Shown piece by piece: positions 1 through 39,086 of a stretch of DNA of 39,086 nucleotides. The translations under genes were made by a program, and so were the position numbers. Position 1 is the stretch's first letter, and each line of letters starts with the position of its first letter. Source of the stretch: an uncultured Saprospirales bacterium (GTDB taxonomy: Bacteria; Bacteroidota; Bacteroidia; Chitinophagales; Saprospiraceae); contig CAJXUU010000010.1 of NCBI GenBank assembly GCA_913061325.1, positions 1 through 39,086 of the forward strand, read 5' to 3'. A model generated the notes under the pieces. That model made no database searches. It was not told where the DNA came from and was given only the letters and a program-made list of their open reading frames with translations.

Positions 1-41
1 TATCCTCTTCGTCGGCAGCGTCAGATGTGTATAAGAGACAG
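1..41 (+). other. Nextera i5 index plus read-1 transposon adapter (artefact)
   Basis: Bases 9-41 match the Illumina Nextera read-1 transposase adapter base for base, ending in the 19-bp mosaic end (AGATGTGTATAAGAGACAG, 23-41). Bases 1-8 (TATCCTCT) equal the i5 index known as N503/S503. This is library-construction sequence, not genome. The adapter and index identities are from memory of the published oligos. Confidence 0.98.
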
Positions 42-380
42 CTCTTGTTCTATTTCTTCATCAAAGTCTAGTGCATCATCTGGTATGATGACTACTTTTT
101 CGTACCTCGTCCAGCTGAATGCGAACAAAGTCAGAGCCAAAGCCATAGCCAATCCGTACCCGAAGATAGAACTTGTCTTACGCATTACATCTGCTTCTGG
201 ATACTTGTTTCTTGATTTGAGATACGAACTTATATTGCTATCATCATACTTAGTACTTAAATCAGAATCTCCTTGTTTCTTGATGTAAGTTTTGTAAGCA
301 AAAATAATAGCAGCAGTAAGAAGTACCAAACCTAGCATAAAAAGAGCAACGGTCTGTCCCGTTAGTGATAAATCTCCCAT
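42..380 (-). CDS. TonB-like energy transducer, N-terminal part only (truncated by contig end)
   Basis: About 113 genuine residues remain. The part from about residue 57 (PEADVMRKTS, a membrane helix about 71-89, then FAFSWTRYEKVVIIPDD and an acidic stretch) resembles the start of Bacteroidota TonB proteins. TonB spans the inner membrane and passes proton-motive force to outer-membrane transporters. Residues 1-57 add a second predicted membrane helix (about 11-29), which is unusual for the family. The apparent last residues LSLIHI and stop codon come from the adapter, so the periplasmic Pro-rich region and the C-terminal TonB domain are missing from this contig. The gene starts 2 nt after the VanZ-like gene, so the two are probably cotranscribed. 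The TonB call rests only on the N-terminus. Confidence 0.62.
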
Positions 381-382
381 TG

Positions 383-739
383 TTAGTGTTTAATAATTTT
401 ATAAAAAGCTGTCAATCCTATGATTGAGCCGATAATATTAGCAATAATATCTAGAATCTCAAAATACCTTCCTGAATTCATTTGCCATTGTAAGAATTCC
501 ATAAGGAGTCCTAAGGTGATGGAACCATAGAAAGCTATCCGAGCACCCTTGACTTTGCCAACTTTAGCACTCAATAATTTAGACCACAAAAAAACTAAAA
601 TTCCGTAAGAAACCAAATGCGAAAGTTTATCAAAATTCGCAAAATTCGTCCAACTCGATTTCGGTATTGCCTCTTTAGGCACTAGCGACGCAACCAAAAT
701 GAATATAGTCCATATAAAAGCTGCAATTCTTGTCGTCAT
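383..739 (-). CDS. VanZ-like family membrane protein
   Basis: A 118-residue protein with about four hydrophobic segments. It carries the VanZ-like pattern: an early WxxxIxxxSLxP-type helix, the FDKLSHLVSYGIL motif (about residues 35-47), a LLMEFLQ motif (about 78-84), then GRYFEILDIIANIIGSIIG near the end. VanZ-like proteins are small integral membrane proteins. VanZ gives low-level teicoplanin resistance in enterococci, but the role of most homologues is unknown. The gene lies between gcvH and the TonB-like gene, an order I recall from many Bacteroidota. A resistance role should not be inferred from the name. Confidence 0.85.
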   Translation of the reverse strand: MTTRIAAFIWTIFILVASLVPKEAIPKSSWTNFANFDKLSHLVSYGILVFLWSKLLSAKVGKVKGARIAFYGSITLGLLMEFLQWQMNSGRYFEILDIIANIIGSIIGLTAFYKIIKH

Positions 740-904
740 AATTTCAAATAATCATTCAAAAACTAAAATCAGAGATAACCCTAATTCCGCTTTTATTTAA
801 GATGCACAAGAAGAAAATTGTGGTGTGTCAATTATAAAAATAATTAATTTAATTATAATTTGATCAAGCCCACAATATTCATGCACCTTAAAGAAGTGGA
901 AAGA

Positions 905-1297
905 TCAAGCAATCATTGCTTTATAATCCTCTGCACTTAATAACCCTTCAAGCTCAGACTCAACCGTAGGTCTTATCTTTACTATCCACCCATCGCCATA
1001 TGGATCAGAATTTAATAATCCAGGTTCGTCACCTTCAGATTCATCAATCTTTTCGTTGAATTCTAATACTTCTCCTGATACAGGCATGAAGAGATCCGAA
1101 GTTGTTTTTACTGCTTCTACTGTACCGAAAACTTCGTCTTTAGCGACTTCTTCCCCTACAGTATCTACCTCAACATATACCAATTCTCCTAATTCGCTCT
1201 GTGCGAAATCAGTAATCCCGATAGTTATTGAGCCATCTTCTTCCATTCGCACCCACTCGTGTTCATTTGTGTACTTTAAATTATCTGGTGTATTCAT
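905..1297 (-). CDS. gcvH: Glycine cleavage system H protein
   Basis: A 130-residue lipoyl-carrier protein, close to the usual family length. The lipoylation site is Lys64 in the motif GTVEAVKTTSDLFMPVSG, and the typical LLNSDPYGDGWIVKI segment follows. In the cytoplasm H protein shuttles the aminomethyl group from the P protein (decarboxylase) to the T protein and is reoxidised by the L protein. None of gcvP, gcvT or lpd is in this window, so the complex is encoded at scattered sites, as is common in Bacteroidota. It reads in the same direction as the VanZ-like and TonB-like genes, but 165 nt separate it from the former. I saw no glycine-riboswitch-like structure upstream. Confidence 0.96.
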   Translation of the reverse strand: MNTPDNLKYTNEHEWVRMEEDGSITIGITDFAQSELGELVYVEVDTVGEEVAKDEVFGTVEAVKTTSDLFMPVSGEVLEFNEKIDESEGDEPGLLNSDPYGDGWIVKIRPTVESELEGLLSAEDYKAMIA

Positions 1298-1382
1298 TTT
1301 GTATTTATTATTCTAAGTTGTTGGTTAGGTTTTATATTTCTCTTACATAATTTTACTTTCTGAGTAAAGTTCCACCCCCTAG

Positions 1383-1398
1383 CCCCCTTCGAAGGGGG
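1383..1398. repeat. Perfect 16-bp palindrome between gltA and gcvH
   Basis: CCCCCTTCGAAGGGGG is a perfect inverted repeat, preceded by more C-rich sequence (CCACCCCCTAG) in otherwise AT-rich DNA. It could form a compact GC-rich hairpin on either strand. A C-rich/G-rich palindrome of this kind is scattered through many Bacteroidota genomes. It has no strong U tract, so a terminator role is uncertain. Confidence 0.6.
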
Positions 1399-1452
1399 AT
1401 TATTTAGCATGACTCGAGCTCTGACTATTTCAAACGAACTTATGTCTAGTGT

Positions 1453-1604
1453 GGGAATTATTGCTGTGCAATAAACTCCGTGACTCAAGTAGATCAAACG
1501 CTATTGCTGGGAGTTATTGTTTTGCAATAAACTCCTTGACTCAAGCAGATCAAACGCTATTGCTGGGAGTTATTGTTTTGCAATAAACTCCTTGACCCAA
1601 TCAG
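1453..1604. repeat. 56-bp tandem repeat derived from the 3' end of citrate synthase
   Basis: Copies start at 1453, 1509 and 1565, exactly 56 bp apart. The third copy (1565-1604, partial) contains the real last codons and stop of the citrate synthase gene. The copy at 1509-1564 is nearly identical to it over its first 40 bases, and the copy at 1453-1508 differs from the middle copy at 5 of 56 positions. On the minus strand each copy can be read as VKEFIAKQ-stop (VTEFIAQQ-stop in the outermost). Each contains an imperfect hairpin built on GGAGTT-ATTG and CAAT-AAACTCC. Confidence 0.9.
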
Positions 1605-2877
1605 TCGTTACTGATTTTGGTCTTTCTAATGGGAATCCCATTGCTCTACTCCATACGAGTGCAGAAAGAACACCAAGTGCTCTTGATACACCAAACAGTA
1701 CTGTGTAGAAGCTATATTCTTTTAATCCATAATGAACCAGAAGTGCCCCTGAATGGGCATCAACATTTGGATTCGGATTTTTTACTTTTCCTAATGCGCC
1801 TAATATTCCAGGCACTACATCAAACATATTCCAAACTATATTAACGTAATCATCGTCCTTGATATATTCTTCAGCAAAAACTTTTTGTGCTGTAAATCTT
1901 GGATCTGGTTCTCTTAATACTGCGTGACCATAACCAGGAATTACTTTTCTAGCCGCTAATGTTTGATTTACATAATCTGCGATTTGTTCTTTTGTAGGTT
2001 TCGTAGTGCCTAACTGCTCGCACATCTCAAATATCCATTTGATTACTTCTTGATTTGCCAATCCGTGAAGTGGCCCTGCCAATGCATTCATTCCTGATGC
2101 AAGTGCATAATAAGAATCACTCAAAGTAGATCCAGTTAAGTGCACACTATGCGCAGAAGCATTACCGCCTTCATGGTCAGCATGAATAGTAAGATATAGT
2201 CTCATAAGAGACATGAAATCTTTGTTTTTCATCCCTAGCATGTGTGCGAAGTTCGCTGCCCAATCCAACGATGTATCTGGTTCGATGTGATTTCCACCAT
2301 GAAAAGTACGTCTATATATATATGCCGCTACTCTTGGAAGTTTTGCAATAAGATTCATCGCATCTTCATAGGTAGCATCCCAATAGTCAGTTTTACTCAT
2401 ACCTTCAGCATACCTCTTAGCGAATACGCTCTCGCTCTGCATAGATACAATCGCCATACTAAATTGTGTCATAGGATGGGTATCAGGAGATAGCGCATCA
2501 AGTGCTGCAAATGTATGCGCAGGTACTTCTGCCCTTTTTTCCCATTCGTCTGTAAGCCAATCTACTTGCTCCTTAGTCGGTAATTCACCAACAAGCATCA
2601 ACCAAAATAATCCTTCAGGAAGTGGTTCTTTATCTCCATCTGCTTTTGGTAGGAGTTCTCTTAATTGTGGAATATTATATCCACGAAACCTGATACCTTC
2701 ATTTGCATCTAATTGAGATGGATCCCAAACCATAGACTTCACACCTCTCATTCCTCCAAAAACTTGAGTAAGAGTAACTTCTCCTACTACTTTATCCCCA
2801 TGTTCTTTTAATAGTGCTTTTGATTCTGCATAAAGGGCAGTAGCCTTTTTTTTAAATTTCTCTTTTAATGGATCCAT
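1570..2877 (-). CDS. gltA: Citrate synthase, mitochondrial-like (eukaryotic-type) form
   Basis: A 435-residue enzyme that condenses acetyl-CoA with oxaloacetate to citrate, the entry step of the TCA cycle. The catalytic triad is visible: His271 (GPLHGLANQE), His318 (GYGHAVLR) and Asp373 (NVDAHSG). The substrate-binding segment HADHEGGN (233-240) is present, as is the C-terminal RALGVLSALVWSRAMGFPLERPKS block. These blocks and their numbering resemble animal mitochondrial citrate synthase more than the allosteric NADH-sensitive enzyme of enterobacteria. The start at 2877 gives a sensible N-terminus (MDPLKEKFKKKA). The stop codon lies in a tandemly duplicated 56-bp segment. A long AT-rich leader of about 260 bp separates it from the divergent ruvC, and I found no exact TAnnTTTG box for gltA. 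Confidence 0.95.
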   Translation of the reverse strand: MDPLKEKFKKKATALYAESKALLKEHGDKVVGEVTLTQVFGGMRGVKSMVWDPSQLDANEGIRFRGYNIPQLRELLPKADGDKEPLPEGLFWLMLVGELPTKEQVDWLTDEWEKRAEVPAHTFAALDALSPDTHPMTQFSMAIVSMQSESVFAKRYAEGMSKTDYWDATYEDAMNLIAKLPRVAAYIYRRTFHGGNHIEPDTSLDWAANFAHMLGMKNKDFMSLMRLYLTIHADHEGGNASAHSVHLTGSTLSDSYYALASGMNALAGPLHGLANQEVIKWIFEMCEQLGTTKPTKEQIADYVNQTLAARKVIPGYGHAVLREPDPRFTAQKVFAEEYIKDDDYVNIVWNMFDVVPGILGALGKVKNPNPNVDAHSGALLVHYGLKEYSFYTVLFGVSRALGVLSALVWSRAMGFPLERPKSVTTDWVKEFIAKQ

Positions 2878-3115
2878 TCGCTCGGGTATTGTGTATTTTC
2901 TTCTTTTAATTAATTATAATTTGTCTTGCCTATTTATAAAAGCTAAAAAGCAAAATAAAGTTCTGTGCATTGCTTTTAAATAGGGCACTAAATTACAACA
3001 AATGAATTGTATTACAACTAAATAATGCGGGGATATATAAAGTTGTTTCAAAATAATCTCAGAATGTCAGTAAATACAAGTATTCTGACTTAACAATAAC
3101 ATATGTAATTTTATA

Positions 3116-3123
3116 TATATTTG
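3116..3123 (+). promoter_or_regulatory. Candidate -7 box (TATATTTG) for ruvC
   Basis: TATATTTG matches the Bacteroidota housekeeping -7 consensus TAnnTTTG. It lies about 40 nt upstream of the ATG at 3164 and only 13 nt before the ATG at 3137, which favours the downstream start. No clear TTG element is seen at the expected -33 spacing. Confidence 0.35.
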
Positions 3124-3163
3124 TGTTTTTTATAATATGTTTTCAACTTTGGATCTATATTTT

Positions 3164-3736
3164 ATGGCTAAAACAAATAAGGAATACAAGATCTTGGGTG
3201 TCGATCCAGGTACAAATTTGCTAGGATATGCAATCTTACATGTAAGTGGCAAAAAGATTAGCTTGCAGACAATGGGCGTCCTTAAGCTTAAATCCTATGA
3301 AGATCATATGACCAAATTGAAAGAGATATTTCTCCAGCTTCAAGAAATAATAGAAACTTATCTTCCCTCTCAAATGGCTGTTGAGGCTCCTTTTTATGGC
3401 AAGAATGTACAATCAATGCTTAAACTAGGGCGTGCACAAGGAGTAGCCATGGCTGCAGGAATCACTATGGGACTAGAGATAACTGAATACGCGCCTAAAA
3501 AGATAAAACAATCTGTAACAGGAAATGGAAATGCCTCCAAAGAACAAGTAGCTGCAATGTTAGAGAGTATCCTAAACATAAAAATCACTGATGGGCCACT
3601 TGATGCTACCGATGCATTAGCTGCGGCGGTTACACATTTCAATCAAAATTCTGGGCCACTTGCTGGTAAAAAGAACTATAAGGACTGGGGCAGTTTTCTA
3701 AAAGAAAATCCTGGGAAGGTTTCTAAATTAAAATAA
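3164..3736 (+). CDS. ruvC: Crossover junction endodeoxyribonuclease RuvC
   Basis: A 190-residue Holliday-junction resolvase acting with RuvAB in recombinational repair. The RNase H-like fold and acidic catalytic residues are visible: Asp14 (GVDPGTNLLGY), Glu74 (VEAPFYGKN), Asp147 and Asp150 (LDATDALAAAVTHF). An upstream in-frame ATG at 3137 would add nine residues, but it would lie very close to the predicted transcription start. RuvC proteins normally begin a few residues before the I-L-G-(I/V)-D-P-G-T block, so 3164 is preferred. The C-terminal tail (NYKDWGSFLKENPGKV) is typical of Bacteroidota RuvC. It is divergent from gltA and convergent with the next gene, with a 7-nt gap. Confidence 0.93.
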   Translation: MAKTNKEYKILGVDPGTNLLGYAILHVSGKKISLQTMGVLKLKSYEDHMTKLKEIFLQLQEIIETYLPSQMAVEAPFYGKNVQSMLKLGRAQGVAMAAGITMGLEITEYAPKKIKQSVTGNGNASKEQVAAMLESILNIKITDGPLDATDALAAAVTHFNQNSGPLAGKKNYKDWGSFLKENPGKVSKLK

Positions 3737-3743
3737 ATGCATC

Positions 3744-4970
3744 TTAGAATCTTGTATTTACAACATTATTAGATGCTGATCCGAACCTATACCTCATTCC
3801 AAAAAACATATACATAGAGAAATTACTATCTCGAAGTTTGTTATTTAGGAGAACATCTTCTACTGAAAGATCGCCTTTTGGAATATTGATTCTATCTTTT
3901 GTGATGCCATAAAAGATTCCTGTGTAAAAGTTGAAGCCTTTAAATAAATTGACATCCACACTAGGGCTGATATCAATACTATATCTATCTGGTCTTGTAA
4001 TAAATTGACTTACACCAGCATCAAAATCAATATTCCCCCATGGTTTCACTATCCGATAGTCGATCGATAATCTATGTCTTGTCAACAATTCTGTAGATTT
4101 AAAATAAGAAGTAGTATCTATATAATCATTGTACCTAGCTCCAATTTCATACCTAAAAGTAAAGTTATGATCCGCCACTTCAGAATATGGAAATATATTA
4201 AACTCTATAGCCGGAGAAACAGTAATACTGTGATCGTAGTTTTCAAATATGCTTCTTGTATATCTTAAGATCCCACCAGCTGACCAGTGTTCATCTAGAC
4301 TCTTTACATAAAGCATATTTCCATAGAATGAATTCTGTAGATTAGAAATAGTTTCCTCTTCATCACCTTCGCCTATTATAAAATTACTTTCATTTCTATT
4401 GTAGTTTATTCTTGCAAAGAACTTATGATCTTCTATCGTTCTATTAGCACTTATATTAAATCTTAGATTTTGAGAATTAAATTGCGATTCTCTATTTATG
4501 TTACCATTAACACCCAAAGAAAAAACCCAATCATTCCATGGATCTACTGAAATCATATCTTCAGTAGATTCATTTTTTTGAGATACGGAATAATTTATAT
4601 CTCCTGCCTGTCCTTCATCTACCATATACTTGAGAAGAGCTAGTTTAAGGTGTTTCACTATTTCTATTCTCCTATCATCTTCTACTGCGTTTGCATCAGT
4701 GAAAAATTTCAATTCATAAGACTCCTCTTCTGATTTTTTATTCTCGATAGTCATGGTGTATTCTCTTCCACCGCTACCTGTTCTTTGGTTTATTAAAAGC
4801 ATGTATAATTCTGAAGATTGACGATCCAACATAAAATCCACAAAATCAATCTCAGATTTTATATAAGTCATATCACAATAAGTCCTACAATCAAGAAAAA
4901 GTTTTGGCCTTTCTTGGGCTGATAATAAAACAGTAACAAACAGGAAAATAATCGTATTGATATATTTCAT
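3744..4970 (-). CDS. Predicted outer-membrane beta-barrel protein, uncharacterised
   Basis: A 408-residue protein with a Sec signal peptide (about 1-18, ending SAQ). An N-terminal conserved block (about 20-70: LFLDCRTYCDMTYIKSEIDFVDF, DRQ, RTGSGGREYTM) has two nearby cysteines. From about residue 150 to the end it shows alternating polar and aromatic strands typical of an outer-membrane barrel, ending in Phe. The N-terminal block resembles a conserved but unnamed Bacteroidota family I recall from memory. I cannot assign a function or ligand. It lies 114 nt downstream of the metalloprotease gene on the same strand, so cotranscription is possible. Confidence 0.7.
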   Translation of the reverse strand: MKYINTIIFLFVTVLLSAQERPKLFLDCRTYCDMTYIKSEIDFVDFMLDRQSSELYMLLINQRTGSGGREYTMTIENKKSEEESYELKFFTDANAVEDDRRIEIVKHLKLALLKYMVDEGQAGDINYSVSQKNESTEDMISVDPWNDWVFSLGVNGNINRESQFNSQNLRFNISANRTIEDHKFFARINYNRNESNFIIGEGDEEETISNLQNSFYGNMLYVKSLDEHWSAGGILRYTRSIFENYDHSITVSPAIEFNIFPYSEVADHNFTFRYEIGARYNDYIDTTSYFKSTELLTRHRLSIDYRIVKPWGNIDFDAGVSQFITRPDRYSIDISPSVDVNLFKGFNFYTGIFYGITKDRINIPKGDLSVEDVLLNNKLRDSNFSMYMFFGMRYRFGSASNNVVNTRF

Positions 4971-5084
4971 GAGGATTAGTTTAGTAGTTATTCTAATTAG
5001 GATTTGATCCTTGGTGAAACTAAAAAGAATAAGCTATCCAAAAACTAAATTTGTGTTAACGAGTGTAAAAGTGTGCTTCAACAC

Positions 5085-7460
5085 CTATTTACCACATCCA
5101 ATTGGACTCCCTGGAGGCATATCAGCCAACCCAGGTAATGTTAACATCTCTGGATCATTCATTTGATCTATCATGACATTGAGATACATGTTATTAGCCT
5201 TTATATTAGCATTACTGCTTAATTTATCAAGATAACTAGATTGAATCTGCTTCAGAAGCATTAATGCCATTGCTGATACCTGCTTGTTGATTTTTTTATT
5301 TTTTGCCAACTTTAATAGGTGAATTATGAGCACTTTTCTTGGGATGAGGGATAGTTGTGTTTCATATCCTTGTTTTGCGCCAGCATTGGTAAACACTCTT
5401 GAAGCTATAGCTGATAGGTACTCTACTAACGAAATTTCTTCTTGCAAATTAATTCTTGCTAATCGATCTGGATGTAGCATGACTGTCAACACAAAGTTAG
5501 TGTACGCCTCTGCTCCATTCAACGGATCAAAAACCATATTCATATCAGAATCAAATGATTCTCGATTTCTCCCAAAACCTTTTGCAGAGGGTAAAATCTT
5601 ATTCAATGCAGATTGTGGAAAAGATAATTCTTGATACGACAATGTATTAAGAAGTTCCTGTGTAGCCTTATATTGTACAGCGGTAGATATCGGCGTATTT
5701 ATCGGTTCTTCGAACCCTTTGACAGCATAGTTATAATCTACACCACCTATTATCTTGGCAACTCCTTCAGCTTGGTATCTATGCATTAGGTAGGCTGGAA
5801 CTAATACTTTTTCTAATTCCGAATATGGAGTTCCATCTGAAATTGAATTTTCCCCAAATTTATCCAATGTGCTTTTCCTTAGAATCATCAATCGTTTTAA
5901 TTCCTCTATTGGATCATTACCATTGTCCCATAAGTGAGCTTTTGGATGTGCTCCTCCCATGGGTCTAGCATCAGAATCTGACATGTACAATAAACCTAGT
6001 TCTTTTGTTTCTTTTAGAATGCTGTGCAATCCATTTTCATTTTCTTTTCTATCATTGAATTCTGTGTACCCATAGGTAATTGTTCGTTTATCCCATATTC
6101 CAATCTTATCATCGTATGCATCTGATAGGTCTATCTGTCCGCCATTTTCCTTGATCAACGGATGTGGATAATCCATTACTGAAGCTCTATCGTTACAACT
6201 TGCAGCAAAATTATGTGCTAGACCTATTGTATGACCTACTTCATGGGCTGATAATTGACGTAATCTTGCCAGTGCCATTTCAGTCATTCTCGTATAATTA
6301 TTCGCATCGGCATAAGGAGAAAGAATTCCTTGTGCAATCATGAAATCCTGCCTTACTCTTAATGAACCTAGAGAAACATGCCCTTTAATTATTTCCCCTG
6401 TTCTTGGATCAACAACGGATGCTCCATATGACCAACCTCTCGTGCTTCGATGTACCCATTGAATCACATTGTATCTTACATCAAGTGGATGTGCATCAGC
6501 AGGTAATTCTTTGACTTGAAATGCATTAATAAAACCAGCCTCTATATAAGCTTGATTCCACCAAGATGCTCCTTCTATCAAAGCCGATTTAATAGGTTCT
6601 GGACAGCCAGCATCCACATAATAGACGATTGGTTCTACTGCTTCAGATGCTGCTGTTCCAGAATTTTTCTTTTCTAATCTGTGCCGAGTTATATACCGCT
6701 TTGCCATTGGCTCATGAATCGCTGTGGCATAGTCGTAATATAATATATTATTGAATCCAGAATAAGGATGAAATGCGCGTGGAGTGTAATTATCATCAGG
6801 CAGTGCAATAAAAGATTGGTGTTGCACTATTGTCACAGCATCACTGGACGGTGTTACTGTTCGTAAATATTTACCTGTAGCCTCTCCTCCAAAAGTCAAA
6901 ATCGATTCGAATTCTGTATTCTTTGGAAATGAGTGCAATCCTTCTTTTCGTACAACAGATCTCTTTTTATCCAACTTGTAGGTTCCTTCTTTTCTATCTT
7001 TTAACAATCGAGTAATCTTGTTTGCATCTTGAAGTAAGAAAGGTGTGAGATCAATAGTAATATAAGAACCTGTTTTTTTAACGATATCAAAACCAAATAA
7101 AACCGAACTGGCGAACGCCTCTCGAACAGCTGCTTTCTCTTTTTCATTATTGCTTTCAGCACGATATTTCATATTTGGTTGTTGGAGCAAAAGCTTGTTC
7201 CCTTGCTTCACGAATTTTACTATCCTAGTATTGTGAATTTTTCCTCTATCAAGTCCTAGATCATTCGATCCGACTCCCCCTGCAATAGCATTCATATACA
7301 AGAACTCTTTATCAAGTTCCGTAACGGTAAGGCTTACTGTTCCTTTTTCTTCATCGTATTTGTATTCAAAAAAAGGTGTCTTATCAGATTCGTTTTGTGC
7401 AAACAATAATGCCGGAACTAAGAACAACATCAATATCGAGTAGCTAGCTATAATTTTCAT
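5085..7460 (-). CDS. Zinc-dependent metalloprotease, DUF5117/DUF4953 type
   Basis: A 791-residue secreted or periplasmic protein with a signal peptide (about 1-21, ending LFAQ). The N-terminal part has the DUF5117-like sequence EFLYMNAIAGGVGSNDLGLDRG (about 52-73). The catalytic zinc site is HEVGHTIGLAHNF (His406, Glu407, His410, His416), followed by a Met-turn-like SVMDYP (428-433). The rest resembles the DUF4953 region. This metzincin-like family is frequent in Bacteroidota and is usually annotated only as a zinc-dependent metalloprotease with unknown substrate. I see no T9SS C-terminal domain; the protein ends GSPIGCGK. It reads toward the barrel gene downstream. Family assignment is from memory of conserved blocks. 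Confidence 0.88.
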   Translation of the reverse strand: MKIIASYSILMLFLVPALLFAQNESDKTPFFEYKYDEEKGTVSLTVTELDKEFLYMNAIAGGVGSNDLGLDRGKIHNTRIVKFVKQGNKLLLQQPNMKYRAESNNEKEKAAVREAFASSVLFGFDIVKKTGSYITIDLTPFLLQDANKITRLLKDRKEGTYKLDKKRSVVRKEGLHSFPKNTEFESILTFGGEATGKYLRTVTPSSDAVTIVQHQSFIALPDDNYTPRAFHPYSGFNNILYYDYATAIHEPMAKRYITRHRLEKKNSGTAASEAVEPIVYYVDAGCPEPIKSALIEGASWWNQAYIEAGFINAFQVKELPADAHPLDVRYNVIQWVHRSTRGWSYGASVVDPRTGEIIKGHVSLGSLRVRQDFMIAQGILSPYADANNYTRMTEMALARLRQLSAHEVGHTIGLAHNFAASCNDRASVMDYPHPLIKENGGQIDLSDAYDDKIGIWDKRTITYGYTEFNDRKENENGLHSILKETKELGLLYMSDSDARPMGGAHPKAHLWDNGNDPIEELKRLMILRKSTLDKFGENSISDGTPYSELEKVLVPAYLMHRYQAEGVAKIIGGVDYNYAVKGFEEPINTPISTAVQYKATQELLNTLSYQELSFPQSALNKILPSAKGFGRNRESFDSDMNMVFDPLNGAEAYTNFVLTVMLHPDRLARINLQEEISLVEYLSAIASRVFTNAGAKQGYETQLSLIPRKVLIIHLLKLAKNKKINKQVSAMALMLLKQIQSSYLDKLSSNANIKANNMYLNVMIDQMNDPEMLTLPGLADMPPGSPIGCGK

Positions 7461-7688
7461 GTAAATATATTTAAGTGGCCTAAGGTAATGATTTTGTATA
7501 TTGAGTCCACTACGAAAAGTATCAATTTCTTCAAAATGAATTATTTTGGATGAGATTTGTATTTTTTGAAATTCAGTGATGCCTGAGCATCAGTTAATTG
7601 AAATAAATGAAAATATCGCCAAAAGAAACATTTTTAGTGTTGAGGAGTTTTCGGAGTGGACTCTATATTGTAATCTCAACAATATAAT

Positions 7689-8375
7689 ATGAAACAGCTT
7701 TTTCTATCTATCATTTCAATTTCTATATTATTCTCTTCTTGCAAAACCTTAGGAGAATTGGGATTAAAACCATCAAGCTTAGAAACTGTGATGGCCCTCA
7801 AAAATATCCTCGACAGCAGTACATTCAAAGCGATAAAAAAACTTAAAAATATCAATGAGGTTGGTCTTGAAAATACACTACCTAGTGAGGTTGGGACAGT
7901 TCTAAAAACACTAAAAACGGTAGGTTACGGTGACGAAGTAGAGAAAATGACAAAATCTATAGGTCAAGCATCTACATTGGTATTAGTGGAAAGTGAAGAA
8001 ATAATAGGCGATGCTATAAGTGAATTGAAATTTACTGACGCTGTAGCAGTAGTTCTTGGTGGTGAAGATGCGGCTACAAACGTACTTAAACGTGCTATTT
8101 ACAGTACCGTTAAAAAAAGATACAGTGCAAGACTCAGACAAGAACTAGATAAAACGGACGTAAATACATATTGGCCCATCGCAGCTGGAGCCTACAACAT
8201 TTTTGCAAAAAACAAAATGGAAGGAACTCTATCTGATTTCTTAGCCAAAAGAGCAGTTGATGGACTCTTTTTAGCTATTGGAAAAGAAGAAGCCAAAGCA
8301 AGAACAGACTACAAAGCCATAGGCAATACCGTTGTCACTAAAGTATTTGATTACTATTCTAAAAATAAATCCTAG
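7689..8375 (+). CDS. DUF4197 family lipoprotein
   Basis: A 228-residue predicted lipoprotein with lipobox SILFSSC (Cys18). The mature part is helical and matches the DUF4197 pattern: SIGQASTLVLVESEEI, then ISELKFTDAVAVVLGGEDAATNVLKRA, LRQELDKTDV, and a C-terminal AVDGLFLAIGKEEAKAR. The biochemical role of DUF4197 is unknown. The gene is divergent from the metalloprotease (228-nt gap) and convergent with the next protease gene (14-nt gap), so it is probably a single-gene unit. I found no exact Bacteroidota -7 box directly upstream. Confidence 0.87.
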   Translation: MKQLFLSIISISILFSSCKTLGELGLKPSSLETVMALKNILDSSTFKAIKKLKNINEVGLENTLPSEVGTVLKTLKTVGYGDEVEKMTKSIGQASTLVLVESEEIIGDAISELKFTDAVAVVLGGEDAATNVLKRAIYSTVKKRYSARLRQELDKTDVNTYWPIAAGAYNIFAKNKMEGTLSDFLAKRAVDGLFLAIGKEEAKARTDYKAIGNTVVTKVFDYYSKNKS

Positions 8376-8389
8376 AACCAATACCTTTC

Positions 8390-11300
8390 TTACTCTTCTA
8401 TTCTACAAATTCCTTCAATGGTAAGGCTAGAACTATTCACTACAGAGCTAACTCCTATATCAGAAATAACATTAATATCTCTTAACGTCAGAGTCCCATT
8501 GTTTTTGATGACACCTATACTAGAATCTGTATTTTCTATTACAAATCCAATTAGTGATACCGTTTTACCTCCATTTATTATGAAGGTTGGGGCATTACCT
8601 TCTGAAGTTATATTAATATTATCAGTAGGATTTGCTATTATCACTATACTTTCATCAATCACTATAGAGCCGGATCCAATATTGATAGAAGATAAAATAG
8701 TACTCTCCAAGTAAATCGTATCACCTTCAACTGCACAGCCTAATGCAGACATTAATGTGCCATAAGTATCAACAAAGGCGCTATTATCTACAGTTAGGTC
8801 GCAATAGTCATCTAGACATATTTCTATTCCCCACGAATTCAAAGCGCCACCATCAGCATCAAAATCATCAAAAACAGAAAGCATCCATTCACCCTGAATT
8901 TGTTTCGTGTCAAATGCTGTCAATGAATTATCAGGTTGATATGAACCTCCATTTGTTGGAGGGCAAGGATAATTATTATTGAGTGCTTCATCATCGAAGT
9001 TGATATTGAAGTTATTTTGATTATTACACGGATCAGCCCAGAAACCTAAACTTGTATTATCTGGAGCAATCAAAGTAAAGTTAAGGTCAGAAATATAGGA
9101 ATGTGTACCTACCAAGCTAACAACATTAAGGTCGGTAACTATTCCTTTATCTAATATATTAAGAGACGAGATTATAGTTGGTGTCCCATTGGAAGAAATG
9201 ATAATTGGCAAATCACTAGCATTTTTTACAAGACAAACACCCGTTTCAAATGTCCATTCGTTTGACCAAGGCGTAACCCCGCAGCTATTTGTACTTCTAA
9301 CTCGCCAAAAATAGGTAGTTGCTAGCGACAATTCTGGAGAAACAACAACCGAAGTCGAAGATGTACTTCCACTAAAAATTATATTTCCACCATTAGTTAA
9401 CGTACTAACTTGATATTCATAATTTGTTGCACCTGGAGAGTTATTCCATGATAATGTTGGTTCTGTAACAACTCCTGTAGATCCATCAGCAGGAGAAGAT
9501 AAAACAGTGCTGACACCAGCATTTTCAACTGTCAAGTTGTATGTTGTTTCTTTTGTTATAGCACCTGAAACTCCAGTGATTTTTATTGTAAAGTTACCTG
9601 ATAGACCATCTAAATCATCAATTGTAATAGCAGTATTATTGCCAGGTGTTATTGGATTTGTTGTTATAGCTGCTGTTGCTCCTCCAGGAAGGTCTGTTAC
9701 TGTAAGAGTTATAGGGTCAGTAAATCCAAGGATTGATGCTGATTCTAGTGTAAAAGGGATAGTAAGGTCATCACATGTCGATCCTGAATTAGGATTCGTA
9801 TTAATTGAAAAAGAAGGACTGCCACTATTGATTGTTATATCGGTGTCGTTAATATCAAAAAATACATTGTCACTACACTTTACCATTATTCTTGCAGTTG
9901 TTGTAATCCCAATAGGAACACTTGCAATTGCAGATCCATCATTTAGAGTAGATGATAACATAGTTGTCGGATAAGTGAGTCCTCCATCGTAAGAAATTAA
10001 AATATCGACGTTATTACAACTTACTGGTGCTATATCTGTATTCGATACATCCCAAGTAATTGTTACATTTTCTGACTCCAACCAAGTTGTTGCTGTATTT
10101 TGTGAAGTCACTAAAAATGGGCCCGCACTACCTTCGACATCAAGCGTTATGTCTTGCTCATCTGTACATCCAGGTGCAAAAGTATTGTCTCTCACGGTCA
10201 CTCTAAAATCCATATTCCTATTTACTGTAGGAAGTACTTCCCATTGAAAAGGGACACCTGTTGTTATTGCTGCTATATTAGGAAAATATCTTTTCGAATC
10301 TGTTGTTGCAAATATGGACCTAAACATTGGCCCTTGAGCATTTGTCCCAGCTGGTGGCATTACAGGACCTACTTCATTATCCATTTGGTCCCAATTGTAA
10401 GTCAAGACATCACCATCTCCATCCGTAGCCACAACATCTAACACAAACGGAGTAGAATGGGGTATTGATTTATTGGTCAAAGCATTAGCTACCGGAGCAA
10501 CATTACTTAAACTTATCACCGCATGACAAGAATTTGAAGTCAGTTCAGCATTCATCTCTTGAACACTAATCGCATGAAAATAGGCATCACTATTGTTTTG
10601 TACATTTGGCGAACAAATCCCAGCATATCCCATGATTGTACTTGCGCTTCCTGGCTCCATCGCTGTTGAATTATTTCTATTACAAGAATTATTCTGTGTA
10701 TGATTACCGCCTAATTGATGCCCTATTTCGTGTGCTACATAATCAATATCAAATGGGTCTCCTTCAGGTGTACCAATTCCAGTGACACCTCTTGCTTTAA
10801 ATCCATTAGCACATATTACACCCAAACTAGCAAGGCCACTTCCACCAGTACTAACAATATGACCAAGATCATAATTTGCAGAACCAATGACCGCATCTGT
10901 ATTGGTCTGATTTTGACTAATCATCGAACCGGAACTTGATCCAGAGAATGGGTCAGTGGCAGGATCATAGTAGAATATGGTATCTACATTATCAATTAAG
11001 ATAAGTCGCATTGTAAGGTCTTGTTCGAATACATCATTAACTCGATCTACAGTAGTAACAACAGCAGACATAACTAAAGCCGAGTTTGCAACACTAAATG
11101 CACCATGATAATTTGAATATTCTCCTGTAGTAGTCATAGAAAATCTATAGGATCTGAAAACGCAATCGCCAGATCTTGAATCATCATCATGTATATCATC
11201 TTTAATAGATAATTTTTCTTGTTCAAAATCACATGCCCAACTTTCATTTGCTGAGAAGTCATTTCTTCTATATATGATCTTATGGTTTTTATCATTTCTC

Positions 11301-11740
11301 TGTAGATGATCGATATATGTTTGCCCTTTTTCATCTGTTATAGTTGCTCTTAATCCATGGACAGTATAGTTGATTCTAATTCTACGGACAGGGTTGGATA
11401 TGCTGAGTCCATGAAAAGTTCTGATTTGATCATATCGGCTTGCCAATCCTGGCTCCATCATTTGGTATCTTACTATACTGAATTCATCCATCGTACCATC
11501 TGCCATCATCACACTGATAAGTGTAGGTCGATCAGTTTCAGGATTAAATTTTAATTCATCTGGTGCACTCCACAGAATATCTTTGATCTCAGTATCATCA
11601 ACATTTGCTGTGATAAACTTATCTGGATTGATGTTTCTTTCTCCTCTTATTGGAATAGATAAATTGTCTACTTGATTCCAAGATTGGCTAAAAAGAGGGA
11701 GGGATAGAACAGTAAAAATAACAATACCAATATATCTCAT
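8390..11740 (-). CDS. Secreted reprolysin-like metalloprotease with fibronectin-III-like and P domains
   Basis: A 1116-residue extracellular protein with a signal peptide (about 1-19). An N-terminal propeptide-like region precedes a metzincin catalytic domain (about 190-395) with HEIGHQLGGNHT (His337, Glu338, His341, His347) and a Met-turn at Met370 (STIMGYAGIC). Then come Ig/PKD-like segments, an FN3-like domain (GVVTEPTLSWNNSPGATNY, ATTYFWRVRS) and a proprotein-convertase-type P domain (about 860-985, ending LNSWGIEICLDDYC). The tail (about 1000-1116) is Val/Ile/Asn-rich and repetitive, like a parallel beta-helix. I see no canonical T9SS type A domain at the end (it finishes TIEGICRIEE), so its export route is not clear. 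It is divergent from the giant T9SS protein at 12014. Confidence 0.87.
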   Translation of the reverse strand: MRYIGIVIFTVLSLPLFSQSWNQVDNLSIPIRGERNINPDKFITANVDDTEIKDILWSAPDELKFNPETDRPTLISVMMADGTMDEFSIVRYQMMEPGLASRYDQIRTFHGLSISNPVRRIRINYTVHGLRATITDEKGQTYIDHLQRNDKNHKIIYRRNDFSANESWACDFEQEKLSIKDDIHDDDSRSGDCVFRSYRFSMTTTGEYSNYHGAFSVANSALVMSAVVTTVDRVNDVFEQDLTMRLILIDNVDTIFYYDPATDPFSGSSSGSMISQNQTNTDAVIGSANYDLGHIVSTGGSGLASLGVICANGFKARGVTGIGTPEGDPFDIDYVAHEIGHQLGGNHTQNNSCNRNNSTAMEPGSASTIMGYAGICSPNVQNNSDAYFHAISVQEMNAELTSNSCHAVISLSNVAPVANALTNKSIPHSTPFVLDVVATDGDGDVLTYNWDQMDNEVGPVMPPAGTNAQGPMFRSIFATTDSKRYFPNIAAITTGVPFQWEVLPTVNRNMDFRVTVRDNTFAPGCTDEQDITLDVEGSAGPFLVTSQNTATTWLESENVTITWDVSNTDIAPVSCNNVDILISYDGGLTYPTTMLSSTLNDGSAIASVPIGITTTARIMVKCSDNVFFDINDTDITINSGSPSFSINTNPNSGSTCDDLTIPFTLESASILGFTDPITLTVTDLPGGATAAITTNPITPGNNTAITIDDLDGLSGNFTIKITGVSGAITKETTYNLTVENAGVSTVLSSPADGSTGVVTEPTLSWNNSPGATNYEYQVSTLTNGGNIIFSGSTSSTSVVVSPELSLATTYFWRVRSTNSCGVTPWSNEWTFETGVCLVKNASDLPIIISSNGTPTIISSLNILDKGIVTDLNVVSLVGTHSYISDLNFTLIAPDNTSLGFWADPCNNQNNFNINFDDEALNNNYPCPPTNGGSYQPDNSLTAFDTKQIQGEWMLSVFDDFDADGGALNSWGIEICLDDYCDLTVDNSAFVDTYGTLMSALGCAVEGDTIYLESTILSSINIGSGSIVIDESIVIIANPTDNINITSEGNAPTFIINGGKTVSLIGFVIENTDSSIGVIKNNGTLTLRDINVISDIGVSSVVNSSSLTIEGICRIEE

Positions 11741-11825
11741 ACAAGATGATTTGAATAATTAAGAAAAATTCTCGGTAGGATCTATTAAAGGGTAGGTTGC
11801 AAATTCAAAAGAAAAAATAAAAAAA

Positions 11826-11833
11826 TAATTTTG
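11826..11833 (+). promoter_or_regulatory. Candidate -7 box (TAATTTTG) for the large T9SS cargo gene
   Basis: TAATTTTG fits TAnnTTTG and lies in the 270-bp divergent intergenic region. A TTG lies upstream at 11797-11799, but the 26-nt spacing is longer than usual. If used, it gives a leader of about 170 nt. This is a weak call. Confidence 0.28.
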
Positions 11834-12013
11834 AATTATGAACGCAAAGTTAAAATAGATATTAGTAAATACATGTCTTTTTATAAAAAAATCTACTCAT
11901 GTCAATAATATAACAATATACATAGAAGAAAAGTCTAAATTGCTAAGGATCAAGCAGCGTAATCCATCTAAATGAGGTCTAAATACCAACTACTATTTCA
12001 AAACCAACGAAAA

Positions 12014-15000
12014 ATGACTGATCGTAAGATTTCCCTTCTGTACCGAAGTGTATTGTTCTTCTTTGTATTCTTACTTTTATCAATTACAACAACCGCTCAA
12101 GTACCTACAAACGACAGCCCATGTATCAATACTGCTACTCCTCCATATGATCTTACTGGTGGTGGGTCACATAATGGAACTACTTGTGGCGCATTAGGAC
12201 CAGACGATCCTGGGCCAATATTTGGGATCGCTGATTTTGAAAATGTGGATTGTAGTGGCCAAACAGAAGATGCATCTGTATGGTATATATACAACCCTAC
12301 TGAAGATGAAGAAGGTTTGAATATTATTTTGGAAGATGCCGGGGCAAATGGACCAATGTCTTTAGAGTACTATTCTGGGCCAATTGATGGTGGTTGTGAC
12401 GGAAATTTAACCCTATTAGGTTCTTCTTGTAATTCTAATACCGCTGATATCAAAATAGGAAACTGCTTTGATCTTGGTGATGTATTATATGTGAAAATAA
12501 CTACTGATGATGCGAATACAGACTGTGGGGAATTTATTATTTCTATTATTCCAGCTACTTGTGGTGAAATGTCCGATGATTGTATAGACACAGCGAATTC
12601 AGATCCAATCATGCCGATCACTAATCCTGAATTTATGATAGATTACTATTGTATTCAAGGATGTCTAGACTATGCATGCCCTGAGGAGGATGCAATGGGT
12701 GGATGTGGAGAATTTACGCAGGCACCTACAGTATGGTTCAAAATAGAAACCGATTCCCTAGCAGCTCAAATGTTTACAACTATAGAATCTTTTGGTAATT
12801 GGGATCCAGTTTGGTCCTTATACTCGGGAAATACTTGTGACAGCCTTTCGATGATTAATTTTGGAGGCACGCCTCCTTGCAGTAATGGAGACAACACACC
12901 AGATTTACATCAATGTAGTATTTTTGAAGAAGTAAATACATATTGGATTGCCGTCACTTATGATCCTTCTTGGTTACCAAGCACTGGACTAGACGATGGG
13001 TCATTTGAATTATGTGTGGCAACATATAATAATCAAATTTTTTGCTTGGGAGAAGACGATGATGAAGAAAATTTTTGTAGCGACGAATCATTGATAATAG
13101 AAGTGACCGAAAGGGAAGTGGAAAACGAGCCGCTGGAAGGTCCTTTTTACCAAGGAGAAGAAGTAACCATTAGTATAAGTTTTTTTTATGACGCGTCTGA
13201 TTCTGGTGCAGATTGGTTAATAGGTATTGTTCCAGTTTTTGGGAACGGATGGGATTTGTCAAATTTTATATTTTCGGATAATCCACCTGTTGGTAATGGA
13301 CAAACAGCGCAGTGGTATCAAGAAGGGTCCGAAACTGCACCCATTATCAAAGAACCAAATCCTATACTTTGCACATTTGTAAACGAGGATGGAGAGCTTA
13401 CCCTTTGTAATCAATTATGTAAGCCATGTGCAGATTGTCCAGAATCTGGAATGGCTGTAGGAGATTCTCTACCTAGTGGATATTTCTGGGTTTCAGAAGG
13501 TGGGAATCCAGGTTGTGATAACGATGGTTCTCCCGGAGAAGGCTGGGGAATCGGCAGTACACAAGCCCAAATAGAATGGGACTTCACCTTGAAAGTGAAA
13601 GAATTTGAAGATCCAGATAGTTGTGTATTTTTTACTGATTTAAGCATCTCATTTCAAACCTTCTCTCATGGCACGGTAGGTTGTTGGGATGATCCTGTAG
13701 GAGAGTGTATTCTAGATAGAGCAATGTACAGTCCCGATTGGAAAATGGATTGCATCTTACCTCCTAATGTCAATGGAAATAATCAGGAAATATGTCATGA
13801 TGGTGAAATAAATATAGAAGTGTCTACTGTTGATGGGTCAACACTACAAATCCAAGTAGATGTCATCGATAATCCAAATGTGCAAGGTGAAAATAGCTAT
13901 ACTTTCGAAAATGGAATTGGAATAATAAATGATGACTTACTTAATCTTACCAACTCTACTCAAATAGTAATATATAAGGCATATGCGGTAGATCCAGCTA
14001 TTCCTGTTCCCGGATATACTAATGAGATAAAAGTTACCGTCTATTCAGAACTAGAAGTTTCTTTTCCTCCTTCGTTTATATGTGAAGGTGACTGCACAGA
14101 TCTTACACCTGACATCTACGGCGGAGCTGGAGGGCCTTTTATCTATGATTGGAGTACTGGAGACACTACACCTTCAATAAATGTATGTCCTGTTGTTCCA
14201 ACTACATATTCCGTGACAGTAACTGATACGCTTGGGTGTTCAGATATAAGCGAATTAGAAATAGATATAAAACCACCAGTCGAGTTATTATTACCTGAAA
14301 GTATCTTCGTCTGTAAAGATGACAATTTTGATCCCTTTAATCCTGATTATATGGTGTGCTTAGATTTTATCTCCGGCACTTCTCCATTTGCTGTGAATTG
14401 GACTAATGACATAGGTTTGGTCGGTGAGCAATCAGGTTTTATGGGAGAATGTTATGCTATCAATGAAGTACTATCTTCAGCGGTAATTGGTTCTCCTTCA
14501 GGCTCGTATACTCTTACTGCTAACGTAACTGATTTCTATGGATGTATGGGAACTACGGAAATGGAAGTGATCATTACTGGAGATTTAACGATAGTAGCAT
14601 CTGTTAATCCATATGAATGTGGAGAAACAGAAACAACAATGAATTTAGCAGGAATAGATGCCGCAGGGAATCCAATAACGACATTTTTATTATATGGAGG
14701 TTGCCCAGATGATGGTTTAGGAGATTTTCTTGATGAGTTCTTCAGCCCTTCAGGGACTGTATTAACACCTCCATTGAATTTACTAGACTATACATGTTAT
14801 ACTATAGTAGCACAAACAGAAACCGGATGCCAAATCACGCAAGATATTAACATACCAATTCCCGAAGCAACATCAATAGATTTCAGTGGCACTTCAGAAA
14901 TATGCCTAGGAAGCAATGCAGTGATAAATATCACGAATGCTAGCGAATATACTAGCTTCGATTGGAGTCCAGACATTGGGAATTCTGGTTTTATCGACTT

Positions 15001-17083
15001 TACTCCAGACTCTACAGACATTTACACAGTTACTGCTATTACAGCTGAAGGTTGTACAACAACTGAGTCAATTACTATAGTTGTTCACCCATTAGAAAGT
15101 GCTTTTTGTAGCGACCCATGTAACAATCAACAATATGATTTTCAGATTGGCGGTACAGCTTATTCTGATAATAATGAAAATGGCATCTATGACGCTGGTG
15201 ATATACCTTTGAACAATGTTTTGGTGACAGATTTATCTAATAATTTTAGCACATTTACTAACGCTCTAGGGCAATATGTGATACCGACAGAACCTGGTTT
15301 TATTGCTAATTTAGAAGCAAACATTAGCATTGGAGACTGGGAAGAGACTACAATATTTCAAAATGAAATCAATGTGGTAGATTCTTGTACTTCAGATATT
15401 AATTTTGGCTTCATACCGGATGCTAATATTCCAAATGCTCAGATTACTGTTACCAATACGATTACAAGATGTGATTTTGAGACTAAATTCTATGTGACCG
15501 TCGAAAACTTTAACCAGGAGTCCTTCAGTGGAGAAGTCACTTTCACATTTGATGAAGAGACTACTTTCTTTAGCTCAGATATTCCAGGGTTACAAGTGCA
15601 AGGAAATCAATTGACATTTAATACTGGGGTTGTACTGCCATTCAATCAAAACATCTATATATTCAAATTGAAGATGCCTAATGGGAGTTCTTCTTTACCG
15701 CTTTTGGAGTTTGATGCAAAATTGACTGAAAATGGATTATTTCTAGATGAATATATATACTCCGAACAACTCAGGTGCTCATATGATCCTAATGACAAAA
15801 GGACCAATCCAGACAGAGAAGGGGATGAAAACTTAACTCTTATCGGAGAAACAATAGACTATACTATCAGATTTCAGAACAATGGTAATGACACCGCATT
15901 CAATGTCAAAATAGTTGATGAATTGGATACATATGTAGATAAGACATCCATTAGGTTCAATTCCTCTAGTCATCCTTTATATGCCTGTATTATGGGAAGT
16001 ACTTTGGTAATAGAATTCAATGATATACGATTAGTAGATAGTTCTACTAACTATGCTGCCAGCCAAGGGTTTGTCAATTTTAGTTTGGATATTGATAAAG
16101 CAATACCTGAAGGGACAATAATTAACAATACAGCTAACATTATATTCGACACCAATGATCCTATTATTACCAATACGGTAATCAATACCATGGTTTTTGA
16201 TTTCTGTACAGATCCAATAACAGATCTTGATAATACGATCTGTGACGGTGATTCTTTTTTAGGATATACAGAAACTGGTATATATCAAGACACGATTATT
16301 ACTGAAGATGGTTGTGATTCTATTTTGAATATTGATCTCATTGTTATCCCTGTGGTTGAAACAAACTTAGAATATACAATCTGCGAAGGAGAGATAATAA
16401 TGTATAATGGAACGAGCTATGATTTTGGACAATCCGGTCAATATACAATAGAAAATGGAGGTCCTTCAGGATGCATCGAAGAGCGCCTGCATTTTGATGT
16501 CAATATTATTGCTACTACATATCTGGATGAAGAACAAGTCTCAATATGTGAAAATGAAAACTTCGAAGGGCTCGACAGTACAGGAGTTTATATTATCGAA
16601 TTGATCGATTCTATTACAAATTGCCCCATAATTCGTACCATTAAACTATCTGTCATACCTACCACTTATCTAGAAGAAGAGTTAGTAACAATATGTGAAA
16701 ACGAAAACTTCGAAGGGCTTGATAGTACAGGAATTTATATCCTCGAATTACTTGACCCAATCACAAATTGTCCTATTGTTCGTACCATTAATCTCACAGT
16801 ATTACCACTGACAGATACTGAATGTGTCGTGGCTACTCATTCAATAACAAAAAACAATATCCAAATCTACCCAAACCCTACAAGTAATAAATTGAATATC
16901 AAAAGTGAATATCAAATTTTATCATTAAACTTATATACGACAACTGGCAATAATCTTTATCGTTTACAAAAAATAAATATCAGTAATGCAGAAATTGATA
17001 TGTCTTCATATCCATCGGGTTTATACTTAATTATGATCGAAACTGAAATGGAAAGATGGGTTGAAAAAGTAATAAGGGAGTAG
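12014..17083 (+). CDS. Giant secreted multidomain protein with T9SS type A sorting domain
   Basis: A protein of about 1689 residues. The start at 12014 places the signal peptide (MTDRKISLLYRSVLFFFVFLLL, cleavage near TTTAQ) at the N-terminus; an in-frame ATG at 11972 would add 14 polar residues. The first 350 residues hold two Cys-rich NDxC-type domains. Later come PKD/Ig-like repeats (PFIYDWSTGDTTPSINV), an SdrD-like B domain (about 1035-1100, AYSDNNENGIYDAGDIPLNNV), a DUF7619-like domain (about 1250-1410, CSYDPNDKRTNPDREG to NTANIIFDTNDPIIT), and four repeats of a DSTGVY/TGIY type. The end (about 1615-1689: IQIYPNPTSNKLNI to SGLYLIMIE) is the T9SS type A sorting domain, which directs export and cell-surface attachment in Bacteroidota. 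No enzyme motif was recognised; an adhesin or surface role is inferred. Confidence 0.85.
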   Translation: MTDRKISLLYRSVLFFFVFLLLSITTTAQVPTNDSPCINTATPPYDLTGGGSHNGTTCGALGPDDPGPIFGIADFENVDCSGQTEDASVWYIYNPTEDEEGLNIILEDAGANGPMSLEYYSGPIDGGCDGNLTLLGSSCNSNTADIKIGNCFDLGDVLYVKITTDDANTDCGEFIISIIPATCGEMSDDCIDTANSDPIMPITNPEFMIDYYCIQGCLDYACPEEDAMGGCGEFTQAPTVWFKIETDSLAAQMFTTIESFGNWDPVWSLYSGNTCDSLSMINFGGTPPCSNGDNTPDLHQCSIFEEVNTYWIAVTYDPSWLPSTGLDDGSFELCVATYNNQIFCLGEDDDEENFCSDESLIIEVTEREVENEPLEGPFYQGEEVTISISFFYDASDSGADWLIGIVPVFGNGWDLSNFIFSDNPPVGNGQTAQWYQEGSETAPIIKEPNPILCTFVNEDGELTLCNQLCKPCADCPESGMAVGDSLPSGYFWVSEGGNPGCDNDGSPGEGWGIGSTQAQIEWDFTLKVKEFEDPDSCVFFTDLSISFQTFSHGTVGCWDDPVGECILDRAMYSPDWKMDCILPPNVNGNNQEICHDGEINIEVSTVDGSTLQIQVDVIDNPNVQGENSYTFENGIGIINDDLLNLTNSTQIVIYKAYAVDPAIPVPGYTNEIKVTVYSELEVSFPPSFICEGDCTDLTPDIYGGAGGPFIYDWSTGDTTPSINVCPVVPTTYSVTVTDTLGCSDISELEIDIKPPVELLLPESIFVCKDDNFDPFNPDYMVCLDFISGTSPFAVNWTNDIGLVGEQSGFMGECYAINEVLSSAVIGSPSGSYTLTANVTDFYGCMGTTEMEVIITGDLTIVASVNPYECGETETTMNLAGIDAAGNPITTFLLYGGCPDDGLGDFLDEFFSPSGTVLTPPLNLLDYTCYTIVAQTETGCQITQDINIPIPEATSIDFSGTSEICLGSNAVINITNASEYTSFDWSPDIGNSGFIDFTPDSTDIYTVTAITAEGCTTTESITIVVHPLESAFCSDPCNNQQYDFQIGGTAYSDNNENGIYDAGDIPLNNVLVTDLSNNFSTFTNALGQYVIPTEPGFIANLEANISIGDWEETTIFQNEINVVDSCTSDINFGFIPDANIPNAQITVTNTITRCDFETKFYVTVENFNQESFSGEVTFTFDEETTFFSSDIPGLQVQGNQLTFNTGVVLPFNQNIYIFKLKMPNGSSSLPLLEFDAKLTENGLFLDEYIYSEQLRCSYDPNDKRTNPDREGDENLTLIGETIDYTIRFQNNGNDTAFNVKIVDELDTYVDKTSIRFNSSSHPLYACIMGSTLVIEFNDIRLVDSSTNYAASQGFVNFSLDIDKAIPEGTIINNTANIIFDTNDPIITNTVINTMVFDFCTDPITDLDNTICDGDSFLGYTETGIYQDTIITEDGCDSILNIDLIVIPVVETNLEYTICEGEIIMYNGTSYDFGQSGQYTIENGGPSGCIEERLHFDVNIIATTYLDEEQVSICENENFEGLDSTGVYIIELIDSITNCPIIRTIKLSVIPTTYLEEELVTICENENFEGLDSTGIYILELLDPITNCPIVRTINLTVLPLTDTECVVATHSITKNNIQIYPNPTSNKLNIKSEYQILSLNLYTTTGNNLYRLQKINISNAEIDMSSYPSGLYLIMIETEMERWVEKVIRE
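16535..16806 (+). repeat. Near-identical 147-bp tandem repeat inside the T9SS cargo gene
   Basis: Two units encoding ICENENFEGLDSTG(V/I)YI and NCPI(I/V)RTI lie 147 nt (49 codons) apart; compare ATATGTGAAAA at 16544 and 16691. Many differences are third-position changes, so the duplication is not brand new. Two more diverged units of the same type precede them from about 16225. Confidence 0.8.
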
Positions 17084-17122
17084 GAACAATACTTTTGAAC
17101 AAGTATTACTAAAACATAAAGA

Positions 17123-17156
17123 AATCCCAATCAATATTAATCTATTGATTGGGATT
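17123..17156 (+). terminator. Hairpin terminator after the T9SS cargo gene
   Basis: A perfect 14-bp stem (AATCCCAATCAATA / TATTGATTGGGATT) with a 6-nt loop lies 40 nt after the stop at 17083. It is followed by ATTCTTTAT. The U-rich tail is moderate on this strand and about as good on the other. Confidence 0.75.
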
Positions 17157-17201
17157 ATTCTTTATAAGGTATTAGTTTTGCTGCAACCAAATGTACGAAT
17201 T

Positions 17202-17741
17202 GTGGATATAGAAAAATTAAGATTTCCGATAGGTAAATATGCACCAGGTGAAATCAAATTTGACGAAATTGAAAAGTGGATTGAAGACATTGCCAACCTA
17301 CCTAGTCAACTGTTAGATGTATTAAAAGACATTGATGTCGAAGCGATGAATTACACCTACAGACCAGAAGGATGGAGTATCCGGCAGTTAATCCATCATC
17401 TAGCTGATAGTCATATGAATGCATTTATAAGGTTCAAATTAGCCTTGACCGAAGATAATCCAACAATAAAACCATATCTAGAAGATAAATGGGCTACAAT
17501 GCATGATGTAAAAGAAGAGCCTGTCGAATCAAGCATGTTAATATTGCAAGGAGTGCATGCTAGATTAGCCTCTGTATTGCGTGATATGTCTGTACAAGAA
17601 TTCAGCAGAAAATATACACACCCAGAACATGGTAGGTCATTGGATCTTGCGTTTACTGTAGGAATGTATTCTTGGCATGGAAAGCATCATCTTGCACATA
17701 TTAAAAGTGCACTGAAGTTTGGCCGGGCTTTTTGGAATTGA
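17202..17741 (+). CDS. YfiT/BstA-type DinB-fold protein (putative metal-dependent thiol transferase or hydrolase)
   Basis: A 179-residue four-helix-bundle protein. Typical YfiT blocks are seen: LRFPIGKYAP (6-15), YRPEGWSIRQLIHHLADSHMN (53-73), RFKLALTEDNPTIKPY (78-92) and WHGKHHLAHI (158-167). The putative metal ligands are His66 and the His pair around 159-163. Bacillus YfiT/BstA homologues are metal-dependent bacillithiol transferases; the substrate here is unknown. A longer reading frame begins with TTG at 17145, inside the terminator hairpin, and adds a non-homologous hydrophobic stretch. The GTG at 17202 gives the normal family length and N-terminus, so I chose it. It is probably a single gene, with no clear promoter box seen. 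Confidence 0.85.
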   Translation: MDIEKLRFPIGKYAPGEIKFDEIEKWIEDIANLPSQLLDVLKDIDVEAMNYTYRPEGWSIRQLIHHLADSHMNAFIRFKLALTEDNPTIKPYLEDKWATMHDVKEEPVESSMLILQGVHARLASVLRDMSVQEFSRKYTHPEHGRSLDLAFTVGMYSWHGKHHLAHIKSALKFGRAFWN

Positions 17742-17959
17742 TGAATTTCTTAAAGAATTTATATCCGACAATAGGGAAACAATATTACAACTTCGCAAGA
17801 ATATTCCTAACATTTGAATTCTAAATAGTATTAAAACTAAAGGAGAAAACAATTCCCACCAAAACATTAACTTTGGTCATCTACTAAGTAGCAGAAGTTC
17901 TTGGGTCAAAGGTTTTCAAAAGCATTAAACCTCTTCTAAGTCTCAATTAAAATATAATA

Positions 17960-19054
17960 ATGAAGTACCTTATATATATATTCTCGTTTTTTACAATTAT
18001 TTCATTGTACTCTTGCAATGAGGAGATGGCTAAAACTTTCGAATCAAAGCCTATGGCTATGGCTCGTATGAATGAGATTGTAGCTGTATCAGATAAAGAT
18101 CTATGGGAAGGACCGGTTCAAGATTCTTTCAATTATTATTTCCAAAGCGCATATCCGATCATGCCTACACCGGAGCCTATGTTCGATGTGAGGCATTTTA
18201 CTCCAGTGCAGTTGGGAAACGAAAGTCTACGTAAAGAACTTAGGACCTATATAGTATTGGCAGATCTTGATGATCCAGAATCTAGCACTACTAAAATGTT
18301 GCGCAGAGATCTTGGAGAAGAACGGTTTTTGAGGGCTAAACAGGATCCAGAATTTTGTACTTCTGTTGGAAAAGATAAGTGGGCACGAAATCAGATATTG
18401 ATCTACTTATTTGCCAAAGGTGAAGATGCTCTTAGCAAAGTGATAAGGAATAACTACTCTGCTGTTGCAAAAAGGGTAAGACTTCATGACATACAGCGAC
18501 TAGATGCATCTATTTATGTCCTCAAAAATGAGAACCCTGGCCTTATGCGTAAAATCAATGAGCAGTATGGTTTTACGATGCGAATTCCTGGTGATTATGA
18601 TAATATCAAACCTGATGCAGAAAACTTTATGTGGTTGAGAAAGGATACAAGGAAGATGCTGATGAATATCGTCATTCAAAAATTTCCATATACCGATGAA
18701 GATCAATTATCGAATGAAAATATTATCAAACTCAGAGATGAATATGGCAAGCGTCATGTTTCATCGGCTGCAGAGGGCAGCTATATGGTTACTAATTCAG
18801 TAGATTTACCAACATATGACTACACTTATGAGATCGATGGACAATATGTAAAGGAGATAAGAGGAATTTGGGAAATGGAAAATGATTTCTTAGGTGGTCC
18901 TTATGCATCTTATATTATTTTGAACAAAGAAAAAAACGAAATCATCTTTGTCGATACTTTTATTCTTGGACCAGGTCAAGACAAAAGAGACATGATGATG
19001 CAGTTAGAGTATATTGTAAAATCAGCTAAAATTGGCACTCCTGTCGGAGAATAA
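17960..19054 (+). CDS. DUF4837 family lipoprotein
   Basis: A 364-residue lipoprotein with a signal peptide and lipobox SLYSC (Cys19). The mature part has the DUF4837 layout: MNEIVAVSDKDLWEGPVQDSFNYYF (about 37-61), PTPEPMFDVRHFTP, FAKGEDALSKVIRNN, then RIPGDYDNIKPDAENFMWLRKDT and a final RGIWEMENDFLGGPYASYIILN. DUF4837 proteins are widespread in Bacteroidota and their function is not established. The next open frame (the decayed pip gene) starts 1 nt after this stop, so the two were once an operon. No exact -7 box was found in the 218 bp upstream. Confidence 0.88.
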   Translation: MKYLIYIFSFFTIISLYSCNEEMAKTFESKPMAMARMNEIVAVSDKDLWEGPVQDSFNYYFQSAYPIMPTPEPMFDVRHFTPVQLGNESLRKELRTYIVLADLDDPESSTTKMLRRDLGEERFLRAKQDPEFCTSVGKDKWARNQILIYLFAKGEDALSKVIRNNYSAVAKRVRLHDIQRLDASIYVLKNENPGLMRKINEQYGFTMRIPGDYDNIKPDAENFMWLRKDTRKMLMNIVIQKFPYTDEDQLSNENIIKLRDEYGKRHVSSAAEGSYMVTNSVDLPTYDYTYEIDGQYVKEIRGIWEMENDFLGGPYASYIILNKEKNEIIFVDTFILGPGQDKRDMMMQLEYIVKSAKIGTPVGE

Positions 19055-19055
19055 T

Positions 19056-19947
19056 ATGTTCCTAAAAGTTGGTCGTATCCATAATATTAATTTTGAGACA
19101 TATGGATCTTCTGGTGGTATTCCTGTACTATTCATACACGGAGGATCTGGTCTAGGATACTCAGAATCCTACAAACGCTTTTTCGATCCATCAAAGCATT
19201 TTGTATTGTTTTATGATCAACGTGGTTGTGGTAGAAGTATTCCAATTGGTAGCTTAGAACAGAATAAGACTGAGCATCTAATTGAAGATATTCTCAAATT
19301 GTTGGACCATTTGAACATTGGTAGTGCCCATATATTTGGAGGATCTTGGGGTGCTACACTTGGTGTTTTATTTTCTGCGAAGTATCCCAATAGGTCAAAA
19401 TCACTAGTTCTTCGAGGTTTTTTCTGCCACAAAATCAACAATAGATTTATATCTCCAAGGAGGTATCAAACGTAAACATCCTATTGCTTGGGAGAGAGTC
19501 ATTTCATTGGTTCCTTAGGACCATAGACAAAATATTGCTCAGTATTATTTCGATATGATTTCAAGTGAATCAACACTTTCCTTAAAATAGGCCAATGAAT
19601 GGTCAAGATTCGGTTTATCCCTTACTAAAAAACAAATATCTGAAAAAGAAGACAATGAAATAATGGTTAATAGTAGCGATTCAAGATATAAGATCATGAT
19701 AGAATTACACTATGCATTAAATCATTTTTTCATAGAGGATGGTTATGCTTTTCAACAAGCTAGATTAATAAAAACACCAACTACAATTATCCACGGATCG
19801 TATGATTATTTATGCCCATTAAGTGATGCGAAATTACTTCAATCAAAAATTCCAAGATCCAAATTACTCATTTACGATGCAGGTCATTCTTCGGGAGAAG
19901 TACAAATAGAAGCTGCACTCAAAGAAGCAACTGCTAATTATTCTTAA
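19056..19947 (+). pseudogene. pip: Decayed proline iminopeptidase (alpha/beta hydrolase)
   Basis: The region aligns throughout with prolyl aminopeptidases, but in two frames. Frame one (19056-about 19430) has the oxyanion loop FIHGGSGLG, the DQRGCGRS block and the nucleophile elbow GGSWGAT. Homology then continues in the next frame as ATKSTIDLYLQGGIKRKHPIAWERV and runs to the end, with the acid in GSYDYLCPL and the histidine in AGHSS. The shift lies near a run of six T residues at about 19418-19424. In the second frame two TAG stops interrupt at 19516-19518 and 19588-19590. All three catalytic residues are still encoded, so the decay looks recent. The 3' end overlaps apaG by 14 nt on the opposite strand. 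The enzyme family removes N-terminal proline from peptides. Confidence 0.85.
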
Positions 19948-20326
19948 AGTTTGCTATTAGTCTAAATTTTGGAATTTCTACTTCAAATTCACTATTATCG
20001 ACCACTCTTACCATAGTGTAAGTCCCAGACATTTTACCCACTGGGGTAGACATTGGGCACCAAGATTTATACTGATGTGATTGTTCTGGTTCAAGAATTG
20101 GCTGTTGCCCAATTACTCCATCTCCTTTTACATTCCGGACCTTGCTATTCGCATCAGTAATGATCCAATGCCTGCTCTTCAACTGTACGTCAAGGCCACT
20201 ATGATTGGTAATGCGCACTTGATAAGAATGCACAAATTTATTGAGCGATGGTTTTGACATCTCTTCATGGTACTGCGGCAAGACTGTGACTTCTATGCCG
20301 TGTGTAATTGCAGATACTGGATTCAT
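19934..20326 (-). CDS. apaG: ApaG family protein (DUF525)
   Basis: A 130-residue single-domain beta-sandwich protein of the usual family length. Conserved blocks are HSYQVRITNHSGLDVQLKSRHWIITD (about 33-58), VKGDGVIGQQPILEPEQSHQYKSWCPMSTPVGKMSGTY (about 66-103), and a final EIPKFRLI. The family was linked to cobalt and magnesium phenotypes in Salmonella, and related domains occur in some F-box proteins. The exact activity in Bacteroidota is unknown. It starts 12 nt after gmk, at the end of the yicC-gmk-apaG run, and ends with TAG overlapping the decayed pip gene. Confidence 0.93.
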   Translation of the reverse strand: MNPVSAITHGIEVTVLPQYHEEMSKPSLNKFVHSYQVRITNHSGLDVQLKSRHWIITDANSKVRNVKGDGVIGQQPILEPEQSHQYKSWCPMSTPVGKMSGTYTMVRVVDNSEFEVEIPKFRLIANFKNN

Positions 20327-20338
20327 ACGATATATAAT

Positions 20339-20941
20339 CTATTCTTCTTCATCAAACGGTTTACCATAAACAAATGTTTCCACCATAAATTCGGCCTCTT
20401 TGAGTGCTACTTGGAGTAAATCATTCACAAGTATTGCATCAAAAGTGTCTTGATAAGTCATCTCCTTTTTTACTCTAGCAATTCTCTTCTTTAGACTTGC
20501 ATCAGATTCTGTCTTTCTATTGGTCAATCGCTCAATTAAAATCTCAAGTGATGGAGGCTTTATAAAAATCGCTTGACATTTATTGCCATATTGGTTCTTG
20601 ATATTAGTTGCACCTTTGACTTCTATATCAAAAACGATATGTTTTCCCGATTCCCATACTCTCTCTACTTCACTTTTGAGCGTTCCATAGTATTGATCTT
20701 CATAGACTTCTTCCCATTCTATGAAATCATCATTATCTACTCTTGTTCTAAATTCTTCAGGAGTCAGAAAATAATAATCCTTTCCATCTATTTCATAATC
20801 GCGCATTGCACGTGTCGTTGCAGAAACAGAAAAATCGAGAAAATCATACGTCTTTAGCAAATGTCTAACTATAGTAGTCTTACCTGCACCGGATGGCGCT
20901 GTAAAAATGAACATTCTACCCTCTTTCGAAGCTGTCTTCAT
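20339..20941 (-). CDS. gmk: Guanylate kinase
   Basis: A 200-residue cytoplasmic enzyme converting GMP and ATP to GDP and ADP. The P-loop APSGAGKTT is at residues 15-23. The GMP-binding SVSATTRAMRDYEIDGKDYYFLT (about 39-61) and FIEWEEVYEDQYYGT segments follow, then the FDIEVKGATNIK block with its conserved Asp (about 119-130) and a lid with RLTNRKTESDASLKKRI. Its ATG immediately follows the stop codon of yicC with no gap (20941/20942), which suggests translational coupling. This pairing is common in bacteria. Confidence 0.96.
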   Translation of the reverse strand: MKTASKEGRMFIFTAPSGAGKTTIVRHLLKTYDFLDFSVSATTRAMRDYEIDGKDYYFLTPEEFRTRVDNDDFIEWEEVYEDQYYGTLKSEVERVWESGKHIVFDIEVKGATNIKNQYGNKCQAIFIKPPSLEILIERLTNRKTESDASLKKRIARVKKEMTYQDTFDAILVNDLLQVALKEAEFMVETFVYGKPFDEEE

Positions 20942-21817
20942 TTATACAATATTTGCAACTTGTTCTTTAATTTTTTCTAGAGAATCTTTCATAGATACTA
21001 CGATCTGTTGGATGTCCTTTTCATTGGCTTTTGCGCCAAGTGTATTGATCTCTCTACCCATTTCTTGTGCTATAAAACCAAGCTTTTTCCCTATTTCCAT
21101 AGCATTACTGTCCATTACTTCATCAAAGTATTTGCAGTGTTGTGCTAATCTTACTTTCTCCTCATTAATATCCAATTTCTCGATATAATAGATAATCTCT
21201 TGTTCGAATCTATTTCGGTCTACTTGCTCATCTTGATTAAACTCTTCAAGATTTCTTCTGAATCTATCTTTAAGAGTTTCTATTCTTCCACCTTCATATT
21301 GCTCTACATCTTTGAGAAGAGAGGATATATTAGAAGCTGCATCTCTTAGATCTTTTTCAGCTGCAGTTCCTTCTGTAGCTCTAAAATTATTAAGCGCCTT
21401 TAATGCATCATTACAAGTAGATATTACTTCTGTCCACTCCTCCTCATCTACTTCTTCGTTCAGTGATCCTACTACGTTCGGTATTCTCAAAATAGTTTGA
21501 ACTATGTCTCCTTCTGAAATACCCAATTCTTGTTGTAACTCAGTAATTTCTTTATAGTATTTTTTAAATAACAATTTATTAAGACCATATTCATCATCCC
21601 CTTTTTCGGATTCTATTGTAAGCAAAAAATCGAACTTTCCTCTGTATGCCTTTTCTAAGACTAATTTTCTTAGTTGGATCTCTTTTTCCTTGTAGGTTCC
21701 TGGTACTTTACATCTTATATCCGACGTCTTACCATTAAGTGACTTTATCTCTACTCTGATTGTTTTATCCTTAAATTCTCTACTTGCTTGGCCGTAACCG
21801 GTCATTGATAATACCAT
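20942..21817 (-). CDS. yicC: YicC family endoribonuclease-like protein
   Basis: A 291-residue protein starting MVLSMTGYGQASREF, the standard YicC N-terminus. It includes the VEIKSLNGKTSDIRCKVP block (about 21-38) and the C-terminal DUF1732 helices EQEIIYYIEKLDINEEKVRLAQHCKYFDEVM and GKKLGFIAQEMGREINTLGAKAND-like sequence. YicC of E. coli has been reported as an endoribonuclease acting on small RNA. The frame is open to 21862, but the -7 box at 21860-21867 places that upstream ATG before the transcript begins, so 21817 is preferred. It is the first gene of the yicC-gmk-apaG operon. Confidence 0.92.
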   Translation of the reverse strand: MVLSMTGYGQASREFKDKTIRVEIKSLNGKTSDIRCKVPGTYKEKEIQLRKLVLEKAYRGKFDFLLTIESEKGDDEYGLNKLLFKKYYKEITELQQELGISEGDIVQTILRIPNVVGSLNEEVDEEEWTEVISTCNDALKALNNFRATEGTAAEKDLRDAASNISSLLKDVEQYEGGRIETLKDRFRRNLEEFNQDEQVDRNRFEQEIIYYIEKLDINEEKVRLAQHCKYFDEVMDSNAMEIGKKLGFIAQEMGREINTLGAKANEKDIQQIVVSMKDSLEKIKEQVANIV

Positions 21818-21859
21818 AAAGTTTATTTTATTACTGGCAATAAACATTCGCCAAGGACG

Positions 21860-21867
21860 CAAATATA
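21860..21867 (-). promoter_or_regulatory. Candidate -7 box (TATATTTG) for yicC-gmk-apaG
   Basis: On the minus strand TATATTTG matches TAnnTTTG exactly and is followed by GC. It gives a leader of about 35 nt before the ATG at 21817. No obvious -33 TTG was seen. Confidence 0.45.
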
Positions 21868-22018
21868 GTGATTATTTAAAGTGATATATGCATTGCTTTT
21901 ATTTTACATATTCAACTTCTCTGAGGCTATAACTATTTTGATTTGAGATTTCGATTAAATTAGTGACTCATTCTACTTATTGTAGTCATAATCATGTACT
22001 TACAAATAAAATAAATAC

Positions 22019-22186
22019 ATGAAAAATATACAAGTTTTCAAATTTGAAAAAATTATTTCAGCCTCGTCTCATTCTATCAGAAAAGCGACTTATTGTAAAA
22101 ATTATTTTGCAGCTCAGAATAAACTTGTAAAAATGGCTACTTTTGAAAATCTGAAACTTGCTCCTGTTCAAATGTTTACATTATGA
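22019..22186 (+). CDS. Possible 55-residue small protein coupled to the downstream lipoprotein gene
   Basis: An ATG-initiated frame encodes MKNIQVFKFEKIISASSHS through ATFENLKLAPVQMFTL. Its TGA overlaps the ATG of the next gene (ATGA at 22183-22186), an arrangement typical of translational coupling. No homology is recognised, it has no signal or membrane segment, and it is short enough to be chance. The remainder of the region 21868-22018 is AT-rich and I see nothing else in it. Confidence 0.3.
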   Translation: MKNIQVFKFEKIISASSHSIRKATYCKNYFAAQNKLVKMATFENLKLAPVQMFTL

Positions 22187-22605
22187 AAAACTTACTTCCT
22201 TCATTATTTATCTTCTGTTGTCTGTTTACCATGTCTAGTTCTTGTAACAACAAGATCCAAACCAAAAATGGTAATTCAGAAATAGTACAAAAAACTGAGG
22301 ATGTAAATCAAATCGACAAACCAGAAATGACACCTCATAATTTGACAGAAGACTGTCATGGAGTAAGAAAAACAGTACGGACTGTTACAGATAAAGAAGG
22401 TGAAATCATGCTTATAGGTAATATTGTTCTAATAAGTATCCCTCCTGGAACACGTAGATATAAAGTTTGTGAAGTTGATGTACCCGAAGAACTTAAAATT
22501 GAAGGTTTGAAGGTTAGGTTTTCAGGTGAAGTTCTTGAGATATTCCACAATGAGAGATTGATGGGAACACCTACTAGGTTGACTAGGATTGATATTATTA
22601 AGTGA
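22183..22605 (+). CDS. Small lipoprotein of unknown function
   Basis: A 140-residue predicted lipoprotein with signal peptide and lipobox TMSSSC (Cys21). A hydrophilic linker (about 22-55) leads to a compact domain with two cysteines in DCHGVRKTVRTVTDKEGEIMLIGNIVLI (about 57-84) and YKVCEVDVPEEL (about 93-104). The ending, VRFSGEVLEIFHNERLMGTPTRLTRIDIIK, suggests a small beta-sandwich or OB-like fold. I do not recognise the family. It may be coupled to the small frame at 22019. It is convergent with the TPR gene, with a terminator between them. Confidence 0.72.
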   Translation: MKNLLPSLFIFCCLFTMSSSCNNKIQTKNGNSEIVQKTEDVNQIDKPEMTPHNLTEDCHGVRKTVRTVTDKEGEIMLIGNIVLISIPPGTRRYKVCEVDVPEELKIEGLKVRFSGEVLEIFHNERLMGTPTRLTRIDIIK

Positions 22606-22728
22606 TAATTTAACACTTGATAAAAACAATCGAGATAGATTATTAATAAAGCGCACTAGAATAAATTCTCTTATTTTTGGTCCCACAATATTAGAATCAT
22701 TCAGTAGCAATATTCTAAAAACAAAAAA

Positions 22729-22753
22729 GCCACCTGTGATTGATGCAGGCGGC
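22729..22753 (-). terminator. Terminator downstream of the TPR gene
   Basis: Read on the minus strand, GCCGCCTG and CAGGTGGC pair (8 bp, one wobble) around a 9-nt loop and are followed by TTTTTTGTTTTT. It lies 59 nt beyond the stop at 22812. Confidence 0.8.
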
Positions 22754-22811
22754 CCGAGTTTTGGTTATTCATCAAAGTTTCCCTTGATTATAACGAGTAT
22801 TAAAAGGTGTT

Positions 22812-24218
22812 TTACGATTCCCCAGCATAATATAGAATCATACTGCTTATTTCTTTATCTACTTCCAGCTCAGGAGCCAAAGAGTAAATTATAGTGTGTA
22901 AAGAATAATCTTCAAGTAATGCTTCTTTAAGATATTCTAATCCGTCTTTTTTATTTTTCAAAAAGAAATTTGCCATAGCTCTACAATATAGAAGATCAGC
23001 ACCGAATGTATATTCTTCCGCTTCGTCTAAAATTTGTATTGCTTCCTCGTGAAGACCTAATTTCATCAAGAATGAAGCGAACTCCATCCAAAAATGAGTC
23101 TGTTCTGGTCCATCACTTACGGCAAGATGAAAGTTGACAGTTGCTTTATTATAATCCTCTACCGCAACATAAGCTCTCGCTACTCCAAGATAGTATTCGC
23201 CTACCCCGTCTTCTATTTCTATAGCTTTATGATAGGCATTTATTGCACTATACCACTTTTCTTCTTTGCTAAAACATTCGCCTAAGAAAAAGTAAACTTC
23301 ATCATTATAAGGATCTTGCTTGATTGCTTTATATAGATTACTCTTACAGGCTTTCGTTTTATTCAAGTACATCTGACATTCAGCGACATTGATCAGAAGT
23401 TCATTATCTTCCCCAAAGATTGCTATTGCTTCTTCATAGATGTTCAGTGCTCTATCAAAATCTTTAATTTGACAGCATAAGTCGGCACAATCAATATATC
23501 CTTCTTCAAAATCAGGATTAACAATATATGAGTATTCTAATGCATCTATTGCTTTTTCATATTCTCCAGAAAATGAAAATGAATGTCCTAGATTATACCA
23601 TGCAAGACTGTTGTATGGATTGTTGTCAATAATTTTTGACATAAAGTCAGCACACTCAAAGTACTTTTTACTTAATTCTGTGGCTGCCCAAAATTTCTCA
23701 AGTGCTTCTATATTGCTATTATCAAGTGAAATAGCCTTTTTTAAAGCATTAAATCTTTCTGAATGATTGCTCATTTCAGCATTGATTTCTGCTTCGCAAA
23801 GATATATTTCAACTAGGTCTCCTTCTAAAGCTATTTCTTTAAATGTTTCGAGATGGTGAAATGCTGCTTCATATTCTCCACTGAGTGCCAATGCTCTTAC
23901 CTTAAGAATAATAATTTCATTCTCATAGGGAGCTATAGTCTGAGCTTTTTCCAAATGTTCTAAACAATCATCTATAGCATTGACTTTGAGTAAAACTCTA
24001 GCCATGATGATGTAAAAATCAGACCTATATTTAAACTGTTCTAGTGCAAGCTTTGCAACATCAAGGGCCTTATCAAATTCTCGTTCTCCTTCGTAGTAAC
24101 CAATTAGTTTAAAGAAAACTTTATCACTGAGGTACTCAATGTTACCGTTCTCATAGTTGGCTTCGAATTCAGAAACAAGACTTATCAACGCCGAATCTCG
24201 TCGTATCCTCTGTTCCAT
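22812..24218 (-). CDS. Tetratricopeptide repeat protein
   Basis: A 468-residue protein made almost wholly of helical TPR-like repeats from about residue 40 to 430. Typical units are NSLAWYNLGHSFSFSGEYEKAIDALEYSYIVNPD and DEVYFFLGECFSKEEKWYSAINAYHKAIEI. There is no signal peptide or membrane segment, so it is probably a cytoplasmic scaffold. A similar acidic TPR protein is conserved in many Bacteroidota without an assigned function. It stands alone with its own -7 box (24257-24264) and terminator (22729-22753). Confidence 0.87.
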   Translation of the reverse strand: MEQRIRRDSALISLVSEFEANYENGNIEYLSDKVFFKLIGYYEGEREFDKALDVAKLALEQFKYRSDFYIIMARVLLKVNAIDDCLEHLEKAQTIAPYENEIIILKVRALALSGEYEAAFHHLETFKEIALEGDLVEIYLCEAEINAEMSNHSERFNALKKAISLDNSNIEALEKFWAATELSKKYFECADFMSKIIDNNPYNSLAWYNLGHSFSFSGEYEKAIDALEYSYIVNPDFEEGYIDCADLCCQIKDFDRALNIYEEAIAIFGEDNELLINVAECQMYLNKTKACKSNLYKAIKQDPYNDEVYFFLGECFSKEEKWYSAINAYHKAIEIEDGVGEYYLGVARAYVAVEDYNKATVNFHLAVSDGPEQTHFWMEFASFLMKLGLHEEAIQILDEAEEYTFGADLLYCRAMANFFLKNKKDGLEYLKEALLEDYSLHTIIYSLAPELEVDKEISSMILYYAGES

Positions 24219-24256
24219 ATGTTGTACTTGTGTACGGGATTATAAATTCGTTAGAT

Positions 24257-24264
24257 CAAATATA
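24257..24264 (-). promoter_or_regulatory. Candidate -7 box (TATATTTG) for the TPR gene
   Basis: On the minus strand TATATTTG matches TAnnTTTG and gives a leader of about 32 nt before the start at 24218. No clear TTG was seen at -33. Confidence 0.43.
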
Positions 24265-24516
24265 GATAAATAATTTCCACCTAGACCACTTAGAAAGTAC
24301 TTTTTTTCCACACTATTCTGTGTATGTTAATAAGTTTTAATTTGTTCATAACTCGTTGATTATTAACTGCTTTTGGTTATTGAGTTTGTTTTTTAATATT
24401 TTTAATTCTCTATATTACATATCTATACACATGAGTAGATTTTTACATGTAGAAGCAAAATATTTATAAAAAAAAACTCAGAGTGTTGCAAAGTGGATTC
24501 TTTTTGCCGTTAAATT
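24265..24516. other. AT-rich intergenic region with degenerate DnaA-box-like 9-mers
   Basis: This gap between the EamA and TPR genes is very AT-rich (T tracts, TTTTTTAATATTTTTAATT at about 24390-24408). It has 9-mers similar to the DnaA box TTATNCACA: TTTTCCACA at 24304-24312 (one mismatch), the reverse-strand TTATGAACA at 24343-24351 (one mismatch), and a two-mismatch copy at 24319-24327. No gene is seen. Confidence 0.3.
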
Positions 24517-25416
24517 CTATAATTTTTGCTGTTTATTCACAAAATACACCCCAGTGAATAACAATAAAGCTGAACAAACTTTAACTAAATCAATAGAGTC
24601 GTCACCTACAATTATAGCAGCACCTGCAGCTATCAAAGGTTGGAAATAAACATAAAATCCAACCGTAGATGGCATAACTTTAGAAAGAGCGTAGGCGTTT
24701 AATAAGTATGCTCCCGCTGTAACCAAAACCAATACATAGAAAACCGAAAACCAGATGTTAATTGGAAAAGAAGAATAGTCAGCAGTAAACGCATCATACC
24801 CACCAAATGGCATAACCAATATCACTCCAAACAAGAATATCCATTTTAAAACTGTAATAGGTTTATATCTTATATACAATCTTCTAACTAGAACTAAATA
24901 TAGTCCATATGAAATGGCATTGACCATTACTAATAGGTCTCCATATATCGTCGCCACTTTATCAGATGCATTTCCACTGTTCGACACTAGAAGAGCTGCA
25001 CCGATCAATCCCAATATGATACCAAATATTTTTCCTTTTGTCACCTTCTCCCTTATAATTAAAGCACTAATCAATAGTACAATACATGGCGTAAGTACCA
25101 TAATTAATGAAGCATGTATAGGCGAAGTATGTTTTAGACCTTCAAAGAATGCTAGCATATTCATTACAACTCCGAATACCGCACACATAACTGTATAAAG
25201 TAAGTCTTTTTTATCGAGCTTTTCCTTGATAAAAATAGCATGGATTATTGAAAATATAATGAAACCTGCAATCACCCTCAACATAATAAACCCAAAAGGA
25301 GTCAAATATTCTTTGACCATCACTTCTTTAGCAATCATATAATTAAGACCATAGAGGAACGCTACAGTTGTAAGTGCTAAATGTGTTTTGAGCTTTTCAG
25401 GAATTGCTACTTTCAT
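24517..25416 (-). CDS. EamA/DMT family transporter
   Basis: A 299-residue inner-membrane protein with about ten transmembrane helices arranged as two EamA halves. The first half ends near IIREKVTKGKIFGIILGLIGAALL (about 120-143). The second ends near VKVCSALLLFTGVYFVNKQ (about 279-297). The first helix has the common LALTTVAFLYGLNYMIAKE pattern. Members export or import small metabolites such as amino acids or nucleotides; the substrate cannot be inferred. It is a monocistronic minus-strand gene separated from the sigma locus by the terminator at 25492-25523. Confidence 0.88.
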   Translation of the reverse strand: MKVAIPEKLKTHLALTTVAFLYGLNYMIAKEVMVKEYLTPFGFIMLRVIAGFIIFSIIHAIFIKEKLDKKDLLYTVMCAVFGVVMNMLAFFEGLKHTSPIHASLIMVLTPCIVLLISALIIREKVTKGKIFGIILGLIGAALLVSNSGNASDKVATIYGDLLVMVNAISYGLYLVLVRRLYIRYKPITVLKWIFLFGVILVMPFGGYDAFTADYSSFPINIWFSVFYVLVLVTAGAYLLNAYALSKVMPSTVGFYVYFQPLIAAGAAIIVGDDSIDLVKVCSALLLFTGVYFVNKQQKL

Positions 25417-25491
25417 AAGTGCGAAAGTAGATATTTTGGAAATGATAGAATAAAAAATTTTTGAGTGAAATCGAATGTCTTAAAAATTAAA

Positions 25492-25523
25492 AAATCGAAG
25501 AGTTCCATACCACTCTTCGATTT
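25492..25523 (-). terminator. Terminator of the ECF sigma / Spy-like locus
   Basis: A perfect 12-bp stem (AAATCGAAGAGT / ACTCTTCGATTT, loop of 8) is followed on the minus strand by TTTTTTAATTTTT. It lies 28 nt downstream of the stop at 25551. Confidence 0.88.
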
Positions 25524-25550
25524 CTTTTCAACTATTTCCTATTCCCTAAT

Positions 25551-26030
25551 TTATTTTTTTTGCCTTTTATTCATTTTTCTCTTAATAGACCTATATACTT
25601 TATCCCTAAATTTATTTTCTATCGTATATAGCTTAGCTACTTTTGCTTTAGATATAGCTGTTTCCATTTTCTTGAAGTATGTTTTCTTCAGATCAAGTTT
25701 TGTCTGTTCTCTTTCAAAAATTGTATTCAAAAACGTCTCAGCTTCTGCATCGTTAAAATCTTTATCAGATCTTCCTTTTTTACGAGTTTCTTCATTCAAA
25801 CTCTTCATTTTCTCTTGAAATTCATTATATACTGGCCAAAATTTTTGTGCCTCCTCGGTGCTCAAATCTAGCTCCTCAGTTATATATCCGATTTTTTTAG
25901 CCTCCATTCGACTATCTCTTCTTTCGCTTTTTTGTTTTCTTTTCTTGTCCTCTTTTCTTTCTTTTTGTTCTTGTGCTGTGACTCCAGTAGCTAGAATCAA
26001 AAAAGCTAATATTGAAATATAATTCTTCAT
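25551..26030 (-). CDS. Spy/CpxP-like basic periplasmic protein
   Basis: A 159-residue protein with a signal peptide (about 1-19, ending GVTAQ). The mature part is charged and helical, starting with a strongly basic stretch (about 22-45). It has a repeat-like core, LDLSTEEAQKFWPVYNEFQEKM (about 54-75), which resembles the LTxxQ helix of Spy/CpxP proteins, and ends in a basic RSIKRKMNKRQKK tail. Spy/CpxP proteins are periplasmic chaperones and stress sensors. It follows an ECF sigma and a probable anti-sigma gene, so an envelope-stress role is inferred. A similar protein often follows sigma loci in Bacteroidota. Confidence 0.75.
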   Translation of the reverse strand: MKNYISILAFLILATGVTAQEQKERKEDKKRKQKSERRDSRMEAKKIGYITEELDLSTEEAQKFWPVYNEFQEKMKSLNEETRKKGRSDKDFNDAEAETFLNTIFEREQTKLDLKKTYFKKMETAISKAKVAKLYTIENKFRDKVYRSIKRKMNKRQKK

Positions 26031-26066
26031 CTTATTCTTTTAAATTATTTACGTCTCTATTTATTA

Positions 26067-26588
26067 TTATAGTAATTCGTCAAGATCATCCAATGTCACT
26101 TCATCAAGTAGATAATCTATATCTTCATCATAAAACTCCTCTTCAGTTTCTTCAAAAAACTCATCTTCACTCCACTCCAATACTTCCAAAGTATATAAGT
26201 CATCTTGATCTGCCAAATAATCAAAAGCTTCTTCCAATTCTACATCAAGCACAAAAGATTGATTGTCTATAGTTATGTCATTTGTATTCATTGTTATATA
26301 TGATGCTACGCATAGTATAGCTATTGATGCCGCCGCTGCCCACCGTTTAGCATTCAGTGAGATTATTCGAGTTCGGTTCTTATTTTTTGCTTTAATAAAA
26401 ACTTGGTCCGCTAGGTTTTCGAAATAATTAGATGGAATACTTTGTTTCAGCTTTTTAGATTCATCACCCAAAGCAATCTCTAAATTCTCAAAATACATAG
26501 CTGGTACTCTATATGGATTTTGATTGCCTATCTCTAAAAGATTAGGAGCTATGTTTTCTAATTCTTCTCTAATATCTTTCCTCATCAC
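26067..26588 (-). CDS. Probable anti-sigma factor with single membrane span and acidic C-terminus
   Basis: A 173-residue protein with one transmembrane helix (about 83-100, AAAASIAILCVASYITM). The cytoplasmic part (1-80) has two similar short motifs, YRVPAMYFENL (26-36) and IPSNYFENLADQV (51-63), which recur in Bacteroidota sigma-linked membrane proteins. The outer part (about 105-173) is extremely acidic (EEFYDEDIDYLLDEV). It overlaps the end of the ECF sigma gene by 4 nt, strong evidence for translational coupling and a sigma-regulating role. It lacks a recognisable zinc-binding anti-sigma motif. A direct role as anti-sigma factor is inferred. Confidence 0.72.
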   Translation of the reverse strand: MMRKDIREELENIAPNLLEIGNQNPYRVPAMYFENLEIALGDESKKLKQSIPSNYFENLADQVFIKAKNKNRTRIISLNAKRWAAAASIAILCVASYITMNTNDITIDNQSFVLDVELEEAFDYLADQDDLYTLEVLEWSEDEFFEETEEEFYDEDIDYLLDEVTLDDLDELL

Positions 26589-27163
26589 TGTCGTTTTATA
26601 AATCCTTCTATTTTCTTGACTGCATGATGATATGAAGCTTTCAATGCCCCAACTGAGGTATCTAACATCTCAGACATATCTTTATAGCTTATTTCATCAT
26701 AATATCGAAGATTGAACACTGCTTTCTGTTTTTCCGGCAGTAATAATATTGCCTTTTGAAGTATAAGTTCAGCTGCATTTCCATCAAAATATGGATCTGA
26801 GCTTAATCTATTTTCTAATGAATATTCATCTCCGTCAATTGCTTCAGTTTGTATTTTCTTCCTTTTGTTAAGAAAAGTAAGGCTCTCATTTGTAGCAATT
26901 CTATATATCCATGTGTACATTTTGGAGTCCCTATTAAATTTCTCGATGTTCCTATATACTTTTATAAAGGTATTCTGCACCACATCATTTGCATCATCAT
27001 GTAATGTGACCATTCTCCTAATGTGCCAATAAATAGGTTCTTGAAACTGATGCATCAACGACCTAAACCCTCCATCTTTGTTAAGTTGGATCAATTCCAA
27101 AATTTGCTCATCTGTAAGTTGTGGATTCAAGTACTTTCTATTGGATTCATATGTAAGACTCAA
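26585..27163 (-). CDS. ECF-type RNA polymerase sigma factor
   Basis: A 192-residue sigma-70 family protein with region 2 (about 25-95: MHQFQEPIYWHIRRMV, DANDVVQNTFIKVYRNIEKF, MYTWIYRIATN) and region 4 (about 130-185: LPEKQKAVFNLRYYDEISYKDMSEMLDTSVGALKASYHHAVKKI). There is no region 3, the mark of ECF factors. It directs RNA polymerase to a specific promoter set, probably envelope-related given its partners. It overlaps the downstream anti-sigma gene by 4 nt and starts 30 nt after the potassium channel gene, so it may be cotranscribed with it. Confidence 0.94.
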   Translation of the reverse strand: MSLTYESNRKYLNPQLTDEQILELIQLNKDGGFRSLMHQFQEPIYWHIRRMVTLHDDANDVVQNTFIKVYRNIEKFNRDSKMYTWIYRIATNESLTFLNKRKKIQTEAIDGDEYSLENRLSSDPYFDGNAAELILQKAILLLPEKQKAVFNLRYYDEISYKDMSEMLDTSVGALKASYHHAVKKIEGFIKRQ

Positions 27164-27193
27164 CTTTTTCCAAAAGGTTTAATTTCCTTTCTG

Positions 27194-28162
27194 TCAACCT
27201 TCAAAAACATGTTCTTCGATATCATCAATCTTTGATAATTCTAGTATTGTCATAGATTCTTTGTTTCTATACATTGTCTTAAACCTAGCACCATCGACCA
27301 GATCAGAACAGCTATATGATCTCTTACTGTGTATTACTTGAGTATAAGTATCGTCAAAACCTTTGATTAGAACCAAAACCTCTAATTGATTATCTATAAG
27401 TTTTTGCAATGATTTACCATATAATGGGCTGTCTCTATCTATATTATGAACTATAGTCCAATTGAGTGGAAAAAGATGGATACTCTCGAACTCTAAATCG
27501 AGACGTTTAAATTTTCTTCTCATTTGTCCATCTACTTCTTGCAGCCAAGCTAACGTAACTCTTGCATGCAAGTCTATTATTTGATTACTCGTAGCGTTTA
27601 CAATTCTGAATTGGAGTGATCTAATATTATTATTATTTACATTAGGAGCAATTAGCATTTTATTACTAAATAGAATATGAGCCTTTGGTTTTGAAAACTT
27701 GGCAAAGGATAAACCTGTCAAGATTGCAAACGAAATAAGCCCTACAAAAGCAACAAAAGCAGATATCAAATTAGCCGCATTGCCTTGAGGGCTCAAATGT
27801 CCGAAACCTACAGTGGTAAAAGTCTGAATACTAAAATAGATCATCTGTGTGTACATCTCCACCCAAGTACCTTCTTGAACTCCTCTGACATTCTCTGGTC
27901 CAATAGCCATAAAAACTAACCCAAAAACGCAATTGAAAAGAAAATAGATCACTAAAAAACTAACGATAATCTTAGTCCAAGACATAGTTAATACTGCCTC
28001 ATACATGTTAGCCCCAGATTTCCCTCGGCGATCAATATTGAACGTCCCATCAGGATTGATCAATCTAAAATTATCACTATTGTTTGGGGCATTGAAGATC
28101 AAATTATCGGATTCTACAATCTCCGTCTCGTCATAACTATATTTATGTGATTTCTGGTCCAA
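27194..28162 (-). CDS. Inward-rectifier (KirBac-type) potassium channel
   Basis: A 322-residue membrane protein with two transmembrane helices (about 64-86 and 131-155) around a pore loop carrying the selectivity filter TTVGFG (Thr116-Gly121). A slide-helix region precedes TM1 (GKSGANMYEAVLTMSWTK). The C-terminal cytoplasmic beta-sandwich (about 160-310: LQFRIVNATSNQIIDLHARVTLAW, FPLNWTIVHNIDRDSPLYG, IKGFDDTYTQVIHSKRSY) is typical of Kir channels. It conducts potassium across the inner membrane. It lies just upstream of the ECF sigma gene on the same strand. Confidence 0.93.
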   Translation of the reverse strand: MDQKSHKYSYDETEIVESDNLIFNAPNNSDNFRLINPDGTFNIDRRGKSGANMYEAVLTMSWTKIIVSFLVIYFLFNCVFGLVFMAIGPENVRGVQEGTWVEMYTQMIYFSIQTFTTVGFGHLSPQGNAANLISAFVAFVGLISFAILTGLSFAKFSKPKAHILFSNKMLIAPNVNNNNIRSLQFRIVNATSNQIIDLHARVTLAWLQEVDGQMRRKFKRLDLEFESIHLFPLNWTIVHNIDRDSPLYGKSLQKLIDNQLEVLVLIKGFDDTYTQVIHSKRSYSCSDLVDGARFKTMYRNKESMTILELSKIDDIEEHVFEG

Positions 28163-28189
28163 ATGAAAATTTTTACTTCTCGAAAGTTA

Positions 28190-28197
28190 CAAATTTA
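28190..28197 (-). promoter_or_regulatory. Candidate -7 box (TAAATTTG) for the Kir channel gene
   Basis: On the minus strand TAAATTTG matches TAnnTTTG and would give a leader of about 22 nt before the start at 28162. There is no clear -33 TTG. Confidence 0.4.
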
Positions 28198-28353
28198 AAC
28201 GTAATTGTATAATCGATTTTGGCCTAACTAAAGGAATCATGAAACTTTTATATAGTTTGCAAAAAATTTTTCTCTACTCTAATCAAAGACTAATTCTTAT
28301 TTTTGTGCTCAAAATTTAAAAACTCATACCTTCGCTAGTCAACCAAACACAAT

Positions 28354-28752
28354 ATGGGGATAAAGTCAAAATTGATAATGCCTGTTGCAAAATGGACGGC
28401 TCATCATATAAAAAAGTGGTCTGCAAGAGCTGTAGAAGATCAAGACAAGATCATGATTCCAGCAGACGGAAGCACTCCTTACCATGAATGGTTTGTAGAA
28501 TTTGTAGACGGCCCTAAAGACATGGTAGCATTTTCAACTTCCGCAGACCTTGAAATGGTGAAACAAAACATCTACTACGAAGATTTAATAAAAGGAAACA
28601 TCCTCCAGCATTTAAAAATAAACAAAATGAAATCTGGGGCATTCCGATCATATATGAAAGATCAAGGAAAACTTGGAGGACAAAATAAGGTTCCTCATCT
28701 CAGTAATGATAGGAAGATTGCAGATCAACTCAACAAATATATTGACAAGTGA
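28354..28752 (+). CDS. GH3-like mini-protein: N- and C-terminal ends of a GH3 enzyme joined, middle absent
   Basis: A 132-residue intact frame. Residues 1-34 (MGIKSKLIMPVAKWTAHHIK, AVEDQDKI) look like the N-terminal helix of bacterial GH3-family (auxin-responsive-promoter type) acyl-adenylating proteins. Residues from about 42 (YHEWFVEFVDGPKDM) to the end (GAFRSYMKDQGKLGGQNKVPHLSNDRKIADQL) look like the extreme C-terminus of the same family. The usual protein is roughly 500 residues, so the adenylation core with its ATP and substrate motifs is missing, and the reading frame is preserved. Activity as a ligase is therefore not expected. It may be a deletion relic or a repurposed domain. It is translationally coupled to the glycosyltransferase gene downstream. 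The family match is from memory of conserved blocks. Confidence 0.72.
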   Translation: MGIKSKLIMPVAKWTAHHIKKWSARAVEDQDKIMIPADGSTPYHEWFVEFVDGPKDMVAFSTSADLEMVKQNIYYEDLIKGNILQHLKINKMKSGAFRSYMKDQGKLGGQNKVPHLSNDRKIADQLNKYIDK

Positions 28753-30092
28753 TCAATTCGTCTATTGACAATAAAAATAATACTATATATTCAACAATAA
28801 GTGCAGTAGTACTTTTAGTCGCTACATTCTACATTGCATTTGTACCTACACAGTCTGATTTTTTTGATATTATTATTGCCGGTGGAATAGCATTTGCTGG
28901 GTATGGCTATCTGTCTTTCTTTTCTAATACAAAGGCTCGTCAAATCTTTGGGCTAGGAATGATAATTAGATTTGGGATGCTTTTCGCCTTTCCCAACCTA
29001 AGTGATGATATATATCGATTTGTTTGGGATGGGCAGCTATCAGCATATGGCCTGAATCCCTATGAGTATTTACCTTCGGATATAATTTCAAATATGGATA
29101 GTCCTTTTTGGCAAGAACTATTTACCAATATGAATAGTCCTGATTATTATACGATATATCCTCCATTTACTCAACTCATTTTTTTCATTTCTACTTGGGC
29201 TGGAGAGAATGTTTGGTGGAGTAGCTTTATCATCAAGGTCTGTTTTTTAATCGCGGAGATTTTTACTTTTATTGGTATTGTTCGTCTACTTGAAAGTCTT
29301 AAAAAGAATACCTCACTTGCTGCAATTTATTTTCTCAATCCATTAATAATAGTTGAGGGAATGGGCAATCTTCATTTCGAAATAATCATGGTTTCGTTTT
29401 TGACTTGGGCGATTTATTATACTCTGATCAAAGAGAAAATAGCAGTCGGTGCATTACTTTTCACACTTTCTATTGCTAGTAAGTTATTGCCGTTGATGTT
29501 TTTACCCTACTTTCTATTTAAGCTTTCTGGCACGAAAAGGATCAAGTTCTTTGCTTTAGGGTTGACATTTATATTATTCGCATTCTTACCTATTATTATT
29601 GGTCTCGACATTGGCAACTTTGGTTCAAGCATCGATTTATATTTTCAAAAGTTTGAATTCAATGCTGGCATCTATTATCTGATGAGGTATATAGGTCAGC
29701 TTTGGTCAGGTTATAACTTGATACATTACATAGGCCCATTATTAGGCACATTTGCTGTGTTATTGATACTCAGAAAAGCGTATTTCTCATCCACTAATTC
29801 ACTTCAACAGTTTTTAGATTTTGCATTCTTTAGCTTTTGTTCATATCTACTATTAGCTACTACAGTACACCCTTGGTACTTGGTTATTCCAATAATGCTA
29901 AGTGTTTTTGTAAGATTTCGATTCGTTGTTACTTGGTCTTTTTTAATCATGCTATCATATATTAATTATAGCTATGATCCATATTTTGAGAATTTATGGG
30001 TAGTGGGGTTAGAATATGGATTGGTGTTTGGGATAATAGGGTATGAATATATTTGGAATGGTAAAAGAAAAGAAAGGGTAAAGGAATTTTAG
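28749..30092 (+). CDS. GT-C fold glycosyltransferase, polyprenol-phosphate mannosyltransferase-like
   Basis: A 447-residue integral membrane protein with about 11-13 transmembrane helices. The first external loop has the acidic motif LSDDIYRFVWDGQLSAYGLNPYEY (Asp85-Asp86 region), followed by a YYTIYPPFTQLIFF segment, as in GT-C lipid-linked sugar transferases and DUF2029/GT87-like proteins. Donor and acceptor are unknown. It probably adds a sugar to a lipid or surface glycan on the outer face of the inner membrane. It starts with GTG overlapping the TGA of the GH3-like gene (GTGA), so it depends on translation of that mini-gene. The next in-frame ATG is far inside. Confidence 0.8.
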   Translation: MINSSIDNKNNTIYSTISAVVLLVATFYIAFVPTQSDFFDIIIAGGIAFAGYGYLSFFSNTKARQIFGLGMIIRFGMLFAFPNLSDDIYRFVWDGQLSAYGLNPYEYLPSDIISNMDSPFWQELFTNMNSPDYYTIYPPFTQLIFFISTWAGENVWWSSFIIKVCFLIAEIFTFIGIVRLLESLKKNTSLAAIYFLNPLIIVEGMGNLHFEIIMVSFLTWAIYYTLIKEKIAVGALLFTLSIASKLLPLMFLPYFLFKLSGTKRIKFFALGLTFILFAFLPIIIGLDIGNFGSSIDLYFQKFEFNAGIYYLMRYIGQLWSGYNLIHYIGPLLGTFAVLLILRKAYFSSTNSLQQFLDFAFFSFCSYLLLATTVHPWYLVIPIMLSVFVRFRFVVTWSFLIMLSYINYSYDPYFENLWVVGLEYGLVFGIIGYEYIWNGKRKERVKEF

Positions 30093-30221
30093 GCGTGATG
30101 GGCAGTTTCCAATATGCGCTGGCTGAATGCCACTGTAAAAGAAAAGTTGAAATTATCTTTGAAGTGCTAACTGACATACACATTGCAATATCAGCTCTTT
30201 GAGTCTTTGTTTTACGAAAAA

Positions 30222-30248
30222 AGACCCGCTGCAATCTGCAACAGGTCT
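30222..30248 (-). terminator. Strong intrinsic terminator of the yceI-like gene
   Basis: On the minus strand AGACCTGTTGCA pairs with TGCAGCGGGTCT (12 bp including two wobble pairs, loop GAT) and is followed by TTTTTTC. It lies 25 nt past the stop at 30273. It could also receive transcription from the convergent glycosyltransferase gene. Confidence 0.9.
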
Positions 30249-30272
30249 CTCAAAACTCTGAAACGAGTTATA

Positions 30273-30941
30273 TTATTTAGCGACTAAGCTAATTTTTAAT
30301 ATGACATCATCATTGATCGCTTTGTCTTTTAATCCTTCTACAAATGATGCAGAATTATATTTGATTCCCCAATCAGTTCTATTGATTTTAAATTCTGGTG
30401 TGCTTACTCTTACCATACCATCTTTGATATCAGTCATAGCAGTAAAAGCGACTTGTTTTGTTTGTCCTTTCATAGTAAGATTACCATAAACTAATGCATT
30501 TCCAGTTGGGTCTCCTTCCTTCTTAGTTACTTTAGTAATTTCAAATTTTGCAGTTGGATGAGCTGCTACATTGAAGAAGTCGTCTTTATTTTTGTCATCA
30601 GAACCTTTTAGATGACCTTCTAGATAAGCCTTTTTGTCTCCTTCTAGATCCGTTACAGTGATAGAAGTCATATCAAGTGTAAAATTTCCACTTGTTACCA
30701 CATCTCCTATTGCTGATATTTCACCTGCAATTACATCAATAGTTCCAGAATGAGAACCCGCTAACTTTGCACCTGTCCACATTACTTTACTTACAGCAGC
30801 ATTTACTGCGTACTTAGTGCCTTCGGTTTTAGCTACTGTTCCTGCAGTATCACTTACTTTAGCATCTTTACTTTTTGATCCGCAAGCAATAAACATGCTC
30901 ATAGCGAACATCAAAAAAGTAAATTTTATAAGATTTTTCAT
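30273..30941 (-). CDS. YceI family lipoprotein
   Basis: A 222-residue lipoprotein with lipobox MFIAC (Cys20). A low-complexity linker is followed by a YceI lipocalin-like domain (about 43-222) with SKVMWTGAKLAGSHSGTIDVIAGEI, DDFFNVAAHPTAKFEITKV, VYGNLTMKGQTKQVAF and FKINRTDWGIKYNSASFVEG. YceI-like beta-barrels bind polyisoprenoid or related lipids, and in many bacteria they are periplasmic and stress- or base-induced. The ligand is not known here. It is monocistronic with a strong terminator. Confidence 0.94.
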   Translation of the reverse strand: MKNLIKFTFLMFAMSMFIACGSKSKDAKVSDTAGTVAKTEGTKYAVNAAVSKVMWTGAKLAGSHSGTIDVIAGEISAIGDVVTSGNFTLDMTSITVTDLEGDKKAYLEGHLKGSDDKNKDDFFNVAAHPTAKFEITKVTKKEGDPTGNALVYGNLTMKGQTKQVAFTAMTDIKDGMVRVSTPEFKINRTDWGIKYNSASFVEGLKDKAINDDVILKISLVAK

Positions 30942-31054
30942 TTTGTATAAATTAGTTATTATTAAAAAAATTGGATTTGAATTATGTAATGGACTATCTG
31001 TATATTTTTAATATACATTGGAATAATAAGACATAACGGCTATTGCTAGTACAA

Positions 31055-31957
31055 TTATTTTGCAAATACCTTATTATTTGCATTTTCGGCAAATGTTTTA
31101 ACATCTGAGATACTTCTTAGCAAGCTTACATTCTCTGGAAGTTCCAAGTTTTGTATAGCAGTTTGGTATCCTGAAATAAGAATTTTACTATTTGGTAAAT
31201 GCCTACTTAGTTCATTTAGATAAGGTTGTAGTGGACTCTGAGAAAAACTATCATTGAATAAAGTAAAAATATAATTAGCCTTAAATATTTTTTGCCCTTC
31301 AAGAACATCAATAAGTGGGATGTCTGACCCAAGATTGATAACATTCAAGCCTAAATCTTTCAATAAAAAGTGTAAAAACAAAAGACTCAATTCATGTGAT
31401 TCTCCTTCTGGCAGATATATTAAAAATCGCTTAGCGTTAGGATGACTTTCTTTTGTTTTGTTGTCAATCGCAACTATTGTTTTTCTCCTAATTACATTGG
31501 CTACAAAATTTTCATGTACACTTTTGATAGATCCAGCTATCCACATCATGCTAAGTTTCTCCATCAAAGGATACACTACATCATTCATCGTAGCTTCAAA
31601 TCCTTTAGAACTAATATTGTGCTCAAGAATTTTATTGAACTTGTACTCGTCCAATTCTAACATGGCAAACATCAAGGAGTCTAACTTATCCTCAGTTTTT
31701 ATTGTAACTTCTGACAGTTCTGAAACCAATCGTTTCATTTCACTATCATTCATCTTCGCTATTTTCGAAATTTTATAGTTATTCCTATTTAATAGACTGA
31801 TATTGAGTATCTTCTGTAAGTCCTCATCAAGATAATATCGGATGTTAGTTTCTGTTCTACGAGGTGTAATTATATTGTACCTTTTTTCCCAAATACGAAT
31901 AGTGTGGGCCTTAATGCCACATAGCTTCTCGATATCATTAATGGAATAGACCGCCAT
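31055..31957 (-). CDS. MerR family regulator with CarH/LitR-like C-terminal B12-binding-fold domain
   Basis: A 300-residue regulator. The MerR winged helix is at 1-75 (YSINDIEKLCGIKAHTIRIWEKRY, TETNIRYY). A four-helix segment (about 90-160) has a motif like the CarH Trp-x9-Glu-His signature, here Trp139-x9-Glu149-Asn150. A B12-binding Rossmann-like domain follows (about 176-295), with GESHELS (His188) in the position of the cobalamin ligand motif ExHxxG and a DIP loop at 212-214. CarH/LitR proteins are B12-dependent light sensors that repress carotenoid genes. No carotenoid gene is in this window, and the two signature changes make B12 binding uncertain. Repeats in its own promoter region suggest autoregulation. 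Confidence 0.87.
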   Translation of the reverse strand: MAVYSINDIEKLCGIKAHTIRIWEKRYNIITPRRTETNIRYYLDEDLQKILNISLLNRNNYKISKIAKMNDSEMKRLVSELSEVTIKTEDKLDSLMFAMLELDEYKFNKILEHNISSKGFEATMNDVVYPLMEKLSMMWIAGSIKSVHENFVANVIRRKTIVAIDNKTKESHPNAKRFLIYLPEGESHELSLLFLHFLLKDLGLNVINLGSDIPLIDVLEGQKIFKANYIFTLFNDSFSQSPLQPYLNELSRHLPNSKILISGYQTAIQNLELPENVSLLRSISDVKTFAENANNKVFAK

Positions 31958-31969
31958 TGGGTTAAAATA

Positions 31970-32001
31970 AGTTAAACAAAATACAAGGAAAGTTAAACAA
32001 A
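31970..32001 (-). promoter_or_regulatory. Candidate operator of the MerR/CarH-like regulator (two direct repeats 21 bp apart)
   Basis: AGTTAAACAAA occurs at 31970-31980 and again at 31991-32001, exactly 21 bp (two helical turns) apart. A further GTTAAAA lies at 31961-31967. They sit 13-44 nt upstream of the regulator start at 31957. On the sense strand the element reads TTTGTTTAACT. Binding by this regulator is inferred. Confidence 0.5.
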
Positions 32002-32097
32002 CTATGGTTACAAAAGTTCAAAAGTGCTTTTTTATTTGTGGGCACAAATTACTAGACTAGTTTTCACTTTTTCTTTTTCCTAAATAATTATCTCCAT

Positions 32098-32673
32098 CTA
32101 AGAAGAATAAACTCCACGCCTAATAAAATTTTTAATTTCTTCTCTCTTTACTTCAAAAGCTTCTCTTTTCAGTTTCTTAGCAAAAAAGTGAAGCCATTTC
32201 ACGCTGTTGATTATAATATTGAAAGTAGTGGTGAGAGACATCTGTTCAAAATCACCATTTTCCATTCCAGATTTCAGTATTTTTTTGAAATTATCTTCAT
32301 AATCCTTCCTTTTTAAAAGAAATTCAGATAACTCTTGTGAAGGTAAATGCCTCCATTCATCATTAAATACTGTCACGGAACTTGGGTTATTATAAGCAAT
32401 ATCGATATGCAGATCAACTAAACTATCTAGCTTTTCAATATTCGTTTTTTCTGAGTCCAGAATCATTTCCATTCCTTCAGCAAACAATTCTGCACAATCG
32501 TGACATATATTAATGAGAATCTCTTCTTTTGATTTTATATGACTGTAAAGGCTACTTGGCTCCAAACCAACTAGCTCGGCTATATCTCTTACTGAAGCAG
32601 CTACGTATCCCTTTTTCCGAAATAGTCTTGCCGATGCTGCATATATTTCTTGCTTTCGTTTGCTACGATTCAT
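32098..32673 (-). CDS. TetR/AcrR family transcriptional regulator
   Basis: A 191-residue regulator. The N-terminal helix-turn-helix is at about 7-52 (IYAASARLFRKKGYVAASVRDIAELVGLEPSSLYSHIKSKEEIL). The C-terminal helical domain would bind a small ligand, often an acyl-CoA in relatives associated with fatty-acid or phenylacetate metabolism. The gene overlaps the end of the PaaE-like reductase gene by 11 nt, so both are translated from one transcript. A palindrome lying on the promoter of that transcript is a likely operator. The ligand is unknown. Confidence 0.92.
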   Translation of the reverse strand: MNRSKRKQEIYAASARLFRKKGYVAASVRDIAELVGLEPSSLYSHIKSKEEILINICHDCAELFAEGMEMILDSEKTNIEKLDSLVDLHIDIAYNNPSSVTVFNDEWRHLPSQELSEFLLKRKDYEDNFKKILKSGMENGDFEQMSLTTTFNIIINSVKWLHFFAKKLKREAFEVKREEIKNFIRRGVYSS

Positions 32674-33736
32674 CGAAATTTACTGTTACTAACTCTGTTC
32701 TTGGGTGGGATTGACAAGTTAGGATAAAGCCATTTTCTACTTCATCCGGTTCTAATGCATAGTTGATATCCATTATGACTTCTCCCTTTGTCACTTTAGC
32801 CTTGCAAGTAGAACACACACCACCTTTACATGCGTATGGTAAATCTGCACCCGCTGTCAATGCTGCTTCGAGGATACTAGTACCTCCATAATCGAGAGGC
32901 ATGTCGAAGCTCTCTCCATCTAGAATAATCGTCACTGTACTTTCTGCCTCTGAATCAAACGTCTCTTCTACTCGCTTATTCTCCAATGGAATATCGCTTG
33001 TATTAAACAATTCGAAATGAATCCTGCTTGAATCAACCCCTTGTTCAATCAATTGATCTTTTACACCAAATATCATCTGAGCAGGACCACATAGGTAATA
33101 ACCTGATACTTCTTTCGGATTATAAAATACCTTCCCGAACTTTTCACATTTTTGAGCATCTATCCTTCCAAAAAACAATGGACTCCCAAGCTTCTCCTTA
33201 CTCAAAATATGATGAACAGATAATCGATCAAGATATATATTCTTTAGAGCCTCTATTTCTTCTCGAAATATAATAGTATCAAAATTTCTGTTCCCATAAA
33301 AAAGAGTAAACCTACTTTTCGGCTCATCGTGCATTACTGTCTTTATCATAGACAATATAGGTGTAATACCACTCCCCGCTCCGAAAGCTACATAATGGTT
33401 TTCTGCTTGGCTGTCAGATTCTAATGCGAATCCGCCTGTTGGAACCATGACTGATAATTCTTCTTCATCCGAAAGGGACTCATTCGCATAAGTAGAGAAT
33501 TTTCCTCCTTCAACTTTTTTGATTGCGACCTTCCATTCACTCTCGTATGGTGCACTGCATAAACTATAGGAGCGTCTTACTTTCTCACCATTTATTTCCG
33601 TTTCTAGAGCAAGGTATTGTCCAGATATGTACTGAAATTTTGATTGTAAGTCCTGCGGAATATCAAAACTAACTGAGACACAATCGGCTGTCTCTTTTAT
33701 TACTTCCTTTACTTTGATTCTATGCAACGTGTTCAT
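32663..33736 (-). CDS. PaaE-like flavin/2Fe-2S reductase
   Basis: A 357-residue reductase with three parts. The FAD-binding barrel has RSYSLCSAP (55-63). The NAD(P)H domain has FGAGSGITPILSMI (118-131) and YYLCGPAQMI (213-222). The C-terminal plant-type ferredoxin domain binds 2Fe-2S through Cys303, Cys308, Cys311 and Cys341. This is the order seen in PaaE, the reductase of the phenylacetyl-CoA epoxidase complex, and in related ring-hydroxylating or monooxygenase reductases. No paaABCD genes are nearby, so its electron acceptor is not known. It is cotranscribed with a TetR regulator and has a -7 box with an adjoining palindrome upstream. Confidence 0.88.
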   Translation of the reverse strand: MNTLHRIKVKEVIKETADCVSVSFDIPQDLQSKFQYISGQYLALETEINGEKVRRSYSLCSAPYESEWKVAIKKVEGGKFSTYANESLSDEEELSVMVPTGGFALESDSQAENHYVAFGAGSGITPILSMIKTVMHDEPKSRFTLFYGNRNFDTIIFREEIEALKNIYLDRLSVHHILSKEKLGSPLFFGRIDAQKCEKFGKVFYNPKEVSGYYLCGPAQMIFGVKDQLIEQGVDSSRIHFELFNTSDIPLENKRVEETFDSEAESTVTIILDGESFDMPLDYGGTSILEAALTAGADLPYACKGGVCSTCKAKVTKGEVIMDINYALEPDEVENGFILTCQSHPRTELVTVNFDES

Positions 33737-33747
33737 TTATCCATTTT

Positions 33748-33763
33748 ACGAATGATTGTTCGC
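33748..33763 (-). promoter_or_regulatory. Palindromic operator candidate for the TetR regulator
   Basis: ACGAATGATTGTTCGC contains the inverted repeat CGAA-N6-TTCG. It touches the -7 box at 33763-33770 and covers the predicted transcription start, 12 nt before the ATG of the reductase. This is a typical repressor position. Assignment to the TetR protein of the same operon is inferred. Confidence 0.5.
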
Positions 33764-33770
33764 AAAGGTA
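33763..33770 (-). promoter_or_regulatory. Candidate -7 box (TACCTTTG) of the reductase-TetR operon
   Basis: On the minus strand TACCTTTG matches TAnnTTTG exactly and is followed by CG. The predicted leader is about 20 nt. No clear TTG is present at -33. Confidence 0.45.
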
Positions 33771-33864
33771 ATTGTTTTTATAGAATGAGTTACTCTAGTT
33801 TAAAACTACAATTTAAAAAAGGTTGAATATTATATTTAAGTCCATAAAAATTCTAACGACAAAA

Positions 33865-33898
33865 AACAGGCAGCACACAATTAAGCATACTGCCTGTT
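33865..33898 (-). terminator. Terminator downstream of the second ECF sigma operon
   Basis: On the minus strand AACAGGCAG pairs with CTGCCTGTT (9 bp, 16-nt loop), followed by TTTTTTGTC. It lies 150 nt past the stop at 34050, with the tandem repeat in between. Confidence 0.8.
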
Positions 33899-33971
33899 AC
33901 ATAACTATAGTCTACAATCAAACTTCGATGCATTTAGCCGATTCTCGAATCTGATTGTAAGTTCTTTTAAT

Positions 33972-34026
33972 CAAATGCCGATTGGAATGTATCCCAACCA
34001 AATGCCGATTGGGAATGTATCCCAAT
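33972..34026. repeat. Tandem 27/28-bp repeat with hairpin potential
   Basis: CAAATGCCGATTGGAATGTA plus TCCCAA occurs at 33972-33998, and again at 33999-34026 with one extra G. The second copy contains a perfect 7-bp stem, ATTGGGA-ATGTA-TCCCAAT (34008-34026). It lies in the 3' untranslated region of the gene at 34050. Confidence 0.8.
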
Positions 34027-34049
34027 CATAACCAGCAATTACTCCTATG

Positions 34050-35420
34050 TTATTTTGTATTAAACTTGAGTGCGAATTGTACTCCCGCTGTATATAGGTC
34101 GACCTTCCCTTCACCAATTCCAGTTAATGGAATCTGAAGGTAAGGTGATAATTCAAATGCCATATTTGGCGATAATATTTTTTGATACCCTATTGATAGT
34201 CTTGCTATTCCTGCAGGATGAAAATTTCTTCTACTTATTTCATCCATTGTAATTTCATTGATAGGAGTTGCATTGGGATTATTCAATAGCTCTACTTCAT
34301 CATATTTGAATCCGTACCATTCAGAATTAAAAAGAAAAGTACTAATACCTGCATTTATAAAAAAGCTATTTTTCTCATATCCATTGAAGTAGTATGAAGC
34401 TTCTATCGGAATTTGCAATACATTTCCTTTCCCGTCCATCCATATAGGGTCTACTCCTACCATCGTATTCCATCCTCCTTCTATATTATAATCAATACCT
34501 TCAGAGCCATATTTTTTTAGGCTATAGGCGAATCCGATATCAAATTGAAACTTTCTTGCCAATTGTATTCCAACTTTTCCACCCACGGTGAATCCAGTCT
34601 GTGGATCTTTAAAGAATCCTACCGTAGAAAAGTCAGAGCTTCCAAAAGCTGTCAGTACATATCTTGAAGTACTTGCAGCAGTGATAGATAGCGTATATTG
34701 TGAAGCTTTAAGATCAAAATTTAGCTCCTCATTAAGTCCTGATAAAACAAGATTGTTATTAGCATTTCTAAGCTTATCAATTATTAATAATGCTCTAGAT
34801 TTTTCGTTTTTGGCGGTCGTTTCAACTGTGCTTGTCGTTTCTTTCGTTATGTTATCCTCTTCATTGATTATTGATGTTGAATTATTTGAAGTGGAAGAAA
34901 CAGATGGCGAAAAAACACTGACAACCTCGTTATTCACAAGACTGCCAGTATTTTCGCTTTGAAAACTGTTTTGAGCACCTATATTACTACCTCTCACTTT
35001 TGAGACTGTGTTAATATTTTCTTCTTTTGACTCAGACTTATCTTGAGCTAAATAGTTTATTAAATGATTACTCTCTGTTTTCTTCGTGCTATTACTTTCT
35101 ATTAACTCTGAACTTCTGACATTCTTATCCACTTCTTCAATTGTGGCATGTTCATCTTTGTTTACATTTTTAACTATTTCAATATTTGATTGCTCAGCTA
35201 CTGGAATTGGATTTTCAGTAGAATTCATAAATAAATAAATACCTGTAATTCCAGCTATGAAGATTACGCCAAGAAAGAACCATAAGAAATACTTTCTTCG
35301 ATCTTTGGAATCAAGTTTTTCTTCCATCATTGCCCATGAGTTGGGATTGTAAGTAAACTCATGTTTGTCAGCTCCATCTCTAAATAGAGCGTCCATATCA
35401 TTGGGATCTAGCTTATGCAT
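34050..35420 (-). CDS. Sigma-linked membrane protein with predicted C-terminal outer-membrane-type barrel
   Basis: A 456-residue protein with three regions. Residues 1-43 are hydrophilic and cytoplasmic in type (NPNSWAMMEEKLDSKDRRKY), as in Bacteroidota sigma-linked proteins. One transmembrane helix follows (about 44-64). A Ser/Thr/Asn/Glu-rich linker of about 160 residues leads to a C-terminal domain (about 225-456) with alternating strands rich in Tyr and Phe and motifs such as GFTVGGKVGIQLARKFQFDIGFAYSLKKYG, like small outer-membrane barrels. Its start overlaps the ECF sigma gene by 8 nt. The N-terminus may control the sigma factor and the barrel may sense the envelope; both points are inferred. 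It is the last gene before a terminator. Confidence 0.72.
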   Translation of the reverse strand: MHKLDPNDMDALFRDGADKHEFTYNPNSWAMMEEKLDSKDRRKYFLWFFLGVIFIAGITGIYLFMNSTENPIPVAEQSNIEIVKNVNKDEHATIEEVDKNVRSSELIESNSTKKTESNHLINYLAQDKSESKEENINTVSKVRGSNIGAQNSFQSENTGSLVNNEVVSVFSPSVSSTSNNSTSIINEEDNITKETTSTVETTAKNEKSRALLIIDKLRNANNNLVLSGLNEELNFDLKASQYTLSITAASTSRYVLTAFGSSDFSTVGFFKDPQTGFTVGGKVGIQLARKFQFDIGFAYSLKKYGSEGIDYNIEGGWNTMVGVDPIWMDGKGNVLQIPIEASYYFNGYEKNSFFINAGISTFLFNSEWYGFKYDEVELLNNPNATPINEITMDEISRRNFHPAGIARLSIGYQKILSPNMAFELSPYLQIPLTGIGEGKVDLYTAGVQFALKFNTK

Positions 35421-35958
35421 GCTCTATGTTTAATTGTTGTGAAACCATATCTCTTAGTTGTGCTCTAGCCTTCGATAGATTAGATTTAGATGTACCAATA
35501 GATATTTTAAGCGTTTTTGCTATCTCTTCATGTTTGAAACCATCAATTACATACATGTTGAATACAGTTCGGTATGCTGTTGAAAGAGATTGTACCAGTG
35601 CGATCAAATCTTTATAACCTATTCGGCTCAAGATATCTTCTCTGCTTGTTATATTTTTTGCATCATCAATATGGGACTTCATATGCAGCTTTTTTTGTTT
35701 TTTTATGTAGTCAATTGCAGTATTGACTACTATTTTTCTGAACCAAGGCTTAAAACTATATTGACTGTCGTACTTAGATATACGGGTAAACACCTTCATA
35801 AAACTATCATTCAAAACTAGAATCGCCTCATCTTCATCTTTAACATATCGGATTCCTACACTCATTCCATAAGCATAATATAACTTATACAGTTCATGCT
35901 GACTTTTCCGATCAGTCCTTCTACATCCTTTAATAATATCTTGAAGGTTTTCCTCCAT
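35413..35958 (-). CDS. ECF-type RNA polymerase sigma factor (second locus)
   Basis: A 181-residue sigma factor. Region 2 is at about 18-88 (SQHELYKLYYAYGMSVGIRYV, DEDEAILVLNDSFMKVFTRISKYDSQYSFKPWFRKIVVNTAIDYIK). Region 4 is at about 118-175 (LVQSLSTAYRTVFNMYVIDGFKHEEIAKTLKISIGTSKSNLSKARAQLRDMV). No region 3 is present. The gene overlaps the membrane-barrel gene by 8 nt, so the two form one unit. A -7 box lies 35 nt upstream. Confidence 0.94.
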   Translation of the reverse strand: MEENLQDIIKGCRRTDRKSQHELYKLYYAYGMSVGIRYVKDEDEAILVLNDSFMKVFTRISKYDSQYSFKPWFRKIVVNTAIDYIKKQKKLHMKSHIDDAKNITSREDILSRIGYKDLIALVQSLSTAYRTVFNMYVIDGFKHEEIAKTLKISIGTSKSNLSKARAQLRDMVSQQLNIEHA

Positions 35959-35992
35959 GTCGTGTTATCCGTTTTTAATTCCTACCCAATTT

Positions 35993-36000
35993 CAAAACTA
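35993..36000 (-). promoter_or_regulatory. Candidate -7 box (TAGTTTTG) for the second ECF sigma operon
   Basis: On the minus strand TAGTTTTG fits TAnnTTTG and gives a leader of about 30 nt. It is preceded by a repeated TAG/TATAG-rich stretch and no obvious TTG. Confidence 0.35.
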
Positions 36001-36140
36001 TACCTACCTATACTATAGAATTGATAATAAGGTTGCTTTTCTGACTTAATTAAATTCAAAATTATGATAATTATTAGAGCGTCGGTATAAAAACACTGGA
36101 AATGAAGCAGTTGGAAGAAGACAATGTCCCATAAAATTCA

Positions 36141-36171
36141 AAAGGCAACTCAAATGTTATGAGTTGCCTTT
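36141..36171 (-). terminator. Terminator of the MFS transporter gene
   Basis: A perfect 12-bp stem AAAGGCAACTCA / TGAGTTGCCTTT with a 7-nt loop lies 28 nt past the stop at 36199. On the minus strand it ends in TTTTGAATTTTA. Confidence 0.85.
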
Positions 36172-36198
36172 CTTAGAGTTCTTAGCTGAAGTTTACTT

Positions 36199-37428
36199 TT
36201 ATTGCCCTTCTTGTGGAATTCGTTGTTCTTCTAATTTATTTCTCATAAAGAATAATATACCAAACAGTACTATTAGTATAGCCGGTAGGATTGCTATGTT
36301 ATCTAATGTGTTTTGGCCCGCGGCAAGATCTACAGCAGACTCAGATAGTCCGCCAGCTATAGCTTTAGCCTTTTCAGAATCTAACCAACCCCCAATAACT
36401 GGCAATGAGAATCCTGTAACTAACATTCCTACTCCTCCTATTATAGACATACCAAGTGCGCCAGTCTTATCGCAGTATTCTGATACGAATCCTATCATCG
36501 TAGGCCAGAAGTACATAACACCACTTGAAAATAAGAATGCTCCAAGATATACCAATGGTCCATTTGCTACAGATAATACTCCGAGCGCTATTGTTGCGAT
36601 AATCGCAGAAAGGAATAGCACACCTATAGGATTAAACTTATGTATGACTGGCCCAGCGAAATATCTTCCTACAGCCATCAGACCCGTAACAAGTGCCAAA
36701 ATGATTAAAGGGGGTGCACCAGCATTTTCTAATAATGGCTGAATAAACTGACCAGTACCTAATTCTGTAGTAGCTGTCAATCCCATACAAACTAACATGA
36801 ATATAAATAGTGGCTTAAACATAGAAGAAACATTCTCACTTATGTCAGAAGCAATATTTTCTGCTTTAGGGAAATTTTGTCCCATCATCATTGCGCCATA
36901 TATTAAAGTAGGAATAAACATAACTGCGATCTGTGCTTGCCATCCCAGATTCATAGCAGTCATAGCTTGAGATATAAGCGCACCTATAACTATGCCTCCA
37001 GGAAACCAAACATGAAATTTGTTGAGCATTGTAGTCCTATTAGTAGAATACATATCTGCGATTAAAGGATTACAAGCTGCTTCAACAGCTCCATTTGCAA
37101 TACCTATCAGAAAGGTAGAAATAAGAAAAGGTATAAAACTTGAAGATACAATAGTAAGAACTAAGCCAAGAAGGTGAGCTCCAAATGCTACCCACATGAG
37201 TGGTTTTGGGCCTACTTTAGGATAGATCAATCCTCCAACGATCATAGATAACGGAAATCCTAAAAATGCCATCTGTGCCATTATTCCTAATTGCCTATTG
37301 GTAAACTGGAAAGTTTCTCCTAGTTCTCCCATAATACCCGCTCTTATTCCAAAAGTCATAGCTGTAACCGTTAAAGCTACACAACTTGCTAGGAATAATT
37401 TGGACTTGTTAATACTTGTGTCGTTCAT
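36199..37428 (-). CDS. Major facilitator superfamily transporter
   Basis: A 409-residue permease with about 12 transmembrane helices in two halves. It has the MFS inter-helix motif after TM2 (GGLIYPKVGPKPLMWVAFG, about 65-83), a TM4 segment GIANGAVEAACNPLIADMYS, and a cytoplasmic loop before the second half (about 190-205). The TM4 and TM5 segments (NPLIADMYS, LNKFHVWFPGGIVIGAL) resemble sugar- or sugar-acid-type permeases of Bacteroidota, but the substrate cannot be named. It stands alone with its own terminator, and a repeat-rich possible operator lies just upstream (37458-37489). Confidence 0.9.
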   Translation of the reverse strand: MNDTSINKSKLFLASCVALTVTAMTFGIRAGIMGELGETFQFTNRQLGIMAQMAFLGFPLSMIVGGLIYPKVGPKPLMWVAFGAHLLGLVLTIVSSSFIPFLISTFLIGIANGAVEAACNPLIADMYSTNRTTMLNKFHVWFPGGIVIGALISQAMTAMNLGWQAQIAVMFIPTLIYGAMMMGQNFPKAENIASDISENVSSMFKPLFIFMLVCMGLTATTELGTGQFIQPLLENAGAPPLIILALVTGLMAVGRYFAGPVIHKFNPIGVLFLSAIIATIALGVLSVANGPLVYLGAFLFSSGVMYFWPTMIGFVSEYCDKTGALGMSIIGGVGMLVTGFSLPVIGGWLDSEKAKAIAGGLSESAVDLAAGQNTLDNIAILPAILIVLFGILFFMRNKLEEQRIPQEGQ

Positions 37429-37457
37429 TTTTTATTTTTAGTAGTTAGATTGTTTTA

Positions 37458-37489
37458 TAGTGTAATATACACATAGTGTAAATATTACA
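37458..37489 (-). promoter_or_regulatory. Operator-like direct and inverted repeats upstream of the MFS gene
   Basis: TAGTGTAA occurs at 37458-37465 and 37474-37481, 16 bp apart. TGTAATAT (37461-37468) and ATATTACA (37482-37489) form an 8-bp inverted repeat. The element sits 30-60 nt before the MFS start, so it may be a regulator site. No regulator gene is next to it. Confidence 0.35.
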
Positions 37490-37768
37490 AAAAGAAACAT
37501 TTCATTCATTTTTCGAATGTTGTAAATGCAATTTTCAAATACACTATATCTCTATTGATTAAGGAGATATTGCATTTTTATTTTACTAATATGAATTTTG
37601 TAATTATAAAACACCCTGATTAACTATCGTATTACACTTGTTTCAAATACGCAATGTGTTTTTTCTTCACCTATTCCTTTACATCTTCACTCTTTTGGCA
37701 AGGATTTAGCCTTACTAGTATTGTTCAGATTATTAAGGAGAATATTTAAGCAATTTCGAATTAATAAG
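37490..37768. other. Long AT-rich intergenic region, possible small RNA or leader
   Basis: The region between the MFS and HD genes has no credible protein gene. It contains two AAGGAG sequences (37561-37566 and 37735-37740), neither followed by a good long frame, and an imperfect inverted repeat TATCTC / GAGATA around 37543-37570. It ends in a well-formed plus-strand terminator that no annotated gene explains. Confidence 0.35.
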
Positions 37769-37795
37769 GCCGGTCAACTGGGGGGTTCGACCGGC
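37769..37795 (+). terminator. Orphan intrinsic terminator
   Basis: GCCGGTC and GACCGGC (7 bp, GC-rich) flank a loop with AAC/GTT able to extend the stem; TTTTTT follows (37796-37801). No plus-strand gene lies upstream for several kilobases, so it points to an unannotated transcript. Confidence 0.85.
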
Positions 37796-37964
37796 TTTTT
37801 TATGCCCTTTAGTGAACGATTTGAGGAAATTGAGGACTCAATTATATTTTTCGATTGAAAAAATTAGCAAGCTAGCTAGCGAAGGGAAAATAAGATAAAT
37901 CATTAAGCTTTTCAGAAAAGTCGATTTCTAATTCTTAAACTTGCAGTCATAATCAGAACGTCAC

Positions 37965-38618
37965 ATGCAAGATCAAAATCTCATCTCCAAGACTATAGAA
38001 TTCGTAAAAAAAGAACTAAAAGGTGCCGAAGGTGGACACGATTGGTTCCATATAGAACGTGTATATAAAAATGCATTGTTGATCGGTAAATCCGAAAATG
38101 TAGATATTACTGTAGTAGCACTAAGTGCACTTTTGCATGATATAGCAGATGCAAAGTTTCATGATGGTGATGAATCAGTAGGCCCTCAGGTCGCTCGCGA
38201 ATGGCTTGAAAGTCAATCCACAGATGAGGAAATTATAAATCATGTAATAGCAATCATCAACAATATCTCTTATAAAGGAGGAAAAAATGTGCGCACAATC
38301 TCTTCTATTGAGCTAGATGTGGTGCAAGATGCAGATAGACTTGATGCTATTGGGGCTATCGGCATAGCTAGAACTTTCAATTATGGAGGATTTAAAAATC
38401 ATAAAATATATGATCCTAGTATCCCTGTAAATCTCAACATGACAAAAGAGGAGTATAAAAAATCCACGGCCCCAACATTAAATCACTTCTATGAGAAATT
38501 ACTCCTCCTCAAAGATCTAATGAATACAGAATCAGGCAAAAAAATTGCTCAGAAAAGACATGATTATATGCTAGGATTTCTAAATCAATTTTATGCAGAA
38601 TGGAATGGTGAAGTTTGA
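37965..38618 (+). CDS. HD domain phosphohydrolase, YedJ/YpgQ-like
   Basis: A 217-residue cytoplasmic enzyme with HD-superfamily metal ligands: His29 (GHDWFHIERV, 24-33), His58-Asp59 (LSALLHDIADAKF) and Asp122 (VVQDADRLDAIGAIGIART, 119-137). The DADRLDAIGAIGIAR block is characteristic of the YedJ/YpgQ group; Bacillus YpgQ has been described as a nucleoside triphosphate pyrophosphohydrolase. The actual substrate here is unknown. It is a single gene with ATG at 37965, convergent with the truncated reductase (6-nt gap), and follows the orphan terminator. Confidence 0.92.
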   Translation: MQDQNLISKTIEFVKKELKGAEGGHDWFHIERVYKNALLIGKSENVDITVVALSALLHDIADAKFHDGDESVGPQVAREWLESQSTDEEIINHVIAIINNISYKGGKNVRTISSIELDVVQDADRLDAIGAIGIARTFNYGGFKNHKIYDPSIPVNLNMTKEEYKKSTAPTLNHFYEKLLLLKDLMNTESGKKIAQKRHDYMLGFLNQFYAEWNGEV

Positions 38619-38624
38619 TTAAAC

Positions 38625-39042
38625 TCAAACATCAAAATCCACTTCTACTTCCGTAGATGTAGGATGCGCTTGACATGTAAGAATAAATCCATCTGCAATT
38701 TCATCATCATCCAAGGCAAAACACGCTTCCATCTCTACCGTTCCTTTTGTCAATTTAGCCATGCATGTAGAGCAAGCCCCACTCGTACATGAATATGGAG
38801 CTTCATGTCCTGCATCTAACAATGTGTCTAGGATTGTTTTATTTTTTTGGACCGACAAATCGAAGTTCTTTCCTCCTAGTTTTACATATAGCTTTGCTCC
38901 TTCCGCCGTTTGAGCAACATTAGATTTACTACTATCACCCCCTGTGAAATATTCTTGATGGACATTAGATTTTTGTACACCATTTCCCATAAGCGTTGTT
39001 TGAACTGTTTCTATCATTGCTCCTGGTCCACATATATAATAC
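38625..39042 (-). CDS. PaaE-like reductase, C-terminal part only (second paralogue, cut by contig end)
   Basis: The genuine part is about 138 residues. It starts in the NAD(P)-binding motif [13 protein letters not shown] and ends with a plant-type 2Fe-2S domain: CTSGACSTC plus TCQAHP, the same four-cysteine pattern as the reductase at 32663. The apparent start [10 protein letters not shown] is encoded by the adapter. It resembles the other reductase in order of motifs but not closely in the linker ([11 protein letters not shown]), so the two are paralogues rather than a recent duplication. The FAD domain and its neighbours are beyond the contig. Confidence 0.87.
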
Positions 39043-39086
39043 CTGTCTCTTATACACATCTCCGAGCCCACGAGACAGGCAGAAAT
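39043..39086 (-). other. Nextera read-2 adapter plus i7 index (artefact)
   Basis: Bases 39043-39076 are the reverse complement of the Nextera read-2 adapter (mosaic end 39043-39061, then CCGAGCCCACGAGAC, which shares its first base with what follows). AGGCAGAA (39077-39084) equals the i7 index N703, and AT begins the flow-cell adapter. This is not genomic sequence. Confidence 0.98.

Follow-up and report, generated by a model that had tools for sequence, protein, structure and literature searches.

An open reading frame of 132 aa at positions 28354-28752 (+ strand, stop codon TGA at 28750-28752) is probably the very young loss-of-function product of one in-frame deletion in a GH3 gene of a Saprospiraceae genome. 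It lies in a window of 39,086 nucleotides, which is the whole stretch of DNA analysed (contig CAJXUU010000010.1 of assembly GCA_913061325.1). The ancestor that this genome shares with its two closest relatives would have possessed a full-length GH3 gene in tight overlap with a mannosyltransferase-like gene. In the lineage of the remnant a single deletion would then have taken out 1104 bp. Since 1104 is divisible by three, the deletion leaves the reading frame intact, together with the stop codon and its overlap with the start of the next gene, and ribosomes should still reach that gene. Judged from its sequence, the amido synthetase activity of the product should be lost. The initial annotation had described the frame as an in-frame GH3 deletion derivative, and the coordinates, the matches of both ends and the collinear alignment agree with this.

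The nearest relatives are two uncultured Saprospiraceae MAGs, G002 (locus L035, contig CALKXE010000087.1) and G001 (locus L036, contig CALLMH010000036.1). Both carry an intact GH3 gene of 499/500 aa when counted from the matching start; an upstream ATG in L035 would give a GH3 protein of 526 aa. In both, the intact gene is flanked by the same genes as the remnant, i.e., an ion-channel-like gene (27194-28162, - strand, function judged by eye) and the mannosyltransferase-like gene. The channel gene serves as a syntenic anchor in three congeners: in the third, G003, it again adjoins an intact GH3 gene. In the 14 kb of G003 that were examined the mannosyltransferase-like gene was not seen. Upstream of the GH3 gene the alignment is poor except close to the start codon. 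A promoter scan of about 220-240 bases upstream on the gene's strand, using a pattern of the Bacteroidota type, returned no promoter in the window or in the three congeners.

The nucleotide alignment of the remnant with L035 is collinear to either side of a single gap, whose length is exactly 1104 bp (368 codons). At the junction, 28457|28458, base 4895 of L035 abuts base 6000, i.e., bases 4896-5999 of the congener gene are absent; the comparison with L036 gives an equal result. The kept 5' part (28354-28457, + strand) comprises ancestral codons 1-34, the region of the N-terminal helix, and the first two bases of codon 35. The kept 3' part (28458-28752, + strand) begins with the third base of ancestral codon 403 and continues from codon 404 to the end, covering most of the GH3_C domain. 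Codon 35 of the remnant is thus a hybrid of ancestral codons 35 and 403. About 74% of the open reading frame is lost. The junction had been placed near 28456 beforehand, which is correct to within two bases. Across the 10 kb of alignment surrounding the junction, no other large gap falls within a gene; a second large difference is intergenic.

The breakpoints carry no sign of a repeat. When G001 and G002 are taken in place of the lost sequence, the breakpoints show 0 in-register identical bases. Within 40 bases on either side of the junction the longest shared word has 7 bases for G002 and 6 for G001, lengths reached by 37% and 84% of the control pairs, respectively. A repeat-mediated deletion was therefore rejected. 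The lack of a breakpoint repeat speaks equally against slippage between repeats and against a repeat-driven collapse in assembly.

At this locus the two ends of the remnant share a single GH3 gene as their orthologue, which identifies it as a descendant of GH3. The 5' part shares 83% amino acid identity with residues 1-35 of the G002 protein and the 3' part 86% with residues 404-499. Searched as separate segments, residues 1-36 and 35-131 match one and the same GH3 frame in each congener, at 81% and 86% in G002 (contig C87, a 533-codon open frame), 75% and 82% in G001, and 66% and 74% in G003. The N-terminal match of the initial annotation holds; the C-terminal match starts at residue 36 and not at residue 42.

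In Pfam the remnant matches GH3_C (PF23572) at residues 38-121 with 4.4e-13, spanning profile positions 30-119 of 119. The GH3 N-terminal and central domains (PF03321 and PF23571) are absent from the remnant, and the intact congener protein carries all three. Six motifs were picked from the alignment, nucleotide-binding motifs among them. Five core motifs of the G002 protein, TSGTTSG, YPASEGF, WGYxxGD, SGIPPW and FGEHVIGKEV, are missing, and only the C-terminal GKLGGQNK is kept. Without the complete three-domain set and the five core motifs, the product should have no amido synthetase activity. A sequence comparison with the PDB returned no chain at E up to 1.

The genome of the remnant keeps two full-length GH3 paralogues, which share 50% and 34% identity with the lost gene. 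Used as queries, neither PF03321 nor the intact orthologue (E up to 10) located the missing core elsewhere in the assembly. A relocated or split GH3 gene was rejected for this reason. Matches were obtained in 59 of 60 genomes (the genome of the remnant and 59 relatives), and in 313 of 398 genomes of the family at 1e-20. Among the matches listed for both sets only the remnant itself spans residues 1-132 in one stretch. Twelve of the rows with short frames were opened; the matches listed include others with frames of about 64-485 codons. Eleven of the twelve reach a contig end or stop no more than 25 bases short of it. The remaining one, in G358, is a near full-length gene with an internal stop. 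The rows opened are thus contig-end cuts or a near full-length gene with a stop, and gave no family of other short forms.

Is the remnant decaying? In 130 codons shared by the three genomes the remnant has 6 private amino acid changes, G002 has 6 and G001 has 11; another 6 positions differ three ways. Conservation across 45 orthologues reaches 95% or more at 35 positions, and the remnant departs at one of them. Among the 45 intact orthologues 16 depart at one to three of these positions and 29, the three congeners included, at none. The 45 were retained from 56 loci after removal of duplicates (L006, L007, L040, and L038, a copy of L010) and of loci with <53% identity or <480 aligned residues (L001-L005, L047, L056). 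The lone departure, R483H, was considered as a mark of decay and rejected: many intact orthologues depart likewise and L021 has the same change. A His at position 454 was also dismissed as a sign of decay, as the three congeners have Pro, Ser and Thr there.

A codon model yields the same picture. Omega is 0.051 on the remnant branch compared with 0.019 on the rest, a difference that is not significant (2dlnL 1.09). The same test on the six neighbouring genes gave 2dlnL values of 0.11-1.20, none significant. The initial annotation had called for a dN/dS below 1. An omega of about 0.05 bears this out; as proof of function it fails, because under a recent loss almost the whole branch is older than the deletion and a low omega fits such a loss equally well. 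Extra change from a loss of purifying selection was not seen in the remnant, and would be expected only if time has passed. The small amount of change implies that the deletion is very recent, or that the segments are still constrained, or that the deletion is not in the population.

Neutral drift was modelled over the last fraction of the remnant branch with three taxa and with branch lengths shared by the six neighbouring genes. The likelihood drops by 1.84 at a fraction of 0.02, by 3.34 at 0.03 and by 6.90 at 0.05. If the remnant drifted neutrally, the deletion would fall in roughly the last 2% of the branch. This bound is rough because synonymous sites are near saturation, each branch having about 3-6 neutral changes per codon.

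The downstream partner is an intact membrane mannosyltransferase-like gene of 447 aa (28749-30092, + strand), with matches to GT87, TIGR03459 and MptB which are all below the cut-offs. Its GTG start overlaps the stop codon of the remnant in a GTGA at 28749-28752 (+ strand). The same kind of overlap prevails in both congeners, where the stop of the intact GH3 gene overlaps the GTG of the transferase, as TAGTG in one and as GTGA in the other. The overlap occurs with a full-length GH3 gene in two congeners; it would thus be ancestral and was kept, not created, by the deletion. A translated leader had been suggested from the GTGA. The overlap is indeed present; a purpose-made leader does not follow from it, as the full-length congener genes possess the overlap too. 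Thanks to the inherited coupling, the deletion should not harm the next gene, and an in-frame deletion at such an overlap is likely non-polar. Omega of the transferase on the branch of the remnant genome is 0.075 compared with 0.047, not significantly raised (2dlnL 1.12), and the gene is still under constraint. In-frame deletions within translationally coupled operons offer a system for comparison. They likewise keep the stop/start overlap of the next gene, and by analogy downstream translation should continue here. Those deletions are engineered, whereas the remnant is natural and its coupling is predicted from sequence.

In an AlphaFold2 model of the remnant (mean pLDDT 74.5, pTM 0.53) a long helix is connected to an incomplete C-terminal domain that contains two strands. 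Residues 41-110 reach block means of 74-87 pLDDT, and some of the C-terminal domain may retain its fold according to the model. In the model of the full-length protein the first helix (376-388) and the first strand (393-402) of this domain fall in the lost part; that model is itself moderate (pLDDT 75.7) and the confidence of its C-terminal domain is no better. Foldseek returned no match for the remnant model at E 0.001 or better; ranks 1, 3 and 8 are GH3 structures with E of 0.13, 0.34 and 1.0. An inactive, probably unstable fragment fits best. Neither a selected leader nor the new binding role which the initial annotation had envisaged receives positive support. As regards the binding role, among the matches listed the short form is seen in one genome only, the model is of middling quality, and the first helix and strand of the domain are missing.

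The lack of decay fits equally well continued constraint, an assembly variant or a strain variant, and these readings have to be weighed. It is conceivable, if rather unlikely, that the deletion is a product of assembly, or that a metagenome bin has picked up a variant of a minority strain, while the gene of the population is intact. Such a variant would have no decay. Further, the assembly consists of 555 contigs and is 94.8% complete, the short form occurs in this single assembly, and the two nearest relatives are MAGs, as the assembly of the remnant may be too. When assemblers connect distant stretches they usually do so at a repeat common to both, yet the junction has no in-register identical bases and its shared words stay within the control. 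The gap is exactly in frame, which happens by chance in one case of three, and an orphan core fragment was not found in the assembly. These observations argue for a deletion in the living genome and not just in its assembly.

Selection might instead keep the short protein, which could be a translated leader that brings ribosomes to the start of the transferase or could have taken on a new binding role; we consider this improbable. The retained frame and GTGA overlap, the omega of about 0.05, the conserved C-terminal residues still in place and a modelled segment (residues 41-110) which may partly fold are all compatible with such a protein. Against these stands the ancestral overlap, which occurs with the full-length gene as well. 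The short form appears in no other genome among the matches listed, and Foldseek gave no match at E 0.001 or better. A new role of any age should also relax the residues of the lost active site, yet those that are left resemble the intact enzyme. A more specific version of this idea, in which a selected mini-protein for example sets the level of the transferase as a leader, or binds or inhibits the two GH3 paralogues still present, is very unlikely.

A very young loss by in-frame deletion remains the best explanation, and it resembles what has been described for young bacterial pseudogenes. Intact orthologues are present in synteny and the open reading frame is shortened by more than 20% (132 compared with 499/500 aa). 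In Salmonella, 346 of 378 pseudogenes possess a single inactivating mutation, and among these single-mutation cases deletions of 20% or less of the open reading frame predominate (141 of 346) (Kuo and Ochman, 2010; PMC2916853). The young Salmonella pseudogenes and the remnant share one inactivating event, conserved flanks and no built-up decay. Unlike the predominant Salmonella deletions reported there, the deletion presented here keeps the frame and removes about 74% of it. By analogy, the usual youth of bacterial pseudogenes fits the remnant.

The function of the lost gene may be approached through its family. OlsH, a bacterial GH3-like protein of the planctomycete Singulisphaera acidiphila, makes N-acyl ornithine (PMC12493201; NCBIfam NF052613). 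OlsH belongs to the bacterial GH3 acyl-acid amido synthetases, a family matched by the C-terminal part of the remnant and by the intact congener protein. In contrast to OlsH, the remnant is devoid of the N-terminal and central domains and of the core motifs searched. The equivalog cut-off of 620 bits in NCBIfam is not reached, neither by the remnant (51.9 bits) nor by the intact congener protein (412.2 bits). By its sequence the intact congener GH3 is a relative whose score lies below the cut-off, and ornithine lipid synthesis is therefore not to be assumed.

The locus offers a clean case of an enzyme gene which appears to have been caught soon after inactivation through an in-frame deletion, an ordinary event but a cleanly documented one. 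With its open frame and its good Pfam match at the C-terminus, the remnant could be called a GH3-family protein by automatic annotation, and the pathway would be overcounted in this organism. If supported by reads, the deletion also suggests that a genome with two other GH3 paralogues can do without this one.

Some further observations concern the family and the neighbourhood. In L071 (G065, contig C61; 2-894) the C-terminal end of a GH3 gene at the start of the contig is followed by the start of another GH3 gene, i.e., a tandem. The gene with the internal stop in G358 (L067, contig C136; 208-1632) is a near full-length GH3 paralogue with one such stop, possibly a second GH3 pseudogene in the family. 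A transferase following GH3 was seen only in the remnant locus and in four loci of G001 and G002 among the 56 loci compared, many of the others having short flanks. The mannosyltransferase-like gene (28749-30092) may be a partner of GH3 within part of the genus, i.e., the remnant genome, G001 and G002. Between this gene and the next, L036 has an extra frame of 117 aa (7757-8110, - strand), by eye a helix-turn-helix regulator, for which the remnant genome and G002 have no room. The intergenic difference mentioned above sets 82 bases of the window (33780-33861) against 875 bases of L035 (11220-12094). The latter contain a frame of 238 aa that has no match in the remnant genome, L036 or L057. The compared stretch of G001 ends before this site, and the difference reflects either a loss here or a gain in G002.
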